Part shown: piece by piece, positions 1-64,000 of the stretch
Numbering within the stretch: position 1 is the first letter of the stretch
Layout: the number at the start of each line of letters is the position of its first letter
Source: Tumebacillus algifaecis
GTDB lineage: Bacteria > Bacillota > Bacilli > Tumebacillales > Tumebacillaceae
Reading direction: 5' to 3'
Assembly: GCF_002243515.1 (NCBI RefSeq)
Contig: NZ_CP022657.1
Span: 3,249,001-3,313,000 of the forward strand
DNA length: 64,000 nt
Notes under the pieces: model-generated
Seen by the model: the letters and a program-made list of their open reading frames with translations, nothing else
Databases searched by the model: none
Told to the model about the DNA's origin: nothing
Program-made: the position numbers and the translations under genes

Positions 1-400
1 CAAGCTGGATGTGTTTGATCTGGTCTTGGCGGTCAGATATCCCGAGGGTCTGGCCGAAACTATGCAACACGTCGCGGTCCGCCTCCTTTAAGCGCAGGTT
101 CACTTTGTGTGCAGTGAGCGTCTCCCGCCAAATCTCGCCTGCGGTAACACCCTGTCCTTCACGAAGCTTATGTCCAAGCTCCGCAAAAAATGTCCCGACC
201 GGCCCAGGAATCCGAGTTCCGATTTTCCGACACGCTTCAGAGAGCGGTGTTGCGGTGTACAATATCTCCGTCTCCAGCAATTGCAAGGCGTTGATGAACA
301 ACCGCAGCTGCTTGGAGCGCTCCGCATAACGGCTCGCCATGCGAAACCCAAAGCTTGTCGCGACCAGCAAAATGATGAGGCTCCCGAACAGTTTGATCAT
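1..400 (-). CDS. spoIIIAB: Stage III sporulation protein SpoIIIAB (partial)
   Basis: The gene begins with ATG at 400 and runs off the left edge, so only about 133 codons are present. The start (MIKLFGSLIILLVATSFGF) is a hydrophobic membrane segment, followed by a helical region containing ALQLLETEI and TPLSEACRKIG, which are typical of SpoIIIAB. The family is part of the SpoIIIA-SpoIIQ channel between mother cell and forespore. Its ATG overlaps the spoIIIAA stop codon (ATGA), showing translational coupling in the expected spoIIIA order. No continuous reading frame for it appears in other frames. Confidence 0.9.
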   Translation of the reverse strand, partial: MIKLFGSLIILLVATSFGFRMASRYAERSKQLRLFINALQLLETEILYTATPLSEACRKIGTRIPGPVGTFFAELGHKLREGQGVTAGEIWRETLTAHKVNLRLKEADRDVLHSFGQTLGISDRQDQIKHIQL

Positions 401-1416
401 GTGCGATCACCTCTGGTTTGGATCAGCTCCCCAGTCCGGTCGTAGACGCCTTCGATCGTGCAAGGGCCCTGACGGCGAGAGAGGATGATGTAGCGCGAGA
501 AAGCGCCAAGTTCAAACAATTGCCGAAGCAGCGGACGCGTGCGCACTTCATGCATGCCAAAACCGTGGGCGGTGGTGATCACCGTCACCCCAGCGTGAAT
601 CGCTTCGAGCAGAGCATGTCCGTCTTCAGTGCGTCCGATCTCGTCTGTGACCAGCACCTGTGGGGACATCGAGCGGATCATCATCGCCATTCCTTCCGCC
701 TTCGGGCAGGCATCGAGCACATCGGTGCGCGGGCCGAGATCGTGCTGTGGCGACCCCTGCCAAGAGGCGGCGATCTCAGAGCGCTCATCGACGATCCCGA
801 CCTTTTGACCTGCCACTTTCGGATGCAACACCCCTTGCGAAATCTTGCGGGCCAAGTCGCGAAGCAGTGTCGTCTTGCCACATTGCGGCGGGGAGATCAA
901 CAGCGTGTTGTGCAGGCGATAGGAGGTCGAATCGATGAGCAGTTGACCTACATCGTTCGCGGCGTGCTTGACATCGCGAGCGATGCGGATATTAAAAGCG
1001 GCAATCTCCTTCATCCCCCGCACCAGACCGTTCCCGTCTAGCAAGATGCGCCCGGCGATGCCGACGCGGTGCCCACCTTTGATCGTGATGTAGCCGCGTC
1101 GCAGTTCCTCTTCCAGCGCGTACAACGACGACCCGCTCAGCAGGTTCAAACTCTGTTCCAGATCTTCAGCAGTAAGCGGGTATCCCGCATCGGGTTCCCC
1201 AGTCACTTTTCCTTGTGAAGTAACAAAACAGTCGCGCCCACCATACAAAATTTGAATCGGGCGGCCCAACCGCAACCTGATCTCTTCGATCTGTCCTAGC
1301 ACGTCGATGGGCAGTCCCAAGATCGCCTGCCGGATGCGCACAGGCAGTACACAAGCGATCTGTTCCCGAATCACGGTCAACATGTCGCTTGCTCCCGGCG
1401 TCGTTCGTAAGATCAT
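397..1416 (-). CDS. spoIIIAA: Stage III sporulation protein AA, secretion-type ATPase
   Basis: SpoIIIAA is the cytosolic ATPase thought to power the mother cell-forespore channel. Visible motifs are the Walker A region SPPQCGKTTLLRDLAR and the later VTDEIGR segment of Walker B, within a VirB11/type II secretion ATPase fold. The open frame extends upstream to 1569, but the ATG at 1416 has a good GGGGTGAG ribosome site and gives 339 residues, close to the family length. An alternative start is the ATG ten codons further in. The stop overlaps the spoIIIAB start by 4 nt. Confidence 0.92.
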   Translation of the reverse strand: MILRTTPGASDMLTVIREQIACVLPVRIRQAILGLPIDVLGQIEEIRLRLGRPIQILYGGRDCFVTSQGKVTGEPDAGYPLTAEDLEQSLNLLSGSSLYALEEELRRGYITIKGGHRVGIAGRILLDGNGLVRGMKEIAAFNIRIARDVKHAANDVGQLLIDSTSYRLHNTLLISPPQCGKTTLLRDLARKISQGVLHPKVAGQKVGIVDERSEIAASWQGSPQHDLGPRTDVLDACPKAEGMAMMIRSMSPQVLVTDEIGRTEDGHALLEAIHAGVTVITTAHGFGMHEVRTRPLLRQLFELGAFSRYIILSRRQGPCTIEGVYDRTGELIQTRGDRT

Positions 1417-1571
1417 CGTTTCTCTCACCCCTGTCCTATCGCGTTGATAGTTCATCTCTATGAGCCAAGTTGAAGCGATATACCTGAACGGCATGCAAAT
1501 CTCCCAAAATTTATTCATAGAAAGAGGAGCCAGCGATCCACCCTGCGAGCCACAATCAAAAAAAGGCAAAC

Positions 1572-1606
1572 AAAAAACCCCGGCTGCCTATGGCCAGAGT
1601 TTTTTG
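1572..1606 (-). terminator. Rho-independent terminator after the DUF188 gene
   Basis: On the minus strand an 8-bp stem (ACTCTGGC / GCCGGGGT, with G-U pairs) is followed by TTTTTTG. It lies between the DUF188 gene and spoIIIAA and should separate the two transcripts. Confidence 0.75.
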
Positions 1607-1607
1607 T

Positions 1608-2063
1608 TTACCCGTGATCTGTCGTTGTCATGATGCGGTCGAGCAATTCGGTCAGCGCGCTTTGAAAGCGCTCTTCATCAAGCATCGTCCGCTTCTTTGG
1701 ACCTTTGGTGCGCCCGCCGCCACGACGATGTTTGGCAGCTGCCTCCCGCATTTCGAGGATCAGCGCCATGTCATCGCTCCTGTACTCCTGTCCGGTCGGA
1801 GAGAGCGCATACCCCTGCCGACTCAATACCAGCGCCGACAACCCGATGTCCTGTGTGATCACCACATCGCCTTTCTGCATGCGGTTGGCGATCGCCATAT
1901 CGACCGCTTGGGCACTACCGTCTACGATGAGGCGGTGCTCCGACTGGGTCTCATGGTGAATGTTTGTGACCAGCACCACTTTGATGTTGCGGCGCTTTCC
2001 TTCGTCCAGCGTAGAGCGGACGGCCCCTTTCGGACAGCCGTCACCGTCGATCCAGATCGTCAT
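1608..2063 (-). CDS. YaiI/YqxD family protein (DUF188, UPF0178)
   Basis: This 151-residue protein has the DUF188 signature: it begins MTIWIDGDGCPK, then has VVLVTNIHHE, the GDVVITQDIGLS core, and a basic tail with HRRGGGRTKGPKKR. The fold is PIN-like and nuclease-related by family knowledge, but the cellular role is not established. Its ATG overlaps the stop of the upstream HAD gene (ATGA), so the two are translationally coupled. The length is normal for the family. Confidence 0.9.
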   Translation of the reverse strand: MTIWIDGDGCPKGAVRSTLDEGKRRNIKVVLVTNIHHETQSEHRLIVDGSAQAVDMAIANRMQKGDVVITQDIGLSALVLSRQGYALSPTGQEYRSDDMALILEMREAAAKHRRGGGRTKGPKKRTMLDEERFQSALTELLDRIMTTTDHG

Positions 2064-2830
2064 GATTTGGCCAAGCCTGTCCCACTATCACTTTTGCGAA
2101 CCTCGACGAAGCTTCGAATGATCTGCGGCACATGCAAGATCGACTCCAGCGTGTGGAAGTTGCCGATCACTGGGACGTTGAGGTCCGCATTGTCGAACGC
2201 CCAACCGCCTTTGTCTGGCAGGTGGATCGCATGAATCCCTTCTTCCAGCGCGGGTCGAATGTCATTGCGAGCCGAATTGCCGATCATCCACGTCCGATCA
2301 TGACTCAGGTTGTTGGCGGTGATGATGTTTTGCAAGACGTCCCGGTTCTTATGCTCTGAAATAAAACGGCGATGCGCCGGAAAGATATCTTCCAGACCAG
2401 CCCGCAAAACCTTTGACGTTTGAATCTCATAATCGCCACCTGTGTAGAGATACAACTCATGTCCTTCATTTTTCAAGTTGGTCAGCGTCTCATGGGCGTG
2501 CGGATAGAGTTCGACAGGCCGGACATATACGCCGTAGCCGATCGACAGCAATTCTTTCTCTTCCTTCTCGCTCGGCTTTTTGCCATGCTTGTCACACATC
2601 AGACGATATGTGGAAGCCAGAGATTCCGGAAAACGGTCTTTGCCGAGCCCATATTGGACGATGCCCGAAAGGTCGATGTTGTGCTGCGTCTCCTCGACCA
2701 TCTTGATATCTAGATGGTGATCTCGAAAGAAATCGGCCATCGCAGCGAGAAATTCTTCGCGTGCCTCATTAAAAAAACGATTGCAGTGAATCAGCGTATC
2801 ATCGAGGTCAAACAAAAGATGCTGTTCCAT
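2060..2830 (-). CDS. HAD-superfamily hydrolase
   Basis: Haloacid dehalogenase-type phosphohydrolase of 256 residues. Motif I is LLFDLDDTLIH (nucleophile Asp, then DxT), motif II lies around YLYTGGDYEIQ, and motif III/IV is MIGNSARNDIRPA. The start at 2830 is set by AAAGGAGG; the longer open frame to 2893 lacks a ribosome site. The phosphorylated substrate cannot be told from sequence. It is co-translated with the DUF188 gene downstream through a 4-nt overlap. Confidence 0.88.
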   Translation of the reverse strand: MEQHLLFDLDDTLIHCNRFFNEAREEFLAAMADFFRDHHLDIKMVEETQHNIDLSGIVQYGLGKDRFPESLASTYRLMCDKHGKKPSEKEEKELLSIGYGVYVRPVELYPHAHETLTNLKNEGHELYLYTGGDYEIQTSKVLRAGLEDIFPAHRRFISEHKNRDVLQNIITANNLSHDRTWMIGNSARNDIRPALEEGIHAIHLPDKGGWAFDNADLNVPVIGNFHTLESILHVPQIIRSFVEVRKSDSGTGLAKS

Positions 2831-2908
2831 GCTGCGTCCCTCCTTTCGATAGGTTCTATCATTATAATGAAAATCTTCTATCGCTGTCCACAATGCTTGT
2901 TTAGAAAC

Positions 2909-2938
2909 AAAAAAACCGACGAACCAGAAGGTCGCCGG
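2909..2938 (-). terminator. Rho-independent terminator
   Basis: Minus-strand hairpin (CCGGCGACC ... GGTTCGTCGG) followed by seven Ts. It ends the transcript of the small membrane protein gene at 2967-3227. Confidence 0.75.
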
Positions 2939-2966
2939 AGGATAAGACCGTGGACCCGCCGCCCAA

Positions 2967-3227
2967 TCAAGCCGGCAACGGATTGATGATCATGTAAGCG
3001 ATCCAAAACGCAACCGCAACCGCCGCACCCACTAGCGCCCACAGCATCATGCCGCGTCCGTAGCGGGAAAACAGGCCCGTTAAAAAACCCATCGTCCACG
3101 GAGCTGGCGTGTTCGGATAGGCTGCATGATATTCTTCTTCAATATCGGTATACTGCTTATGCATATTTTCTTCAAATTTATCATCAAATTGCTTTCGTTC
3201 CTGCCGCTTTTGATCTTCATGGTTCAT
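2967..3227 (-). CDS. Small single-pass membrane protein, unknown function
   Basis: An 86-residue protein with a highly charged N-terminal half (many Lys, Glu and Asp, residues 1-35) and one hydrophobic segment near residues 60-80 (LVGAAVAVAFWIAYMII). I do not recognise the family. It has its own terminator downstream and looks monocistronic. The N-terminus is probably cytosolic. Confidence 0.7.
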   Translation of the reverse strand: MNHEDQKRQERKQFDDKFEENMHKQYTDIEEEYHAAYPNTPAPWTMGFLTGLFSRYGRGMMLWALVGAAVAVAFWIAYMIINPLPA

Positions 3228-3315
3228 CTGTTGATTCCCCTCCTTTTGTCATAGCGTTCGCCCTTTCTCCCGTTTTCATTCCCATGCGGCCGATCCGATT
3301 TCAGCCCAAACATTC

Positions 3316-3349
3316 AAAAAGGCCATCCTCAGTTCTCACTAGGATGACC
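3316..3349 (-). terminator. Rho-independent terminator
   Basis: Minus-strand stem GGTCATCCT / AGGATGGCC with an 11-nt loop and TTTTTGA, just downstream of the oxygenase-like gene. Confidence 0.85.
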
Positions 3350-3365
3350 TCTCTGCGCTCTATTA

Positions 3366-4118
3366 TTATTTTGCCATCATCTCATCGTAAAGCTCATCGT
3401 AAAAACGCGCTTCGGACAAGGCGATGGTGCGCCCTGCCGTGTAAATCGTTTGCAACTCTGCTGGTGTGCTGAAATCGAGTAGCACATCTTTGCAAAGTTG
3501 ATAATGACGCGGTTCATGCGTATCGGCGTGCGCCATCCAGAAACCGACGTTGAGACGTCGTTCACGGTTGTAGTTCTCATGGCGCAACCCTTGCCCGATC
3601 TCGCCCATCACTAGACCTGCAAAAAGTTCCGAACCAAGGCCGACCGCTGCCATCGCTTCCAGCGTGGAGGCAGTTTTCAAAAACGAAAGGAACGATTCGA
3701 CCGCTTTCTTCGCAGCGCCTCCGACCGGAGCGTCCGGCACATGTTCATCGCTGATGCTCACATCTGGTGCAGCACCTTCTAAAAACGTGCGGTACATCTT
3801 CGAATGGTAGCCTTTCGGATTGCCACGCCCCGCTTCGTCCCACAGGTTGTCAACAAGCGGCACCCACCAGCGGTCGAGCGGCTCAACCGCTGCCACCGCC
3901 GCGCCCAGCACCCGCGGGAAGTTACGACTGTAGAAACTGTATTGCAAAGCAAACTCGCGAATCTGCGCCGCTGTAAAACTACCGTTTAGCAAAGCTTGCA
4001 GAAAACGCCCGTTAAGGATGTTTTCCTCCACCTCTGCCATCACAGCCCGTTCCACTTCTGCGTACGTCTGAAACACAAGAGATTCTTGATGCGTCGTGTC
4101 TAGCTTCGTTTGTGACAT
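3366..4118 (-). CDS. Heme-oxygenase-like (TENA/PqqC/CADD-type) iron-containing redox enzyme
   Basis: All-helical protein of 250 residues in the TENA/THI-4-PqqC superfamily, closest in appearance to the iron-containing redox group that includes CADD and UndA. Putative metal-ligand segments are NLWDEAGRGNPKGYH and the histidine-rich HADTHEPRHYQL near the C-terminus. The start at 4118 follows AAGAAGGG; the in-frame start at 4139 has no ribosome site. It follows a SAM methyltransferase gene by 31 nt, so the two may act on one pathway. The substrate is unknown, and the ligand set is inferred from position rather than exact motif identity. Confidence 0.75.
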   Translation of the reverse strand: MSQTKLDTTHQESLVFQTYAEVERAVMAEVEENILNGRFLQALLNGSFTAAQIREFALQYSFYSRNFPRVLGAAVAAVEPLDRWWVPLVDNLWDEAGRGNPKGYHSKMYRTFLEGAAPDVSISDEHVPDAPVGGAAKKAVESFLSFLKTASTLEAMAAVGLGSELFAGLVMGEIGQGLRHENYNRERRLNVGFWMAHADTHEPRHYQLCKDVLLDFSTPAELQTIYTAGRTIALSEARFYDELYDEMMAK

Positions 4119-4149
4119 TGCCAAAAGCCCTTCTTTCAAATCGGTAATA

Positions 4150-4893
4150 TTAAGATTTCAATCGTTTTTTTGCCCGGTAGACCCGGTATCCCAAGCGGTG
4201 CTTAAACGTTTCGGTCACCTCTTGGTGTCGGTGCCAGATCGCGTACACCTGCGGATCGATTCCATCTGAAAGATTGAATTCGGGGAGAGCGCCTGAGCTC
4301 GATTCGTCAGAAGGCAGTGCCGACGCGACTGTGCCGCCTTTCACCACCTCTGCCCCTGCAAACCCAGCCTTTTGCAGACGAGCGATCCATTCCGCTTCGG
4401 TCGGGACCTGTTTCGTTCCGTATACGCCTTGTAATTCCTGCACTTCCTTGACCGACAGAGGACGCTCCGCCGTCATCTCCAAATCGAGTAAAATGCCGCC
4501 AGGGCGCAACACACGAGTATATTCCCGCAGTGACTTGGCGAGATCTGTAAACACGGTTACCGATTCGACCAGCACCAGATCGAACTTGCCGGCGGCAAAC
4601 GGTAGGGCATTCGCATCGCCTTTCAGCAATTTGACAGGCAGATCTTCTTTTTGAAACCTCATCTTCGCTTTTTCAAGCATCAACGGATGCATATCGACAG
4701 CGGTCACCTGACATCCGTAAGTCCGCGCCAAAAACGCCGAAGTCTGCCCTGTGCCACACCCCACATCGAGCACTCGGGTGCGCGCTGTCAGCTTTTCACC
4801 GGACAACACCTGCTCCGTTAACGCGATACCGCCCGGATGCGCTCCGCCGATCCCAAACAACGCCAACAGATCCTGATAGCTAAATTCCCCCAT
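4150..4893 (-). CDS. Class I SAM-dependent methyltransferase
   Basis: Rossmann-fold methyltransferase of 247 residues with motif I VLDVGCGTGQTS, the acidic motif II VTAVDMHP and a motif IV region DLVLVESVTVF. The methyl acceptor is unknown. I chose the ATG at 4893 (MGEFSYQDLL), which has GGAG 8 nt upstream. The open frame continues far upstream through ogt in another frame and that extension is not credible. It lies 92 nt after ogt and 31 nt before the oxygenase-like gene. Confidence 0.85.
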   Translation of the reverse strand: MGEFSYQDLLALFGIGGAHPGGIALTEQVLSGEKLTARTRVLDVGCGTGQTSAFLARTYGCQVTAVDMHPLMLEKAKMRFQKEDLPVKLLKGDANALPFAAGKFDLVLVESVTVFTDLAKSLREYTRVLRPGGILLDLEMTAERPLSVKEVQELQGVYGTKQVPTEAEWIARLQKAGFAGAEVVKGGTVASALPSDESSSGALPEFNLSDGIDPQVYAIWHRHQEVTETFKHRLGYRVYRAKKRLKS

Positions 4894-4985
4894 GCCACAC
4901 GCTCCATTCCCGATTACCATCGTGATGTTCCATGGAGTCATTGTATGTCGAGGAATCGATCCATCTGTTGCGAGACGCACAAAAT

Positions 4986-5477
4986 TTATTGAGGCAAGGC
5001 GTTCTCTAGCTGCAACAGGATGGTCTTGATGTCGGTGCGCGGCCCTGCGTAGCCGACGAGAGCGCCTGTTTTTCCAATCACGCGATGACAGGGGATCAAG
5101 ATCGGCAATGGATTGTTGCGATTGGCCTGACCGATGGCGCGCGGTGCTTTGGGCTTGCCGACCGCCTCGGCGATCTGTCCGTAACTGCGCACTTCCCCGT
5201 AAGGAATATCGCACAGCGCGGCCCAGACCTGTTTGCGAAACGGCGTGCCATGCATGGAGAGCGGCAGGTCGAATGCGCGTCTCTCGCCTCGAAAATACTC
5301 GTTGAGTTGGCATACAGCTTGCGCGCATAGCTGTGGATCATGCGTAACTGTACCCCATTCTGCACAGAACGCTGCCCAATCCGCTTCACTCAGCGCAACT
5401 TTGCGCACACCCGCTTCGTCAAGCGCCACAAAGATCTCGCCAAACGGCGTGGAAACGGTGTCATACCCGATCTTCAT
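4986..5477 (-). CDS. ogt: Methylated-DNA--[protein]-cysteine S-methyltransferase
   Basis: Suicidal repair protein that moves alkyl groups from O6-alkylguanine to its own cysteine. The active-site motif IPCHRV places the acceptor at Cys130, with the helix-turn-helix region YGQIAEAVGKPKAPRAIGQA before it. At 163 residues it has the family's usual size. It lies 7 nt downstream of a small membrane-protein gene and an XRE regulator, and the operon is preceded by a LexA-type box, suggesting SOS or damage induction. Cytosolic. Confidence 0.95.
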   Translation of the reverse strand: MKIGYDTVSTPFGEIFVALDEAGVRKVALSEADWAAFCAEWGTVTHDPQLCAQAVCQLNEYFRGERRAFDLPLSMHGTPFRKQVWAALCDIPYGEVRSYGQIAEAVGKPKAPRAIGQANRNNPLPILIPCHRVIGKTGALVGYAGPRTDIKTILLQLENALPQ

Positions 5478-5484
5478 CTCCCGC

Positions 5485-5727
5485 TCACCCTCGCTTTTTT
5501 CGAAATGTGCTGGTCAAAAAATAGATGGTAAACGGAAGAGATATTCCGACCAACACCATCGCGCCCGCATAGGCGAGCCACTCCTGATGCAGTTCAGCAT
5601 AACGATACGCCTCTTGCCCCTGCACGAGAAAGATTCGCCATTCCACATCTTTATACAATCGGTATAGCACGACAAGCACCGTCAGCTCCGCGAGCAACGC
5701 GATGCTCCAAAACAATCGCTTCTTCAA
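5485..5727 (-). CDS. Small two-helix membrane protein
   Basis: An 80-residue protein with hydrophobic segments at about residues 6-24 (LFWSIALLAELTVLVVLY) and 50-70 (WLAYAGAMVLVGISLPFTIY), ending FRKKRG. The family is not recognised. It sits between the XRE regulator and ogt with gaps of only 7 nt on each side, so it is part of the same transcript. Confidence 0.75.
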   Translation of the reverse strand: MKKRLFWSIALLAELTVLVVLYRLYKDVEWRIFLVQGQEAYRYAELHQEWLAYAGAMVLVGISLPFTIYFLTSTFRKKRG

Positions 5728-5734
5728 AGCCGAA

Positions 5735-6106
5735 TCATCCTTCCGACCCGTTTTTCATCGCCCGCAGGTATTCGACGATCGCCTCCATCATCTCGGCATC
5801 GTTCAACTCGTGCAGATCGCGCTTGGGAGCGCCATATTTTGCGATGATCGTCTCCCGCACATAGCCGCTCAAATCATCCGGTATGTAGTCGGTCAACCGC
5901 TTTTCCTCCACGCCGAAAAAGTAGTCAACCGAACAGCCCAGCACCTCAGCCATCCCGGCGATCACCTGCATCGAAGGGTTCTTTTTCACACCGCGCTCCA
6001 ACTCGCTGATATAGTTTGCCGACACGCCGATGCACAAAGCCAACTGCGCACCTGTGATTCCCTTGCTCTGGCGCGCTCGACGAATGCGCTCTCCCAGCTC
6101 TGACAT
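5735..6106 (-). CDS. XRE-family transcriptional regulator
   Basis: 123 residues. The N-terminal helix-turn-helix spans about residues 4-64 (IRRARQSKGITGAQLALCIG, then NYISELERG), as in Cro/C1-type regulators. The C-terminal half is acidic and may serve dimerisation. It is the first gene of the operon with the small membrane protein and ogt. A palindromic LexA-type box lies 16 nt upstream of its start, and an inverted repeat at 6232-6257 could be its own operator. Confidence 0.88.
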   Translation of the reverse strand: MSELGERIRRARQSKGITGAQLALCIGVSANYISELERGVKKNPSMQVIAGMAEVLGCSVDYFFGVEEKRLTDYIPDDLSGYVRETIIAKYGAPKRDLHELNDAEMMEAIVEYLRAMKNGSEG

Positions 6107-6121
6107 GTCTCACCACACCCC

Positions 6122-6135
6122 CGAACAAACGTTCT
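6122..6135. promoter_or_regulatory. LexA/DinR-type SOS box upstream of the XRE-ogt operon
   Basis: CGAACAAACGTTCT contains the perfect core GAAC-N4-GTTC, matching the Gram-positive LexA consensus except for the final base. It lies between 16 and 29 nt upstream of the XRE start, where bound LexA would block transcription of the XRE-membrane protein-ogt operon. Confidence 0.6.
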
Positions 6136-6231
6136 CACAAAAAACATACCTACACGGCAAAAAAGAGCGCCTACGCGAGCTAACAAAGCCTCTCACGCCC
6201 CCTTCCACCCCTCACCCTTTCGACTCACACT

Positions 6232-6257
6232 ATAGTTTCAATCTATAATCAAACTAT
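6232..6257. promoter_or_regulatory. Inverted repeat in the divergent promoter region
   Basis: ATAGTTT and AAACTAT flank a 12-bp spacer that contains TATAAT (6244-6249), a plausible -10 for the plus-strand gene at 6321. The repeat may be an operator for the neighbouring XRE protein. No strong -35 was seen. Confidence 0.4.
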
Positions 6258-6320
6258 CAGAAACACCCTCTGCGGCACTCATTATACCAAGTGAACCCCA
6301 TTCCTGCTAGGAGGTATCTT

Positions 6321-6626
6321 ATGATGGAATCTCTGATCCTGATTCGCTGGCCCAACGAAGAAACGGGCGACCACTTCCGCATTCCCGGCTGTCTGGTCGC
6401 ACCGAACACTGCGCTCGCCATCTTTGACGGGCACGTCGAAGTTCATCTCGTCGAAGCGACGGCCGACCCCAACGAATACGAACTGCGCTATGCGTCCAAT
6501 CCGCTTTTTTACGTTGGCCGTGACCTCCCGACCATCTTCTACGATTTGCGGCATCTCACCTTAGCTGAGCTGGCCGGCAAATATACGCACAGCGACTTCT
6601 ATTCGCCCCATCTCCCGCTCCTCTAG
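6321..6626 (+). CDS. Conserved-looking protein of unknown function
   Basis: 101 residues, beginning MMESLILIRWPNEETG. The start at 6321 is chosen because AGGAGG lies 8 nt upstream; the earlier ATG at 6291 has none. The composition is mixed, with no membrane segment and no motif I recognise. It converges with the NUDIX gene, and the two share the palindromic CTAG as stop codons on opposite strands. Confidence 0.7.
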   Translation: MMESLILIRWPNEETGDHFRIPGCLVAPNTALAIFDGHVEVHLVEATADPNEYELRYASNPLFYVGRDLPTIFYDLRHLTLAELAGKYTHSDFYSPHLPLL

Positions 6627-7012
6627 GTCACGTCGAGCAGCCTCGCCACCAACGGCCAGTCGGCAGGTGCCATTTCCAAACTCCTCAGTTCAGAAGGAAG
6701 CACCCAGCGCACATCTTGCACATCCAGCAGTCGCAGTTCCCCATGTAGGTATCTACAGCGATAGCCGATCAGCACGATGTGGCGATCTTCATAGGTATGA
6801 GACACCACATCCAGTACGTCCGCCACGCTGATCTCAATGCCTAACTCCTCAGCGATCTCCCGCTTCAGCCCCGCTCGCGGCTCTTCGCCCCACTCTAGCT
6901 TTCCGCCGGGAAATTCCCATTTTAGACCCATATGGCGGTCCGGCTTGCGCTGTGCAACCAGCACTTTCCCGTCCTGCTCGATCACTGCCGCTGTGACGAC
7001 AAATTGCTTCAT
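6623..7012 (-). CDS. NUDIX hydrolase, MutT-like (d)NTP pyrophosphatase
   Basis: 129 residues. The NUDIX box is complete, from GGKLEWGEEPRAG through LKREIAEELGI. The small size and the N-terminus (MKQFVVTAAVIEQDGKVLVA) match the MutT/8-oxo-dGTP diphosphatase group that removes oxidised nucleotides, although the substrate cannot be fixed from sequence. Its ATG overlaps the stop of the upstream gene (ATGA), indicating coupled translation. Confidence 0.9.
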   Translation of the reverse strand: MKQFVVTAAVIEQDGKVLVAQRKPDRHMGLKWEFPGGKLEWGEEPRAGLKREIAEELGIEISVADVLDVVSHTYEDRHIVLIGYRCRYLHGELRLLDVQDVRWVLPSELRSLEMAPADWPLVARLLDVT

Positions 7013-7392
7013 ACCCGTTCGAGTGGCAATCGAGTCAGCGTCAAAGTAAACGCGCCGCTTTCCAGCGTCACCTTTTGTTCATGCAAATCCACTTCCACAT
7101 CCTGCGGATCGATCGGCAATGTGACCACGCTCGGCTCTTCCGCTTCCAGCACCCCGCTCATCTCCTGAAACAGAAATTCGAGCGCCACTTCCGTTTCCAG
7201 CTCAGACATCACAATATCACAAAGATCGAACTGGCCGTTAAATTGAGCCAGCACCAGATCGGTCACACTCTCCCCACGCTCCACCTGCATCTCAAGCCGA
7301 ACTGATACTTTCTCATCGGCAAACATCGTCTCCAAGATCTGTACCAGATCATCCAGCCCGCTCAGCGGTTCAAACATTTCAAGCGATTCCAT
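7009..7392 (-). CDS. Acidic protein of unknown function
   Basis: 127 residues from the ATG at 7392, which follows CGGAGG at an 8-nt spacing. It is rich in Glu, Leu and Val and has no membrane segment. Its stop overlaps the start of the MutT-like gene by 4 nt. I do not recognise the family; co-translation suggests a role with the NUDIX enzyme, but that is inference. Confidence 0.7.
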   Translation of the reverse strand: MESLEMFEPLSGLDDLVQILETMFADEKVSVRLEMQVERGESVTDLVLAQFNGQFDLCDIVMSELETEVALEFLFQEMSGVLEAEEPSVVTLPIDPQDVEVDLHEQKVTLESGAFTLTLTRLPLERV

Positions 7393-7441
7393 CAGCGATT
7401 CCTCCGTTCTGTCTCTAAATTTTATCATTAGTGTCTGTAGT

Positions 7442-7469
7442 TTGTCGAAAGTGAGTCCCTGTTTATGCT
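7442..7469 (+). promoter_or_regulatory. Probable sigma-A promoter of the selenoprotein gene
   Basis: TTGTCG (7442-7447), a 16-nt spacer and TATGCT (7464-7469), about 50 nt upstream of the start codon. Confidence 0.5.
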
Positions 7470-7521
7470 AAACTAACTGCGTAAGACACTATCACTCACT
7501 CAGTAAAGGGGGAAATACAAC

Positions 7522-7767
7522 ATGGAAAAACCGGTGATCACACTGGCCTATTGCAACTCTTGAAACTATTTACCCAAAGCCGTCAGGTTGACGGACGAAC
7601 TTCTTGCCCACTTCACGACGAAAATCGGTGAATTCACGCTGATCCCAAGCAGCGGCGGCGTTTTTGAAATCACCTTTGATGGAGAATTAATCTTCTCCAA
7701 AAAAGAGTTGGGACGCTTTCCAAACGACGGCGAAGTGCTGGAACTCTTCAAGCCGCGAATTCCCTAA
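7522..7767 (+). CDS. SelT/SelW/SelH (Rdx) family selenoprotein with in-frame UGA
   Basis: Reading from the ATG at 7522 (behind AAAGGGGG) gives MEKPVITLAYCNS, then TGA at 7561-7563, then NYLPKAVRLTDELLAHF and the family hallmarks IPSSGGVFEI and LIFSKKELGRFP, ending at TAA 7765-7767. The TGA falls exactly at the second position of the CxxC/CxxU redox motif (Cys11, Sec14), so the product is an 81-residue selenoprotein. A hairpin 16-31 nt after the UGA fits a bacterial SECIS. Ordinary gene callers would stop at codon 13. The family has a thioredoxin-like fold and a presumed redox role. Requires selA, selB, selC and selD elsewhere in the genome. Confidence 0.88.
7579..7595 (+). promoter_or_regulatory. 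Candidate bacterial SECIS hairpin
   Basis: CCGTCA (7580-7585) pairs perfectly with TGACGG (7589-7594) around the loop GGT. It begins 16 nt after the UGA, and a G is the first loop base, as expected for SelB recognition in bacteria. Confidence 0.65.
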
Positions 7768-7774
7768 CATAACG

Positions 7775-7812
7775 AAAGGCAGCCCGGATTCTCACAGGCT
7801 GCCTTTTTCTTT
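7775..7812 (+). terminator. Rho-independent terminator of the selenoprotein gene
   Basis: AAGGCAGCC / GGCTGCCTT stem with a 13-nt loop, then TTTCTTT. It may also act on the opposing pseudokinase gene. Confidence 0.85.
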
Positions 7813-9313
7813 ATTGAGAGACGTAAAATGTGACATCGGTACCTTGTGGCGCTTGGGTACCTGCCTCCGGAGACTGGCTGTGCACCGTACCGGAAGGCGT
7901 ATCGCCTTGATTGATATAAAACTTATAGTGATACCCGTGTTTGAGCATCAACTGTTCTGCTTCCTGTTTGCTCAAACCGCGCAGATCGGGTACCTGACCG
8001 ACTTCCGTTTGCTGTCGAGGACTCTGACCATTCGGAAGTTCGTTGCGCTCCCCCGGTTGTTGCGCAGCATCGGCCGTACCGTTTACGGTCAGGATGATCA
8101 TCTCTCCCTGCCCTTTCACGCTGGTACCGGGATCGACCGACTGGCGATAAATCTTACCTTTCGTCTCCCCGTCTTCTGTCGCGCTGTATACCCATTGTAT
8201 CTTCGCTTCCGGATAGCCATTGCCAGACAGCACCTGCACCGCTTCCCGCTCCGTCTTGCCCAGCAGATTCGGCATCGCAAACTGTCTGGTCGTTTGCTGG
8301 TTGGCGCCGGTCGAAGCGGTTGACGTATCATCGCCAAGCGACCACCACAGTCCTCCGATCAAGAGCACGACCAAGACGAGTATTCCAACATAGGGCAGGA
8401 TCGAAAAGCGCTTCGGCGTACTTTGCTCCGCCACTTTTTTGGCAAACTCCATATGCCGTAGCTTCGCGACCTTTTCCATCCCTTCTTGCGCCGCATCAAC
8501 CATCGAATCCTTCATCCGCTCCAGATAGGATGCGTTCTGCTCACGTTCTGCTCGCGCCGGCAACGGACGATCCGCCAGTTGGCCTAACGCATGGTGCACC
8601 GCCTTCACATCGCGATGCAAGTCGTGAATCGATTCATAACTTCCCTGCGCCAAAAAGCCCAATGCTCGCAGCACCACGCGCTCAGCGCGTTCAGGCAGCC
8701 AATGATGTTCTGCACCCGCCTCTTTCAGGCTGGCCTGCACCTCCTGTATCACCTGTGGTACTGGTGACAGATGTGAGTATGGTTTGCCTGTCAGCATCTC
8801 ATAGAGTAGCACGCCGATCGTGCGAATCAGATCCAGCTCCGTCTGCGCTCGCCCTGAAAGCAAAGGCCCGTACCCGATCACCTTGAGGAAGCCATCCTGA
8901 TTGATCAGCACGCTGTTCGGCTCGATCGAAATCTCCACGATCCCATGCTTCTCCGCTTGCACCACCGCGCTGGATAACTGCCGTGCGATGTCGATCACCG
9001 TTTTGGCCTGCACTCTGCCTTGCACGCGCATCCAACGGCTCAGTGTATCCCCTTCCAAATCTTCCGTAATCAAATAAATGCCATCCGCTTCCACGACCAC
9101 ATCATATACGCCTAGCAGATGCGGATGATGCAGCCCGGCTGCTTTGGCAATCTGCTGTTCCCAATGTTGACGGTTCGAATCCGTCACGTTTCCCGACAGG
9201 CGCTTCACCGCCACTTGACGCCTCAGCGATTCATCGTATGCCAAAAATAGATCGGATGCACCGCCGATCGCTTCCTGCAGCCGATACCGGCCTGCCAAGA
9301 CTCGCTCGTTCAT
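7811..9313 (-). CDS. PASTA-domain Ser/Thr kinase homologue, probable pseudokinase
   Basis: 500 residues: kinase-like domain (about 8-270), transmembrane helix (about 305-327, PYVGILVLVVLLIGGLWW) and two extracellular PASTA repeats (about 344-413 and 440-500). The VAVK lysine (Lys37) is present. The catalytic HRD is replaced by E127-I128-S129, the following K and N by E131 and S134, and DFG by G147-Y148-G149. The glycine loop is also poor. PASTA kinases sense lipid II or muropeptides, so this may be a catalytically dead sensor or scaffold. The start at 9313 follows GGGGGG; the upstream frame to 9394 has no ribosome site. Confidence 0.85.
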   Translation of the reverse strand: MNERVLAGRYRLQEAIGGASDLFLAYDESLRRQVAVKRLSGNVTDSNRQHWEQQIAKAAGLHHPHLLGVYDVVVEADGIYLITEDLEGDTLSRWMRVQGRVQAKTVIDIARQLSSAVVQAEKHGIVEISIEPNSVLINQDGFLKVIGYGPLLSGRAQTELDLIRTIGVLLYEMLTGKPYSHLSPVPQVIQEVQASLKEAGAEHHWLPERAERVVLRALGFLAQGSYESIHDLHRDVKAVHHALGQLADRPLPARAEREQNASYLERMKDSMVDAAQEGMEKVAKLRHMEFAKKVAEQSTPKRFSILPYVGILVLVVLLIGGLWWSLGDDTSTASTGANQQTTRQFAMPNLLGKTEREAVQVLSGNGYPEAKIQWVYSATEDGETKGKIYRQSVDPGTSVKGQGEMIILTVNGTADAAQQPGERNELPNGQSPRQQTEVGQVPDLRGLSKQEAEQLMLKHGYHYKFYINQGDTPSGTVHSQSPEAGTQAPQGTDVTFYVSQ

Positions 9314-9573
9314 GTCAATCCCCCCGTCGTTTTCCCCGCGCGTGTTTCGAAAATAATGATCATCTCTGGTCATCATATACGTTATACGTAACAAGATCGT
9401 GGATTATGCGGGTGAAGTTGCTACTATTCTATACCGACTTTCCAATCGAAAGTCGCAAAGCACTAGATTGTAACAGAATTGTTACCTTGCGCGTAGTCGG
9501 CCCTAGCATAAACCGTTCCTGCCCTGCATATCAATCTCGTAAACCACTTGCTAGGAACGGAGGAATCTCTAAG

Positions 9574-9993
9574 ATGTACAAACACATGATCATTCTGCAA
9601 AAAAACGCTGCCTCACAGCTCCTCACAGAAATCGCATCTGCACCGACCTCAGTTTTTGCAGCCGCTCTGCTCACCATCGGATCAGCGGCCGAAGCACTCG
9701 AGATCCTGGACACGCTCGTCTGGGAACAGGTGGTCCTCGCCGCCTCTGACACGGACTGCTCGGTAGCATTGGAAATCGCGGCCGTCTTGCCCACTCGCAT
9801 CTCGGCGTTGTTACTGCTCAATCCGCAACGCCCAAGCCTCCCTGATGCTTTCGAGATTCCAACTCTACTCGTTACTACTGACGGTCAAGAGTTTCCAGCC
9901 CCGTCGAGTCATGAACACTTTTGCCTGCATGACAATCCAAGCGCTCATCTCAGCGAGATCATCAGTGCTTTCTTGACCCTTCGCGTCGCTTGA
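9574..9993 (+). CDS. Degenerate alpha/beta-hydrolase-like protein
   Basis: 139 residues from the ATG at 9574, preceded by CGGAGGAA. The middle (QVVLAASDTDCSVALEIAAV, then LPTRISALLLLNPQ) aligns in pattern with the nucleophile elbow and following helix of alpha/beta hydrolases, but the GxSxG is replaced by ASDTDC. The protein is about half the family's usual length. It is either a non-catalytic remnant or a distinct small protein. The upstream open frame to 9238 has no ribosome site. Confidence 0.6.
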   Translation: MYKHMIILQKNAASQLLTEIASAPTSVFAAALLTIGSAAEALEILDTLVWEQVVLAASDTDCSVALEIAAVLPTRISALLLLNPQRPSLPDAFEIPTLLVTTDGQEFPAPSSHEHFCLHDNPSAHLSEIISAFLTLRVA

Positions 9994-10106
9994 ACTGTTC
10001 TGCCTTTCCCTTGGTTTGACGAACAAAAAGTGGCAAATGTTTCTTCCTTTCCGATATAATACAAGAAAGAGGCTGCGTTCTCAAAATGCTGAAGGGAGGG
10101 ACAGCC

Positions 10107-10562
10107 ATGACGCCGCATGTGCAAAAGCTGCAGATCAATTACAAGACCCTTGAGGAATTTCGGAAATTCCGTGAAAACGGCTTGGAAGAGCTGTCGATGT
10201 TGGAGGATTTAAAAGCAGACCTGGTCGAAGACCACACCGATTCGCCATTTTACGGGATCTATGAAGAGGGCAAACTGGTTGCCCGCATGAGCCTGTATCA
10301 GATCAATGAAAAATATGACCGTTACTTCGAACCGCCCACCACCTACCACGAGCTGATGAAGCTAGAGGTATTGCCCGGATATAAAGGCAAAGGCTACGGC
10401 GCCCAAATGGTCCAACATGCCAAGACGCAAGGTCTACCGATCAAAACGAACGTCAGACTAGGCGCACAAGACTTCTTCCTCCAACTCGGGTTTAAGCCGG
10501 TCAAATACGACCCGGTTCGCGACCGTGGAGAGAACCCGTACGTCTGGCATCCAGAAGCGTAA
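10107..10562 (+). CDS. GNAT family N-acetyltransferase, YlbP-like
   Basis: 151 residues. The acetyl-CoA binding segment is LEVLPGYKGKGYGAQMVQHA, with the GNAT core around it and the tail PVRDRGENPYVWHPEA, which resembles the YlbP group of Bacillales. The substrate is not known. The start at 10107 follows GAAGGGAGGG; the in-frame ATG at 10086 lies ahead of this site and is unlikely. A terminator follows directly. Confidence 0.85.
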   Translation: MTPHVQKLQINYKTLEEFRKFRENGLEELSMLEDLKADLVEDHTDSPFYGIYEEGKLVARMSLYQINEKYDRYFEPPTTYHELMKLEVLPGYKGKGYGAQMVQHAKTQGLPIKTNVRLGAQDFFLQLGFKPVKYDPVRDRGENPYVWHPEA

Positions 10563-10575
10563 ACCACATGATCGA

Positions 10576-10614
10576 CTGGGCGTGCACCTTTTGACGCCCA
10601 GTTCTTTTTCTTGT
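10576..10614 (+). terminator. Rho-independent terminator
   Basis: ACTGGGCGT / ACGCCCAGT stem followed by TCTTTTTCTT, after the acetyltransferase gene. Confidence 0.9.
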
Positions 10615-10659
10615 ACACTTACTGTTGATATTTCTGTCCTGTTAGAAAGGAGGCAGCAG

Positions 10660-10854
10660 ATGCTGACCCCTGATAAAATCGAACGAATCAACGTGCTGGC
10701 CCGCAAGAAGAAAGCAGGCACGCTGACTCCGGAAGAAACGAAGGAACAACAAGCGTTACGCGAAGAGTACCTCTCCGTGTTCCGACAAAGCTTCCGCAAC
10801 CAACTCGATGCGATCGAGATTGTCGATGAAGACGACCCCTCGCCAAAACACTAA
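10660..10854 (+). CDS. DUF896 (UPF0291, YnzC-like) protein
   Basis: 64 residues with the two-helix DUF896 pattern: MLTPDKIERINVLARKKKAG, then LTPEETKEQQALREEYL, then FRQSFRNQLDAIEIVD. The family is small, cytosolic and widespread in Firmicutes, without an agreed function. The start follows AAAGGAGG. Terminators lie on both sides, so it is a single-gene unit. Confidence 0.92.
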   Translation: MLTPDKIERINVLARKKKAGTLTPEETKEQQALREEYLSVFRQSFRNQLDAIEIVDEDDPSPKH

Positions 10855-10863
10855 CTCGCATTA

Positions 10864-10897
10864 AGGGCGCCGATCAATCATCGGCGCCCTTTCTACT
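10864..10897 (+). terminator. Rho-independent terminator of the DUF896 gene
   Basis: GGGCGCCGAT / ATCGGCGCCC perfect stem with loop CAATC, then TTTCTACTCTTTT. Confidence 0.9.
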
Positions 10898-10975
10898 CTT
10901 TTCACGCCCCCACCGCTTGCGGTGCTCCCGATTTCGAAGTCACAGCAGCACGATTCCACACGCGATGTACCACGC

Positions 10976-11010
10976 AAAAAACCACCTCTTCGCATCTTGA
11001 AGAGGTGGTA
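10976..11010 (-). terminator. Rho-independent terminator of the thiI-side transcript
   Basis: Minus-strand perfect 11-bp stem ACCACCTCTTC / GAAGAGGTGGT followed by TTTTTT. Confidence 0.9.
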
Positions 11011-11014
11011 CCTT

Positions 11015-11158
11015 TTACCCAACCTGACGTACCAATCGACGCAACACATACCACATCTGTTTGCGGCGGTAATACATGTCTCTCAGTTCCATCACGCCCG
11101 CCACGATCCCCGCGATCGTCGAGACGACACGAAGCATACGTATCACTTTCCTAGCCAC
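11015..11158 (-). CDS. Small basic protein (47 aa), unknown
   Basis: A GTG-initiated frame with GGGAGGAG upstream encodes a 47-residue protein starting MARKVIRMLRVVSTIAGIVA and ending MWYVLRRLVRQVG. It has a weakly hydrophobic segment flanked by many arginines, so peripheral membrane association is possible. A strong terminator follows within 5 nt of the stop, which supports expression from the same strand as thiI. No known family. Confidence 0.55.
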   Translation of the reverse strand: MARKVIRMLRVVSTIAGIVAGVMELRDMYYRRKQMWYVLRRLVRQVG

Positions 11159-11230
11159 CGTCTCACGCTCCTCCCAACAAAATGGTGTTCTGGGAATAGT
11201 GTGTCCGAGGACAAACGGTGCTATGTGAAC

Positions 11231-12424
11231 TTACAAACTCTCAGCTCGCGTATACAAAACCGACTCCGTTTTCTCCAACGCTTCGGCGACCAACGCCTCC
11301 ACATCGAGCAGTTCCTCCGCTCGCTCCGCTTCATGGAGTTTCGGACGAGTCTTCGGATTTTTCGGCGTAAAGATCGTGCAGCAATCCTCATACGGTAAAA
11401 TCGAAGTCTCGTACGTGCCGATCTTCTTGGCGATCTCCATGATGTCGCGCTTGTCCATCGCCACCAGCGGACGCAGGATCGGCATGTTCGTCACATGGTT
11501 GATCGTGTACATGCTCTCCAGCGTCTGACTTGCCACCTGCCCGAGCGATTCTCCAGTGACCAGTGCCAAAGCCTTGCGCTTATGGGCCAGTTTCTCAGCG
11601 ATACGCATCATAAAGCGGCGCATGATCGTGATCGAGTATTCCTCCGGGCAATGCTGACGAATCGCCTTCTGAATCTCCGTAAAATGCACATTGTGTAGTC
11701 GAACGCGCGCGCCGTGTTTGGCAAGGATCTTCGCGAGGTCGTTCACCTTCTCTTGCGAACGCTCACTGGTAAACGGGAACGAATGGAAATGGATCGCCTC
11801 CACCGTCGCTCCACGCTTCATCGCCAGCCATCCGGCCACCGGGGAATCGATGCCGCCTGAGAGCAGGAGCATGACCCGTCCCGACGTGCCGACCGGCAGA
11901 CCGCCTGGCCCGTCAATCACATCGCACATCACATACGCCTTCGTCTCGCGCACTTCAACGGTCAGCGTCAGTTCCGGTTTGCGAACATCGACCTTTAACA
12001 GGTCCGGGCCGGTGTTGGAGAGCACGTAGCGACCCACTTCTTTCATAATCTGCGGCGATTCCAACGGAAACAGCTTGTTGGCGCGGCGTGCCTCGACTTT
12101 AAATGTGACCGGAGTTTGCCGTTTCTCCAATGCGTCACGCACAACGCGCAGCGCGGTCTGTTTGATCTGCTCCATGTCCAGTTCCGCTTCGGCCACCGGA
12201 GAGATCGATGAGACGCCCATCACCTGCGTCAACTGCTCCGCCACTTCTTGCGGGTCTGCCTCTCCTACATTTACTTCGATGCGACCGCCCGTTCTGGCGA
12301 TCTTCACACCCATCCCTTTGACAGACAGGCGCATGTTTTCCAGCAATGCTTTCTCAAATTGCGGGCGGTTCTTACCCTTGATGGCAATTTCACCGCCCAT
12401 GCGAACGATAAACGTTGTATACAT
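11231..12424 (-). CDS. thiI: tRNA 4-thiouridine synthase ThiI
   Basis: 397 residues: N-terminal ferredoxin-like and THUMP domains (to about residue 165), then a PP-loop ATPase domain with LLLSGGIDSPVAGW. It adenylates U8 of tRNA and receives sulfur from a cysteine desulfurase. There is no C-terminal rhodanese domain, as in Bacillus ThiI. The desulfurase gene lies immediately upstream on the same strand with a 6-nt gap, reproducing the thiI-partner arrangement known in Bacilli. Confidence 0.96.
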   Translation of the reverse strand: MYTTFIVRMGGEIAIKGKNRPQFEKALLENMRLSVKGMGVKIARTGGRIEVNVGEADPQEVAEQLTQVMGVSSISPVAEAELDMEQIKQTALRVVRDALEKRQTPVTFKVEARRANKLFPLESPQIMKEVGRYVLSNTGPDLLKVDVRKPELTLTVEVRETKAYVMCDVIDGPGGLPVGTSGRVMLLLSGGIDSPVAGWLAMKRGATVEAIHFHSFPFTSERSQEKVNDLAKILAKHGARVRLHNVHFTEIQKAIRQHCPEEYSITIMRRFMMRIAEKLAHKRKALALVTGESLGQVASQTLESMYTINHVTNMPILRPLVAMDKRDIMEIAKKIGTYETSILPYEDCCTIFTPKNPKTRPKLHEAERAEELLDVEALVAEALEKTESVLYTRAESL

Positions 12425-12430
12425 CTTGAC

Positions 12431-13585
12431 CTACCTCCGTGAAAACAGTCGCAAATCTTCAACACTGGACTTCAAAGCTGCCAGCAGCGCATCCACATCT
12501 TCGCGGGTTGTCGCAGCATCGAGCGAAATTCGCACCGCGCCCTCCAACTGTTTCTCTGGCAACCCCATCACTTTCAGCACACGAGAGTATATCTTATCTT
12601 TGGAAGAACAAGCCGACCCGGTCGAGACGAACACCCCGTGCGTTTCCAGCGCATGCACGAGCACTTCGCCGCGCACCCCTTCGAATGACACGTTGACCAC
12701 ATGCGGGGCTGCCTCCTGCGGCGTATTGATCCGCACGTTAGGAATCTGCGCTACGATCTGTTCGATGATTGTATCACGCAGTTTCTTTAGCTCTGCCATC
12801 GCTTGCGGCATCTCCCGCATCGTCCGCTCCACAGCGACGCCAAATCCGACGATCCCTGGCACATTTTCCGTACCGGAGCGCAGCCCCTTTTCCTGACCGC
12901 CGCCGTAAAACATCGGGGTCAGCTTCAAGCCTTCGCGCACGTAAAGCGCCCCAACCCCTTTAGGTCCGTGGATCTTATGCGCAGAAACGGCGAGCAAGTC
13001 GATCCCCGCGTCCTTGATCTTCAATGGCAGCTTGCCCAACGCCTGGACCGCATCGACGTGAAACAGCGTCTTGTGCTTCTCTTTCAGAAACGCACCGATC
13101 TCGCGAATCGGCTGCAGCGCGCCCGTTTCATTGTTCACATACATCACCGAAACCAACACGGTGTCTTCACGCCACGCGGCTATCACCTCGTCCACATCGA
13201 TCAAGCCATCACGACCGGCTCCGACAAACGTCACTTTCCAGCCGCGAGCTGCTAACTCCTGTGCCGCATCATAGACGCAGGGATGCTCAATCCCGGTGGT
13301 GATGATGTGCTTCCCGCGCGAAGCATATTGCTCTGCTGCGCCAAACAAGGCAAGATGATTCGCCTCTGTGCCGCTTGAGGTGAACACGATCTCGCTTTTC
13401 TTGACCGCAAGCGCTTTGGCCAGACGCTCTCTGGCTTTGTCCACTTCCTTCTCGGCGAGCAGACCTTTTTTATGTAAGGATGACGGATTACCATAGTTGC
13501 TTTCCATCATCGCAACCATCGCCTCGATCACTTCCGGATACGGTTTGGTGGTCGCGCTGTTATCGAGATAAATCTCCCGTTTCAT
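12431..13585 (-). CDS. Cysteine desulfurase, ThiI partner (NifZ/IscS type)
   Basis: 384-residue class V aminotransferase-fold enzyme that takes sulfur from cysteine with PLP. It has IYLDNSATTKP at the N-terminus, the PLP lysine in SAHKIHGPKG, and the persulfide cysteine loop GVFVSTGSACSSKDK. Its position immediately before thiI indicates that it feeds sulfur to tRNA 4-thiouridine (NifZ role) rather than to Fe-S clusters. Cytosolic homodimer by family. Confidence 0.94.
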   Translation of the reverse strand: MKREIYLDNSATTKPYPEVIEAMVAMMESNYGNPSSLHKKGLLAEKEVDKARERLAKALAVKKSEIVFTSSGTEANHLALFGAAEQYASRGKHIITTGIEHPCVYDAAQELAARGWKVTFVGAGRDGLIDVDEVIAAWREDTVLVSVMYVNNETGALQPIREIGAFLKEKHKTLFHVDAVQALGKLPLKIKDAGIDLLAVSAHKIHGPKGVGALYVREGLKLTPMFYGGGQEKGLRSGTENVPGIVGFGVAVERTMREMPQAMAELKKLRDTIIEQIVAQIPNVRINTPQEAAPHVVNVSFEGVRGEVLVHALETHGVFVSTGSACSSKDKIYSRVLKVMGLPEKQLEGAVRISLDAATTREDVDALLAALKSSVEDLRLFSRR

Positions 13586-13662
13586 CTTCTACACCCCACC
13601 TCTCGGGGCACTGCCAGCCCATAGTTCTACTATAATTCCCTGATGCATCGCTCCTCATTATA

Positions 13663-13691
13663 CAAAAAGAGCCGCCTCATGGCGACTCTAA
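13663..13691 (-). terminator. Rho-independent terminator of the GAPDH gene
   Basis: Minus-strand AGAGTCGCC / GGCGGCTCT stem followed by TTTTTG. Confidence 0.85.
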
Positions 13692-13714
13692 TTGTCAAAT
13701 TCCCTTTGGATCGG

Positions 13715-14737
13715 TTAGCAGGATACTTTTTCTGTAAGTTTCTTACCGACAAGGCGAGCCAGATCGACCACGCGCTCGGAGTAACCCCACTCGTTGTCAT
13801 ACCATGCGATAACTTTAACCGTCTTCTCGCCAACAACCATCGTGGACAGACCATCGACGATCGAAGAGCGCGCATCGCCAACAAAGTCGATCGATACGAG
13901 CGGTTCGTCAGTAAAGCCAAGGATGCCTTTGAGCGGGCCGTCTGCCGCTTCTTTCAGCGCGGCGTTCACATCATCAACCGTAACATCTTGCGCGAGGTTG
14001 GCAACGAGGTCAACCACCGAAACGTTCGGAGTCGGAACACGCATCGAAAAGCCGTTCAATTTGCCTTGCAAGTCGGGCAACACCAAGCCGACCGCTTTCG
14101 CTGCCCCGGTCGAAGTCGGGATGATCGACTGTGCGCAAGCGCGGGCACGGCGCAGATCTTTGTGCGGGTTGTCGAGGTTGTTTTGATCGTTGGTGTAGGA
14201 GTGAATCGTCGTCATCAGACCGTTCAGGATCGTAAACTTGTCGTGCAGAACTTTCGCAACCGGAGCGAGGCAGTTGGTGGTGCAAGACGCGTTGGAGATC
14301 ACATCATGCTGATCATGGTCATACGCATCCTCATTGACACCCATGACGATCGTCACGTCTTCATCTTTGCCCGGTGCGGTGATGATCACTTTCTTAGCGC
14401 CTGCTGTGATGTGCTGGCCAGCCGTTTCTTTCGAGCGGAATTTGCCTGTCGCTTCGATGACGATGTCCACACCCAGTTCCTTCCACGGCAGATTTAACGG
14501 ATTGCGGTCGCCGACAATTTTCGTCTCACGGCCGTTCACGATGATGCTGTCATCGGTCGTCTCGATCTCTGCATTAAATTTGCCCTGCACGGAATCATAT
14601 TTCAAAAGATGCGCAAGCGCTTTCACATCGTGGGTTGCGTTGATGGCTACGATTTCGATTTGCGAATCGAGTGCAGCAGCACGGAATACCATGCGTCCAA
14701 TACGGCCAAAACCGTTAATTGCAAGTTTGATAGACAT
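13715..14737 (-). CDS. gapB: Type I glyceraldehyde-3-phosphate dehydrogenase, GapB-like
   Basis: 340 residues with [13 protein letters not shown] and the catalytic motif [12 protein letters not shown]. At the end of the second strand the sequence is VAINATHD, where glycolytic NAD-dependent GapA has a conserved Asp after Asn. Its loss, together with overall GapB-like wording ([18 protein letters not shown]), points to the gluconeogenic, NADP-tolerant type. It stands alone, without pgk, tpi or cggR, which also fits gapB. The assignment between GapA and GapB rests on pattern only. Confidence 0.85.
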
Positions 14738-14930
14738 ATATAAGTACCTCCCCAGCAGTCTGTTGCGTCAGGTTCTACCCTATTTTACACAACAAGCCGC
14801 CAATAATCCACACTATATTCGTCTAATTTGCGAAAAAGTATGTCACAATTACATTCTTTTCAAGACCTAGTCTCAATACCTAGTTCTATGTTATAATTGA
14901 AAAATCTGTGGAATGGAAGGCGGTTTGTTT

Positions 14931-15773
14931 ATGCTCCGAATCGTTACGGACAGCACTTCAGATCTTACTTCTTCGATGATCGCAGAATTTGGGATCGACA
15001 CGGTTCCTCTTAATGTGATCTTCGATGGAAAAGCATACGCTGACGGCATCGAAATCAGCAAAGAAGAATTTTATATTAAAATGGCCGAATCCAAAGTTTT
15101 GCCGACCACCTCGCAACCCAGCCCAGCTCTGATGCGGGATCGCTTCCAAAAGATCTTGGATGCAGGAGATGACGTTTATTACGTAGGCCTCGCCTCCACA
15201 CTGTCCGGTACCGTGCAGTCGGCCCGCATCGGACGTGACATGGTCACCGATCCGAACCGCGTGACGATCTACGACTCGTTGAACGCATCGTTCGGTCAAG
15301 GTTTGCTGGCACTTGAAGCAGCCAAGATGGCACGAGACGGGAGGACGGCAGAAGAAATCACGTTGCGCTTGCAAGACTTGCGCCGCCGTTTCAAGCTTGT
15401 CTTTTCGGTCGCCACCCTGGAAAATCTGCGCAAGTCCGGCCGCATCAACAATCTGGCCTTCCTGTTCGGGTCGTTGCTTTCGATCAAGCCGATCCTGATG
15501 CTCGACACCGCAGGGGTCGTGCAACAGTATGACAAGGTGCGCGGCAAGAAAAACGCGCTGGCCACTATCCTGCGTTTCGTTGAAGAGCACCAACCTGAGC
15601 CGGAGTTGCTGTTTGGTATCGGCCATGTCGCGGCTCCTGAACAGGCGGTAGAACTACAAGGTGTGCTGCATGAGCTCGGCATCACCAACACAGTGATCAT
15701 TGAAATTTCTGGCGTCATTGGCGCCCATGTCGGCATCGGCACGACCGGACTGTTCTATGTAGCCCGCTCCTAA
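14931..15773 (+). CDS. DegV family fatty-acid-binding protein
   Basis: 280 residues with the DegV opening LRIVTDSTSDLTSSMIAEFG and the lipid-pocket segment YYVGLASTLSGTVQSARIG. Family members (FakB) bind fatty acids for phosphorylation by FakA. Translation starts at 14931; the in-frame ATG at 14913 overlaps the GGAAGGCGG ribosome site. A TATAAT at 14892-14897 is the likely -10. Followed by a terminator. Confidence 0.93.
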   Translation: MLRIVTDSTSDLTSSMIAEFGIDTVPLNVIFDGKAYADGIEISKEEFYIKMAESKVLPTTSQPSPALMRDRFQKILDAGDDVYYVGLASTLSGTVQSARIGRDMVTDPNRVTIYDSLNASFGQGLLALEAAKMARDGRTAEEITLRLQDLRRRFKLVFSVATLENLRKSGRINNLAFLFGSLLSIKPILMLDTAGVVQQYDKVRGKKNALATILRFVEEHQPEPELLFGIGHVAAPEQAVELQGVLHELGITNTVIIEISGVIGAHVGIGTTGLFYVARS

Positions 15774-15780
15774 TCGATAA

Positions 15781-15821
15781 AAAAGCCACGGTTCCTGTCA
15801 AAAGGAACTCCGTGGCTTTTC
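15781..15821 (+). terminator. Rho-independent terminator of the degV-family gene
   Basis: GCCACGG / CCGTGGC outer stem with an inner TTCC / GGAA pairing, then TTTTCTG. Confidence 0.85.
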
Positions 15822-15829
15822 TGATTTTC

Positions 15830-15931
15830 TCAACCACCCACCATGTTGCCACTTTTCATAAACCAAAGGCCCAAGGCCAAAAACAACGCGCAGAAAACGA
15901 ACAGCGCGATCGATAATCGTCTCAAGAACAC
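15830..15931 (-). CDS. Candidate 33-aa single-pass membrane peptide
   Basis: GTG start at 15931 with AAAGGAGTG about 10 nt upstream. The peptide begins MFLRRLSIALFVFCALFLAL, one clear transmembrane helix, and ends FMKSGNMVGG. It lies downstream of the MidA-like gene on the same strand. The good ribosome site and membrane pattern support it; the very short length keeps confidence moderate. Confidence 0.45.
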   Translation of the reverse strand: MFLRRLSIALFVFCALFLALGLWFMKSGNMVGG

Positions 15932-15965
15932 TGGCCTTCACTCCTTTACTCGCCATTCCTGTCCA

Positions 15966-17141
15966 TTATAGCACAGGGGCGTTGCGCGATTGCACCAGCA
16001 CTTTAAAATGATCACCGATTCCACCTGGCATGATCAACTGCTTGATCGCTCGATTGCGCTTCATATCGGGGTCGCGAAGCAGGTCGGCGCTTGTCACATC
16101 CCGCAAACGCTGCAAGATTCCGGCCTGAAGCAGATATTTTGATTGAGCGCCGTAGAATTCGGTCACCAATCCAGCCTGTGCCCCGACATCCTGCAAGGCT
16201 GTAAAGTTCACATCGGTCGTCAAATCCTGCTCCCCAATGTTCGCAAACGGGTCATCGATCAACGTATGCTGATAAAATCCGCGCAATGTGCCATCCATCC
16301 GACTTTTATGATGTAGCATCTCCGCATCAAAGCCATAATCGATCGTCACGATCCATCCCGACGCAAGCAGCTCCACGGCCTCTCGGTACCAATCCAACCC
16401 TGGCAGGCCAACTTCTGTCACCTGTCCGCGCAGCATCCCACCTGCATAATCGCTCACATACGTTGCGATCCGTTCCTCAGACAGATCGCCTGATACCTGC
16501 ACAAAATGACCGCAGTCCCCTTCGCGATGCTCACCCACAGTTTTTTCATGCACTCCCTGCAAAGCCTCGACGCCACGATCGTCAGACGTTACCTTCCAGT
16601 CCACATAGAGTTCGGCAAGCCCATCAGCCTGCTTCACAACACGATGCACAGGGAAGGCATCAACAAACTCATTGGTCAGTACAGCACCACAGTACTGCCC
16701 ACCAGCCTTCACTTCCTCTTGGCTCATCCAGATGATCTTGCCCGCGTGCGCGCTCGTCTGCTCCTGCTGAACGGCTCTCAGTGTCGGTGAAATCTCCACG
16801 ATCAAATACACGACACGTTCATACAACGTCGGATATGTGGACTGCCAGCGGTTCAACAGGTCGCGTGCCAGCATCCCTTCACCCGCACCAAATTCGATCA
16901 ACGTAAATGGCTTCCCACCCAACAAGGCTGCTTTTTCTGCCAACTGATCGGCCAACACTTCAGCAAAAACCGGATTGATCCCTGGACTGGTGTAAAAATC
17001 GCCCGCCTTGCCAAACTTTCGTCTGTCACTCGTGTAATAGCCTAAGTCCGGGTGATACAACGCCCACTCCATAAACTTTGCGAAGGTCCGCGGACCTGCC
17101 TGTTTGATCTGTTGCTGAATCCATAACCCTAACTCGGTCAC
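15966..17141 (-). CDS. MidA/NDUFAF7-type SAM-dependent methyltransferase (DUF185)
   Basis: 391 residues. The N-terminus (KFMEWALYHPDLGYYTSDRR, then FGKAGDFYTSPGINPVFAEV) and the SAM-binding LIEFGAGEGMLARDLL are diagnostic of the family whose eukaryotic member methylates a complex I subunit arginine. The bacterial target is unknown. It is downstream of clpP on the same strand with a 66-nt gap. Confidence 0.9.
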   Translation of the reverse strand: MTELGLWIQQQIKQAGPRTFAKFMEWALYHPDLGYYTSDRRKFGKAGDFYTSPGINPVFAEVLADQLAEKAALLGGKPFTLIEFGAGEGMLARDLLNRWQSTYPTLYERVVYLIVEISPTLRAVQQEQTSAHAGKIIWMSQEEVKAGGQYCGAVLTNEFVDAFPVHRVVKQADGLAELYVDWKVTSDDRGVEALQGVHEKTVGEHREGDCGHFVQVSGDLSEERIATYVSDYAGGMLRGQVTEVGLPGLDWYREAVELLASGWIVTIDYGFDAEMLHHKSRMDGTLRGFYQHTLIDDPFANIGEQDLTTDVNFTALQDVGAQAGLVTEFYGAQSKYLLQAGILQRLRDVTSADLLRDPDMKRNRAIKQLIMPGGIGDHFKVLVQSRNAPVL

Positions 17142-17207
17142 AAGCGTCCCTCTCTCTCAAACTGAAAAACGGCAGGAGAAGGGTCCCCTGCCGTAAACAG
17201 AACTGCC

Positions 17208-17801
17208 TTATTTCACTTCGTTGATGTTTTCGATCACTTTGTCGATCAAGCCGTACTCCAGCGCTTCGTGCGCATCGAACCATTTGTCACGGTCGGAGTC
17301 ACTTGCTACCTTTTCAACCGTCTGTCCAGTGCGCTCTGCGATGATCTCGTTGATCTTGCCACGCGTATGCAAAATGCGCTTCGCTGCAATCTCGATGTCG
17401 GTCGCCTGACCACGTGCACCGCCCAGCGGCTGGTGAATCATCACTTCTGCGTTTGGCAGCGCGATCCGCTTGCCTTTTGCACCAGCCAAGAGCAGGAAGG
17501 CGCCCATCGAAGCGGCCATACCGATGCAGATCGTAGACACGTCCGGCTTGATGTACTGCATCGTGTCATAAATAGCAAAACCTGCGGAGATCGAACCACC
17601 CGGAGAGTTGATGTACAGGTGGATGTCTTTATCCGGATCATCGGCTGCCAAGAACAACAGCTGTGCGACGATCGAATTCGCTACATCGTCGTTCACTTCT
17701 GTGCCGAGGAAAATGATGCGGTCTTTGAGCAGGCGCGAGTAGATATCGTAAGAGCGCTCACCGCGCGAAGTTTGTTCAATGACGTACGGGACGAGATTCA
17801 T
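17208..17801 (-). CDS. clpP: ATP-dependent Clp protease proteolytic subunit
   Basis: 197 residues, typical ClpP. The catalytic serine is in [12 protein letters not shown], histidine in [10 protein letters not shown] and aspartate in [11 protein letters not shown]. It forms a tetradecameric barrel with Clp ATPases. The start at 17801 follows AAGGAGG; the upstream frame to 17882 crosses the promoter. Five CtsR heptads overlap the promoter, so it should be induced by heat or protein stress when CtsR is inactivated. Confidence 0.97.
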
Positions 17802-17854
17802 CTGAAAATCCTCCTTATGATACTCACGTTTTTTGGGTAGTGCTACTACTACTA

Positions 17855-17882
17855 AGTATACCGATTTATGGCCAAAGGTCAA
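17855..17882 (-). promoter_or_regulatory. Sigma-A promoter of clpP
   Basis: On the minus strand, TTGACC (17882-17877), a 16-nt spacer and TATACT (17860-17855). The -35 is part of the first CtsR heptad. Confidence 0.8.
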
Positions 17883-17921
17883 AGACGGTCAGAAGGTCAA
17901 CAAAGGTCAAATTTGGTCAAA
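17877..17921. promoter_or_regulatory. CtsR operator array
   Basis: On the plus strand five GGTCAAA-type heptads occur: 17877-17883 and 17887-17893 (3-nt spacer), then 17895-17901, 17905-17911 and 17915-17921 (3-nt spacers). The CtsR consensus is two such heptads separated by 3 nt. The array covers and extends upstream of the clpP -35. Confidence 0.85.
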
Positions 17922-17946
17922 AATAAGAAGTAACTGACTCTTTTGC

Positions 17947-18216
17947 TTACTCCCCTTTTGCTATCTCTCCCTTATATGCTTCGATGCCGCCCGCCAATAC
18001 TTCTACCTTATGATAGCCTTCCTCTTCCAATAACATCTTTACTTGCCCAGCGCGGCGTCCTGTACGGCAGACAAGCAAGATTTTATCATCCGGTTCCACA
18101 TCGTTAAGCGCATAGGAAAGCTCTTGTAACCCGATGTTGATCGACCCTGGAATATGTCCTGCTATGTATTCGTCTTCGCCCCGAATGTCCAAAATGATCT
18201 TTGCTTGCTCACTCAT
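17947..18216 (-). CDS. Single-domain rhodanese-like protein
   Basis: 89 residues. IILDIRGEDEYIAGHIPGSI and the active-site loop LLVCRTGRRAGQV, with the persulfide-carrying Cys, define a rhodanese domain that carries sulfane sulfur. The start at 18216 follows GGGAGGAG. It is on the same strand as clpP and upstream of its operators. Confidence 0.9.
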   Translation of the reverse strand: MSEQAKIILDIRGEDEYIAGHIPGSINIGLQELSYALNDVEPDDKILLVCRTGRRAGQVKMLLEEEGYHKVEVLAGGIEAYKGEIAKGE

Positions 18217-18235
18217 GACTACCTTCTCCTCCCAC

Positions 18236-18268
18236 ACAAAAGCCCCTTGTGCAACACAAGCGGGCTTT
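18236..18268 (-). terminator. Rho-independent terminator
   Basis: Minus-strand stem AGCCCGCTTGTG / CACAAGGGGCT (one bulge) followed by TTTTG, between the 53-aa gene and the rhodanese gene. Confidence 0.65.
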
Positions 18269-18313
18269 GAGCTACAGATTCAGTTTCGCCTGACTCACCT
18301 GCATCTAAACGCG

Positions 18314-18475
18314 CTATTTGAAACGAACTCCAAATTTGCCACGATTGGTACGGTATAATTCCACTTCTTGCGGAGGCTGCTGTCCATAGATCCGTTTGTC
18401 GCCTTCAACCCACATCACAGCACAATAGGCCTCAAACTTGCTGTCGTACAAGCCTGCCCAATAGACCCAAGACAA
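18314..18475 (-). CDS. Small protein (53 aa), unknown
   Basis: A TTG start at 18475 (or GTG three codons earlier, at 18484) with GAGGTGAGG upstream gives MSWVYWAGLYDSKFEAYCAV and a tail ELYRTNRGKFGVRFK. No membrane segment. It is followed by its own terminator. Family not recognised; aromatic-rich N-terminus. Confidence 0.6.
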   Translation of the reverse strand: MSWVYWAGLYDSKFEAYCAVMWVEGDKRIYGQQPPQEVELYRTNRGKFGVRFK

Positions 18476-18540
18476 GTTCCTCACCTCGCTTCGAATTTGA
18501 CCTTAGTGTTACCGCGAGGAGAGTGAGCTAATCCTGACAG

Positions 18541-18572
18541 AAAAAACCTGCCCAGCAGGAGTGCGGGCAGGC
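18541..18572 (-). terminator. Rho-independent terminator
   Basis: Minus-strand CCTGCCC / GGGCAGG stem followed by TTTTTT, after the isochorismatase-like gene. Confidence 0.9.
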
Positions 18573-18586
18573 TCATCCAAACAAAA

Positions 18587-19051
18587 TTATACCCAAACAC
18601 GGCCTCCGCCAGTGTTCAGCACGTTTTCCTCGCCCAGCACGAAGCGCATGATGGTGGTCGATTCCCAGCCGCGAGTCGAGAAGGATGCGAGCAGACGCTC
18701 GAGCACCTGTACTTTGTAGCCTGCGTCGAGCAGATTGTACATGGTCGCCAGAACGGTCATGTCGGAGTCGATCCCAGCCAGATGAACATTTTCGATCTTG
18801 TTCTCTTCCAGCAGCTTTTTCATTTCATCGTTGTAAGCGGAGTAGCCACGCTTCTCCACAATTTGAGCTTTCGGATGCTTGAGAAGCAAGGTGTTTTCGT
18901 TGTGGTTCTCCTCGTGCTTCCAGTGCGTCAGGATGATCAGGTCATACTGGTCGCCCGAGTTGTCGAGATAGTTCTGACAAAGCGGATATATGTAATCCAT
19001 GTTGCCGAGAAAATCAGATTGAATATCGGTGATCAACAAAGCTTTTTTCAT
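18587..19051 (-). CDS. Isochorismatase-family hydrolase lacking the catalytic cysteine
   Basis: 154 residues with the family fold: the catalytic Asp9 in LLITDIQSDF and Lys67 in IVEKRGYSAY are present. In the segment where the nucleophilic Cys normally lies (GxxTDxCV), this protein reads GIDSDMTVLAT, placing Thr99 at the Cys position. Amidase-type members therefore appear excluded; true isochorismatases also lack this Cys but are usually longer. Function is unclear. Monocistronic with its own terminator. Confidence 0.8.
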   Translation of the reverse strand: MKKALLITDIQSDFLGNMDYIYPLCQNYLDNSGDQYDLIILTHWKHEENHNENTLLLKHPKAQIVEKRGYSAYNDEMKKLLEENKIENVHLAGIDSDMTVLATMYNLLDAGYKVQVLERLLASFSTRGWESTTIMRFVLGEENVLNTGGGRVWV

Positions 19052-19146
19052 GATCGACCCTCACCTTTCCAGCCAGTTCATATTCTTTTCTATGGTAACA
19101 AAGAAGAGATAGGTTGTAAATTAGTGTTTGTGGACAGTGTTTGACG

Positions 19147-19419
19147 TTATTTTGTCAGTTCCAACTGATCCAGAATCTTCTGCAGTTCGCCTCGAACCAT
19201 GCCGGCCATCGTTAAACGACCCAGGGCCTGCCCGTGATGGCCCGTGATTTCAACCACGCCTTCAACCTCTTCCAGCGCTTCGCCAAAGCCACGCTCAGTC
19301 AGTTCCGCACGCATCCCTTCGATCTGCTCATAATTCTTTTTCATGCCGGCTTTCGCTTGCCCAATGTATTCATCCATAGATTCAATCAACTTGAGGAGCT
19401 GCGCTTTGGGATCTGCCAT
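19147..19419 (-). CDS. Small helical protein of unknown function
   Basis: 90 residues, charged and predicted helical (PKAQLLKLIESMDEYIGQAK). The ATG at 19419 is chosen; a GTG two codons earlier (19425) lies only 5 nt from AGGAGG. No membrane segment and no recognised family. Confidence 0.65.
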   Translation of the reverse strand: MADPKAQLLKLIESMDEYIGQAKAGMKKNYEQIEGMRAELTERGFGEALEEVEGVVEITGHHGQALGRLTMAGMVRGELQKILDQLELTK

Positions 19420-19479
19420 GTTCACGTTTCCCTCCTGTGTTCTATCGTTTCCCGTCTAACCGAAATTATTATAGCATAG

Positions 19480-20121
19480 TTACTCCCCGCGCGCTTCCCA
19501 GATCAACTCGCTCAACTTCTCCGTCTCTTCTTCAAGCAGTTCATGCACCAATTCCAGACGCTTCATCAAGTTGTTGCTGAGCAGCACCGCCTGTTTTAGC
19601 TCGCTTTGGATATGTAGAAAAGACGGAATCATCCACGACAAAAATTCCGGATCATTCGGTAGATTGATCTTTTCATAGGGGGTTTTCAGCGCCATCGAAA
19701 GCAGTTTGTGATAGCGCTCGAACAAAGCCCGCAGATCGAACTGCTCTTTCGTAGCAGCGGCCAAAGCCAGGCTGTCAATCACCTCATCCTCATAGGGTTC
19801 GACGACAGCTGTCAAACACTCGCCGTCATAGGAGGAGGTCAAGATCTTAAAGCGCCCTTCGCCTCTGGTCGTGATCAACATCCGCCCGTCTTCGAGGCGG
19901 GTCATCGATTGAATTCTCGCGACCGTGCCCACTTCTGCCGTCGTCGCCTGTCCGCCCGACTCGACGCCCGCAACGATCTGCACGACGCCAAACGGCACGT
20001 CGTGTTCCACACACATCTCGATCATCGTGCGATAACGAGGTTCAAAAATATGCAACGGCAAAAGTCCATGCGGATACAGCACCGTATGCAGCGGAAACAG
20101 CTGTAATTGGAACGTTGACAT
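19480..20121 (-). CDS. Lon N-terminal (LON substrate-binding) domain protein
   Basis: 213 residues. LQLFPLHTVLYPHGLLPLHI, IFEPRYRTMIE and the later GRFKIL region are the LON substrate-binding (PUA-like) fold. There is no AAA or protease domain, so this is the stand-alone form whose role is unknown. The start at 20121 lies 10 nt after AAGGGG; the frame upstream to 20199 lacks a site. Confidence 0.88.
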   Translation of the reverse strand: MSTFQLQLFPLHTVLYPHGLLPLHIFEPRYRTMIEMCVEHDVPFGVVQIVAGVESGGQATTAEVGTVARIQSMTRLEDGRMLITTRGEGRFKILTSSYDGECLTAVVEPYEDEVIDSLALAAATKEQFDLRALFERYHKLLSMALKTPYEKINLPNDPEFLSWMIPSFLHIQSELKQAVLLSNNLMKRLELVHELLEEETEKLSELIWEARGE

Positions 20122-20267
20122 CCCCCGATTCCCCTTCCCAAATGAAGACTGATCATTGCCTCTATTATAAACCCTGCCTGGCAGGACTTGTAGAAGCACA
20201 TTGAAAATCGTACTATTGATGGGTACATACTTTGCATGAACTATTACGGAAAAGAGGTGTTCCTTCT

Positions 20268-20540
20268 ATGTATATCAACATGTATGACCAACAAGAAGAG
20301 ACAGTTACCCGATTTGTCGGCTTTGTCGGCAATCATCGTTGGGATTTGGCAATCACCCAGACCCAACATTTTTACGGCAAATGCTTGGTCATCAACATTC
20401 AATCGGGCCGCAGTGCCATTTTGAACAAAGAGGACTTGGAAGAGGATAAGCGCCACATCCTCGCCGCACAGTTCGGCTTGACCGACGAGGAAGAGACGGA
20501 CGAATTGGCGGAGTTCCTGCTCGGCAACCTGCCCCAATAA
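20268..20540 (+). CDS. DUF3055 protein
   Basis: 90 residues. RFVGFVG, DLAITQTQHFYGKCLVINIQ and an acidic C-terminal EEETDELAEFLL match the DUF3055 pattern of Bacillales. Cytosolic, function unknown. The start at 20268 has AAAGAGGTG upstream. Convergent with the next gene across a bidirectional terminator. Confidence 0.85.
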   Translation: MYINMYDQQEETVTRFVGFVGNHRWDLAITQTQHFYGKCLVINIQSGRSAILNKEDLEEDKRHILAAQFGLTDEEETDELAEFLLGNLPQ

Positions 20541-20566
20541 TCGAATTCGCCGACCTGAGCCCATAG

Positions 20567-20606
20567 AAAAGGCATGTCTCTCGATCTCCGAAGACATGCC
20601 TTTTTG
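20567..20606. terminator. Bidirectional Rho-independent terminator
   Basis: AAAAGGCATGTCT / AGACATGCCTTTTT with a 12-nt loop, located between convergent genes. Confidence 0.9.
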
Positions 20607-20618
20607 AGTTGACCACGA

Positions 20619-21074
20619 TTAATCGGTCGTGAAAAAGTGTCCGTAGCGCTCTTGCATGTGCTCCACCACTTCCCGATACTCATCCTGATCGGTGACGTTG
20701 GACAGCTCATAATCGCCCGTTCCGGTCGCAGCGGCGCGGAAGAAGATCAGTTCATGGTTCTCCAGGTTCTCGCGGTCATAGAACAGCGCGTACTCTTTGC
20801 GCTGGCAGGTAAAATACGCCCCCATCGCATAGCGCCCTTCGCGGTGTTCCTCGTTGACCTGCACGAAGAAGATCGAGGAGATGAGCTCTTTGATCTGCTC
20901 GATGTACAGTTCGCCCGGATATTCCAATATGTATGTGCCATCCGCTTTCTGCTCGTCGATGCGGAAGATTTCCTTTTTCTCATCGCGTTCAAAATCGATC
21001 AGCAACAGGTGAACGTCCTCATGGAAAAACGCGAATTCACGACCTTTTATAAACTGAAACTTGTGGTGTTCCAA
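20619..21074 (-). CDS. DUF1292-like acidic protein
   Basis: 151 residues. The second half (EYALFYDRENLENHELIFFR, then DYELSNVTDQDEYREVVEHM) has the DUF1292 layout of small acidic Bacillales proteins. The N-terminal half appears to be a second related unit (HLLLIDFERDEKKEIFRIDE). Function unknown. The start follows AGGAGGG. Confidence 0.65.
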   Translation of the reverse strand: MEHHKFQFIKGREFAFFHEDVHLLLIDFERDEKKEIFRIDEQKADGTYILEYPGELYIEQIKELISSIFFVQVNEEHREGRYAMGAYFTCQRKEYALFYDRENLENHELIFFRAAATGTGDYELSNVTDQDEYREVVEHMQERYGHFFTTD

Positions 21075-21093
21075 ACGTGTCCCTCCTTTTGGG

Positions 21094-21126
21094 AAAAACA
21101 GCAGGGCTGCTTGTACGGCCCTGCTG
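21094..21126 (-). terminator. Rho-independent terminator
   Basis: Minus-strand AGCAGGGC / GCCCTGCT stem followed by GTTTTTC, after the 39-aa gene. Confidence 0.8.
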
Positions 21127-21140
21127 CTGAGAGGTTGGGA

Positions 21141-21260
21141 TTAGTTTTCCCAAGATTCGTATTGTTTTCGCACTGCCTTTTCGGTGTTTTCTTTCGTAAT
21201 CGAAGCACACATGAAAAGCAAGCCGAAAACCGCGGCTACGGCACAGATCGTTCCGATCAT
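21141..21260 (-). CDS. Small membrane protein (39 aa)
   Basis: ATG at 21260 with GGGGG 9 nt upstream encodes a peptide beginning MIGTICAVAAVFGLLFMCAS (one transmembrane helix) and ending KAVRKQYESWEN. A terminator follows 10 nt after the stop, which supports it as a real gene. Family not recognised. Confidence 0.65.
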   Translation of the reverse strand: MIGTICAVAAVFGLLFMCASITKENTEKAVRKQYESWEN

Positions 21261-21417
21261 CGCGCGTCGCCCCCTTTCCAGTCTTTCATATACCCTTTAC
21301 AAGGAAGCGTTATACATATACCCCCTTTAGCATAAAAGTACCATCATCCAACGTCAAGTGAATATCTCTTGAACAAAGTAGCAGAAACTAGCAACGACCA
21401 GCAAAGGAGGGGTACAT

Positions 21418-21705
21418 ATCAAGTACGAACAACACGCCCATCGCACGTATGAAACCAAAGTCGGCAATGTCGAGCAATCGACCCGGACGCTGATCAATAG
21501 CGCCCTGTTCTACATGAGCGACCCGAGCCTTCCCGATGCGCTGTCCAATGCGAGACGATGTCTGGAGACGGCCAAATATGTGCTCGAAGGCATCTACATG
21601 CCCACCTCGCCCGAGGAAAGCACCACGCCTTTGGCGCACGTCGCGGACAGCGAATGGCCGCACGGTCACGTGGAATCTTGGGGATTTACCAACAATACGG
21701 ACTAA
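21418..21705 (+). CDS. Protein of unknown function with apparent ATC start codon
   Basis: The frame is open from 21382 and contains no ATG, GTG or TTG before Met at 21514, which has no ribosome site. A perfect AAAGGAGG (21403-21410) lies 7 nt before ATC at 21418, so translation probably starts there, giving 95 residues (KYEQHAHRTYETKVGNVEQS after the initiator). The C-terminus includes HVADSEWPHGHVESWGF. Family not recognised. A terminator follows immediately. Confidence 0.65.
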   Translation: MKYEQHAHRTYETKVGNVEQSTRTLINSALFYMSDPSLPDALSNARRCLETAKYVLEGIYMPTSPEESTTPLAHVADSEWPHGHVESWGFTNNTD

Positions 21706-21713
21706 AACGCTCA

Positions 21714-21745
21714 CCCCACATTGCGACAGATGTGGGGTTTCGTCT
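21714..21745 (+). terminator. Rho-independent terminator
   Basis: ACCCCACAT / ATGTGGGGTTT stem with a 7-nt loop, after the gene at 21418-21705. Confidence 0.8.
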
Positions 21746-21778
21746 ATAATGGAAAAAGGAGAAAAGGAGGACGTTTCG

Positions 21779-21976
21779 ATGTCTATGCTCAATCGATACT
21801 TTTTCTACGCGATCTGCTTCATTCTGGTCGTCGTTGGGATTATTTCGCAGTCCTATGCCCTGTTGGGCCTCTCGTTTGTCGCCGGGATCGTCGTCGGCCT
21901 GATCACCGAATTTTACGACAATCGTCGCGATGAGAAGTTCAAGCATCTGAACGCGAATCATCAATACAAGCACTAA
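21779..21976 (+). CDS. Small two-helix membrane protein (65 aa)
   Basis: Begins MSMLNRYFFYAICFILVVVG, then ALLGLSFVAGIVVGLITEFY, giving two transmembrane helices and a charged tail. AAAAGGAGG lies 8 nt upstream of the ATG at 21779. Unknown family. Confidence 0.75.
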   Translation: MSMLNRYFFYAICFILVVVGIISQSYALLGLSFVAGIVVGLITEFYDNRRDEKFKHLNANHQYKH

Positions 21977-22033
21977 TCATCGTATCCACATCCCAGCATG
22001 GGGTGTGGATTCTTTCAGATAGGAGGGTTTTAC

Positions 22034-22393
22034 ATGACAATACTCGACCGTAATGAGATCTGGGCCCAAGCGTTTGAGTTAGGCGAAATGATTCTGCGCA
22101 CACCTGAGGTCGATCATTATAAAAAATGCGAACAGCAGATGAATGACAACAAGGAACTGGCCTCAATGGTCGCTAAGTTCAAAGAAATGCAAGAAAACTA
22201 CGACCGTCTGGCCGAATACTCGCAAGGCGCACATCTTGACAGCCTGCGCCAAGATATGAGAAAAATGCAGACCGAACTGGACGCCTACCCAGAAGTACAG
22301 GCTTACAAAGCGGCGATGGGGAAAGTGGACGAACTGCTCCAAGCGGTCACCGGCAAAATTGCTGCTACCATCTCGGAAAAATCGGGCGAATAG
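22034..22393 (+). CDS. YlbF/YmcA family protein (RicA-like)
   Basis: 119 residues, helical. MTILDRNEIWAQAFELGEMI and the helices that follow resemble YmcA (RicA), a subunit of the RicAFT complex that controls RNase Y processing and development in Bacillus. The C-terminus here ends ISEKSGE without the cysteine-bearing tail found in YmcA and YlbF, so Fe-S cluster ligation by this subunit is doubtful. The start follows AGGAGGG. Confidence 0.75.
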   Translation: MTILDRNEIWAQAFELGEMILRTPEVDHYKKCEQQMNDNKELASMVAKFKEMQENYDRLAEYSQGAHLDSLRQDMRKMQTELDAYPEVQAYKAAMGKVDELLQAVTGKIAATISEKSGE

Positions 22394-22486
22394 TAACCTT
22401 GGCGTAATCTCCCTGTATTTGACGGAGAAAAACGAGCATGCTATTATTATCCAAGACTTTTACCTAAGGAAGAGAGGGATCACCTC

Positions 22487-22777
22487 ATGTCCGACAATAA
22501 CCATGTACATGACGAAAACTGCAACCACGAGCACGAAGAAGTCGTTATCCTGACCGATGACGAGGGCAACGAGCGTGAGTTTATCATCGTTGAAACCATG
22601 CAGGTCGAAGAACAGCACTACGCAATCCTCGTAGCTGCAGACGGCACTGAAGATGATGGCTTTATCATGCGTATCGAAGAAGACGAAGAGGGCGAAGAGT
22701 ACCTCATCGACATCGAAGAAGAGCAAGAGTGGAACCGCGTCGTTGCTGCCTACGAAAAGATGGCTGACGCTGAGTAA
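22487..22777 (+). CDS. DUF1292 protein (YrzB-like)
   Basis: 96 residues, extremely acidic. EEVVILTDDEGNEREFIIVE, YAILVAADG and the IEEEQEWNRVVAAYEKM ending define DUF1292. The N-terminus has a His-rich stretch (HVHDENCNHEHEE) that may bind metal. In Bacillales this gene usually lies near yrrK/yrzL; here it precedes a flavoprotein gene. Confidence 0.88.
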   Translation: MSDNNHVHDENCNHEHEEVVILTDDEGNEREFIIVETMQVEEQHYAILVAADGTEDDGFIMRIEEDEEGEEYLIDIEEEQEWNRVVAAYEKMADAE

Positions 22778-22783
22778 TCGAAA

Positions 22784-22813
22784 TGCCACTGTTTTCGGAC
22801 AGTGGCTTTTTCA
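22784..22813 (+). terminator. Rho-independent terminator
   Basis: GCCACTGT / ACAGTGGC stem followed by TTTTTC, after the DUF1292 gene. Confidence 0.85.
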
Positions 22814-22843
22814 TTTTTCAAAACGCCCTTGGAGGGGAATTCC

Positions 22844-24091
22844 ATGAAGTACGATTGCATCGTCATCGGCGGCGGACCATCCGGCCTGATGGCTTCCATC
22901 TCCGCCGGCATGCATGGCGCCAAGGTGCTGTTGCTCGAAAAAGGGGACAAACTTGGCCGCAAGTTGCTGATTTCTGGCGGCGGCCGCTGCAATGTGACGA
23001 ACAACAAAGAGATCGACGAACTGATCAAACACATCCCCGGAAACGGCCGCTTTATGCACGGGCCGTTTTCTGTGTTCAACAATCGTGACATCATCCGCTT
23101 TTTCGAAGACCTCGGCATCAAATTGAAAGAAGAGGACCGGGGCCGGATGTTCCCTGTCTCGGACAAAGCCAAATCGGTGCTCGACGCATTGTTGCGCAAG
23201 ATGGACGAGTTGGACATCACGATCAAAACCAATACGCCTGTCGCTCATGTTCGCTATGAAAATGGGGAAACGGTCGGCGTAACGTTGCGCGGTGGACAAA
23301 AGTTCGACAGCAAAGCGGTGATCATCGCCGTCGGCGGTATGTCGGTGCCCAAGACCGGTTCGACTGGTGACGGATATGCCTGGGCGCGTGAAGCAGGGCA
23401 CACGATCACCGATCTGTACCCGACCGAAGTGCCGATCAAATCCCGCGAGCCGTGGATTCGCGACCTGCAAGGTCTCTCCTTGCGCCACATCGAGCTCACC
23501 GTCCTTAATGCCAAAGGCAAAAAGATCATCGTGCATGAAGGCGACATGATTTTTACCCACTTCGGAATCTCCGGCCCTGCCGTGCTGCGCTGCTCCCAAT
23601 TTGTTGTTAAAGAGTTAAAAAAGGGGACCGATCAGGTACAACTGTTGCTCGACCTTTTCCCAGACAAGACACTCGATGAGGTACAAAAGGAACTGCACAG
23701 ACTGGCCGAACTGGAACCGAAAAAAGCGTTCAAAAACGTGATCAAAGGCTATCTTCCCGAGCGAATGATCCCGCTTTTCCTCAGCAGAGCAGGGCTACAA
23801 GAAGACACCACCTTCGCCAATCTGCCCAAAAAGCCGCTCGCTGATCTGGCAGAGCTGATCAAAGGACTGCCGATCCACGCAGCGGGTACGCTCTCGATCG
23901 AAGAAGCGTTCATCACCGGCGGCGGCGTGCATCTCAAGGAAGTGACGCCAAGCACCATGCAGTCCAAGCTGATGCCTGGCCTGTTCTTCTGCGGCGAAGT
24001 GCTCGACCTGCACGGCTACACAGGTGGCTTCAACATCACCGTCGCCTTTTCGACCGGTTATGTGGCTGGAAAAAGTGCTGCAGAATGCTAA
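22844..24091 (+). CDS. BaiN/HI0933-type NAD(P)/FAD-dependent oxidoreductase
   Basis: 415 residues. The FAD-binding dinucleotide fold is CIVIGGGPSGLMASISA, the family hallmark GRKLLISGGGRCNVTN follows, and the C-terminal FFCGEVLDLHGYTGGFNI closes the flavin site. The substrate is unknown for most members. The start at 22844 follows GGAGGGG. Confidence 0.92.
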   Translation: MKYDCIVIGGGPSGLMASISAGMHGAKVLLLEKGDKLGRKLLISGGGRCNVTNNKEIDELIKHIPGNGRFMHGPFSVFNNRDIIRFFEDLGIKLKEEDRGRMFPVSDKAKSVLDALLRKMDELDITIKTNTPVAHVRYENGETVGVTLRGGQKFDSKAVIIAVGGMSVPKTGSTGDGYAWAREAGHTITDLYPTEVPIKSREPWIRDLQGLSLRHIELTVLNAKGKKIIVHEGDMIFTHFGISGPAVLRCSQFVVKELKKGTDQVQLLLDLFPDKTLDEVQKELHRLAELEPKKAFKNVIKGYLPERMIPLFLSRAGLQEDTTFANLPKKPLADLAELIKGLPIHAAGTLSIEEAFITGGGVHLKEVTPSTMQSKLMPGLFFCGEVLDLHGYTGGFNITVAFSTGYVAGKSAAEC

Positions 24092-24126
24092 AAAGTCCTG
24101 TTCCGTTTGGGAACAGGACTTTTCTT
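24090..24126. terminator. Bidirectional Rho-independent terminator
   Basis: AAAAGTCCTGTTCC / GGAACAGGACTTTTC around a short loop between convergent genes. Confidence 0.92.
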
Positions 24127-25379
24127 TATGGCGCTACATCTATGCGAGACTCCAACTGCGTCTCCTTTTTCGCCACCCGAACGGGTGCCAAGTTGCCAAG
24201 CAGAATCACGAACGCACAGACCCCAAAGATCACCGTCATCGAGGACGACGTCGTCGCGCCTAACCCAAATGTTGCGATCAAGGCCACTCCTCCGATGATG
24301 AGCAGGTCGAAGAACGAATCGACAATCGACAACAGGGACAGTGTCGTCGCCCGACTGCCTGACGGAATGTAGCCGTTCGCCAAGTGCGAGTACAACGGGT
24401 AACGCAAGGTGCGGGAGATCCTGAGCACTCCGTATACCGTCAGCGCCACAGCTAAGCTGTCCTGCACAAACGTTGCTGTCAGCACCATCAGAAAGGAGCC
24501 GATTCCCGTCACCCGCAGCAGGGTCACATGGGAAAAACGTGCCGTCAACCAGTCGAGACGACGCGACAAGAATAAGGCACATGCCGATCCGACCGCATAC
24601 AGTACGCCCAGCCACTCGACAGGCAGGCCCGAGTGGTTCAAATACGGCTGCTCAAACTTACCAAATACTGCGACCGACGGGATGAACACCACTGTAAAAT
24701 TCAAGAACAGCTTGATGAGGTCAGGCGTCTTTTTGATCACATAGAGTCCGTTTTTCACATGCTGGAACGGATTCTCACGGAAGCTATCTTCCTGCTTGGG
24801 ATTGACAACACGCAACACCAGAAACAATCGCACTGCCTGCGCCGCCAATCCCAACAGGATCAACAAGCGAAACTGATCTTCCGCCAGGTCGCGCGCCCAA
24901 AATGCCCCGAACAGAGTGGCAGCGATCGCCGGCACGTAAATGGCCGACGAGATCTTGCCCATCACGCCGCTCATCTCATCGGCACGGCCTTCTTCTTTCA
25001 GCGATTCATATACCAAAGCCTCTTCCGCCCCAGAAAAGAACGTCACCGCCAACCCGCTCAACACATTTGCCAAACAGAATAAGAGCAGGCTGTCTGCGAA
25101 AAACAGCACAACCGTACTGCTCATCCCGATCAAAGTGCCGATGAGAAATGACACCTTCGCTCCATAGCGGTCAGCGATCGTTCCTGTCGGCACCTCAAAA
25201 ATCATGACGGCCAAACACCAGCTCAGCGTCATCCAGAGCACGCCAGCCTCAGATAAACCCCGCTCAAAATAAAACAAGGTCAGGATCGGTTCGAGAAAAT
25301 TGACACTGCCAAACAACGTAGCCCAAAAGACAATCTTGATATTATGATCTGCTCCTGAGCGCCTCTGCAATTCATTCAT
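24126..25379 (-). CDS. MFS transporter, probable drug exporter
   Basis: 417 residues with about 12 hydrophobic segments. The motif A-like loop between helices 2 and 3 is EVPTGTIADRYGAKVSF. The size and lack of a binding-protein partner suggest a drug or metabolite exporter. Its AGGAGG lies in a repeated hairpin-forming segment downstream of a 13-codon leader peptide, so expression is probably set by translational attenuation, as in several antibiotic-resistance genes. The inducing drug is unknown. Confidence 0.88.
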   Translation of the reverse strand: MNELQRRSGADHNIKIVFWATLFGSVNFLEPILTLFYFERGLSEAGVLWMTLSWCLAVMIFEVPTGTIADRYGAKVSFLIGTLIGMSSTVVLFFADSLLLFCLANVLSGLAVTFFSGAEEALVYESLKEEGRADEMSGVMGKISSAIYVPAIAATLFGAFWARDLAEDQFRLLILLGLAAQAVRLFLVLRVVNPKQEDSFRENPFQHVKNGLYVIKKTPDLIKLFLNFTVVFIPSVAVFGKFEQPYLNHSGLPVEWLGVLYAVGSACALFLSRRLDWLTARFSHVTLLRVTGIGSFLMVLTATFVQDSLAVALTVYGVLRISRTLRYPLYSHLANGYIPSGSRATTLSLLSIVDSFFDLLIIGGVALIATFGLGATTSSSMTVIFGVCAFVILLGNLAPVRVAKKETQLESRIDVAP

Positions 25380-25389
25380 ACAAAATATT

Positions 25390-25466
25390 CCTCCTGTTTT
25401 CGGAACGATTCACATCAATCCTCCGAAAATCAGGACATGATCTTCAGTTCATCCTGTTTTCGGAGG
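25390..25466 (-). promoter_or_regulatory. Translational attenuator with alternative hairpins
   Basis: Segment 1 (25466-25453), immediately after the leader stop codon, and segment 3 (25404-25390), which contains the exporter ribosome site, share TCCGAAAACAGG. Segment 2 (25434-25420) is their inverted copy with one extra base. Pairing 1:2 leaves the ribosome site free; pairing 2:3 would sequester it. No U-run follows, so control should act on translation, not termination. Confidence 0.75.
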
Positions 25467-25508
25467 TTACTTGCCTACTACCTCAAATACCGGATTGTTG
25501 ATTGTCAT
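25467..25508 (-). CDS. Leader peptide of the MFS exporter gene
   Basis: A 13-residue frame, MTINNPVFEVVGK, preceded by AAGGAGGAG at a 6-nt spacing. Its stop codon abuts segment 1 of the attenuator, so the position of a ribosome on this peptide would choose between hairpins. It resembles in layout, not in sequence, the leader peptides of erm- and cat-type genes. Confidence 0.7.
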   Translation of the reverse strand: MTINNPVFEVVGK

Positions 25509-25540
25509 ATCATAACTCCTCCTTGTTCGTAATAAACTCC

Positions 25541-25570
25541 ATTATAATTCACTTCAATCACAAATGTGAA
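25541..25570 (-). promoter_or_regulatory. Promoter of the leader peptide-exporter transcript
   Basis: Minus-strand TTCACA (25570-25565), 18-nt spacer and perfect TATAAT (25546-25541). Transcription would begin about 25 nt before the leader ATG. Confidence 0.7.
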
Positions 25571-25573
25571 GCA

Positions 25574-25612
25574 CAAATAAAGCTGTTCGAACCCATAGGC
25601 TCGAACAGCTTT
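25574..25612 (-). terminator. Rho-independent terminator of murT-gatD
   Basis: Minus-strand AAGCTGTTCGA / TCGAACAGCTT perfect 11-bp stem followed by TATTTG. Confidence 0.8.
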
Positions 25613-25640
25613 TTCACACGGAAGTCGATTTTTTGCATGT

Positions 25641-26375
25641 TTAGCGCGACTCGACCAACCGCTTGTACAGCTTTTGTTGCGTCCGCGCTTCCAGACCATC
25701 TTCCAGTTGATCAAGTCGCACCGACAGATCCTTTCGCCGCAATGCTAACGTGATCAAGTAGTCGGCCAACGTTGGGTTTTTCGCCAACAGCGGACCGTGC
25801 AGGTAGGTGCCGAACACTGAGCCTTGGCGCACACCTTCGAACTTATCTTCCCCGCTGTTCCCATAGCCTTTGATCACTTTCATCATCGGTTGTACATTTT
25901 TGCCGAGATACGTTTTGCCGGAGTGATTTTCATATCCGATGATGTTCGTCTTCACACCCTCGATCTCCATCTCCGCAACCACATTTCCGACCATTCGCAC
26001 TTTCGCGCCAACCGTTTCAATGTCGAGCAGGCCAATACCGGGAATGCGTTGACCACCTGCCGTTTCAAAGTAGTTTCCGAGCAGTTGATAGCCGCCGCAA
26101 ATCGCCAAGATCACCGTGCCTTTCTCGACTGCCTGTTGCAGATTTTCGCGCCGCTTTTGCAAATCTTCGGCCACGATGCCCTGTTCGCGGTCCATTCCGC
26201 CGCCCAACACGAGAATATCGTACTCGGAGAGGTCCGGCTCATGGCCTACCGTGATCTCATCGACAGTCGCACGCAGGCCGCGCCACTCGACGCGCTTTTG
26301 CAGGATGATCACGTTGCCGCGGTCACTGTATAGGTCGAGCAGGTCAGGATACAGATGCGCGATTTTCAGGTGCAT
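25641..26375 (-). CDS. gatD: Lipid II isoglutaminyl synthase, glutaminase subunit GatD
   Basis: 244-residue class I glutamine amidotransferase. The nucleophile is Cys93 in LAICGGYQLLG, the oxyanion region is LVLGGGMDREQ, and the catalytic histidine is in TYLHGPLLAKNP. With MurT it amidates the alpha-carboxyl of D-Glu in lipid II, which is needed for cross-linking. It overlaps murT by 32 nt and has its own AAGGAGG inside the murT end, so the subunits are co-expressed. Confidence 0.95.
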   Translation of the reverse strand: MHLKIAHLYPDLLDLYSDRGNVIILQKRVEWRGLRATVDEITVGHEPDLSEYDILVLGGGMDREQGIVAEDLQKRRENLQQAVEKGTVILAICGGYQLLGNYFETAGGQRIPGIGLLDIETVGAKVRMVGNVVAEMEIEGVKTNIIGYENHSGKTYLGKNVQPMMKVIKGYGNSGEDKFEGVRQGSVFGTYLHGPLLAKNPTLADYLITLALRRKDLSVRLDQLEDGLEARTQQKLYKRLVESR

Positions 26376-27732
26376 ATTCCTTACCTCCTTGGTTCAGCAG
26401 ATGGTCGCGAATGTTGTACAGCGAGGTATAGGTGGACAGAATGTAGAGCATATGACCGTCTGGCAGATCGCGCAAAGCCTGTTCCACCGAGGCGATATCA
26501 CCTTCAACCAGCTCGGTGATGTTGCCAAGGTCTGCATAGCGCAGACGAATCGCGAAGTCTTCTGCCCGCGTTCCCGAGCAGTAGATGCGACGCAGGTCGG
26601 CCAATTGATGCAGGCGTTCAATATTCGTATCCCAAATCCACGACACATCGGTGCCGTCCGCATAGCGGTCGTTCAAGATGATCACCAGCTCGACGGGGCG
26701 CGTTTCATGTTCGACCACTTTCAGCACTTCGTTGAACCCGGTCGGGTTTTTGACCAAGGTCAGCATCAGGTTGCGACCGTTGGCAGCCGTCATGCGTTCC
26801 ATGCGGCCGAGTTGCGTTTTCATATAGCCCATTTCGCGCACCAACACTTCGTCCTGCACGCCGAACACGGTGGAGGCCGTAATCGCAGATAACGCGTTGT
26901 AAACGTTGTATAGCGCAGGCGAGTTGATAAAGCCTGTCACCGAGCCTACATTAAACTGAATCCCTTCCTGAAGCAACTTGACATCCTCCGCCACCACAGC
27001 CGGAGTCGGGCGGGTAAACTCACAGGACGGACAGTCATAAAAGCCGAGCTGACCGTAGTGGTACAAGCTGTACTGCAAGTTGCTACCACATTTGCGACAG
27101 AACTTGCCGTCGCGCACTTCCGAATGAGATGTGGCATCAAACTGGCTGGACTCGATGCCGTAGTAGACCACCTGTTTGCCCTCGGGTGCGATCGATGTGA
27201 CCAGCGGGTCGTCCGCGTTGAGGATCACCGTCGTATTGTTCGGAGCTTTTTTCAATGCGCTCCCGACCATCTCGACCACCGTGTCCAGTTCACCATAGCG
27301 GTCCATCTGGTCGCGGAAAAAGTTGGTCACTACCACCGCTTTCGGCTGCAGATGAGCGATCACGTTGCCGATCGTCGCTTCATCGACTTCCAGCACAACC
27401 GCTTGGTCATGGTAATCGGCCAGATCGACACCTTCTACCAGCGTGCTGGCGATCCCTTGAATGAGGTTCGCCCCTAAGCTATTGGAGATCACGTTCCGTC
27501 CGTCTTCGCGCAAGAAATGAACGAGCAGGTTGCTCGTCGTCGTCTTGCCGTTCGTGCCGGTGATAAAAACGGTGCGCTGACCGAGGATTTTGCCGTATAC
27601 GGCAAGCAGATCAGGACAAATGCGCAGTGCGATCTGCCCTGGCAGCGTCGTCCCTTTGCGGCCCGTGAGCGTAAGTAATTTCTTCGTCATCTTCGCGGCA
27701 AATACCGCCGTGTGGAACCGTAGGCCGTACAA
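26344..27732 (-). CDS. murT: Lipid II isoglutaminyl synthase, Mur ligase subunit MurT
   Basis: 462 residues. The ATP-binding motif is VFITGTNGKTTTSNLL; the inserted Cys4 zinc ribbon is FCRKCGSN plus YDCPSCEF, typical of MurT; the C-terminal DUF1727 region includes NPTGFNEVLKVVE. MurT activates the lipid II glutamate carboxylate and receives ammonia from GatD. First gene of the murT-gatD unit. Confidence 0.95.
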   Translation of the reverse strand: MYGLRFHTAVFAAKMTKKLLTLTGRKGTTLPGQIALRICPDLLAVYGKILGQRTVFITGTNGKTTTSNLLVHFLREDGRNVISNSLGANLIQGIASTLVEGVDLADYHDQAVVLEVDEATIGNVIAHLQPKAVVVTNFFRDQMDRYGELDTVVEMVGSALKKAPNNTTVILNADDPLVTSIAPEGKQVVYYGIESSQFDATSHSEVRDGKFCRKCGSNLQYSLYHYGQLGFYDCPSCEFTRPTPAVVAEDVKLLQEGIQFNVGSVTGFINSPALYNVYNALSAITASTVFGVQDEVLVREMGYMKTQLGRMERMTAANGRNLMLTLVKNPTGFNEVLKVVEHETRPVELVIILNDRYADGTDVSWIWDTNIERLHQLADLRRIYCSGTRAEDFAIRLRYADLGNITELVEGDIASVEQALRDLPDGHMLYILSTYTSLYNIRDHLLNQGGKEYAPENRASVS

Positions 27733-27803
27733 AGCGATTCCTCCTATTACGTTAAGTACTCTAGAATCAATCTTTCATCCCTACATGATACACCTGTTCC
27801 CCC

Positions 27804-27846
27804 GAAAAAAAAAGAAGCGAGGCCACCGCTCAGGGCGTCCCTCGCA
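27804..27846 (-). terminator. Rho-independent terminator overlapping a gene end
   Basis: Minus-strand GCGAGG / CCTCGC outer stem followed by TTCTTTTTTTTT. The stop codon of the 27830-28228 gene lies inside the stem-loop. Confidence 0.7.
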
Positions 27847-28228
27847 AGCTCTTCTTGTATTCCCGCACGATTCCTAATACTTCATGAAACCACGGCCCGC
27901 CATACGCCACCAACACCCCGGCACACAAATAGTCGATCAGATTGGTCAGCAGTGGCAAATTGCTTTGTGCCCAGATCGGTTGCAGACCCAGATAGGAGAG
28001 CGGATGGATGTTTCCTAACGCTGCGAGGATGAAGCCGTTCACCCCGCAGACCAGATGCACGTTGGCGTGCAATTTTCCTTCGGCCACCCGGATCAATTCA
28101 TTTCCTGAGTCTTCGTCTGTACGCTTGGTGTTTAACCAGTTCAGGCGCTTGCGGAGTTGCTGTGTCATCGTCTGCGCAGAGGCAGACAGTGCGGCCATCA
28201 CACCGAGAAAGCGAAGCACATCATCCAT
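27830..28228 (-). CDS. Membrane-associated protein of unknown function
   Basis: 132 residues from the ATG at 28228 (AAGGAGAGG upstream). The C-terminal half has hydrophobic stretches (LVCGVNGFILAALGN and LIDYLCAGVLVAYGG). The N-terminus is helical and polar. No recognised family. Confidence 0.6.
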   Translation of the reverse strand: MDDVLRFLGVMAALSASAQTMTQQLRKRLNWLNTKRTDEDSGNELIRVAEGKLHANVHLVCGVNGFILAALGNIHPLSYLGLQPIWAQSNLPLLTNLIDYLCAGVLVAYGGPWFHEVLGIVREYKKSLRGTP

Positions 28229-28277
28229 CGGCTTCCTCTCCTTCATTGGTTGATGCCATGATTTTATGAGCCGATGC

Positions 28278-28350
28278 TACAAAAAAGACCCCCTTGCAGA
28301 TGACAGGTAGGTTGTTCGCTTCCTACTGTCTACACAAGAGGGACTCATGC
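28278..28350 (-). terminator. Extended terminator after the LCP gene
   Basis: Minus-strand long hairpin: outer arms CTCTTG / CAAGGGG, inner arms GACAGTAGG / CCTACCTGTC, ending in TTTTTT. Confidence 0.7.
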
Positions 28351-28352
28351 GC

Positions 28353-29912
28353 TTATGAACTTTGGGGAATGGTGATACCTGCACCGCCCGGCAACACCGT
28401 TCCGGGCAACGCCGTGCCCCCTCCGCTCGGCGGGGTTGTTCCTCCACCCGGCTGCGTCGTTCCTCCGCCCGGCGGGGTTGTTCCTCCACCCGGCGTCGTC
28501 GTTCCTCCACCCGGCGTCGTCGTTCCTCCGCCTGGTGTGGTCGTTCCTCCGCCCGGTGTGGTCGTTCCTCCGCCCGGCGTCGTCGTTCCTCCGCCCGGCG
28601 TCGTAGTTCCTCCACCCGGCGTCGTCGTTCCTCCACCTGGCGTGGTCGTTCCTCCACCCGGTGTGGTCGTTCCTCCGCCCGGCGTCGTCGTTCCTCCGCC
28701 CGGCGTGGTTGTACCTCCACCCGGCTGCGTCGTTCCTCCACCCGGCTGCGTCGTTCCGCCAGGCGCATTGCCTCCGTTCGGCAGCGGGTTGATCTTCTCA
28801 GGATCGACTGGCACTTCTGGCGTGTCCGGTTGGACATTCGGATTGGCCGGCACCACCGGATCAGGCTGATAGTATTCCTGCGGCTGTGAGTCTGTGTCTT
28901 CCTTGAGCTTGGTGACATCAAGTTCTAAGAACTGATAGACCGCTTTGCGCAACTCGTAAACATTAGGCAAGAGCACCGACTGACCGCCCCCAGCCCAACC
29001 GCTCTTAAACGTATCGGGCGGCGGCACCTGCAAGGTCTCGATCTTCGACGAATCCACTTCCAACGCCAGTCGTGCCAGTTTCAACATGTCGCCACTGGTG
29101 ATGTTCGTCTCCAGATACGGTTTGATCGCATCGAGAATTTTCGGGATCTTGAGCAGCGTGGACGGGGTGGCCATCTTATCGGCCAACGCCACCATAAATT
29201 TGCGTTGGCGCTCGGTACGGGCAAAGTCGGACAATGCGTCATGCCGGAAACGCACATACATCAGTGCCTTTTTGCCGTCCAGCAATTGCAGTCCCTGATC
29301 AAGGTGAATGTCGTAAACACCGTCATCCGCATAATGCAGCGGCTTCTCCACATCGAGCTCCACACCGCCGACCGCATCGACGATGCCGATAAACCCTTGG
29401 AAGTCCGTTTTTGCATAATAGTGAATCGGGATCTGAAGCATGTCTTTCAAGGTCCGAATCGTCAGATCAGGCCCACCCAGCGCATGCGCCGCGTTGATCT
29501 TTTCATACCCGTAATCGTCGGGAATTTTATACCACAAATCGCGCATGACCGACATGACTTTTGCTTTTTTCGTCTTTGGGTCGATCGTGACCAACACAAT
29601 GCTGTCCGAGCGTGGGTTCGGATCGTTGTCTCGGTTATCGACACCAAGCAATACGATGTTGACCGGATCGGTTCCGCTCCATGTTTCGACTTCGACTAGC
29701 TTTTGCTCCGGATTCTGATGGCCCTGCTGAATATCGTTGATAAAGCTACCGATGTAATACGCGTACACACCGATGATCGTCAACAACAGCACCGCGAGGA
29801 TCGACGCCGTCCATTTAAACTTCTTCGTTTTCCAAAAACGCGGCTTTTTTCCGTCCGGAGGCGTAGGCGGCTTGACCTTGGTCTTTCGATGCTTGTCTTT
29901 TCTGCTCTCCAT
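28353..29912 (-). CDS. LytR-CpsA-Psr (LCP) family protein with PGGGTTT repeat tail
   Basis: 519 residues: basic cytosolic N-terminus, one membrane helix (about 36-55), extracellular LCP domain (about 80-260, with VNIVLLGVDNRD, RSDSIVLVTIDPKTKK and YVRFRHDALSDFARTERQR), a spacer, then about 16 units of a Pro-Gly-Thr heptapeptide mostly reading TTTPGGG. LCP proteins attach anionic glycopolymers to peptidoglycan. The flexible tail is unusual in the family and may span the wall. It is encoded by a 21-bp minisatellite and is probably length-variable. No sortase motif. Confidence 0.9.
   Translation of the reverse strand: MESRKDKHRKTKVKPPTPPDGKKPRFWKTKKFKWTASILAVLLLTIIGVYAYYIGSFINDIQQGHQNPEQKLVEVETWSGTDPVNIVLLGVDNRDNDPNPRSDSIVLVTIDPKTKKAKVMSVMRDLWYKIPDDYGYEKINAAHALGGPDLTIRTLKDMLQIPIHYYAKTDFQGFIGIVDAVGGVELDVEKPLHYADDGVYDIHLDQGLQLLDGKKALMYVRFRHDALSDFARTERQRKFMVALADKMATPSTLLKIPKILDAIKPYLETNITSGDMLKLARLALEVDSSKIETLQVPPPDTFKSGWAGGGQSVLLPNVYELRKAVYQFLELDVTKLKEDTDSQPQEYYQPDPVVPANPNVQPDTPEVPVDPEKINPLPNGGNAPGGTTQPGGGTTQPGGGTTTPGGGTTTPGGGTTTPGGGTTTPGGGTTTPGGGTTTPGGGTTTPGGGTTTPGGGTTTPGGGTTTPGGGTTTPGGGTTPPGGGTTQPGGGTTPPSGGGTALPGTVLPGGAGITIPQSS
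28434..28767 (-). repeat. 21-bp minisatellite encoding (TTTPGGG)n
   Basis: About 15 tandem 21-bp units, each differing by a few synonymous or T/P/Q substitutions, within the LCP gene. In-frame unit length means copy changes preserve the reading frame. An opposite-strand open frame (Pro-Pro-Gly-Val-Val-Val repeats) is a by-product. Confidence 0.9.
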
Positions 29913-29965
29913 CTATATCCAAACCTCTCTACTGTGCGAATTGTAAAAAAAAGAAAGATGCAACG

Positions 29966-29984
29966 ATTATATCATACCAATCTA
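29966..29984 (-). promoter_or_regulatory. Possible promoter of the LCP gene
   Basis: Minus-strand TATGATATAAT, a TATAAT with an upstream TATG element, about 55 nt before the LCP start. No clear -35. Confidence 0.35.
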
Positions 29985-30091
29985 TCGTCTTTTGTTACAA
30001 AACTCGTACAAGTATAATAAGAACCTGTTCGCAATGCGCTAGATTTCTCTTCTACTTTAGCGAAAGAACCGCGCGGCTGTCTAGCAGAAGT

Positions 30092-30544
30092 TCAATCGAC
30101 GATTTCTACTAAGGTGCCAGGATGTACATGGTCGTACAGCCACGTGACGTCTGTGTTTTTCATGCGCACACATCCGGCCGAGACGTGAGAACCGATCAAT
30201 TCTGGACGATTGGTTCCATGGATGCCATATTTTGAACCGTCCGTACCCGGAACATCCAGTCCGATCCACCGTACACCCAGCGGATTGTCTGGGGAACCGC
30301 CGGCGATGTTTGTCTTGAGGTACCACGGGTTTTTGACCATCATCACTACGCCGTAGGTACCGATCGGTGTGTCTTCTTTCAACCTCCCCGTCGCGACAGG
30401 AAATGAGCGCAGCGGCACGTTGAAATAATAGTAGGTCAGTTTGTTTTCCGACTTGTCGATCCGTATGTAGGAATCGCTCGCGGGCAGGCTCGTCACTCCG
30501 CTCAACAAAAAGAAACCGATCAGGAACGCACTTCGGAGATTCAT
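30092..30544 (-). CDS. L,D-transpeptidase (YkuD domain)
   Basis: 150 residues with an N-terminal signal sequence (MNLRSAFLIGFFLLSGVTSL). The YkuD catalytic motif is split between GIHGTN and SHVSAGCVRMKNTD, with the nucleophilic Cys. Such enzymes make 3-3 cross-links or act on spore peptidoglycan outside the membrane. The start at 30544 follows GGGGGTGAG. It lies 52 nt after trpE on the same strand and could be read through from it. Confidence 0.92.
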   Translation of the reverse strand: MNLRSAFLIGFFLLSGVTSLPASDSYIRIDKSENKLTYYYFNVPLRSFPVATGRLKEDTPIGTYGVVMMVKNPWYLKTNIAGGSPDNPLGVRWIGLDVPGTDGSKYGIHGTNRPELIGSHVSAGCVRMKNTDVTWLYDHVHPGTLVEIVD

Positions 30545-30596
30545 TCCTCTCACCCCCTGTGTGCATACGCTTCCCGATCGGTTTTCCTTTTATCCG

Positions 30597-32060
30597 CTAC
30601 TTGCGAGAAGGCACTTCTTCTATCTGCATCAAGGTAGAAACCAGCGCGCGCAGCTTGTGATCACACTCATTCCATTCTTGCTGTGTATTCGAATCGGCCA
30701 CGATGCCTGCCCCCGCTTGGAAGTACGACACGTCATCCTGATGAATGATGGTACGGATGACGATCGCCGTGTTCATATTGCCCAGGAAATCGATGAAACC
30801 GAGCACTCCACCATACGCCCCACGGTCGAAGTCCTCCAGCTCGTCGATCACTTCCATCGCTCGCACTTTTGGCGTACCCGTCAAGGTCCCAGCTGGGAAT
30901 GTGGCCAAGAAGATGTCAAACAGGCTGCGCTCCGAATCGACCCGCCCCTCCACCGTCGAAACCATATGGTACACATGTGAATACTCTTCGATCACCATGA
31001 AATCTTTCACATAGATCGACCCTGGCACACAGACGCGGCCCAAATCGTTACGGCAAAGATCGATCAGCATCAGATGTTCAGCACGCTCTTTTTCGTCATT
31101 GCGCAGCCGTTCGATCAACTGCACATTTTCCTCTGGCCGCTTGCCTTTGCCTTTTGAAGTGCCCGCGATCGGCCGCATCTGGGCCACACCTTGTTCCAAA
31201 CGAATCTGCATTTCTGGCGAGGTACCAAAGATCTTGTAATCGCCATAATCGACATAATACATATAAGGCGACGGATTGACTTGCTTCAAACGGTAGTAGA
31301 CCTGCATCGTGTCGATCTTTCCGATGACGCGGTTGCGCTTCGAGAGCACGACTTGGAAGATGTCACCTTCCCGAATGTATTCTTTGCACGCCTCGACGCG
31401 CTTGATGTATTCAGCTTCCTGCACATCCTCTTCCACGCGCAAAAACGCTGGATCATATCCTTCAAATTCCGGCTCAGCATACGGTTGCAGAAACGCCTCG
31501 ATCTCTTCAAACGAAGGGGTAGGTAGCCCCTCAATCTCATTGATGATCACATTGATGATGTCGCGCTCAAACTGCAGGATCACCTGGTGCACCTGCAAGC
31601 GAATATCATCCATCCCTCGGTCATCCACCGTCGTCTTTGGGATGTTTTCAAAGTAGCGGATCGCATCGTAGGACAGATGACCGACAAAGCCAAACGCATA
31701 CTTGCCCATCGTTTCTCGGTCATGCAGATCGAACGACTTGATCACCCCGTCCAGCAGGATGGAAACATTGCCTGTAAAATTGGAAAGCTCAGTTCCATCC
31801 GCAGTGAGATTATCCTCGATCAGGTCGGTCAATTGCGAATTTCCTTCAAGTGCAAAGCGGCGTCCCTTCACTTTGACGGTCAGCACGGGGAACAGCGCGA
31901 TGCTCGACTGGCAGTATCGTGAGTAAATATCTTTGATCGAATCGAGCAAAAAGGCCTGATCTGCTCCATGCGTCTGAGTCAACGCCTGAAACACTTCGAA
32001 CGATTCACAAATGCGCGGGTAAGTCTTCTGATGAGTCCGTACACCGATCATCCGGCTCAT
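30597..32060 (-). CDS. trpE: Anthranilate synthase component I
   Basis: 487 residues, chorismate-binding enzyme family: [41 protein letters not shown] and [15 protein letters not shown]. It converts chorismate plus ammonia to anthranilate. PabB is related; the TRAP-type leader upstream of the partner gene supports the tryptophan role. The start overlaps the trpG stop (ATGA). Confidence 0.9.
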
Positions 32061-32638
32061 ACCAGCACCCCCGTTCTGCCAGTCACGAAGTTTTGCAACA
32101 TCATCATGCCGCCTTCGGTCAAGATCGATTCCGGGTGAAATTGCAAGCCTGTCACATCGAATCGGCGGTGTCGCAACGCCATGATTTCACCGTCATCCGA
32201 TTCAGCAATGATCTCCAGATCAGGCGGGAACGAACTTTTTTCCACTACCAACGAATGATAGCGAGTTGCGGTGAACGGGTTCGGAACACCCTCAAAGATC
32301 CCTTCCCCGTTGTGGCGAACCTGAGACGTCTTACCGTGCATCATCTTTTCAGCTTTCACGACCTTGCCACCGAACACCTGCCCGATCGACTGATGTCCGA
32401 GGCACACGCCAAGCACTGGGATCTTTCCGGCAAAATGGCCGATTGCGGCCAGCGAGATTCCCGCTTCATTCGGGGTGCACGGCCCTGGTGAGATCAACAG
32501 ATGTGTCGGATTCAACTCCTCGATCTCCTCCACGGTGATCTCATCATTGCGCTTCACGAAAACGTCTGCGCCTAACTCCTGCAAATACTGCACAATGTTA
32601 TACGTAAATGAATCATAGTTGTCGATCACGACGATCAT
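32057..32638 (-). CDS. trpG: Anthranilate/aminodeoxychorismate synthase glutaminase subunit
   Basis: 193 residues, class I amidotransferase: [28 protein letters not shown], the nucleophile in [12 protein letters not shown] and the His-Glu pair in LQFHPES. It supplies ammonia to TrpE and may also serve PabB. It precedes trpE with a 4-nt overlap and is preceded by a terminator and a (G/U)AG-rich leader. Confidence 0.92.
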
Positions 32639-32676
32639 CTCAGCTCAGCTCCTCTGTCTGTTCATAGGCTCAAAAT

Positions 32677-32709
32677 CAAAAAAACCGGACGCGCGAAGGC
32701 GCAGCCGGT
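32677..32709 (-). terminator. trp leader terminator (attenuator)
   Basis: Minus-strand ACCGG / CCGGT outer pairing with GCGC / GCGC inner stem and CTTC loop, followed by seven Ts, 40 nt before trpG. As a terminator inside the leader it fits attenuation. Confidence 0.8.
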
Positions 32710-32745
32710 TGCAGGTTCCCGTATGGTAGACATACGACACCCATT

Positions 32746-32872
32746 CTCCGCTCATCTGGCCTCCGCTACTCTCTACTGGTCTTACTCTGCTCTCACTCTG
32801 GATGTCTCGTTCTAAAATCACTCTCAACTAAAACTCAGCACTCAACAATTCAAAAATCACTAATCATCTCTA
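32746..32872 (-). promoter_or_regulatory. TRAP (MtrB) RNA-binding region of the trpGE leader
   Basis: Read on the minus strand, the leader is crowded with GAG and UAG triplets: at 32870, 32862, 32843, 32836, 32830, 32825, 32814, 32808, 32798, 32792, 32787, 32773, 32768, 32763, 32753 and 32748 (5' bases), many separated by 2-4 nt. TRAP binds 11 (G/U)AG triplets in this spacing when loaded with tryptophan. The downstream terminator completes the attenuator. Confidence 0.75.
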
Positions 32873-32878
32873 TCCCAC

Positions 32879-32908
32879 ATGATACATACGCCCGCTTTAC
32901 TTTGTCAA
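32879..32908 (-). promoter_or_regulatory. Promoter of the trpG-trpE transcript
   Basis: Minus-strand TTGACA (32908-32903), 18-nt spacer and TATCAT (32884-32879). Transcription should start just ahead of the (G/U)AG triplets. Confidence 0.75.
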
Positions 32909-32936
32909 GAAAGCGTTGTGCGACCATACGCACCGC

Positions 32937-33695
32937 TTAGCGCAAAAAATCGCAAATTTTTCCGATCACATCTTGCTCCCACGACGTTTTGTTGAACGTG
33001 TGGTCAGCCCCTTCGATCAGATGCAACAGTGCCCGCCCGCCATAAGCGACTTCCTGATAATCCAACGAGACTTGGTACGGCACGGTCGGATCTTTGGTGC
33101 CGTGGATCATCATCACATCGCCTGAAAAGCCTTTTGCTCGTTGCAACACGTTCAGCGTTTTCACATCTTCTGCAAACGAACGCCCGATCAGGTTGCCGTT
33201 ATAATCATACAGTTGCAAATCAGGGATCGCCAACACTCCGTCCACGACCTCGCGAACCAGCGCATACATCTCCCCGGCAGGTGCGAGCAGTACAAGTTTG
33301 TGCACATCGTGCGGCCGTTCGCCAGCAAGAACGGATGCGACAAGACCCCCCATGCTCATACCAAGCAGGATCACGCGCTCCGGGTCGATGCGCGGGTCCG
33401 CTTTGACCGCATCCAAAATCGCCCCTGCTTCGGCAATCTCACCGCTCACCGTCATCTCTTCAAAATTGCCGTCACTCTCCCCGCTGCCCAGAAAATCATA
33501 GCGGAAGCAGGCGATACCCAGCGCCTCCAAACGGCGGCAAATTTTCAAAAACATCCGATGAGGCTCCAATTTCGTCCCTGTAAATCCATGGTACAAAATG
33601 ACCGCTGGGAGGCGCTGGCCCGCTTCCTGTTCCGGCACGTGCTCCATCCCACGCAAAATCTTACCTTGATAGTCCAACGTAATCGCCTGTTGCAT
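32937..33695 (-). CDS. Alpha/beta hydrolase (serine esterase type)
   Basis: 252 residues. Oxyanion region ILYHGFTGTKLEPHR, nucleophile in LLGMSMGGLVAS, acid in MIHGTKDPTVPY and base in EGADHTFNKTSWE. Cytosolic, with no signal peptide. The acyl substrate is unknown. It follows the gene at 33710 by 14 nt on the same strand. Confidence 0.88.
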   Translation of the reverse strand: MQQAITLDYQGKILRGMEHVPEQEAGQRLPAVILYHGFTGTKLEPHRMFLKICRRLEALGIACFRYDFLGSGESDGNFEEMTVSGEIAEAGAILDAVKADPRIDPERVILLGMSMGGLVASVLAGERPHDVHKLVLLAPAGEMYALVREVVDGVLAIPDLQLYDYNGNLIGRSFAEDVKTLNVLQRAKGFSGDVMMIHGTKDPTVPYQVSLDYQEVAYGGRALLHLIEGADHTFNKTSWEQDVIGKICDFLR

Positions 33696-33709
33696 CGTAA
33701 CAACCTCCC

Positions 33710-34183
33710 TTAGATTCTGAAAAATTGGCCCTCCGAATCCCGACTGCTCACCGAAAGGTGATAGGTCGGAATCACCTGATGTTGCAGAATAAATTCGAGT
33801 TGGTCAGCACATTCCTCAATCGGACCGTGCACGATCAGCGCCTGATTTTTATACCCGGCTTCCAGAAACGCACGGCTCTGCGCGTATTGCCCGATGATCA
33901 ACACGGGCACGACTCGTTTGTACGTTCGGGTCAACAGATGCTTTCTTGCCTTGGCCACTTCCTCAACCACCTCAGCACAAAGCGCTTGAACCTGATACGT
34001 CTCGATCGTCTTCACCAGATAGATCACGTCATCTCCCTCGATGTACAGATCTGCTTTTCCGCCCGCTTCCCCCAACCATTTATCCTGCTCAAAGTGACAG
34101 TCCTGAGCCTGAAGCATCTTATGTAAAATTCCCTTTAGGGACTGAGACTTGAACGACTCGATCACTTGCGTTAAAAGGCTCAT
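33710..34183 (-). CDS. Protein of unknown function, possible PD-(D/E)XK-like fold
   Basis: 157 residues. The segment GGKADLYIEGDDVIYLVKTI has a D ... hydrophobic-x-K arrangement reminiscent of restriction-endonuclease-like folds, but the acidic residue of the exD/ExK pair is not clear, so this is only a hint. Co-directional and close to the hydrolase gene. Confidence 0.5.
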   Translation of the reverse strand: MSLLTQVIESFKSQSLKGILHKMLQAQDCHFEQDKWLGEAGGKADLYIEGDDVIYLVKTIETYQVQALCAEVVEEVAKARKHLLTRTYKRVVPVLIIGQYAQSRAFLEAGYKNQALIVHGPIEECADQLEFILQHQVIPTYHLSVSSRDSEGQFFRI

Positions 34184-34309
34184 GTCAGGTCACCTCATGA
34201 TAGTTTCTCATCGATTCATTATAACAACCTTTGCCGTAAAGTGCAGGATTTTACACCACTTTGTCGAATGGGAACTGGGCAGAAAAGGATATGGAGGAAT
34301 TGGATACCT

Positions 34310-36460
34310 ATGAAACCGAAAAAGCTCTCCGCTCTGCTTGCCGCGCTGCTTGTAACAGCTCCGGTCATGCCGCTGGCAACCACCGAGTCTGCGTTTGCGG
34401 CAACCAAGCTAACCGCCCCGACAGACGTCCTGTTACAGCCCGACCGCACCGTCACTTGGAAGACGGTCGCAAATGCATCGGGATATTCTGTAAAAGTGTA
34501 TGAAGCTGTGACTGACAAACTGATCGGTGAACGCAATGTTTACAACGGAACAGCCAAGTATGCACTAAACGATCTGCTGATGCAAAACGGAACCTACTAT
34601 GCCCGCGTGACCGCGCTTGGCAACTCGTTCACGTACACCAACTCGGCAGAGTCGGCCCGTTCAAACACGCTGACCGTTTCCATTAAAATGACCTTGCCAG
34701 CTCCGGCCCAGCCCACGCTTACTTCTGAAGGTCTGGTCACATGGCCCACAGGTACGAACAACGGTTATCTGCTCAGCGTCTATCATGCGCCGAGCAATAC
34801 GCTCGTCGGCAGCAGACTGCTGAATAAAGACTCGACCAGCGCCGACATTTCTCCACTGATCCCGGCGCTTGGCAATTACTATGTCAAGTTGCTCGCCAAA
34901 GGAGATGCCGCTACGATGGAGGATTCAGCCGAGTCAAACGCCTCCAATGCGGTGGAGCTCAAACCTGCCTTGCGCCTGACCGCTCCGACTACGCTTGCCC
35001 TGACCGAAAAACGCATCGCCACTTGGAACGGGGTCGAAGGCAACAACGGCTACCGCATCTCCGTCTATTCCGCAGGCATCAACGCGATCGTCGGTTTTCT
35101 GCAAGCACCTAAAGATAGCACACAGGTCGACGTGAGCAGTTTGATTCGCTCGACAGGCAACTATTACATCCGCATTCAAACGCTCGGAGCGAACAACAGC
35201 TCCTCCGAAGACTCCGCTTCGTCCGCGTCCATCCAATACTTTATTGAAGACAATCTCTATGTCGTGCCACAGGACAAGTTGACAGCAACCACCGTCACCA
35301 CCGATTATGCGGTGCATACCGACCTGCAGGTGGAGCGCGATACAGTGCTCGCCGAACTGGTGGCCGACAAGAGCTTTACCAGCATGCTCGTGCCTGTTAA
35401 AGTCGATAGCTCTGATCTCTCCGTGCAGGTACAGGGCCAACTCGCTTTGCAATTGCTGTCCAACTCGTCATCGGCCAAACTGCGCATCCACACCAGCATT
35501 GGCGAACTGACCTTGCCCGTGCAGGAGATCGCTGACATGGCGCATGCCCGCTCCTTGAACCTCGCCGACTATACGGTACAGGTTGATCTGAAGCAGACGG
35601 CAGCCGCCCGTCCGTCCGAGTATGAGACGATTCCGCTCCAACTCTCCTTGAGCCTGGTAGACAAGAACAAACAGGCGGTAAGCATTGTGGACAGCAAGTC
35701 CTACCTGACCTTAACCATTCCCGTTCCAGGCGCGAAATCGTCCGATCTGAAAACGCTGTCCGGCGTACGTCTGACCGATACGTTCGAACCTGTACCGACT
35801 TTGTTCCGCCAAAACGCGGACGGCAACATCTCAGCATCTTTCCGCTATCGTGGCACCGCAACGTTTGCCGTAAAGAAAAAGCAGATCGGGTTCCCCGACG
35901 TGCTTTCCGGTCACTACGCGAAGGAATCGATCGAATCACTGGCTGCCAAATCGGTGATTCAAGGCTTTGAAGACAACACCTTCCGCCCGCAAGCGACGGT
36001 GACCCGCGCACAATTTGCTGCGATGCTGGTCAAAGCGCTGGGAATCAAAGAAGACACTTCGGCCGTTTCCGCATTCACCGACGTGACGACCGACAAATGG
36101 TACAGCAGTGTCGTCAACACCGCTTATCAAGCCCAGTTGCTAAGCGGGCGCGGCGGCGGCATCTTTGCCCCAGAGGATTTGATCACCGCACAAGAGATGG
36201 CGACGATGGTCACCACCGCCCTGCGCTATGCAGAATTCACCAAAACGCTGAGCAGCGAGCAACAGACTGAGCATCTGATGCAGTTGCCCAACAGCGACGG
36301 TCTGTTCGCCTACGCGCTGGCTCCGATCGCCCTGTGCATCGAAGAGAACATCCTGACCGGACCTACTTTCAACACATTCAATGCGACAAAACCGGCCGAC
36401 CGCGCCATGGCGGCCGATATGCTGTACCGCATGCTCAAAACGGTCAAGTTTATCAATTAA
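34310..36460 (+). CDS. S-layer homology (SLH) domain surface protein
   Basis: 716 residues with a signal peptide (MKPKKLSALLAALLVTAPVM to TESAFA). Three similar beta-sandwich units of about 90 residues follow (starting KLTAPTDVLLQPDRTVTW, LPAPAQPTLTSEGLVTW and LTAPTTLALTEKRIATW), then a linker domain, and three SLH motifs from about residue 527 (GFPDVLSGHYAKESIESLA, TRAQFAAMLVKAL). SLH domains bind pyruvylated wall polymer. The internal repeats look like recent duplications. The GGAGG lies about 12 nt before the ATG. Confidence 0.9.
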   Translation: MKPKKLSALLAALLVTAPVMPLATTESAFAATKLTAPTDVLLQPDRTVTWKTVANASGYSVKVYEAVTDKLIGERNVYNGTAKYALNDLLMQNGTYYARVTALGNSFTYTNSAESARSNTLTVSIKMTLPAPAQPTLTSEGLVTWPTGTNNGYLLSVYHAPSNTLVGSRLLNKDSTSADISPLIPALGNYYVKLLAKGDAATMEDSAESNASNAVELKPALRLTAPTTLALTEKRIATWNGVEGNNGYRISVYSAGINAIVGFLQAPKDSTQVDVSSLIRSTGNYYIRIQTLGANNSSSEDSASSASIQYFIEDNLYVVPQDKLTATTVTTDYAVHTDLQVERDTVLAELVADKSFTSMLVPVKVDSSDLSVQVQGQLALQLLSNSSSAKLRIHTSIGELTLPVQEIADMAHARSLNLADYTVQVDLKQTAAARPSEYETIPLQLSLSLVDKNKQAVSIVDSKSYLTLTIPVPGAKSSDLKTLSGVRLTDTFEPVPTLFRQNADGNISASFRYRGTATFAVKKKQIGFPDVLSGHYAKESIESLAAKSVIQGFEDNTFRPQATVTRAQFAAMLVKALGIKEDTSAVSAFTDVTTDKWYSSVVNTAYQAQLLSGRGGGIFAPEDLITAQEMATMVTTALRYAEFTKTLSSEQQTEHLMQLPNSDGLFAYALAPIALCIEENILTGPTFNTFNATKPADRAMAADMLYRMLKTVKFIN

Positions 36461-36483
36461 ATCCACCCAGCGGGTGGCAAGGC

Positions 36484-36510
36484 AAAAGGGCTGGTCTTCC
36501 AGCCTTTTTT
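36484..36510 (+). terminator. Rho-independent terminator
   Basis: AAAAGGGCTGG / CCAGCCTTTTTT around loop TCTT, after the SLH gene. Confidence 0.9.
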
Positions 36511-36592
36511 GCTTGAATTGCTGGTATAATAGTTATGATTTATGATCTCAATCGAACTGATGATTTTCTTATGAGAAAGGTGATTGGCAGTC

Positions 36593-37660
36593 ATGCGCTT
36601 GCGAGAAATCGACTTCATCCGTGCCATCGCAGCATTATCGGTGATTGCGATCCATATCACGGCCAGTTACGTGACCGACACGACACTTGGCCGCGCTTGG
36701 AACGAAATCATGCGCTACGCAGTGCCCTTGTTTATCCTCTTGTCAGGATTTGTGCTTTACAAGATCGAGATGGGGCGGCCTCAGCTTAGCTACCTGCAAT
36801 TTCAACGCAAACGGATGGGCAAAGTGCTGATCCCGTACGTGTTGTGGACCCTGCTCTATGTTCTGTACATCGCCCGCGAGTTTTTGCGCAACAACGGCTT
36901 TGAAGGCATCCCGCGCCTGTGGTCGCCGACGCTCGATCATCTCTATTATGGAACGGCCTTTTATCATCTGTACTTTTTGATCATCACCTTCCAGCTCTAC
37001 CTGTTGTACCCGCTTTTGCGTGACGCGATGAACCGCAAGCCACTCTGGGTGCTCAGCGGCTCCTTCCTGCTCACCCTTTTTGCCCAAGTGGCCGCCTACA
37101 TGCATTGGGATCTGGGCTGGCGGATCAGCTTTTTCCCGAATTGGCTGTTCTTTTTTGTGTTCGGCATGTACTTCGCCTTGCACAAGCAGAGCTGGGAACC
37201 CAAACTGCGCCGCAACAGCCTGCTGGTCGGTGCACTTTGGATCGCATCGCTTGCCATCGTGTTCCTCGACGGCTACTTCACCAAGAAATGGGCGTACTCG
37301 GTCAAACCGAGCGTGATGCTGTACACGATTCTGTCATTCTTGTTCTTCTACGTGGTAGCAATGCGTTTCGCAGACACGAAAAGTCGCTTCGGGAAACTCC
37401 TCGATTGGCTTTCCGCTCAGTCTTTCCTGATTTTCTTGCTCCACCCTCTAGTCCTGAACCTGTTTGGCAACCAGATGAGAAAATACGGGTACGGCAGTCT
37501 GCTCGATGGAAATCTTGGCATGATCATGCTCTATCTGATCGTCACCTTGATCACCTGTGGGCTCACTTGGATCGGCTCCCACCTTCCACTCACCACCTAC
37601 CTCGGCGGCGTTTACAGCGGCAAAAAAGCCAAACCAGCGCCGCGCAACCAGCAAGCCTAA
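36593..37660 (+). CDS. Acyltransferase 3 family membrane protein
   Basis: 355 residues with about 10 transmembrane helices. It starts MRLREIDFIRAIAALSVIAI, with the catalytic His in IHITASYV, as in O-acyltransferases that modify cell-envelope sugars. The ATG at 36593 is chosen over the GTG at 36584; AAAGGTG lies upstream. The proximity to S-layer and wall genes suggests envelope polymer O-acylation, by inference. Confidence 0.88.
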   Translation: MRLREIDFIRAIAALSVIAIHITASYVTDTTLGRAWNEIMRYAVPLFILLSGFVLYKIEMGRPQLSYLQFQRKRMGKVLIPYVLWTLLYVLYIAREFLRNNGFEGIPRLWSPTLDHLYYGTAFYHLYFLIITFQLYLLYPLLRDAMNRKPLWVLSGSFLLTLFAQVAAYMHWDLGWRISFFPNWLFFFVFGMYFALHKQSWEPKLRRNSLLVGALWIASLAIVFLDGYFTKKWAYSVKPSVMLYTILSFLFFYVVAMRFADTKSRFGKLLDWLSAQSFLIFLLHPLVLNLFGNQMRKYGYGSLLDGNLGMIMLYLIVTLITCGLTWIGSHLPLTTYLGGVYSGKKAKPAPRNQQA

Positions 37661-37663
37661 CAA

Positions 37664-37692
37664 AAAAAGAGACCCCGCGAGGGTCTCTTTTT
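37664..37692 (+). terminator. Rho-independent terminator
   Basis: AAAGAGACCC / GGGTCTCTTTTT around CGCGA, after the acyltransferase gene. Confidence 0.9.
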
Positions 37693-37970
37693 GATAGGCG
37701 GAAGACGGTCGCATACAGCGTCCCCGACACACCAGACTTACAAAGGTACATCCATTTCCAGATCGTAGACAACTTTTCACCTGCAACTACGCATTCGATA
37801 TTCTTACCATTCTGACGCTTATGCAAAAGAAAGCAAGGGGAGCTAGGACCAACGCGATCCCCTTGATCGCTCTTCCGCACCAGACAGCTGCACGTATCGA
37901 CGATCCAGATCGCTTGTTCGGTCAAACTTCGGTCCATGTACCGATATGGAACGTCACAGCATGTCTGCCT

Positions 37971-38528
37971 TTACTTTCTGGCGATGCCTTTTGACACGTC
38001 CATCTGACTAAGCGCTTGAGCATCTTCACCGTTGATTTTGAATTTGATGGTGTTGACGTCTGTCAGATTATCAAAGACTGTGCTCGGAAGAGCCTCCATG
38101 AAGATCGTTTCCTCCGTGGAACTCATGCTCTGCACATCTTGACTCAGATCGAGCGTCAGCACGTCGCCTGCCAGAACAGCGCTCTTCAATTGCACGCGTT
38201 TCGGTACGGAGGGAGCTGAATTCTGGCCGCTTTCCTGAAGCAGGTTGAACAGCACAGTCATCTTTTTCTCCTTGCTCTCCATCTTGGCGATCGAATGTTT
38301 CTCCTTGACCACAGCCGTCCCATCTTGGTTGCCGCGATAAACGGTGATCTCCTCTTTGCTAGCGTCTGGAACATCATCGCGGTTGACCGAAGGCGACGAC
38401 TGCGACCCCGCAGGTTGCTGTTGTTCAGGCGTTTGAGCGGGTTGTTTTGCCGTTTGCGACGATCCGCACGCCGTCATCACAAGGCTTGCACCGATCAGTA
38501 GCGCAAACCCGAGCATCCGCTTTTTCAT
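37971..38528 (-). CDS. GerMN-domain lipoprotein
   Basis: 185 residues. The signal sequence ends in a lipobox (SLVMTACGSS, lipidated Cys), followed by a Gln/Pro/Ser-rich linker and a GerMN domain with ITVYRGNQDGTAVV and ESKEKKMTVLFNLLQ. GerM family proteins act in sporulation and germination at the membrane surface. The start at 38528 follows TGGAGGG. Confidence 0.88.
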   Translation of the reverse strand: MKKRMLGFALLIGASLVMTACGSSQTAKQPAQTPEQQQPAGSQSSPSVNRDDVPDASKEEITVYRGNQDGTAVVKEKHSIAKMESKEKKMTVLFNLLQESGQNSAPSVPKRVQLKSAVLAGDVLTLDLSQDVQSMSSTEETIFMEALPSTVFDNLTDVNTIKFKINGEDAQALSQMDVSKGIARK

Positions 38529-38736
38529 AGTCAATCCCTCCAATCAAGTTGTGTACCAGTATGACGTCAAGCGCGCTGCAGAAGTTACGCCACTTGAGAA
38601 AAATGGGACGAATGGCACACTGCCCAGTCTTTTGTCACAGGAGAAAATACATGTTTCACACCTGAGGTTTGTCCCTTTCCAGTATGCGATTTTCTACATA
38701 TCTTGTAGTACATCTGTAAGAAAGGGGGGAAAGCTC

Positions 38737-38853
38737 ATGATTATTCGTCGCCGTCGTGTGGTTCGTATCAACCTCAACCCTGGTCAAACTGCGACCTTCC
38801 GTTGTGGCCGCCGCACAATCATCGTTCGTTGCCGTCGTCATCGTGGCATGTAA
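38737..38853 (+). CDS. Arginine-rich small protein (38 aa)
   Basis: MIIRRRRVVRINLNPGQTAT is followed by FRCGRRTIIVRCRRHRGM. Twelve of 38 residues are arginine. The start has AAAGGGGGG upstream and a terminator follows. Such basic peptides occur among spore core and coat proteins, but I cannot assign a family. Confidence 0.7.
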   Translation: MIIRRRRVVRINLNPGQTATFRCGRRTIIVRCRRHRGM

Positions 38854-38870
38854 GAATCGGGATGAAAGAG

Positions 38871-38898
38871 GCACCTGCTCATGAGCAGGTGCTTTTTT
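38871..38898 (+). terminator. Rho-independent terminator
   Basis: GCACCTGCTC / GAGCAGGTGC perfect stem followed by TTTTTT. Confidence 0.92.
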
Positions 38899-38899
38899 C

Positions 38900-39199
38900 T
38901 TATGTCAGTATTGCGTGATGGCTAAAAACGGTTTCTTGTTCATACTTATCGGTGACAGTAAACCGTTCAACTCGAATAGTTCCTCTGGTGTCTGCGTTCT
39001 CGTCAACAATCGGATCAGTACCGTGATCTGGCGAACCACCACGCCCCATCGGACTACTAAAAACCTCCGTATCATCAAATGACAGCTGGGATTGGGATGC
39101 GTTCCTATATTTTAAATTCGGTTCATACTCAAACAGCTCATTTACTAGTCGAAAACTTGCAGCATCCATGCTGTCGGCAAATAATGAGCCCCGTTGCAC
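38900..39199 (-). CDS. Protein of unknown function at the edge of the island
   Basis: About 99 residues from a GTG at 39199 (GGGGG 8 nt upstream); a TTG at 39223 is an alternative. The sequence is polar and acidic (YEPNLKYRNASQSQLSFDD) with no recognised motif. It lies just outside the ParA cassette on the opposite strand. Confidence 0.45.
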   Translation of the reverse strand: MQRGSLFADSMDAASFRLVNELFEYEPNLKYRNASQSQLSFDDTEVFSSPMGRGGSPDHGTDPIVDENADTRGTIRVERFTVTDKYEQETVFSHHAILT

Positions 39200-39409
39200 C
39201 TCATTTGCCCCCTCTCCTTTCAAGTGTGGTGGATGAAATCGCCTGAGAGTAAGGCTTTGAACAATCGTAGATCTTTCGGTGATTCATCTCTAATGGAGGC
39301 ATTTGGACGTATACCATTTTCATTTCGCTGAGGAGTGCTATTTTGCATTTACCTGAAATACATAATATTGTTCTAAACTGAAACTTTTGTTGAAAGCGAG
39401 GGTTTATCG

Positions 39410-40366
39410 ATGGCAATCGTCACCAGTCTTATCAATTGGAAAGGTGGGGTTGGAAAAACCACCTTATCCTACCACCTCGCCACAGGTCTCGCTTATAAGC
39501 GGAAGCGAGTCCTACTGATTGACCTAGACCCACAATGTAATCTCTCGTACCTTGCGATCGGTGCTGAGTCCTATATGCAAAAAGTGTATGAGGATCACCA
39601 GCGGACATTAAACGATGTGTTTGACGGTTACTTCCGGAACATCCCCGTCCTCGCACATGAAATTATTCAAAAGAAAATGGTGAGGTCTTCACCTGGCAAT
39701 GTCTATAATCATGTCGACATCATCCTCTCTCATCAAGATTTGAGGTTTTTAGATCATAAACTCGCTCAATTCCAAAAGCACGGATTGGAATATGGTGAGT
39801 ATGCGCAACACGAAATTCAAAAGTTGTCAGTCCTCAAAAATCTGTTGGACCAAGTTGAACATGAGTACGATTATATTTTCCTCGACTGCCCTCCCAGCGT
39901 TTCTTATCTTACTCAAAACGCCTTTTACACAAGCCATTTCTACCTCGTTCCTGCATTGCCAGATCATCTGTCCACCATCGGTGTTTCGCTAATTCGAAAC
40001 TACATGGAGAAGTTCGATCAACAGTTCGCTGGTCTTTGCGCCCACGTACATACGATTGACCCCTATACAGTAACAAAATTTGGCGGAACCATCTTCAATC
40101 GTGTTCGTGAATATAGAGGCACTCCTAGACCTTATCACCGCAAATTTATTAACTCACTTCGCAACAAGGGCGTAAATGTTTTCGACAGTTATTTAGTTGA
40201 AGGGGATGGTATCACACTGTCTTCCGAACATACTGTCCCTATCTATGCCTATGAATATCTCCCCAAAGAAAAAACAAATGCAGAAAAGCAGGTCATATGC
40301 CTCACCAATCTGGTGACCGAGTTTCAAATTCGTATAAAAGAGGTACTTCAAGATGCAAACATCTGA
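39410..40366 (+). CDS. ParA/MinD-type P-loop ATPase of a three-gene cassette
   Basis: 318 residues. Deviant Walker A NWKGGVGKTTLSYHLATGLA with the signature lysine, LLIDLDPQCNLSYLAIG, and Walker B YIFLDCPPSVSYLTQNA. This is a full ParA ATPase, but there is no parB or parS in sight and it is chromosomal, next to a TIR-like gene. Base composition is more AT-rich than the flanks. The next gene starts within its last 14 nt, so the products are co-translated. A role as sensor or positioning ATPase in a defence-type system is inference. Confidence 0.85.
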   Translation: MAIVTSLINWKGGVGKTTLSYHLATGLAYKRKRVLLIDLDPQCNLSYLAIGAESYMQKVYEDHQRTLNDVFDGYFRNIPVLAHEIIQKKMVRSSPGNVYNHVDIILSHQDLRFLDHKLAQFQKHGLEYGEYAQHEIQKLSVLKNLLDQVEHEYDYIFLDCPPSVSYLTQNAFYTSHFYLVPALPDHLSTIGVSLIRNYMEKFDQQFAGLCAHVHTIDPYTVTKFGGTIFNRVREYRGTPRPYHRKFINSLRNKGVNVFDSYLVEGDGITLSSEHTVPIYAYEYLPKEKTNAEKQVICLTNLVTEFQIRIKEVLQDANI

Positions 40367-40799
40367 TGCAATTCAAATGTTCGAACAAATTAACCAAATA
40401 CTTAAGCTTGTGCCTGAAGAACAACTCACAGATGCTTTCGACTACATACTAAAAGCTGTCAAACAGTACGTCTCCGAACGAGAACATCAACCGAAAGCAC
40501 CACAAAAAAGAAAAGTTACCACGCTAGACTTCAAGGTAGCACCTTGTGATCTGGAGCTATTATCAGAAATGGACACTATGAAACTTAGGTCTTTTCTAAA
40601 AAGCTCAGACTACTTCACACACAAAATGAAACTCCAGGCCTTGGTCCAACAGATCGGGATTCCGTTTACCAAAAAACAGACAAAGGAAGATCTGCTAAAC
40701 CTTATCGTTCAGCATTATCAAATGCATCGGATGGATTCGATGATAAAAACTCATCAGACTCATCTTGAACCAATCGAAATAAAAATCGGCTCGGAATGA
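40353..40799 (+). CDS. Small protein with SAP-like C-terminal motif
   Basis: 148 residues. The N-terminal half is helical and acidic (MFEQINQILKLVPEEQLTDA). The C-terminal half has a helix-extended loop-helix pattern (IGIPFTKKQTKEDLLNLIVQ) like SAP or HeH DNA-binding motifs. It overlaps the ParA gene by 14 nt and is 22 nt before the DUF4062 gene. It may be the DNA-binding or adaptor partner of ParA. No family recognised. Confidence 0.65.
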   Translation: MQTSDAIQMFEQINQILKLVPEEQLTDAFDYILKAVKQYVSEREHQPKAPQKRKVTTLDFKVAPCDLELLSEMDTMKLRSFLKSSDYFTHKMKLQALVQQIGIPFTKKQTKEDLLNLIVQHYQMHRMDSMIKTHQTHLEPIEIKIGSE

Positions 40800-40821
40800 A
40801 CACGTGGAAGGAGGGTTGGTC

Positions 40822-41718
40822 ATGGCAAAACCAAGGGCATTCATCAGCTCAACAATCCACGACCTGCAACACGTACGTGAGGTTGTTGCAGACTCCTTAC
40901 GAAACCTTGGTATTGAAGCTGTCCTATCTGAAAACGGTCATGTCCCTTATGGGAACGGGGAGGCACTTGAGGAAGATTGTTACAAAGAAATCGAACTTTG
41001 CGACATTCTCATTTCCATCGTGGGAAAGCGTTATGGATCTGAATCTGCAGAAAAAGGATACTCCATCTCACAAAAAGAATTGCGTCGGGCACTTCTCCAC
41101 GGGAAACAGACCTATATCTTCATCGACCGCTACGTGTACCAAGATTTCGGAATCTATAAGCTGAACAAAGCAAACAAACCCATAACATACGCATCTGTGG
41201 CCGACACAAGAATCTTTAACTTCATCGAAGAGCTGGAACAATTCGCAACCAATCGCCCAATTTTCACTTTTACAACCGCAAACGATATCACGAATATGTT
41301 AAACGAGCAATTACTAGGACTCTTTCAGAGATTGCTAAGTGAACATAATGACAGATCCAGAACCTTATGTAAACATACCACACAGCAACTCCCGCCCATG
41401 ATCCAAGCCCGTCTTCCAGATCAACACCCTGCGTGCGTCAGGATTCAAACACTGCTAAACATTCCCGATCAAATAACTTTCTCGACGGTAACAGAACTTA
41501 ACGGTCTTCTGCGTCAGAACCAATTCCATTTGGTCAAACCACTCCCATGGGAAAGTCATTTTGAATGGGCAAAAGTCCTAAATGGCATCCAATGGTACTT
41601 ACGAATCTCCAAAACGATTTTCGATCATGACGAAACTGTAGTATACTCTCCTGTGAAATTATGGGATGACAGTCTAATAACCCTAGATCGGGATGAACTG
41701 GAAAGCAAAGAAAGGTAA
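40822..41718 (+). CDS. DUF4062 (TIR-like) domain protein
   Basis: 298 residues. The N-terminal 120 residues match DUF4062: RAFISSTIHDLQHVREVVAD, LCDILISIVGKRYGS and GYSISQKELRRALLHGKQTY. DUF4062 is TIR-like and is found at the N-terminus of many immune-type STAND proteins. The remainder is helical with no second known domain and no NTPase. The start at 40822 follows AAGGAGGG. Third gene of the ParA cassette. Effector function is an inference from domain class. Confidence 0.8.
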   Translation: MAKPRAFISSTIHDLQHVREVVADSLRNLGIEAVLSENGHVPYGNGEALEEDCYKEIELCDILISIVGKRYGSESAEKGYSISQKELRRALLHGKQTYIFIDRYVYQDFGIYKLNKANKPITYASVADTRIFNFIEELEQFATNRPIFTFTTANDITNMLNEQLLGLFQRLLSEHNDRSRTLCKHTTQQLPPMIQARLPDQHPACVRIQTLLNIPDQITFSTVTELNGLLRQNQFHLVKPLPWESHFEWAKVLNGIQWYLRISKTIFDHDETVVYSPVKLWDDSLITLDRDELESKER

Positions 41719-41831
41719 AATCTAGTGACATCTACATTTGTCGTTTTCGCACAACATCTAAAATACTGAATTGCTTTTCGGTAAACGAACAACTATTGGG
41801 CGAAGCTATAGTTGCTTTCTGCTTTCAACAT

Positions 41832-41886
41832 AATGGTTAGAGTCCTAGAATAGGCCTGACAGCGAACCCAAGGACTCTAACCATTT
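41832..41886. repeat. Long-armed inverted repeat after the cassette
   Basis: AATGGTTAGAGTCC and GGACTCTAACCATT form a perfect 14-bp stem with a loop of about 26 nt. It may terminate the cassette transcript although no U-run follows. Confidence 0.6.
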
Positions 41887-41981
41887 GTGTATAGCGTACT
41901 TTCTCTAAGATTTCTTTCAAGTCATATCTTTTGTTTCGGACCAGCTTTCCTTTTTAGAGCTACCAAGAATCATTTTGACTC

Positions 41982-41987
41982 CAATAC
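41982..41987. repeat. Target-site duplication, left copy
   Basis: CAATAC directly left of the transposon end. The same hexamer follows the right end at 45004-45009. Confidence 0.85.
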
Positions 41988-42058
41988 TGTAACAGCCGAT
42001 TCTAAATGACCAAAAGCTGACGCTATTGCCTGTCCAAAGGTTGACGGATATAATGACC
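41988..42058 (+). repeat. Left terminal inverted repeat
   Basis: Pairs with 44933-45003. The best-conserved blocks are CTGTCCAA and GTTGACGGA. The likely ATG of the DUF6431 gene lies inside this repeat. Confidence 0.85.
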
Positions 42059-42700
42059 ACCATACATATCCTAGAACAGGAAAAGGACGCCTCTGAAAGA
42101 TGTGCCACTGCGCCAACAGTTGCACCAGAGTCGTCCCCCAAAAAAACCATATGGTTATTGTATCTCATTATCAAATTGAAGAAAAGCTTGGTGTTTTTCA
42201 TACGGAGTGCAGAGAAGCATATTTGCCCAATATGTGAAGATGACTTGTACACAATCGGGAGTCGGAGGCGCGTCGGGCGAAAGCCAACCGGCGATCAGAT
42301 CACCTACATAATTCGTCGTTTGCGTTGCAAAGGTTGCGAGCGGATTCATCATGAATTACCGGATTTGCTCGTCCCTTACAAACGTTATGAAACCGAATGC
42401 CTCGAATCAGTTGTGTCTAATAGACAGGCTCCAGACGTAGCAGCAGATGAATCGACCTTGTACCGCTGGCGCGTTTGGTTCGGGAAGTGTTGGCAGTATT
42501 GGGTGAATTGTTTATTAACAATTGCGTCGCGTTCAGGAAATCCGGTGGAGGCATTGTCCGTACCTTCATCATCTGCACTCCAACGGATCGGACATTTTGT
42601 CGGACAAGGCGTCGGATGGCTGGCGAGAGTTGTCCGCCCCATCGTTCATTCTCAATTATGGGTACATACCCGTTTTGCCTTCTTGTCCGACATCCCTTGA
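42053..42700 (+). CDS. DUF6431 zinc-binding transposon protein
   Basis: About 215 residues if started at the ATG at 42053; the start is uncertain because no good ribosome site is seen. A CPIC ... CKGC zinc-ribbon pair surrounds IGSRRRVGRKPTGDQ, followed by RIHHELPDLLVPYKRYETEC, typical of DUF6431 proteins that accompany this transposase-ATPase pair. The C-terminal part looks helix-turn-helix-like. It may guide target choice or bind ends. Confidence 0.7.
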   Translation: MTTIHILEQEKDASERCATAPTVAPESSPKKTIWLLYLIIKLKKSLVFFIRSAEKHICPICEDDLYTIGSRRRVGRKPTGDQITYIIRRLRCKGCERIHHELPDLLVPYKRYETECLESVVSNRQAPDVAADESTLYRWRVWFGKCWQYWVNCLLTIASRSGNPVEALSVPSSSALQRIGHFVGQGVGWLARVVRPIVHSQLWVHTRFAFLSDIP

Positions 42701-42744
42701 TATATGGTGAATCTACATCCTATTGGAAAGGACTGTAGACTCCT

Positions 42745-44100
42745 ATGAATAACGAAAAAAAGGCGGAAGAAGTCGCCGCAGAGCGCATGCAACTGATCTC
42801 TCCGCTAGTAGCCGAAGGGATTGACCCTGGCAAAGCCAAGGAACTGAAGAAAGCCATTTGTGAACAGACGGGCTTATCCGAGCGAACTCTTCGACGCTAT
42901 TTGTCTGCCTATCGAACCGACGGCTTCGCTGGACTTCGACCTCAAGGAATGGGAAAGCGGCGATCAGCCGAAGCGATCACTCCTTATCTGCTAGAGCAAG
43001 CGATTCTGCTTCGTCGAGAAGTACCAAGTCGCAGTGTCGCGCAAATCATTCAGATACTCGAATGGGAAGGTTTGGCCAAGCCCGGTGAGATTAAGCGTAG
43101 CACGTTGCAAGAGAAATTGATGGAGCGCGGCTACAGCACTCGCCATATGCGACTTTACTCAACCGCCGGCCTTGCGGCCAGACGCTTTCAACACAAACAG
43201 CGCAACCGCTTGTGGCAAAGCGATATCAAGTTCGGGCCCTATCTACCGATTGGTGAAGGCGGAGCTAACAAGCAGGTGTACCTCGTTGCATTCATCGACG
43301 ATGCGACACGTTATGTGTTACATGCCGCATTCTATCCGACACTCGATCAAACGATTGTGGAAGACTGTTTCCGTTACGCAATCCAAACAAGTGGCGTTCC
43401 TGAATCTGTCTACTTTGATAACGGCAAGCAATTTCGAACCAAAAGCATGACTCGCACATGCGCCAAACTAGGTATTCGCCTTCGCTTTACGAGACCATAT
43501 GCAGCCGAATCCAAGGGGAAGATCGAGCGTTTCAACCGAGTCATAGACAGTTTCCTTGCGGAAGTGATGTTGGAAAAGCCGCAAACACTCGACCAACTCA
43601 ATGAATTGTTTCAAGTTTGGCTCACCGAATGTTACCAGACCAAGCCCCACTCCGCACTTGATGACAGTTCAAGCCCTCAGGTAGCGTTCCGTAGCGACTC
43701 GACACCGCTCCGACTCGTCGAAGAATCAATTATCGCGGATGCGTTCCTACACAGCGAATCCCGAAAAGTGGACAAGGCTGGTTGTATCAGCTTTATGGGT
43801 AAAAAATACGAGGTTGGGCTCCCGTTCATCGGGCATAGAGTGGAAGTCGTCTACGACCCGCGTGACATCTCAACAATTACCATTGAATATGGCAATCACA
43901 CGCCGTGGCAGGCGAAAGAGCTGACCATCGGTGAATGGGCAGGACAACGCCCCTCGTTGCCATCGACAATTGAAACAGTTTCAGCAAATGGTTCGCGGTT
44001 ATTGGTCGCTGCAGAGAAGAAGAATCAAGTTCGAAAAGAACGTCAGACACGCGCTGTCTCGTTCCGTAAGATGCGGGAGGAGGCACAGCCGGATGTTTGA
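42745..44100 (+). CDS. DDE (rve) transposase, TniA/TnsB-like
   Basis: 451 residues: N-terminal helix-turn-helix domains (SERTLRRYLSAYRTDGFAGL), then the integrase core with catalytic Asp in WQSDIKFGP, Asp in YFDNGKQF and Glu in KGKIERFNR, then a Mu-C-type barrel (GKKYEVGLPFIGHRVEVVYD). This protein performs strand transfer. Its end overlaps the ATPase gene by 8 nt. Confidence 0.92.
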   Translation: MNNEKKAEEVAAERMQLISPLVAEGIDPGKAKELKKAICEQTGLSERTLRRYLSAYRTDGFAGLRPQGMGKRRSAEAITPYLLEQAILLRREVPSRSVAQIIQILEWEGLAKPGEIKRSTLQEKLMERGYSTRHMRLYSTAGLAARRFQHKQRNRLWQSDIKFGPYLPIGEGGANKQVYLVAFIDDATRYVLHAAFYPTLDQTIVEDCFRYAIQTSGVPESVYFDNGKQFRTKSMTRTCAKLGIRLRFTRPYAAESKGKIERFNRVIDSFLAEVMLEKPQTLDQLNELFQVWLTECYQTKPHSALDDSSSPQVAFRSDSTPLRLVEESIIADAFLHSESRKVDKAGCISFMGKKYEVGLPFIGHRVEVVYDPRDISTITIEYGNHTPWQAKELTIGEWAGQRPSLPSTIETVSANGSRLLVAAEKKNQVRKERQTRAVSFRKMREEAQPDV

Positions 44101-44893
44101 AGCGTTTTACGAAATGACGAGAACACCTTTTTCACGCGACATGCCGACTCATGAGTTGTATGCTTCAGATGTTTTGGAAGAAACGCTGGAGAGGTTGGCA
44201 TATACCGCCGAAAGGCAATGGTTTTCAGTTGTGACAGGTGACTGCGGAACGGGTAAAACAACGACGATCCGCCGGTTTGCAGATGTACTTGACTCATCGA
44301 GATTCAAATTGCTCTATTTATCTGATTCGAAGCTAACGCCACGCCATTTTTACAAAGGATTGCTCGAACAATTGGGGTGTGAAGCGAAGTTTTATCGAGG
44401 AGACAGTAAGCGACAATTGCATCGGGAAATTGAATTGATGCGAGGAGTTCATCGCTTACAGCCTGTAGTGGTGGTTGACGAGGCGCATTTGTTGGACAAG
44501 GAGATGTTCGAAGAAGTGCGATTTTTGCTCAACTTCAGAATGGACGCTCAGAGTCCTATGGCCTTGATCCTGGTCGGGCAAAATGAGTTGTGGGAACGTC
44601 TGCAACTGCAGACGTTCACGGCTATTCGCCAAAGAATTGATCTGCAATGCAAACTTGTTCACTACGACCGCTCACAAGTGGGAGCATATATCTCACGTCA
44701 TTTGGAATATGCCGGCGTTAGCCGGGATCTTTTTACGGACGGTGCGATCGATGAGATTTACCGTTATTCGAGCGGTACAGTTCGCTTGGTGAACAAAGCG
44801 GCGACACATAGTCTGATCTACGGTGCAGCGAACAAGCACCGGATCATTGACGACCACATGATAAAACGGGTGATCGAGGGAGAATTGACTTAA
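44093..44893 (+). CDS. AAA ATPase, TniB/TnsC/ExeA-like transposition protein
   Basis: 266 residues. Walker A VTGDCGTGKTTTIRRFAD, Walker B VVVVDEAHLLDKE, sensor region LILVGQNEL and a C-terminal arginine-rich lid (YSSGTVRLVNKAA). Such ATPases activate the transposase and select the target. The start at 44093 follows GGGAGGAGG within the transposase end; the longer upstream frame is spurious. Confidence 0.9.
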   Translation: MFEAFYEMTRTPFSRDMPTHELYASDVLEETLERLAYTAERQWFSVVTGDCGTGKTTTIRRFADVLDSSRFKLLYLSDSKLTPRHFYKGLLEQLGCEAKFYRGDSKRQLHREIELMRGVHRLQPVVVVDEAHLLDKEMFEEVRFLLNFRMDAQSPMALILVGQNELWERLQLQTFTAIRQRIDLQCKLVHYDRSQVGAYISRHLEYAGVSRDLFTDGAIDEIYRYSSGTVRLVNKAATHSLIYGAANKHRIIDDHMIKRVIEGELT

Positions 44894-44932
44894 TTCTCCC
44901 GCTTTTCCTTTCAGGGGTGGCACCGCTAACGC

Positions 44933-45003
44933 GGTCATCATTTCCGTCAACTCTTGGACAGCAAAGCCTGTCAGTTTACGGACATTATAGGGCAGTAGTA
45001 ACA
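44933..45003 (-). repeat. Right terminal inverted repeat
   Basis: Inverted partner of 41988-42058. Outermost bases GTAACA. Confidence 0.85.
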
Positions 45004-45009
45004 CAATAC
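45004..45009. repeat. Target-site duplication, right copy
   Basis: CAATAC, identical to 41982-41987. Confidence 0.85.
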
Positions 45010-45044
45010 CACACCTCGTTTTTTCCAGCCTCTAAAAGTTGAGC

Positions 45045-45152
45045 TTAGAAAACGAGCACCCACCAATGATTCACACCGTTCACTCCACATTCAACGCTGT
45101 TGTCACCGTCTTCGCCCTTCCTCACATTTCGAACTTCCAACACCGGGTTCAT
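45045..45152 (-). CDS. Small peptide gene (35 aa) beside the transposon
   Basis: ATG at 45152 with GGAGGG 8 nt upstream. The peptide begins MNPVLEVRNVRKGEDGDNSV and ends GVNHWWVLVF. It has one Cys, a polar first half and an aromatic/hydrophobic end. The NPVLEV start resembles NPVFEV of the exporter leader peptide at 25467-25508, and the pattern P-x-[LF]-E-V is also seen in leaders of some ribosomally made peptides. No maturation genes are nearby. Confidence 0.5.
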   Translation of the reverse strand: MNPVLEVRNVRKGEDGDNSVECGVNGVNHWWVLVF

Positions 45153-45330
45153 CGTCCATCCCTCCTGAATCTCTTGTGATGGAAACATCATAAATAATCG
45201 GTTTCCAAAATGATTCAAGAAAATATCAAGAAGTTATGGAGAAATCTTTCTTGGGTACAAAGGATTTTCGAAAGTAAAATGGAATTTATCTCTAGGAATG
45301 CTTATTCACGAATCAAATAGGGGGTCGATT

Positions 45331-46536
45331 ATGATGGCAGAAACGAAGGTAAGCCCAACCATCGCCCATCTCGAAAGAGAATTGCAGGCCGGAAATACAG
45401 ATGCGCTTTCAGCATTTTGGGACTATATCGCGCAAGAAGGCGCTCCCCTGATTGAAGAGACGGACAACGAAGAAGAAGTGCTGTTGACCTTCCTCTGGCA
45501 ATCTGAATCAGAGTCAACCGAGAACGTTTATACGCTGGGCGGTCCGGCTGGCTGGCGTTTAGAAGAAGCTCAGCTGACACGCCTGCTCGATACAGATTTG
45601 TATTATCGAACACTGCAAACGAAGCTGCGTTCGGTTGCCGAATACTATGTCTCGCCAAATGATACATTCGAAGATGATTGGGTTGCGCGCTTAGCCAATT
45701 TACAGGAAGATCCGCTGAACCGAAACTTCCTCGTCCACCCCGCCAACCCAGATAAACCAGCGACGAAAGATACGACCGTAGCGGTGTTGAACTACCCAGG
45801 CTTTGAGCCCAATCTTTACCGCGCCGTGCGCCAACATGCGCCGCAAGGAGAGATCACCCAGCATCGTTTACAAAGCGCAGTCTTAGAGAACGAGCGCAGT
45901 GTCTGGGTTTACACACCGCCGGGCTATTCGGCTGATAGCGAGCCTTATCGCGTGCTGGTGCTGTTTGACGGGTTTGAGTATGACAAGATCGTTTCTGCAC
46001 CAACCATCTTGGATAATTTAGTGGCCGACGGGAAAATTTCTCCGGTCGTCGCCGTATTCGTCAACGCCAATGATCGCCGCAACGAAGAGATGCGTGGGAC
46101 TGCACTGTTTGCCAAATTTGCAGCAGAAGAGGTCACCGCATTTGTTCGCCAACACTACAACGTCAGCACCGACCCGAAGCATGCTGCCATCGGCGGATGC
46201 TCCAACGGCGGGTTGATGGGGATGATCGTAGCGATGCAAAACCCGAACGTGTACGGCAATGTGCTTTCCCAGTCCGGTTCCTTCGCCTGGGGATATGACG
46301 GAGAGCCGGAATGGTTCATGAAGCAGTTGGAAAAGGCCGTCTCTGTGCATCTGAACGTCTACATGGATGTTGGCAACTGTGAACAGGCAGATGTGCTCGA
46401 GTCCAACTACAGCATTCGCGACCAACTCCGCCAAAAAGGGGCCAACGTGCACTTCACCGAATTTAAAGGTGGTCACGACTGGGTCTGCTGGCGTGAAACG
46501 TTTGCCGACGCGGTTGTCGCATTATTTGGTAACTAA
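45331..46536 (+). CDS. Enterochelin-esterase-like alpha/beta hydrolase
   Basis: 401 residues. The N-terminal domain resembles the Fes-type cap (LLTFLWQSESESTENVYTLG, LYYRTLQTKL) and the C-terminal esterase domain has RSVWVYTPPGYSA, LLVLFDGF-type strands and the nucleophile in IGGCSNGGLMGM, with the last His in FKGGHDWVCW. Family members hydrolyse ferric siderophore trilactones in the cytosol, but no siderophore genes are nearby. The start at 45331 follows AGGGGG. Confidence 0.85.
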   Translation: MMAETKVSPTIAHLERELQAGNTDALSAFWDYIAQEGAPLIEETDNEEEVLLTFLWQSESESTENVYTLGGPAGWRLEEAQLTRLLDTDLYYRTLQTKLRSVAEYYVSPNDTFEDDWVARLANLQEDPLNRNFLVHPANPDKPATKDTTVAVLNYPGFEPNLYRAVRQHAPQGEITQHRLQSAVLENERSVWVYTPPGYSADSEPYRVLVLFDGFEYDKIVSAPTILDNLVADGKISPVVAVFVNANDRRNEEMRGTALFAKFAAEEVTAFVRQHYNVSTDPKHAAIGGCSNGGLMGMIVAMQNPNVYGNVLSQSGSFAWGYDGEPEWFMKQLEKAVSVHLNVYMDVGNCEQADVLESNYSIRDQLRQKGANVHFTEFKGGHDWVCWRETFADAVVALFGN

Positions 46537-47057
46537 GAACCGCCTATTTCTCTATCTGGCACCGCACACCCCCTATCCGGATCGGTGATGCGTTGCGAAT
46601 CAGACTCATCTCTTTTATAGCAGTGTTGATCCAATTACAAATTGACGACATGTTAAAAATAGTAGATCATGATCTGAAAACAGGGACTGTTGATAGCAAC
46701 ATCTAGTAGTACTGCACCGATCGTACGCAAGGGACGCCTTTGTTCCAGCTTTTGAGCACCAGCTACGCACCGTATAAGCTGGCAACCCTTCATCATAGGT
46801 AAACAGACGAATGGAGTAGGGCTTCCACACCGTCGCGTTTTACACGCTCGAATCGCTTCAAATTACAAAGGTACGACTTGGAAACGGCATCCCTTGGATG
46901 CTGTTTCTTTTCTTTTGGCGATGATTTTTAACAAGCCTCTCAAGTTCCTCCCAATCGCCTCTGGCCAGCGCACAGAATTCAGCTTGTATAGACGTCAGGA
47001 AGTGAGACAGACTATGTGCGGTGAACCAAGTAAACTAGCTTTTGGAGGTGTTTTGAC
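46537..47057. other. Intergenic region without a convincing gene
   Basis: About 520 bases. It has a terminator-like hairpin at 46880-46912 and otherwise short frames without ribosome sites. No repeat of the nearby transposon ends was noticed. Confidence 0.6.
46880..46912 (+). terminator. Rho-independent terminator
   Basis: AAACGGCATCC / GGATGCTGTTT stem followed by CTTTTCTTTT. Confidence 0.75.
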
Positions 47058-47597
47058 ATGCCATTTGGAGCTCATGAATCGATGCAGGTCCATGAAGTGT
47101 TAAACGAGCAGGTTTGCCTGATCGACCATCTTGCCATGTGTGCCAAGATGTGCAGCGACCCGGCACTATTAGATCTGATGCACCGTCACCACTCCCATGC
47201 CATGCATCACTACAACCAGTTGGTGTCCTACACGCACGATTATCGTGCGGTCGTGCCGACAGAAGTGCAGTTTTCGCAAGTGACCTCACCTCGCCATGTC
47301 CAATACGGTCTGCGCAACCCAGCTCCTGTCACTCCAATGGGGCAGGGCCAGTTTTCTGACCTGCAGATCGCACGCTCTTTGTTGCTCGCTCACAAAAATT
47401 CTGCCAAAAATCAGATGTGCGCTTCGCTGGAATGTGCCGATCCGTACGTTCGTCAACTCCTGCTAAACGGTGCCAATTCCTGCAACTATCAGGCTTATGA
47501 AGTGTTCGAATACCTCAATGCGCGCGGTCAGTATCAAGTGCCGACGATGAACGAACATACAGCCAAGACGTATTTGCATGCGTTCCAAACGCGCTAA
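47058..47597 (+). CDS. CotF-like spore coat protein
   Basis: 179 residues, helical with many His and Met. GAHESMQVHEVLNEQVCLID and YNQLVSYTHDY fit the ferritin-like CotF family of spore coat proteins. The start has TTTGGAGG upstream and a strong terminator follows. Expression is expected in the mother cell late in sporulation. Confidence 0.82.
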   Translation: MPFGAHESMQVHEVLNEQVCLIDHLAMCAKMCSDPALLDLMHRHHSHAMHHYNQLVSYTHDYRAVVPTEVQFSQVTSPRHVQYGLRNPAPVTPMGQGQFSDLQIARSLLLAHKNSAKNQMCASLECADPYVRQLLLNGANSCNYQAYEVFEYLNARGQYQVPTMNEHTAKTYLHAFQTR

Positions 47598-47602
47598 AAC
47601 GA

Positions 47603-47637
47603 AAAGCTGACAAGGCGTAACGCCTGTCAGCTTTTTT
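47603..47637 (+). terminator. Rho-independent terminator
   Basis: AAAAGCTGACA / TGTCAGCTTTTTT with GGCG / CGCC inside, after the CotF-like gene. Confidence 0.9.
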
Positions 47638-47701
47638 CTCGCTTGTCCCGATCGACTTCCAAAACTCTCTTGCTGTTTGCCCTTAGCGCTGATCATGTAC
47701 A

Positions 47702-47743
47702 CAAAAACACACCACCGCTCTACAAAAGCGGTGGTGTGTTTTT
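47702..47743. terminator. Bidirectional Rho-independent terminator
   Basis: ACACACCACCGCT / AGCGGTGGTGTGT perfect 13-bp stem with T-runs on both sides. It ends the globin sensor transcript on the minus strand. Confidence 0.88.
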
Positions 47744-47793
47744 GCTACACGTTGCTACACGTTGCTACTCGTTGCTACTCGTTGCTACTCGTT
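47741..47793. repeat. Five tandem 10-bp repeats
   Basis: TTGCTACACG or TTGCTACTCG repeated five times between the terminator and the stop end of the globin sensor gene. Too short and without spacers, so not CRISPR. Confidence 0.85.
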
Positions 47794-48767
47794 CAGCTTC
47801 CCTGCTTCTTGGCTCGCGACCGTTCATTCCACTCGTTGGTCGCCGCCTCCACTTCTTCGATCAAAGCGTTTAATTGCTGAGCGTACGCCGCTTGATCGGT
47901 GGCAATACTCAAAGTAGAGGCCGTTTGCTCGTTCATCTGCGCGACTTGGTTGATGATACGCACCACAGAGCTTTGGATGTCTTTCGAAGATCGTTTGACC
48001 TCTTCGGACAGCTTGCGTACTTCGTTGGCCACGATGCCAAAGCCACGTCCATGCTCGCCCGCACGGGCCGATTCGATCTGAGCGTTCAGACCGAGCAGAT
48101 GCGTCTGGTTGGCAATGCCCATGACCAATTGGATCACCGCTTCGATTTCTTCGCTGTACGAGGTCAGCTTTTTCATCGAATCCGAAATGTTCTCCTGCGC
48201 ACTGGACAGCGACTCTGCGGACAGCGCATAGTGCATCGCAATCGTCGAAACATGATTCATCGAGGTCCCAATGTCTTGCGAGATCTGCTCCATGTTCTTG
48301 CGATACGTATTGTCATACTGTTGCAAGATGATCGAGGAGTCGAACAGCAGGCGCTTGGTAAACGCCCGAACCAAAGCGACTTCCTGCTCATGCCCTCGCA
48401 CCAGATCGGAAAACAGGCTCACATACACATTGGTCGCGCTCATAAACCAGTCAGGAGTCAGCCCGATGCGGGCGTGAACGAGACCGATGCGCTCCCTGGT
48501 CTGCACGTACTCATCATTGATCACACCATTAGCAAGCGATACATAATAATCATACTGCGTATTTTTCAGTCGTTCGATCGTGCTATGATCATTGACAATC
48601 TCTTGTAACGCCGGATGCTTTTGAAGTTCGACATAGAAGCCGTCCACAATCTCATCTTTGCTCGCTTCGAATAGAGCTTGATGATCTCGCAAGAGCTGCA
48701 AATCCTCTTCTTGCAACCCGCTATATTTAAACATTCGTGCCCATTGCTGACTCAAATGAACCGCCAA
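47793..48767 (-). CDS. hemAT: Globin-coupled chemotaxis sensor (HemAT-like)
   Basis: 324 residues: N-terminal sensor globin (about 1-160) with the heme-proximal His in IGLVHARIGLTPDWF, then a methyl-accepting signalling domain with the conserved hairpin NAQIESARAGEHGRGFGIVA and VANEVRKLSEEVKRS. There is no membrane segment, so it is a soluble oxygen sensor that drives CheA. The TTG at 48767 with AAAGGG upstream is the likely start. Confidence 0.92.
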   Translation of the reverse strand: MAVHLSQQWARMFKYSGLQEEDLQLLRDHQALFEASKDEIVDGFYVELQKHPALQEIVNDHSTIERLKNTQYDYYVSLANGVINDEYVQTRERIGLVHARIGLTPDWFMSATNVYVSLFSDLVRGHEQEVALVRAFTKRLLFDSSIILQQYDNTYRKNMEQISQDIGTSMNHVSTIAMHYALSAESLSSAQENISDSMKKLTSYSEEIEAVIQLVMGIANQTHLLGLNAQIESARAGEHGRGFGIVANEVRKLSEEVKRSSKDIQSSVVRIINQVAQMNEQTASTLSIATDQAAYAQQLNALIEEVEAATNEWNERSRAKKQGS

Positions 48768-48890
48768 CCCTATCAGCCCTTTCTACTTCCTGCTTATTTT
48801 TTATTATATCATTCAAACCAGAGCAGGAACACCGACAGAACACCGCGAAATTTCCAATCAATGACTAGAAAATGAAGGAGAATGCCTATA

Positions 48891-49715
48891 ATGGTATCAA
48901 TTGACAAGACACGAGAATTTGTTTTCAAACACGGTGCACTTTGGGAGCGCAGCTTGTTTTCCTATCTGTTCGACGGCGGCTCCCTTCAACATTTGCACCA
49001 CAGCCTGCTCGCTTATAAAAATGAGGACGGTGGTTTCGGGCACGGTATGGAGCATGACATCAAATGCCCAGATTCCAATCCGCTGGCCTTAGAATTCTTG
49101 TTGACCGTTGTGCGGGAGACTGGCATTCCGGCCGGGAATCTGTTCGACAACAGCTCAGCATGGGTTGAACGCAACCGTGCCGAAGATGGCTCCTTGAAAA
49201 ATCCTCCCACGCTGCACAACTTTCCATATGCACCGTGGTGGAGCGAAAATGGTCAAACCGTCCCCGCATCCACCGTCGGCAATTTGCGCCGCCTCGGGCT
49301 CAGCACGCCCGTTTTAGAAGAATCGACAGCGAAATGGGCAGCAGAACATCTCAACGTCGAGCAGATTGCCAACAACGACTGGCTGTTCATGGCTTTCCAA
49401 GCCTTTGACTATTACCTAACCCTAGAAGACACGGCGGACACTCGTCCTTTGCGGGAGGCGACGATCCAAAACATCATCAAATTGGCGGAGAAAGCGCCAG
49501 AGAAAAGTTTCTTTACCCTGTGCCATTACATATCCGATCCCCATTCAGAAATGACGCAGGCCGTACCGCCCGCCCTGCTCGACAGACTGCTCACCCATCT
49601 GAGCACCACACAGCGCGAAGATGGCGGCTGGAACGATGAACACGACCTGCTGTACTGGCAGCCGTACATGTCCACCTTGATCCTGCTCACGCTCAAAAAC
49701 CATAACCGACTGTAG
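48891..49715 (+). CDS. Prenyltransferase/squalene-cyclase-like alpha-barrel protein
   Basis: 274 residues. The motifs NEDGGFGHGMEHDIKCPDSN and QREDGGWNDEHDLLYWQPY are QW-like repeats of alpha/alpha-barrel terpene cyclases and prenyltransferases. The DxDD acid of squalene-hopene cyclases is not evident and the protein is half their size, so the activity is uncertain. The start at 48891 follows AAGGAG; the ATG at 48882 is too close to it. Confidence 0.7.
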   Translation: MVSIDKTREFVFKHGALWERSLFSYLFDGGSLQHLHHSLLAYKNEDGGFGHGMEHDIKCPDSNPLALEFLLTVVRETGIPAGNLFDNSSAWVERNRAEDGSLKNPPTLHNFPYAPWWSENGQTVPASTVGNLRRLGLSTPVLEESTAKWAAEHLNVEQIANNDWLFMAFQAFDYYLTLEDTADTRPLREATIQNIIKLAEKAPEKSFFTLCHYISDPHSEMTQAVPPALLDRLLTHLSTTQREDGGWNDEHDLLYWQPYMSTLILLTLKNHNRL

Positions 49716-49723
49716 TAACTCAA

Positions 49724-49753
49724 GAAAAGGCAGGGCTGACCCTGCCTTTTCTT
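49724..49753. terminator. Bidirectional Rho-independent terminator
   Basis: AGAAAAGGCAGGG / CCCTGCCTTTTCT around CTGA. Confidence 0.9.
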
Positions 49754-49900
49754 GTTCCACTGAGCAATTCGGCCAGTATTCCACACCTTCCCTCCTGCCC
49801 GAGCCTAGTTGGCACGACCTCCGCGGTCGGTGTGCAACGCATCACCACACGCTGAACATCGGTTGGCTAACAACAAAAGACGCTCATGCTGAGTGCCCCG

Positions 49901-49929
49901 TTGACACCAGTACGAAAACTAGTTATAAT
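49901..49929 (+). promoter_or_regulatory. Perfect-consensus sigma-A promoter
   Basis: TTGACA (49901-49906), exactly 17 nt, TATAAT (49924-49929). No coding frame with a ribosome site follows. Confidence 0.9.
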
Positions 49930-49935
49930 TTATAT

Positions 49936-50218
49936 CTACTACTGCTGATAGATTCATTCCCGCAAGCACAACGACGATCATTAGAGAATCGGATTGATAG
50001 AGAAGAATTTTGTGAGGTCCTGTTCATCAGGAGTCTCATTCGTTGCTCGAAATGCTTCAACACAAGTGAACGAGGATTCAAACAGGCATGGTCTTCGGAG
50101 CCATATGGTCGCAAGAGAGGTAGGGCTTGCGATGTTTCCAGATCGTTGAATCTGGTTCTCCTAAGTTTGATCGAAACGCTAAGAGCTTGGTATCGAAATG
50201 ATACCAAGCTCTTTCTAT
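49936..50218 (+). ncRNA. Candidate structured small RNA, about 280 nt
   Basis: The interval between the consensus promoter and the terminator at 50181-50218 has no ORF with a ribosome site, but several local hairpins: TCCTG/CAGGA near 50020, TTCA/TGAA near 50063, ATGG/CCAT near 50090, and CCAGAT/ATCTGG near 50143. It does not show the signature sequences of 4.5S RNA, tmRNA or RNase P RNA. The next gene is on the opposite strand, so it is not a leader. I cannot name the family. Confidence 0.65.
50181..50218 (+). terminator. Rho-independent terminator of the candidate RNA
   Basis: AAGAGCTTGGTAT / ATACCAAGCTCTT perfect 13-bp stem followed by TCTATTTCT. Confidence 0.9.
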
Positions 50219-50352
50219 TTCTCATCCATGCGACTCCGCCTATCCATCAAGCAAACACTGCCCTTCACAAAGGGTGTACGGTGCTCGATTTTGTTGCCAA
50301 TCTTCTGCTGACCGCTCTGCCTGCTCCTCGTTCGGTAGGATGACAGAAGATC

Positions 50353-50384
50353 AAAAAACGCCACAGATCGGTTTCTGTAGCGTT
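50353..50384 (-). terminator. Rho-independent terminator
   Basis: Minus-strand AACGCTACAGA / TCTGTGGCGTT stem followed by TTTTGA. Confidence 0.85.
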
Positions 50385-50390
50385 CTTTCC

Positions 50391-51884
50391 TTACAGCATC
50401 GAGCCCGTTTGTAGATAGCGTGCATGCCAAGCCAGCGCATCTTCCAACAGATGCGGCGTGTGGCCGCCGCGCTTGAGCGCTTCGTTATAATAGTCGAGCA
50501 GGGCGTCCTTGTAAAGTGGATGGGCACAGTTGTTGATCACGACTTTGGCCCGTTCACGAGGCGCAAGACCGCGCAGATCGGCCAGTCCTTGCTCGGTTAC
50601 GATGATGTCCACATCATGCTCGGTGTGGTCGATATGCGAGACGAATGGCACGATGCTTGAGATCTTGCCATCTTTTGCAGTCGATTTGGTGACAAAGATA
50701 CCGAGCAAAGCGTTGCGAGCAAAGTCACCAGAACCCCCGATCCCGTTCATCATATTGCTCCCCATGATATGCGTCGAATTCACGTTGCCATAAATGTCGC
50801 ATTCGATCGCTGTGTTGATGCCAATCAGCCCGAGACGGCGAATGATCTCCGGGTGGTTGGAGATTTCCTGAGGACGTAAGACGATCTTGTCCCGATACTT
50901 GTCAATATTCGGAATCACCTCGGCCGCACGCTCCGGCGAAAGTGTGATCGAGCAGGCTGACGCAAATTTCACCTTCCCCGCATCCATCAAATCAAAGACC
51001 GCATCTTGCAACACTTCAGAATACACTTCAAGGTCGGTGCAATCCGACTTTAAAAAACCATGCAAAACGGCGTTGGCCACCGAACCGATCCCCGACTGCA
51101 ACGGCGCCAAATTATATGGCAATCGGCCTTGTTTCACTTCCTGATCAAAAAAATCGATCAGGTGTCCAGCCATCACTTCCGTTTCAGCATCTGGCGCTTT
51201 GATCGCAGAAGTCGAGTCCGATTTTTCAGTAATTACAACGGCTACCACTTTTTCTGGGTCGATCGCAATATACGGTGTCCCGATGCGCTGTTCGACAGAC
51301 GTCAGCGGAATCGGTTGCCGCTTACCGCGCATCCCTGGCTCATAAATATCATGCAGCCCTTCCAAGCCCAGCGGCTGCGCTACATTCAATTCCAAAATAA
51401 TCTGACTTGCCAGCTCCGCAAAAATCGAAGAGTTACCCACCGATGTAGTCGGAATGATATAGCCCTCTTCTGTGATCGCTACAATTTCGATGAGTGCCAC
51501 ATCGATCGGCGGCAAGAATCCGTTACGCACTTGTTCGGCCGTATGTGACAAGTGCTGGTCGATAAAAAGCAGCTCACCTTGGTTGATCTTGTTCCGCATT
51601 TTACGTTCGTTCTGAAACGGCAGTCGCTTATTCACAATCCCTGCTTCCGCCAAGATGCCGTCCACCTCATCACCGATCGACGCACCTGTGAACAGGTTGA
51701 TCTTAAGCTCTTCTCCGCTTTTCATCACACGCTCTGCGAGCGCCAGCGGCACAATTTTTGCATCACCGGAGCGCGTAAAGCCACTCATTCCTACGGTCAT
51801 CCCGTCTTTGATCAGGAGCGCCGCTTGGTCAGAATTCATTATTTTATCAAAATAGGCACGGTTTCTAATTCGTTGTTCGATCAT
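50391..51884 (-). CDS. Acetyl-CoA hydrolase/succinyl-CoA:acetate CoA-transferase family protein
   Basis: 497 residues. GMTVGMSGFTRSGDAKIVPL, PLQSGIGSVANAVLHG, the presumed catalytic glutamate in LEVYSEVLQDAVFDLMDAGK, and THIMGSNMMNGIGGSGDFAR match the AarC/Ach1-type CoA-transferases. It moves CoA between acetate and succinyl-CoA. A perfect cre motif lies about 24 nt upstream, suggesting CcpA catabolite repression, and a LytTR regulator gene lies immediately upstream on the same strand. Confidence 0.92.
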   Translation of the reverse strand: MIEQRIRNRAYFDKIMNSDQAALLIKDGMTVGMSGFTRSGDAKIVPLALAERVMKSGEELKINLFTGASIGDEVDGILAEAGIVNKRLPFQNERKMRNKINQGELLFIDQHLSHTAEQVRNGFLPPIDVALIEIVAITEEGYIIPTTSVGNSSIFAELASQIILELNVAQPLGLEGLHDIYEPGMRGKRQPIPLTSVEQRIGTPYIAIDPEKVVAVVITEKSDSTSAIKAPDAETEVMAGHLIDFFDQEVKQGRLPYNLAPLQSGIGSVANAVLHGFLKSDCTDLEVYSEVLQDAVFDLMDAGKVKFASACSITLSPERAAEVIPNIDKYRDKIVLRPQEISNHPEIIRRLGLIGINTAIECDIYGNVNSTHIMGSNMMNGIGGSGDFARNALLGIFVTKSTAKDGKISSIVPFVSHIDHTEHDVDIIVTEQGLADLRGLAPRERAKVVINNCAHPLYKDALLDYYNEALKRGGHTPHLLEDALAWHARYLQTGSML

Positions 51885-51907
51885 GATCGTACCCCCAATT
51901 ATCTGTA

Positions 51908-51921
51908 TGATAACGCTTTCA
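51908..51921. promoter_or_regulatory. cre site (CcpA operator)
   Basis: TGATAACGCTTTCA fits every position of TGWNANCGNTNWCA, directly upstream of the CoA-transferase gene. Confidence 0.7.
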
Positions 51922-52015
51922 TCATCTTATCATCGCCGACAAGACCCCGCATCACTTTTGGCGCAGAACAGAAGATCCCACGCTGAACCAGAAAAAAGGG
52001 GGCTGAATAACAGTC

Positions 52016-52690
52016 TTAGAAACCTAACAACGTTCGAAAGGAACTGGCATACTTTTGGCTGACTGGAATTTTCGACCCATTCTCATCTTTCATCACCAAC
52101 ATAAAAGTGGAGTGAAAATGGCGCTCAATTTGGCGAATCCAACCGATATTGACGAGGAACGCCCGATGGCATCGGACAAACTGATGGCTCGGCAACGCCC
52201 ACTCTAATGCCTGAAGCGTCTGCTTGATTTTGTACGTCTTCATTGCGGTATGCATGTAGGTCGTGCTATCTGCACTGGAAAAATAGGCGATCTCGCTCTC
52301 GTGCACCGGGACGAACAGATTGTCGTACTGTCCAGTGATGTAGGCGGTGCGAGGCACGCTCGGCAACAAGTGCATTCTTTCCGGCGGCATGATCAGCGTG
52401 ATCGCGCCGACCACTTGCTCGTCCCCATCATACAGCGGCGTTCCTAAACCGTAGTACGGAATGCCGAACAGTTCGGGCGAAACAAAGTGCTCCACTTTGT
52501 TTCGTTCGACAAGCGTTTGTTTGGCGATCGAACCCTGCCGCAGTGGATCGCCCGGTTGAATGTTCAAATCGATCGCACCGCTCGGGCGGTACAACACATA
52601 TTGTGATTGGTCGGACAACGCAATCGCCGCTTCCTGCGGCACCAAGGCGCTGAGCGAGCGTATCAGTTGCTGGTAGGCTTGTAGATTCAT
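52016..52690 (-). CDS. LytTR-type transcriptional regulator with N-terminal sensor
   Basis: 224 residues. The N-terminal 120 residues look like a PAS/GAF-type sensor (LVPQEAAIALSDQSQYVLYR, GDEQVVGAITLIMPPERM); the C-terminus is a LytTR DNA-binding domain (IAYFSSADSTTYMHTAMKTY, FVRCHRAFLVNIGWIRQIER). It is not a two-component receiver protein. It probably controls the downstream CoA-transferase gene. The start at 52690 follows AAAGGGTGAGG. Confidence 0.85.
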   Translation of the reverse strand: MNLQAYQQLIRSLSALVPQEAAIALSDQSQYVLYRPSGAIDLNIQPGDPLRQGSIAKQTLVERNKVEHFVSPELFGIPYYGLGTPLYDGDEQVVGAITLIMPPERMHLLPSVPRTAYITGQYDNLFVPVHESEIAYFSSADSTTYMHTAMKTYKIKQTLQALEWALPSHQFVRCHRAFLVNIGWIRQIERHFHSTFMLVMKDENGSKIPVSQKYASSFRTLLGF

Positions 52691-52934
52691 AGTCCTCACC
52701 CTTTGACTCATTATGCGCACCCGCCTATTGTACCATGCAGAGACACTGGCGGAACTTGCAACCACCTCACGATTGCTCGCCAAGACGACCACCGCCTCCG
52801 CGAATAGCCCGCAGATTTCCTACCCTTGGCGATGCAACATCTGTCAGCACGATCCCATCCTCGACAAGAGCAGTGCTCCCCTCCGAACCGTCATGTTCAG
52901 ATGCCCCCTTGCCGCTCACGATTCCCTTCAAAAT

Positions 52935-52957
52935 AAAGACGCCCTCCTCAGGGCGCC
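52935..52957 (-). terminator. Rho-independent terminator overlapping the YjbR-like gene end
   Basis: Minus-strand CGCCCT / AGGGCG stem with loop GAGG, followed by TCTTTATTTT. Confidence 0.75.
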
Positions 52958-53325
52958 ATCACTTGTTTCACGAGCCGCTTCGGTGCGCTTCGCAAATATC
53001 CTTCGATCATCAATTCTTCCAGCTCTGTCCAATCCACATCATCTGTGCTATCCAGCGTCACCCAGCCATGGTGACCGATGTAATTCGTCTTCGTAAATCC
53101 TCCGCGTTGCAACAGCACCTCTTGTGTCGTAAGCAACGTCTTGATCGACAAAGAGAGTTCCCCTTTTCCTTCGCCCATCATCACAAATGGCTTGTCATTG
53201 ACCCGAAACGATGTGTGACCAAACTTGTCCACCGCCTCTGTCACCTCCGGCAAGCGTTGGCAAATCACGCGTACTTTTTGTAGAACGTCGATGCCTCGTT
53301 CTGATCTCACCTGCTTCTCGCTCAT
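52948..53325 (-). CDS. MmcQ/YjbR family protein
   Basis: 125 residues. TEAVDKFGHTSFRVNDKPFV, and GWVTLDSTDDVDWTELEELM near the end, define the MmcQ/YjbR (CyaY-like fold) family, often called DNA-binding but of unproven function. Single gene with its own terminator. Confidence 0.88.
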   Translation of the reverse strand: MSEKQVRSERGIDVLQKVRVICQRLPEVTEAVDKFGHTSFRVNDKPFVMMGEGKGELSLSIKTLLTTQEVLLQRGGFTKTNYIGHHGWVTLDSTDDVDWTELEELMIEGYLRSAPKRLVKQVMAP

Positions 53326-53367
53326 CCGTGTGCCTCCTTGACTCCATTTACCTTTGCTGCCTTGATT

Positions 53368-54051
53368 TTACCTGCTTTGAACTTCCACGGAAACCATGTG
53401 TTCGATCGACTTTAGCGCAGCATACACGTGGGTAGTGTAGCGCTCTTTTGGCGAGATGAGGATCATCTCCAACGATTGGCGATTCTGTTCATAATCTTTG
53501 ATTTTCACGCGTCTGACCTGCATGTCAAGGTGCTTGATCTCTTTAAAAATCTGGTCGAGTTGCTCTTCGTTTTCCACATCGACGATCATTTTGACAAACA
53601 ACTCCCGTTCCCGAAGTGAGCTGGGTCCGATTTTTTTGATGAAAGAAGGGAAGATGTTGATCGCCAGAATGATCAGCAACATCGCGGTAATCGATTCCAG
53701 ATAGAAGCCAGCTCCCACCGCAATGCCCAATCCGGAAGCGGCCCAGACCATCGATGCGGTGGTGAGGCCGGAGATCACATCATCCCCTCTGCGCAAGATC
53801 ACGCCCGCCCCTAAGAAACCAACACCGCTCACAATCTGAGCAGCCAGACGCATCGGGTCCATCGTGGTATGCCCCGGCTCCGAATAGCGATGCACCGACT
53901 CGATCGAGACGATGGTGATCAAACAGCTCGCTACCGAGATCACCATGCTGGTCTTCACACCGAGCGGCTTGTTGCGCAGCTGTCTATCGATTCCGATGAG
54001 CAGTCCCAGAAACAGAGCGAGGCCCAATTTGATAAAAAAATGATAGGTCAT
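53368..54051 (-). CDS. MgtC/SapB family membrane protein
   Basis: 227 residues. Four to five hydrophobic helices with the hallmarks LALFLGLLIGIDRQLRNKPL, SGVGFLGAGVILRRGDDVIS and GLTTASMVWAASGLGIAVG, then a cytosolic ACT-like domain (LFVKMIVDVENEEQLDQIFK). MgtC proteins influence Mg and ATP homeostasis under stress. Confidence 0.93.
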   Translation of the reverse strand: MTYHFFIKLGLALFLGLLIGIDRQLRNKPLGVKTSMVISVASCLITIVSIESVHRYSEPGHTTMDPMRLAAQIVSGVGFLGAGVILRRGDDVISGLTTASMVWAASGLGIAVGAGFYLESITAMLLIILAINIFPSFIKKIGPSSLRERELFVKMIVDVENEEQLDQIFKEIKHLDMQVRRVKIKDYEQNRQSLEMILISPKERYTTHVYAALKSIEHMVSVEVQSR

Positions 54052-54435
54052 GATCGCTAACTCCTTTGCCTGAACCTGATGTACGTGTATCGCTTTCCAT
54101 CAACTCTCTTCTGTAGTGTACGTTTTCTCAGGCAAATCATCAAAACCTTCTCCATGCAACAGCCAACTTGACAAGCGTAAGGAAGCGCTTTCGCTACGTG
54201 CGATCCATAAAAACAAAACCAATCGCCCATTCGGGAGACTGGTTTTGTGTGGTCGTATGACGCGCCTACCAGCACCTGATGTAGCGTTACAACTGCAAGA
54301 AACGTGCAGGTGACTCCAGATCTTCTCTGCAAAGATCTGGAATTGGATTGGCTCAGTATGGTACGATAAAAAACAATTCATTCAAAAAATTCAAAGGGGT
54401 TGTCGCACAGTGTCCAATAAAAGGAGCGGTTGCTC
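54052..54435. other. Intergenic region
   Basis: 384 bases between mgtC and the VanZ-like gene. It contains a bidirectional terminator at 54207-54252 and no convincing gene. Confidence 0.6.
54207..54252. terminator. Bidirectional hairpin terminator
   Basis: ACAAAACCA / TGGTTTTGT with GCCC / GGG inside. Both flanks carry A or T runs. Confidence 0.7.
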
Positions 54436-54858
54436 ATGGGTTCTCATCATCGCAGGCGGTATTGTTCTTGGTTTCGTAATCATTTCCTTCTGTTAAATGT
54501 AGCACTACCTACCTTTGCATTCGCCCTGTTTTTGCTCAATGAGAACGTATTCAAAAAATTGACAAGCAATTTGTTTATCCACGGATATTTTAACGATGCG
54601 CTTTCCATGTGGCTCTATCTACCCTATATCAATCTCTTGCTATCCCTGTATCCGCACCGTCAGTTGCGCATTACGTCCTTGCCCGCTTGCATCACCGTGA
54701 CGCTGATTTCCGGTCTGGGGTGGGAGTACCTCACACCGCTTTATCGAACGGGCAGTGTCAGTGACCCGCTTGATCTCGTGATGTATACAATTGGCGGCAT
54801 CACCTATTCCCTGTTCGCACAGCGGATAAAAAAGTCACGGACTCAGGAGAGTTCGTGA
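54436..54858 (+). CDS. VanZ-like membrane protein
   Basis: 140 residues with four hydrophobic helices. The motif GSVSDPLDLVMYTIGGITYS near the C-terminus resembles VanZ-type proteins. AAGGAG lies 9 nt before the ATG at 54436. Function unknown. Convergent with the ABC exporter genes; the gene ends overlap within a shared terminator. Confidence 0.65.
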   Translation: MGSHHRRRYCSWFRNHFLLLNVALPTFAFALFLLNENVFKKLTSNLFIHGYFNDALSMWLYLPYINLLLSLYPHRQLRITSLPACITVTLISGLGWEYLTPLYRTGSVSDPLDLVMYTIGGITYSLFAQRIKKSRTQESS

Positions 54859-54866
54859 CTTTTTTC
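54832..54866. terminator. Bidirectional terminator spanning two gene ends
   Basis: AAGTCACGAACTC / GAGTCCGTGACTT with T-runs in both directions, covering the stop codons of the VanZ-like and ABC genes. Confidence 0.88.
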
Positions 54867-56738
54867 AGGATCTTCAAGCTCCATGTCTAGATTTTTAAAC
54901 TGATTCACGAACATGTTGTAGTAACGACCCTGCTTGGCGATCAACGCATCATGACTGCCCTGTTCGACAATCTGACCTTGGTCAACCACCATGATCGTAT
55001 CGGCGTCGCGAATCGTATTCAAGCGGTGCGCGATAATGAAACTGGTGCGCCCTTTCAAAATTTGGAGCAAAGCCTCCTGAATATGCAGTTCGGTTCGCGT
55101 GTCGATGCTGCTCGTCGCTTCATCCAAAATCAACAGCGCAGGCTTGGCGAGTATCACCCGAGTGATCGCCAGCAACTGACGCTGTCCTTGACTGAGATTG
55201 CTGCCATTTTCGGTCAACATCGTGTCATACTGCTTCGGCAAGCGCCTGATGAAAACGTCAGCATTGGCCAACTTCGCCGCCGCCTGCACTTCCTCATCTG
55301 TCGCATCCGGACGGCCATACTTAATATTTTCCTTGATCGTCCCCGAAAACAGGTACGTGTCCTGTAGCACAATCCCAAAACTCCTGCGCAACGAGTCCCG
55401 CGTATAATCGCGAATATCCCGCCCATCCAGATAGATCGTCCCGCCCGTCACATCATAAAAACGGGTCAGGAGATTGACCACCGTAGTCTTCCCGGCTCCC
55501 GTAGGGCCGACGAGAGCGGTACTGCTGCCCGGCACCGATTCGAAGCTGACCTCTTTTAGAATCGGCACATCGGGACGATAGCCAAAGCTCACCTTGTCAA
55601 ACACCACATGACCTTTCGGATCGGTTAACTCGATCGCACCTGGTCGATCGGCTGGCTCCTCCTGTTCGTCGAGCACTTCAAACACTCGCTCCGCTCCGGC
55701 AACACCAGACTGCAAGACGTTAAACGTATTGGCCAAATCGTTGAGCGGTCGGACAAACTGTCGCGAATAGGTCAAGAAGCTGGCGATCACCCCGATCGTC
55801 ACATCTCCTTGAATCGCCAACACCGCACCGACAACGGCGACTACCGCAAAGCCAAGGTTGTTGATCACGTTCATGATCGGCATCAAAAAGCCCGACCAAA
55901 TCTGCGCCTTTAACCCGACTTCCCGCAGCGCTTGGTTGACTTCCTCAAACTCTGCAATGACTTTCTCCTCATGATTGAACGCTTTGACCACCTGCAGCCC
56001 GGTCACCGTTTCCTCGATATGACCATTCAGTTTACCAAGATGCATCTGCTGACTCTTAAACAATACGCTGGTTCGCTTGGCGATGCTGCGCGTTAGCCAA
56101 AAGACGAGCGGGATCGTGATCAGCGTCGCCAAGGTCAAAATCGGGCTGAGCACGATCATCATCACCAGCGTGCCTAAAATCAGGATCGAACCTGACATCA
56201 ACTGCGTCGTCGATTGCGAGATCGTGTTGCTCACATTCTCAATGTCATTGGACAGTCGGCTCATCAATTCTCCGTGCGTCCGCGTATCAAAAAAGGAGAC
56301 TGGGAGCTTCTGCAGTTTGGCAAACAGCGCCCCGCGCAAATTTTTCACGATTCGCTGGGCGATGCCCGCCATCAGCCAACCCTGCAAAAAGGTCAAAGCT
56401 CCATCGGCCAGATAGGCGACCAGCAAGGCGAGCACGGCGATCTCCAGCATTCCAAAATCGACCAACCCTTGTTGCGCTGACATCGCATCGACCGATTTCC
56501 CGATCAGATACGGGGTCGAGAACATGATCACTGCGTCGATCATGATCAATATGAAAACCAGCGACAAACGCTTCCGTTCCTTCCCGAAATAATGCCACAG
56601 TCGTTGCAAAGTGACTTTAAAGTTTTTTGGCTTCACGACAGGCCCTCTCGCCTGTCCGCCAAATCCCGGTCGCGGACCACCCGCCATCACCTGCGCCTGC
56701 TGTGTTGCTCGTCCCTCCTTGTTAGACCGATTCGCCAT
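54843..56738 (-). CDS. ABC exporter, fused permease-ATPase (second subunit)
   Basis: 631 residues: a Gly/Pro/Gln-rich N-terminal extension, six membrane helices and an ATPase domain with Walker A LVGPTGAGKTTVVNLL, signature LSQGQRQLLAI and Walker B LLILDEATSSID. Together with the preceding gene it should form a heterodimeric multidrug or lipid exporter. The start at 56738 follows AAGGAGG and overlaps the upstream gene's last 17 nt. Confidence 0.92.
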   Translation of the reverse strand: MANRSNKEGRATQQAQVMAGGPRPGFGGQARGPVVKPKNFKVTLQRLWHYFGKERKRLSLVFILIMIDAVIMFSTPYLIGKSVDAMSAQQGLVDFGMLEIAVLALLVAYLADGALTFLQGWLMAGIAQRIVKNLRGALFAKLQKLPVSFFDTRTHGELMSRLSNDIENVSNTISQSTTQLMSGSILILGTLVMMIVLSPILTLATLITIPLVFWLTRSIAKRTSVLFKSQQMHLGKLNGHIEETVTGLQVVKAFNHEEKVIAEFEEVNQALREVGLKAQIWSGFLMPIMNVINNLGFAVVAVVGAVLAIQGDVTIGVIASFLTYSRQFVRPLNDLANTFNVLQSGVAGAERVFEVLDEQEEPADRPGAIELTDPKGHVVFDKVSFGYRPDVPILKEVSFESVPGSSTALVGPTGAGKTTVVNLLTRFYDVTGGTIYLDGRDIRDYTRDSLRRSFGIVLQDTYLFSGTIKENIKYGRPDATDEEVQAAAKLANADVFIRRLPKQYDTMLTENGSNLSQGQRQLLAITRVILAKPALLILDEATSSIDTRTELHIQEALLQILKGRTSFIIAHRLNTIRDADTIMVVDQGQIVEQGSHDALIAKQGRYYNMFVNQFKNLDMELEDPEKSHELS

Positions 56739-58460
56739 GCTGCTGCACCTCCTTGCCGATTTGAGATTGGTAGATCTGTTGATAGATCTCACAGTTGTTG
56801 ATCAGTTCATCATGTGTCCCGCAACCTACGATCTCTCCTTGATCCAACACCACAATCTTGTCCGCATCGAGCACCGAAGTGATCCGCTGGGCGATCAATA
56901 TGCACGTGAGTCCCTCGGCATACGTTTTCAGCGATTCTTTGATCTTCGCTTCGGTCGCCACGTCCACTGCGCTGGTGCTGTCATCCAAAATGAGAATCTG
57001 CGGTTTGCGCACCAAGGCCCTCGCGATCGACAGACGCTGCTTTTGTCCGCCCGACAGATTGACGCCACCCTGCCCCAGACGAGTCTGGTAGCCTTCTGGT
57101 GTGCTAGCAATAAAGTCATGCGCCTCCGCCATGCGGGCGGCCTGCTCGATCTCCTCAAGCGTCGCGTTTTCATTGCCCCATTTGATGTTGTCCAGAATCG
57201 TCCCGGTGAACAGCGTGGTTTTCTGCGGAACGATGGCGATCTGTTCGCGCAGCTTTTTCGGATTGAGATCGATGATGTTGTGACCATCCACTTTGATCGT
57301 GCCCGCGTCAGCATCGTAGAACCGCAGCAACAAGGAGACCAAACTGCTTTTCCCCGAACCTGTGGAACCGATCAAGCCGATCGTCTCGCCTGGCAAGCAG
57401 GTCAGCGTGATCTCTTTTAGCACAGGTTCCCCGTCATACGAAAAAGTCACGTTTTCAAAATCGATCCGCCCTTGCTGTTTTGCGCCACTTGTCGGTTGCT
57501 CCTCACGCCACGTCATCGCGTTCTCCTCTGCGAACACTTCGCCGATCCGACCAGCAGAAGCACGCGCGCGCACAAACATGTTGAATACCATCGAGATCAG
57601 CATCAGCGAGAACAAAATCTGTGTCATGTAGTTGGTAAACGCGATGATATGTCCAACCTGCATTTCACCGTCACTGACGCGTACGCCACCGATCCACAGC
57701 ACCGCTACAATCCCGATGTTCAGCGTCAGCATGATCAGTGGACTGAATACCGCGATCACACGTGCCGCCGCCACCGAGCGCTGTTGGAACTCTTCATTGG
57801 CGCCATTGAACTTCGCTACTTCATAATCGAAGCGATTGAACGCTTTAACGACTCGCACGCCCGACAGGTACTCCCGCATCACACCATTGACTCGGTCGAG
57901 CGACTTTTGCACCTTTTTGAAAAAAGGGAATCCGATCTTCATGTTCACAACGATCAGCACGGCGACGATCGGCACGACGATCGCCAGCACGACAGCCAAT
58001 TCCTGATTCAAGCGAGTTGCCATGATCAAACCGCCAATGCAGAGCAAGGGGCTTTGACAAAAATCCGCATCATCCCGTTGACAAACGCTTGCACCTGCGT
58101 CACATCGTTGGTCACCCGCGTGATGAGCGAGGCCTGATCGAACTTGTCAAGATTGCGCGCAGGAAGTGATTGAATTTTCCGATATAAGTCCGAGCGCAGT
58201 TCCGTTCCAAAATTTTGTGAAACTACGCTTGCCGCCACGTTGCGCACCGACGCGGCAATAGCACCGAGCGCCGTGATCAACAGCATCAATCCGCCCATCT
58301 TGAAGACATAGCTCAAGTCCCGATTGGCGATCCCTTCATCGATGATCATCGACATGATCGTCGGCTGCATCAAGTCGCAAAATGCTTCAAATGTCAAAAA
58401 CAACACGGCGACACTAAAAGGCCACGCATATTTACGTAGATAAGGTCTCAAAAAGTTCAT
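56722..58460 (-). pseudogene. ABC exporter, first subunit, split by a 1-nt frameshift
   Basis: Two adjacent frames together make one exporter subunit: 58460-58026 encodes MNFLRPYLRKYAWPFSVAVL and helices 1-3, and 58047-56722 the rest, with Walker A LIGSTGSGKSSLVSLL and signature NLSGGQKQRLSIA. The frame should read VKAP-LLCIGG; the loss of one C in a run (plus-strand GGGG at 58048-58051) shifts it. Adding one base gives about 579 residues, the normal size. It is either a genuine mutation, a phase-variable run or a sequencing error. Confidence 0.85.
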
Positions 58461-58561
58461 CCTGTGCCCCCCTTACCTGTCCCTTTTCGAGATTGTGCAA
58501 GCCACTTCCTGTTGTAATCGAAAATCGACATGTTCATTCGCCTGATGACGTTTCGACCGCG

Positions 58562-59602
58562 CTACAGCTTCTGAAGCATCTTTTCCAACTGCTTCACAGC
58601 CGGAGTGACGACCGTGAGAAAAAGCGACTCGCGCAGTCGGCGCGATGTGGAGCTCCCAGCGACATATCCTGCCGCTCCGGCGTGCATCATCTCGCTTTGT
58701 GCGGCATCGAGCGCCAGGTAAGCACCATCCAGCCGAGCTTTGACGACTTCTTTGAAGTATTCTTTTGTTGCCATCGGATGTTCGGCCAACCGTTCGACCC
58801 GCTCCGTCAGCCGCTCGAGGCGCGATTGAAGTCCTTCCGGCTGATGATTCAGGAAGGAGTTCGCCCCTTTTTGTTTCGCTTGCAGAGCAAACATGCTATT
58901 CAGACTAGCCTGGGTCACGCCAAGCGCCACCCCGGTCTGCGTCAGCAGAAAGCTTGGACGAATTTTCGCAATCAATTCATCTGCGTTGTCGGTCAGGATG
59001 TAGGACTCTGGAATCTCAACATGCTGAAACTGACAGCTGAAAGTAGCCGTCCCGTTCAAGCCGAGGAAGCCATCGACCTCTTTTCGCGTAAGGCCGACCA
59101 GACCACTTGCTGCCATCGCCATTCCACGCTGCGTTTCACCGTTTTGAAACAAGACGCCAAACCATGCGTCCGGCCCGAGGTTCGAAACGAATGGCAACGT
59201 CCCCTCGATTCGATAGCCTGACGACGTCCGCTCCCCGTTCAATCTCAAATTTTCCATGCCTGCGTAAAACTTCATCGCATTTGAAATGCCCGTCCCGCCT
59301 GCAACCTCACCACTCAATAGGGCAGGTAAGAGCTCCCTTTTCAACAACTCGCTGTTCCCGTGATATACGAAGCTGATCGCCGCCGCTTGGCACCACACGA
59401 CAAAAGCTGTGGACCCACAGACGGTGGCCACGTCACGAATCAGCTTTAGATTTTCTGCTGGACCTACCGAAAAGTACCCTGCTTGCCCCAATAGTTTGAC
59501 CAAGTCGCCCGGGTATTTGCCCTGTTCATCGATGTCTTTCACCAGCGGGCGAAGATGCTGGTGTAGCAGTTCCTGCAACCGATTTCCTTGGTTTGTTGTC
59601 AT
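58562..59602 (-). CDS. Acyl-CoA dehydrogenase-like flavoprotein
   Basis: 346 residues. The order of helical N-terminal, beta middle (GGTGISNAMKFYAGMENLRL, RIEGTLPFVSNLGPDAWFGV) and helical C-terminal domains (ARLDGAYLALDAAQSEMMHA, GAAGYVAGSSTSRRLRESLF) matches acyl-CoA dehydrogenases. The catalytic Glu is not obvious, as in the flavin hydroxylase/DszC-like subgroup, so the reaction is uncertain. The start at 59602 follows GAGGTG. Confidence 0.8.
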   Translation of the reverse strand: MTTNQGNRLQELLHQHLRPLVKDIDEQGKYPGDLVKLLGQAGYFSVGPAENLKLIRDVATVCGSTAFVVWCQAAAISFVYHGNSELLKRELLPALLSGEVAGGTGISNAMKFYAGMENLRLNGERTSSGYRIEGTLPFVSNLGPDAWFGVLFQNGETQRGMAMAASGLVGLTRKEVDGFLGLNGTATFSCQFQHVEIPESYILTDNADELIAKIRPSFLLTQTGVALGVTQASLNSMFALQAKQKGANSFLNHQPEGLQSRLERLTERVERLAEHPMATKEYFKEVVKARLDGAYLALDAAQSEMMHAGAAGYVAGSSTSRRLRESLFLTVVTPAVKQLEKMLQKL

Positions 59603-60085
59603 CCTAAGCACACCTCTCCGATTCGTAAATCTACGACCCAAGTACCCTGTCTAACGAGAACTTTCTATTGCCAACGATACCATCATGGTAGTGCGGTCTC
59701 CCTGCGCGATCTGAACGCCTCGTCCCCTTTCCGGCTCGTTGCAATAGTGGATCGCGCCGAGCGCATCGGCCCATCTTGTCAGTCACCATGCACCTCGCCG
59801 TCGCTCCCACAGTGATTCACGTTGAGGATGAGCGAGCACATTCCGATCCATTGATCGTAGCTACAATTCTCCCAGAACCTGTGTCATAATGGAAGCGAGG
59901 ATTCCGTTACGTAATCCTCACCCGAGGACGCGATACCATCCGTTCTGTCCAATGGAACGAAGTTAATTTTGCGATTGGGCAGGCTCGCTTGCTTCGTAAA
60001 CTGGGAGAGTAGACAGAATCGACCAGCACTTGGCAGGTAATCATACACGTAATGCTTTACAGCATCCATTCAAGGAGTGATCATC
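59603..60085. other. Intergenic region without a convincing gene
   Basis: About 480 bases. Only short frames without ribosome sites were seen, and a weak hairpin (GAGGATT / AATCCTC near 59900). Confidence 0.55.
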
Positions 60086-60973
60086 ATTACAAACCTCATC
60101 ACTACATACACAGCCGAACATCTCGGCCCGTTTTTGAGAAGCAAAGAAGTTAGCGAAAACACGGTAGCCGCAGTTACGCATGACATTGATAATCGTTTGG
60201 CTTCCCTCCTCTCGCGCTGGAACGATGACAAGTTTCGCTCCACGTTGCTCCTGACCGCATTGGAAGAGGGGACGTTTTATATGCCTTTTCATCCTGAGAT
60301 CAACGGGTTGGTGGTGCTTGCCGTACGCAACAGCCCGCAACTGGACAACCTCCACCACACCGAAGGAATTCTTGACAACACGGACATCCGAAAGGTGACC
60401 AGCCAAGCGATTCAATATTTTGCGGAAGTCGATCTGACTCAGGCAGCCGATCAAGTGACGGCAAGACCTGACGATGTGTTCGCAACTCTGCCAACAACCT
60501 ATCCGCTCGCTTGGGAAGCGTTTCATCAACTGGCTGGAGCCACCCGTTTACCCAAAACGTATGAGCCTCAACCCGCAGACCTCGCAGACTTGCCCGATCT
60601 CGATCAGGTTGTGGACGGCGAGCTTTTACAGGATTTGACTCAGATCCAACATGGCGAGATCAGTTTTCTGTTCCGTGACTCTTTCAAAATGCTCTCTCGC
60701 AACCTCGATCAACTGTTCTATGTGATCGAGTACGTCCTTCGGGCCAACAAGACGCTGATCACACATAACTTCTACCTTAGCAATGGTATGGTTTCCCGTC
60801 GCAATCCTGTGTTGAAACCAGCCCAAAAGCCGATCGAGATCGCCAAGAAATTTGAAAATAAAAAAGGGCTCGTCTCTCGTCACAAAGACAGCCTGCGACT
60901 GATCAAAAAATTTATCGTTCCGCCTGCATCTGAAATCACGCCAGAAATCCCATCTGAAACAGCTTCGGAATAG
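60086..60973 (+). CDS. Protein of unknown function with apparent ATT start codon
   Basis: 295 residues. AAGGAG (60072-60077) lies 8 nt before ATT at 60086, while the only canonical in-frame start nearby, GTG at 60077, overlaps that ribosome site. The protein begins TNLITTYTAEHLGPFLRSKE and is cytosolic, with a basic C-terminal region (KKFENKKGLVSRHKDSLRLI). A part reads LPTTYPLAWEAFHQLAGATR. No family recognised. A strong terminator follows. Confidence 0.65.
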   Translation: MTNLITTYTAEHLGPFLRSKEVSENTVAAVTHDIDNRLASLLSRWNDDKFRSTLLLTALEEGTFYMPFHPEINGLVVLAVRNSPQLDNLHHTEGILDNTDIRKVTSQAIQYFAEVDLTQAADQVTARPDDVFATLPTTYPLAWEAFHQLAGATRLPKTYEPQPADLADLPDLDQVVDGELLQDLTQIQHGEISFLFRDSFKMLSRNLDQLFYVIEYVLRANKTLITHNFYLSNGMVSRRNPVLKPAQKPIEIAKKFENKKGLVSRHKDSLRLIKKFIVPPASEITPEIPSETASE

Positions 60974-60987
60974 TAAACGCATAGTTC

Positions 60988-61022
60988 AAAACGCCGCCAC
61001 CTAAGCGTTGGCGGCGTTTTTC
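60988..61022 (+). terminator. Rho-independent terminator
   Basis: AAACGCCGCCA / TGGCGGCGTTT stem followed by TTC. Confidence 0.92.
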
Positions 61023-61383
61023 ATTTCCTTCGCTCCTATATCCTCACATTCAGTAGCGGCCCTTCTCAGTAGCCAGATGTAATCCTATACAGCACACAGT
61101 CGGCCTGCTCTGCGATCTGATCCCTAGACACTTGCCGCTCAAATCCTCTCTGCTGAGCACTTTCAAATGTAAAAGAGTGATTGTACAAAGTCATATCTTC
61201 ATGTTAAATAAGGGGATATAGAATCGACGCAAGCTAGCAAATCGAGAGCATCTGGGCTGGGAATCACATCTAGACTGAACGCATCGCAGTTCTCCTCTGT
61301 GTAGACTCCTATCACGCTGGCAAGGATGCAACCAACTTCGCTCTGCAACCGGATGCTTGTTATTTCTACGGGAGGTTATCTAC
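61023..61383. other. Intergenic region without a convincing gene
   Basis: About 360 bases. No coding frame with a ribosome site, no clear hairpin and no strong promoter found. Confidence 0.5.
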
Positions 61384-62028
61384 ATGTTATTACTGGCGAG
61401 TGCGGCCATCGGAAGCGGATTGATCGACCTGTTGGCCATCGCGCGGGGCTGGACGAAAGCAAGGTATTTGTGGAAGCCACTGACGGTGGTTGTGATCATC
61501 GCGCTGGCGCTGTTCGGTGTCGATTTTGGGGACGTTAGCGAGCGCTGGCTGTTGGCAGGTTTGGTCTTCTCCTTGGCGGGAGATGTGTTTCTCGTGTTGC
61601 CAAGCGATCGGTTTTTGGCGGGGCTGGTCTCCTTTTTGATCGCCCATCTGTGCTACATCGCGGCATTTACAGCACAGGAAACAGCTCATCCAGCAGTGGC
61701 TGCATTATCAGAATCACCGATCGGTGTGACAATCGTTTTGGCAATGATCGGACTCCTATACCTTGCGATCTTACGTCGCGGCGTGATCACTTCCGGGGGC
61801 CAAGGCATGTTTATCGCCGTCGCTTGCTACACGCTCGTGATTCTGATCATGGTATGGCGCGCCGTCATGACAGGCGATGTGTGGGTATTGGCAGGTTCGG
61901 TGCTGTTTATGATTTCCGACTGTATCCTCGCTTGGAATCGATTTCTCAAATCTTCACTCCTCGCAGAACTGGCCGTCATGGTGACCTATTATGCGGCGCA
62001 GCTCTTGCTGGCACTCTCCGTTTTTTAA
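61384..62028 (+). CDS. YhhN (lysoplasmalogenase-like) membrane protein
   Basis: 214 residues with about seven transmembrane helices. The family's KPLTVVVIIALALF, FSLAGDVFLVLP and FMISDCILAWNRF motifs carry the conserved Asp residues of YhhN/TMEM86 proteins, which cleave the vinyl ether of lysoplasmalogen in animals. The start at 61384 follows GGGAGG. Confidence 0.88.
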   Translation: MLLLASAAIGSGLIDLLAIARGWTKARYLWKPLTVVVIIALALFGVDFGDVSERWLLAGLVFSLAGDVFLVLPSDRFLAGLVSFLIAHLCYIAAFTAQETAHPAVAALSESPIGVTIVLAMIGLLYLAILRRGVITSGGQGMFIAVACYTLVILIMVWRAVMTGDVWVLAGSVLFMISDCILAWNRFLKSSLLAELAVMVTYYAAQLLLALSVF

Positions 62029-62035
62029 GAAATGG

Positions 62036-62072
62036 CAAAGCTCTCTACGACCTTCGTGGAGAGCTTTTTTCT
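62036..62072 (+). terminator. Rho-independent terminator
   Basis: AAGCTCTC / GAGAGCTT stem with ACGA / TCGT inside, then TTTTCTTTT. Confidence 0.88.
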
Positions 62073-62258
62073 TTTTGGTGCGTGCTTAGACAGGAGTGAC
62101 AGCCGCACAAATTTCTCCGAACTAGTCAAATGCCGTTCCTTGTACCCCGTCATTTTAATAACTTGCAGTAGTACAACAGAAGCGTCAGTTTGACAGTTGC
62201 TACTTGTTCACGACCATCTTTCTTTGCGACAAAACGAGAAAGGAGGGTTTGTAACAGA

Positions 62259-62546
62259 ATGGATTTGAGACAGCATGCCATGCGGTACGTTGGGCAGCCG
62301 ATAGTGGCACATCACAATGGGAGTGTCCACCGCGGTATCTTGCACTCGGTAACTCCCCAAGGGATGTACATCCGTTATGGAGCGGGTTACGCTTCAGCGG
62401 ATCAAGTCGGTACCAGCTTCCAACACCTTGACCTTCACAACAAAGAGGATGGGATGAATGCAGATCCCGTGTTCTTTGGACTCGGTCTTGGTTTCCTACC
62501 TTGGTTTGGCCTCGCCGGTTTCTGGGGTGGTGGACTTTGGTGGTAA
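62259..62546 (+). CDS. Small protein with glycine/aromatic C-terminus
   Basis: 95 residues. The N-terminus is polar (MDLRQHAMRYVGQPIVAHHN) and the C-terminus hydrophobic (FFGLGLGFLPWFGLAGFWGG), suggesting membrane or spore-surface attachment. AAAGGAGGG lies upstream at a longer spacing. It is followed by two YjcZ-like genes, so a spore-associated role is likely. Confidence 0.65.
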   Translation: MDLRQHAMRYVGQPIVAHHNGSVHRGILHSVTPQGMYIRYGAGYASADQVGTSFQHLDLHNKEDGMNADPVFFGLGLGFLPWFGLAGFWGGGLWW

Positions 62547-62582
62547 TAACGTTTCCTAACTGGATTGAGAGGGGGTGGGAAT

Positions 62583-62711
62583 ATGGACGGTTATGGCGTA
62601 TTTGGCGGCTACACTCGTTGGGCGGTCGTCTTCCTGATCATTTTCGTACTGTTTATCCTGGTTGTACCGACCTGCTATCCGGTTACAACGACCACGACAC
62701 AGTGCCACTAA
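62583..62711 (+). CDS. YjcZ-like small membrane protein, copy 1
   Basis: 42 residues: MDGYGVFGGYTRWAVVFLII and then FVLFILVVPTCY, one transmembrane helix with a glycine-rich start, and a Thr-rich tail with two Cys. This resembles the YjcZ/YhjA-type sporulation peptides. Preceded by GAGAGGGGGTGG. Paralogous to the next gene. Confidence 0.75.
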   Translation: MDGYGVFGGYTRWAVVFLIIFVLFILVVPTCYPVTTTTTQCH

Positions 62712-62745
62712 CTTTTTTCTAAGATCTTAACGGGGGGTGAAATCT

Positions 62746-62853
62746 ATGTACGGTACTTTTGGCGGCTACACTCGTTGGGCGGTAGTATTTCTGATCATCT
62801 TCGTCCTGTTCTTCCTGCTCGTTCCTGGTTACGGCGGCGGTGCAGGCTACTAA
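62746..62853 (+). CDS. YjcZ-like small membrane protein, copy 2
   Basis: 35 residues: MYGTFGGYTRWAVVFLIIFV, then a hydrophobic stretch and the glycine-rich end GYGGGAGY. It shares FGGYTRWAVVFLIIFVLF with the copy upstream, so the pair arose by tandem duplication with a diverged tail. CGGGGGGTG lies upstream and a perfect terminator downstream. Confidence 0.78.
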   Translation: MYGTFGGYTRWAVVFLIIFVLFFLLVPGYGGGAGY

Positions 62854-63170
62854 TCTGAATACGTTCATCGATTGCAAAAGCTCTCTATGAGATTCATAGA
62901 GAGCTTTTGCCATGAAGCGTGCGCACATCATCACTACGTTGTGTTTTGCACATACCTCATCTTAAAGTTCCCAAGCAATGCTTCCGTTCCACCTGCACCG
63001 CTCCTCACCCGATTGAACACGCAATCCTCGTCAGTATCGAGCGGGCATGCACGTATCAGATATGGGCTGTTCACACCCAAATCACATTTTTCATGATAGT
63101 TGTCCGTGACCAGCGTGTCCTCAACTTCATAAGGTACTGTATAACAAATTCATGAGGGAGGAAGATTCGC
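62854..63170. other. Intergenic region with a terminator
   Basis: The terminator at 62871-62912 is followed by about 260 bases with only short frames lacking ribosome sites. Confidence 0.55.
62871..62912 (+). terminator. Rho-independent terminator
   Basis: GCAAAAGCTCTCTATGA / TCATAGAGAGCTTTTGC, a perfect 17-bp stem; both strands could terminate. Confidence 0.85.
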
Positions 63171-63383
63171 TTGGAAAAGTGCCCACCAATTGTTTGCCCG
63201 CCGATCTACGAATACAAAGATTGCTATATCACACGCGAAGTACCGATCATTCAGCCCGTCATCCGAGTAAACAGACAGATCATCGTGAACGTTCCGAAGT
63301 ATTATACGCAACCTGAAAGCAGAACCGAAGTCATCGATCCTGGCTGCCCTGCTCCTCGGCCGATGACCCGGCCCATCAGATAA
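63171..63383 (+). CDS. CotD-like spore coat protein
   Basis: 70 residues. TTG start with GAGGGAGGAAG upstream. CPPIVCPPIYEYKDCYITRE, then VPIIQPVIRVNRQIIVNVPK, resembles the CotD family layout, with Cys, Pro and a repeated IxPVxxVN element. Likely part of the spore coat. A terminator follows. Confidence 0.7.
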   Translation: MEKCPPIVCPPIYEYKDCYITREVPIIQPVIRVNRQIIVNVPKYYTQPESRTEVIDPGCPAPRPMTRPIR

Positions 63384-63396
63384 TTTGATCCAAGAT

Positions 63397-63429
63397 GGCG
63401 ACTCCTAGGCTGTGGAGTCGCTTTTTTTA
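63397..63429 (+). terminator. Rho-independent terminator
   Basis: GCGACTCC / GGAGTCGC stem followed by TTTTTTT. Confidence 0.92.
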
Positions 63430-63531
63430 TTTAAAGCTCCTTCATCGTAGCGAACAGTTCACCCGCACAGGAATTGCAGATATGAAGCGATCAGTATTCC
63501 ATCGATGAGCATGCGGAATTGATGCTGATCG

Positions 63532-63960
63532 TCAGCTCGTCACTTCCAGCCATCTGACCACGACTTCGGCAAGCCTGTCTTTCTTAGCCTCCACATCGTT
63601 CCGATCGGTAAATTTTATGATCGCTCTGTCGTCCGCGACCCATTCAAGTAATCCTGTACTGTCTTGGAACAAACGCCCCGCTGTGGCTTGTGCTTTCTTC
63701 TTTGCTCCACAATGAAAGACCAGTCGAAAGAAACCCTTCCCTTGCAAATTGAACGTCACTCGATCCTCATTCTGAAAACAGAAACTCGGTGCGTTCCATT
63801 TTATTTGCTCAGTAATGCCTTCCTTTGCCTGTAACACGATTGATCGGACTTCCTCGATCTCCGCCTTGAGCGGATGTTCAAGCTGTTTCAAAAATTCAAC
63901 GACTTGTTGATGACCATCCAACTTTGCGGATTGCTTGCCGACTGTTCGCTTCGACGCCAT
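63532..63960 (-). CDS. DUF1801 protein
   Basis: 142 residues. KAEIEEVRSIVLQAKEGITE, QIKWNAPSFCFQNEDRVTFN and the following FRLVFHCGAKKK match DUF1801 (YdhG-like, phage-tail-like fold named from structure). Function unknown. The basic N-terminus (MASKRTVGKQSAKLDG) is longer than usual. Confidence 0.85.
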   Translation of the reverse strand: MASKRTVGKQSAKLDGHQQVVEFLKQLEHPLKAEIEEVRSIVLQAKEGITEQIKWNAPSFCFQNEDRVTFNLQGKGFFRLVFHCGAKKKAQATAGRLFQDSTGLLEWVADDRAIIKFTDRNDVEAKKDRLAEVVVRWLEVTS

Positions 63961-64000
63961 GTGAGGTTTTCAACACTCCATTCTTTTAGATTGGTTCTTT

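Follow-up and report, generated by a model that had tools for sequence, protein, structure and literature searches.

Does the TGA triplet that interrupts a short frame in the chromosome of Tumebacillus algifaecis end translation, or is it read as selenocysteine (Sec)? The frame lies on the forward strand at positions 7522-7767 of a 64,000-nucleotide stretch of DNA, here called the window, which corresponds to C1:3249001-3313000 of a genome made up of a single contig of 4,516,965 bases. We are close to certain that this locus, referred to below as selW, encodes a SelW-like selenoprotein in which UGA 14 would be decoded as Sec by means of SelA, SelB, SelD and a bSECIS hairpin, the product being a predicted thioredoxin-like redox protein. 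For selW there is direct support for the frame, its family, the predicted fold, the conserved UGA, a covarying hairpin and a complete set of Sec genes.

The selW gene, its family and its predicted fold

With TGA translated as U, the frame comprises 81 codons, from an ATG at 7522-7524 to a TAA stop at 7765-7767, and holds a single in-frame TGA (7561-7563, codon 14); its product begins MEKPVITLAYCNSU, residues 11-14 forming a CNSU motif. The earlier note had claimed, from the letters of the window, that reading through this TGA restores an 81-residue protein of the SelT/SelW/SelH type, with the UGA exactly at the Sec position of a CxxU motif. The motif is where it was said to be, and the profiles agree on the family: the frame scores 81.7 bits against Pfam PF10262 (Rdx; cut-off 22.6) and, for the SelT/W/H models of NCBIfam, 98 bits against NF041051 (cut-off 88) and 65.4 bits against TIGR02174 (cut-off 34.2). 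A direct reading of the sequence suggests a probable ribosome-binding site, AAAGGGGG, at 7505-7512 on the forward strand, 9 nt 5′ of the ATG. Beyond the stop codon, an inverted repeat at 7775-7806, followed by a T-rich stretch on the forward strand, is a possible terminator; the scan gives this stem on the reverse strand only. The promoter scan of 7380-7850 returned one site, on the reverse strand, and none for selW, and a search of the window with Rfam, using gathering thresholds, returned nothing at selW. The sole Rfam match in the window was the small RNA BsrC, on the reverse strand at 50057-50145 (45.4 bits; cut-off 38), between the listed frames 48882-49715 (forward) and 50391-51884 (reverse).

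An AlphaFold model (mean pLDDT 89.7, pTM 0.75) was built on an alignment (A2) of which 22 of the 28 rows were used, close relatives being omitted. It places the CNSU motif between a strand (residues 5-11) and a helix (residues 17-34), and the product is predicted to adopt the thioredoxin-like Rdx fold. Twenty-one PDB chains match the model at E <= 0.001; the first in rank is 2fa8 (Agrobacterium Atu0228, SelW-related), with the same predicted fold (TM 0.94, 42% identity), and thioredoxins rank lower than the bacterial Rdx structures. These same bacterial Rdx proteins are also the nearest solved chains by sequence, together with, weakly, mouse SelW (2npb), a distant relative for which the sequence match has an E of 0.0013 and the fold a TM of 0.69. 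The CxxU motif is taken to suggest a redox function in SelW-like proteins, according to PMC1088965; on an Rdx fold, it points to thiol redox chemistry of the T. algifaecis protein. In such a cycle, Sec14 would attack the oxidised substrate, Cys11 would act as the resolving residue by forming a selenylsulfide with Sec14, and the protein would then be re-reduced by a cellular thiol system.

Conservation of the UGA and the Sec machinery

A scan of genome contigs found 29 relatives of the SelW-like protein, 28 of which have the motif, with TGA at the codon in 27 and TGT in one (L037). Scoring covered 89 loci, redundant ones included (e.g. the pairs window/L052, L009/L054, L010/L066, L018/L069 and L065/L111); L036, which is truncated and lacks the motif, was dropped. 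TGA occupies the codon in 85 of these loci and TGC or TGT in the remaining four. One match, in genome G091, has one TGA and one TAA, and was scored as a TGA form because its TGA sits at the motif. A sequencing error at 7561-7563 was considered as well and is unlikely, given how many loci have TGA at the same codon.

The same counts bear on the possibility that the TGA is a true stop, i.e. that a nonsense mutation in a former Cys codon has turned a SelW/Rdx gene into a pseudogene. One change from TGC or TGT to TGA would suffice for this, and the folding of the single sequence, as described below, is unremarkable. However, the loci that share the TGA come from several phyla, judging by record titles, the frame past the TGA is conserved, selA, selB, selD and tRNA-Sec are all present, and the hairpin covaries; we therefore give the pseudogene practically no chance of being the right explanation.

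The presence of a Sec system in this strain had been predicted in the earlier note, with the absence of selA, selB and selC named beforehand as an outcome that would speak against Sec. The system of T. algifaecis is in fact complete, with selA, selB, selC and selD on the one chromosome that also carries the window, each above its cut-off. The selA gene (C1:1553640-1555001) scores 603.8 bits (cut-off 267.9) and selD, directly downstream (C1:1555051-1555980), 412.8 bits (cut-off 125); selB (C1:3877002-3878870) scores 381.1 bits (cut-off 242.25), and tRNA-Sec (C1:1395225-1395317), whose anticodon is TCA by ARAGORN, 62.2 bits (cut-off 47). Of 30 matches to tRNA-Sec across the genome, only one other exceeds the cut-off, with 48.8 bits, and ARAGORN identifies it as a tRNA-Ser. 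In 14 control genomes, the cut-off was passed by selA in 1, by selB in 2, by selD in 2 and by tRNA-Sec in 5. The selD frame (L048) contains one in-frame TGA of its own and reads EKAGUGCK around it; SelD of T. algifaecis is probably itself a selenoprotein. Next to selB, on the same strand, is a frame resembling thioredoxin reductase, a name that comes from frame reading alone.

SelD makes selenophosphate, SelA turns the serine on tRNA-Sec into Sec, and SelB brings the Sec-tRNA to the bSECIS. For selW, selenophosphate from SelD and the action of SelA would give Sec-tRNA-Sec, and SelB carrying it would bind the hairpin 16 nt 3′ of the UGA and insert Sec at codon 14. That Sec is actually inserted at this codon we infer from the sequence evidence.

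A class sample comprised 398 genomes, with a SelW relative in 55 and selA above the cut-off in 85; the TGA form occurs in 53 genomes, all 53 of which have selA (base rate 85/398; hypergeometric 6e-44, relatedness uncorrected). This leaves 32 genomes (85 minus 53) with selA and without a TGA-form relative. In two genomes the Cys form is the sole one; selA is present in G288, and G130 does not belong to the set with selA above the cut-off. In a sample of the window's order, selA was above the cut-off in all 14 genomes and a SelW relative was present in 13, with one TGA in each of the 14 matches (one genome gives two). The earlier note had called selenoproteins rare and patchy in aerobic Bacilli. 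With selA in 85 of the 398 class genomes and in every genome of the order sample, this statement needs softening, and since the rarity was overstated, so was the surprise; in the sampled part of the order, the use of Sec, and of a Sec-type SelW, is regular.

A covarying hairpin downstream of the UGA

The hairpin with a GGT loop that the earlier note had placed 16 nt downstream of the UGA was found as described. The sequence CCGTCA-GGT-TGACGG (7580-7594, forward strand, within the coding sequence) forms a 6-bp stem whose A-U pair closes a GGU loop, with an energy of -7.8 kcal/mol and a gap from the UGA of 16 nt to the stem and of 22 nt to the loop. The limits for bSECIS elements given in PMC13188914 are a loop of 3-9 nt with G in the first two positions, a stem of 4-16 bp, 16-37 nt between UGA and loop, and an MFE <= -7.5 kcal/mol; the selW hairpin, in which G comes first in a 3-nt loop, lies within all of them. 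In eukaryotes, SECIS elements sit in 3′ UTRs (PMC1088965). Taken alone, the energy of the selW hairpin showed no gain over dinucleotide shuffles (z of 0.26 for 60 nt and -0.86 for 39 nt). Since the energy of this single sequence is unremarkable, it is the comparison of relatives that supports the hairpin.

Alignment A1, used for this comparison, holds 78 of the 79 unique Sec sequences, L111 being left out because an inserted codon puts it out of register. Pairing holds in 93.6% of the cells among these 78 relatives; column shuffles give 77.1% (none of 500 reaches 93.6%), and sliding the partner gives 22.8-55.4%. Two-sided changes affect 66 cells, against 18.9 in shuffles (0/500), and the stem variants among relatives include CCATC/GATGG, CCGCC/GGCGG, CCGCG/CGCGG, CCGCA/TGCGG and CTGCC/GGCAG. 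The number of pairs with a two-sided change, 4 of 5, is not above chance, as shuffles average 3.4 and 233 of 500 reach the observed value.

Synonymous recoding, in which the protein is preserved, gives a second control. All five pairs form in 64 of the 79 unique Sec sequences, and in those 64 a mean of only 14% of the synonymous versions form them. Over all 79 sequences, the mean number of pairs is 4.63 where recodings have 3.60, and the mean best-hairpin score is 15.6 where recodings have 7.3. The 33-nt stretch folds to a mean of -8.3 kcal/mol in the natural sequences and of -5.5 kcal/mol in recodings, and the median share of recodings with an energy as low is 11%. For the selW of the window alone, 14% of synonymous versions form the five pairs, 22% fold as well and 2% reach its best-hairpin score. 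The 15 unique Sec sequences without all five pairs in the selW register include 12 from records of clostridial or Tissierellia type and one (L111) from the window's order, and each of the 15 shows some hairpin by a looser score. As a set, the hairpins exceed chance, and the conserved hairpin 3′ of the selW UGA can be taken as a putative bSECIS. The four Cys forms keep 3, 2, 0 and 2 of the five pairs. Among these four, L093 and L110 nevertheless fold well in the region, to -10.4 and -10.2 kcal/mol; energies that low occur in 5.7% and 4.3% of their synonymous recodings, respectively, and the loss in Cys forms thus holds for the selW-type stem only (n = 4).

These results also weigh on a different view of the TGA, namely that low-level readthrough inserts Trp or some amino acid other than Sec, so that the gene yields two products. 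Some UGA readthrough does happen in bacteria. But the TGA occupies the Sec position of a CxxU motif, the hairpin covaries at bSECIS spacing and selA accompanies the TGA form without exception in the class sample, all of which makes simple readthrough very improbable, and decoding as Sec is the reading that we retain.

The hairpin may also leave a mark on the protein. Its 5′ arm spans the codon of residue 21 and its 3′ arm that of residue 24, and the residues at these two positions are V-T in 36, A-A in 27, I-M in 4, I-V in 3 and other pairs in 9 of the 79 unique Sec sequences (L111, with its shifted register, is included in these counts). Base pairing between the codons would predict the main combinations, through GUC/G-AC, GCC/G-GC and AUC/G-AU, with I-V accommodated by G-U; among the sequences with all five pairs, the four combinations are in part forced by the pairing criterion itself. 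The four Cys forms have S-A, M-A, L-S and A-A, one of the four sharing A-A. Base pairing in the hairpin seems to couple residues 21 and 24, which carries a warning: part of the residue covariation seen in families of this sort may stem from the RNA and not from protein contacts.

Relatives, gene order and possible roles

The protein family to which selW belongs is already known. SelW-like selenoproteins were described in the 2005 Sargasso Sea survey (PMC1088965) and counted in 35 organisms in 2016 (PMC5029168), and family tables of 2022 and 2026 give CxxU as their motif, with AOH51717.1 as example (PMC9312934, PMC13188914), and, in the 2026 table, one Sec. CxxU, the family score (PF10262, NF041051, TIGR02174), the predicted fold and a hairpin in bSECIS position are common to selW and the known bacterial SelW-like (SELENOW-like) proteins; we found no difference in kind, and selW is another Bacilli member. 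Its closest relative among the named records found is from Tumebacillus avium (L009; family Alicyclobacillaceae in the NCBI taxonomy), with 88% protein identity, the same TGA and the same stem CCGTC/GACGG, but CNMU where T. algifaecis has CNSU. On the use of Sec by Tumebacillus or Alicyclobacillaceae, a search of the open-licence literature brought up no relevant paper, judging by titles and the beginnings of abstracts; reports outside that literature may exist.

A variant motif was observed in two distinct Bacilli genomes. These SelW relatives read UTGU, with TGA at both motif positions: L010 (4028-4042), from Ammoniphilus sp. YIM 78166, whose DNA is the same as that of L066 along 3225 bases, and L067, in whose reverse complement the motif is at 1528. 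L010 and L067 share 80% DNA identity over 207 bases there. There is one hairpin for the two UGAs, which are 9 nt apart. The accessible parts of the 2022 and 2026 tables list only CxxU for SelW-like proteins (PMC9312934, PMC13188914), and a limited search of partly accessible literature found no UxxU SelW.

Besides selW and selD, the TGA-bearing genes found in T. algifaecis are three HesB-like candidates. The families searched were formate dehydrogenase alpha, AhpC/TSA, HesB/IscA and selenouridine synthase. HesB/IscA gave four matches in the genome, three of them with one in-frame TGA and a downstream hairpin: L115:465-752 (C1:1102567-1102797), L116:458-757 (C1:1126257-1126556) and L117:486-776 (C1:2293091-2293339). 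The hairpin is near-identical in the three, TTGGCTC-TGGAT-GAGCCAA with small changes, and starts 17-20 nt 3′ of the TGA. As the three frames score above the Pfam cut-off and below the NCBIfam cut-offs, we regard them as candidate selenoproteins. AhpC/TSA gave 12 matches, none with a stop, selenouridine synthase gave no match in the genome, and the three formate dehydrogenase alpha matches have no in-frame stop. One of the latter, L112 (C1:2224907-2226913), scores 854 bits; without an in-frame stop, it has no Sec within the matched range.

What SelW does in these organisms could be related to where its gene stands. Among the class-sample genomes with a TGA form, 13 of 53 (G329, G321, G232, G347, G299, G352, G103, G254, G091, G192, G343, G338 and G388) have selW immediately 5′ of selA in the same orientation, with a gap of 54-682 nt; the adjacency was not found in another 39 of the 53, many of which are drafts. 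In T. algifaecis the two genes are far apart (selW at 3256522, selA at 1553640). Such proximity might be the sign of a Sec island or of a connection with the handling of selenium. The latter would fit a protein that contains Sec and whose main role is not general thiol redox chemistry but the handling of selenium, as donor, carrier or sensor of selenium status, a view that shares the gene reading defended here and differs from it in function only. The gene order, together with the small number of Cys forms among the scored loci, speaks for it; the separation of the two genes in T. algifaecis and in most TGA-form genomes speaks against it, and where they are close, the joint transfer of a Sec island may be the whole reason. 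On balance we consider a main role in selenium handling rather unlikely, and thiol redox chemistry remains the function that we favour for selW.

The position upstream of selA and the fact that Cys forms are seldom found are also the basis for a bolder idea, that the selW of Bacilli does not merely depend on the Sec system: the UGA at about codon 14 might act as a selenium-sensing gate on the downstream selA, or the protein might serve as a selenium carrier in the synthesis of Sec. The scarcity or lack of Cys forms of SelW-like proteins in organisms that use Sec had already been noted in PMC1794560. We regard this idea as a long shot; if it is true, translation past the selW UGA would couple the expression of selA to the supply of Sec. 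As a member of a known family, the selW of T. algifaecis is a well-founded, if rather unremarkable, finding. It is, at the same time, a clean example of a gene shortened by plain gene calling, for which independent lines of evidence agree.
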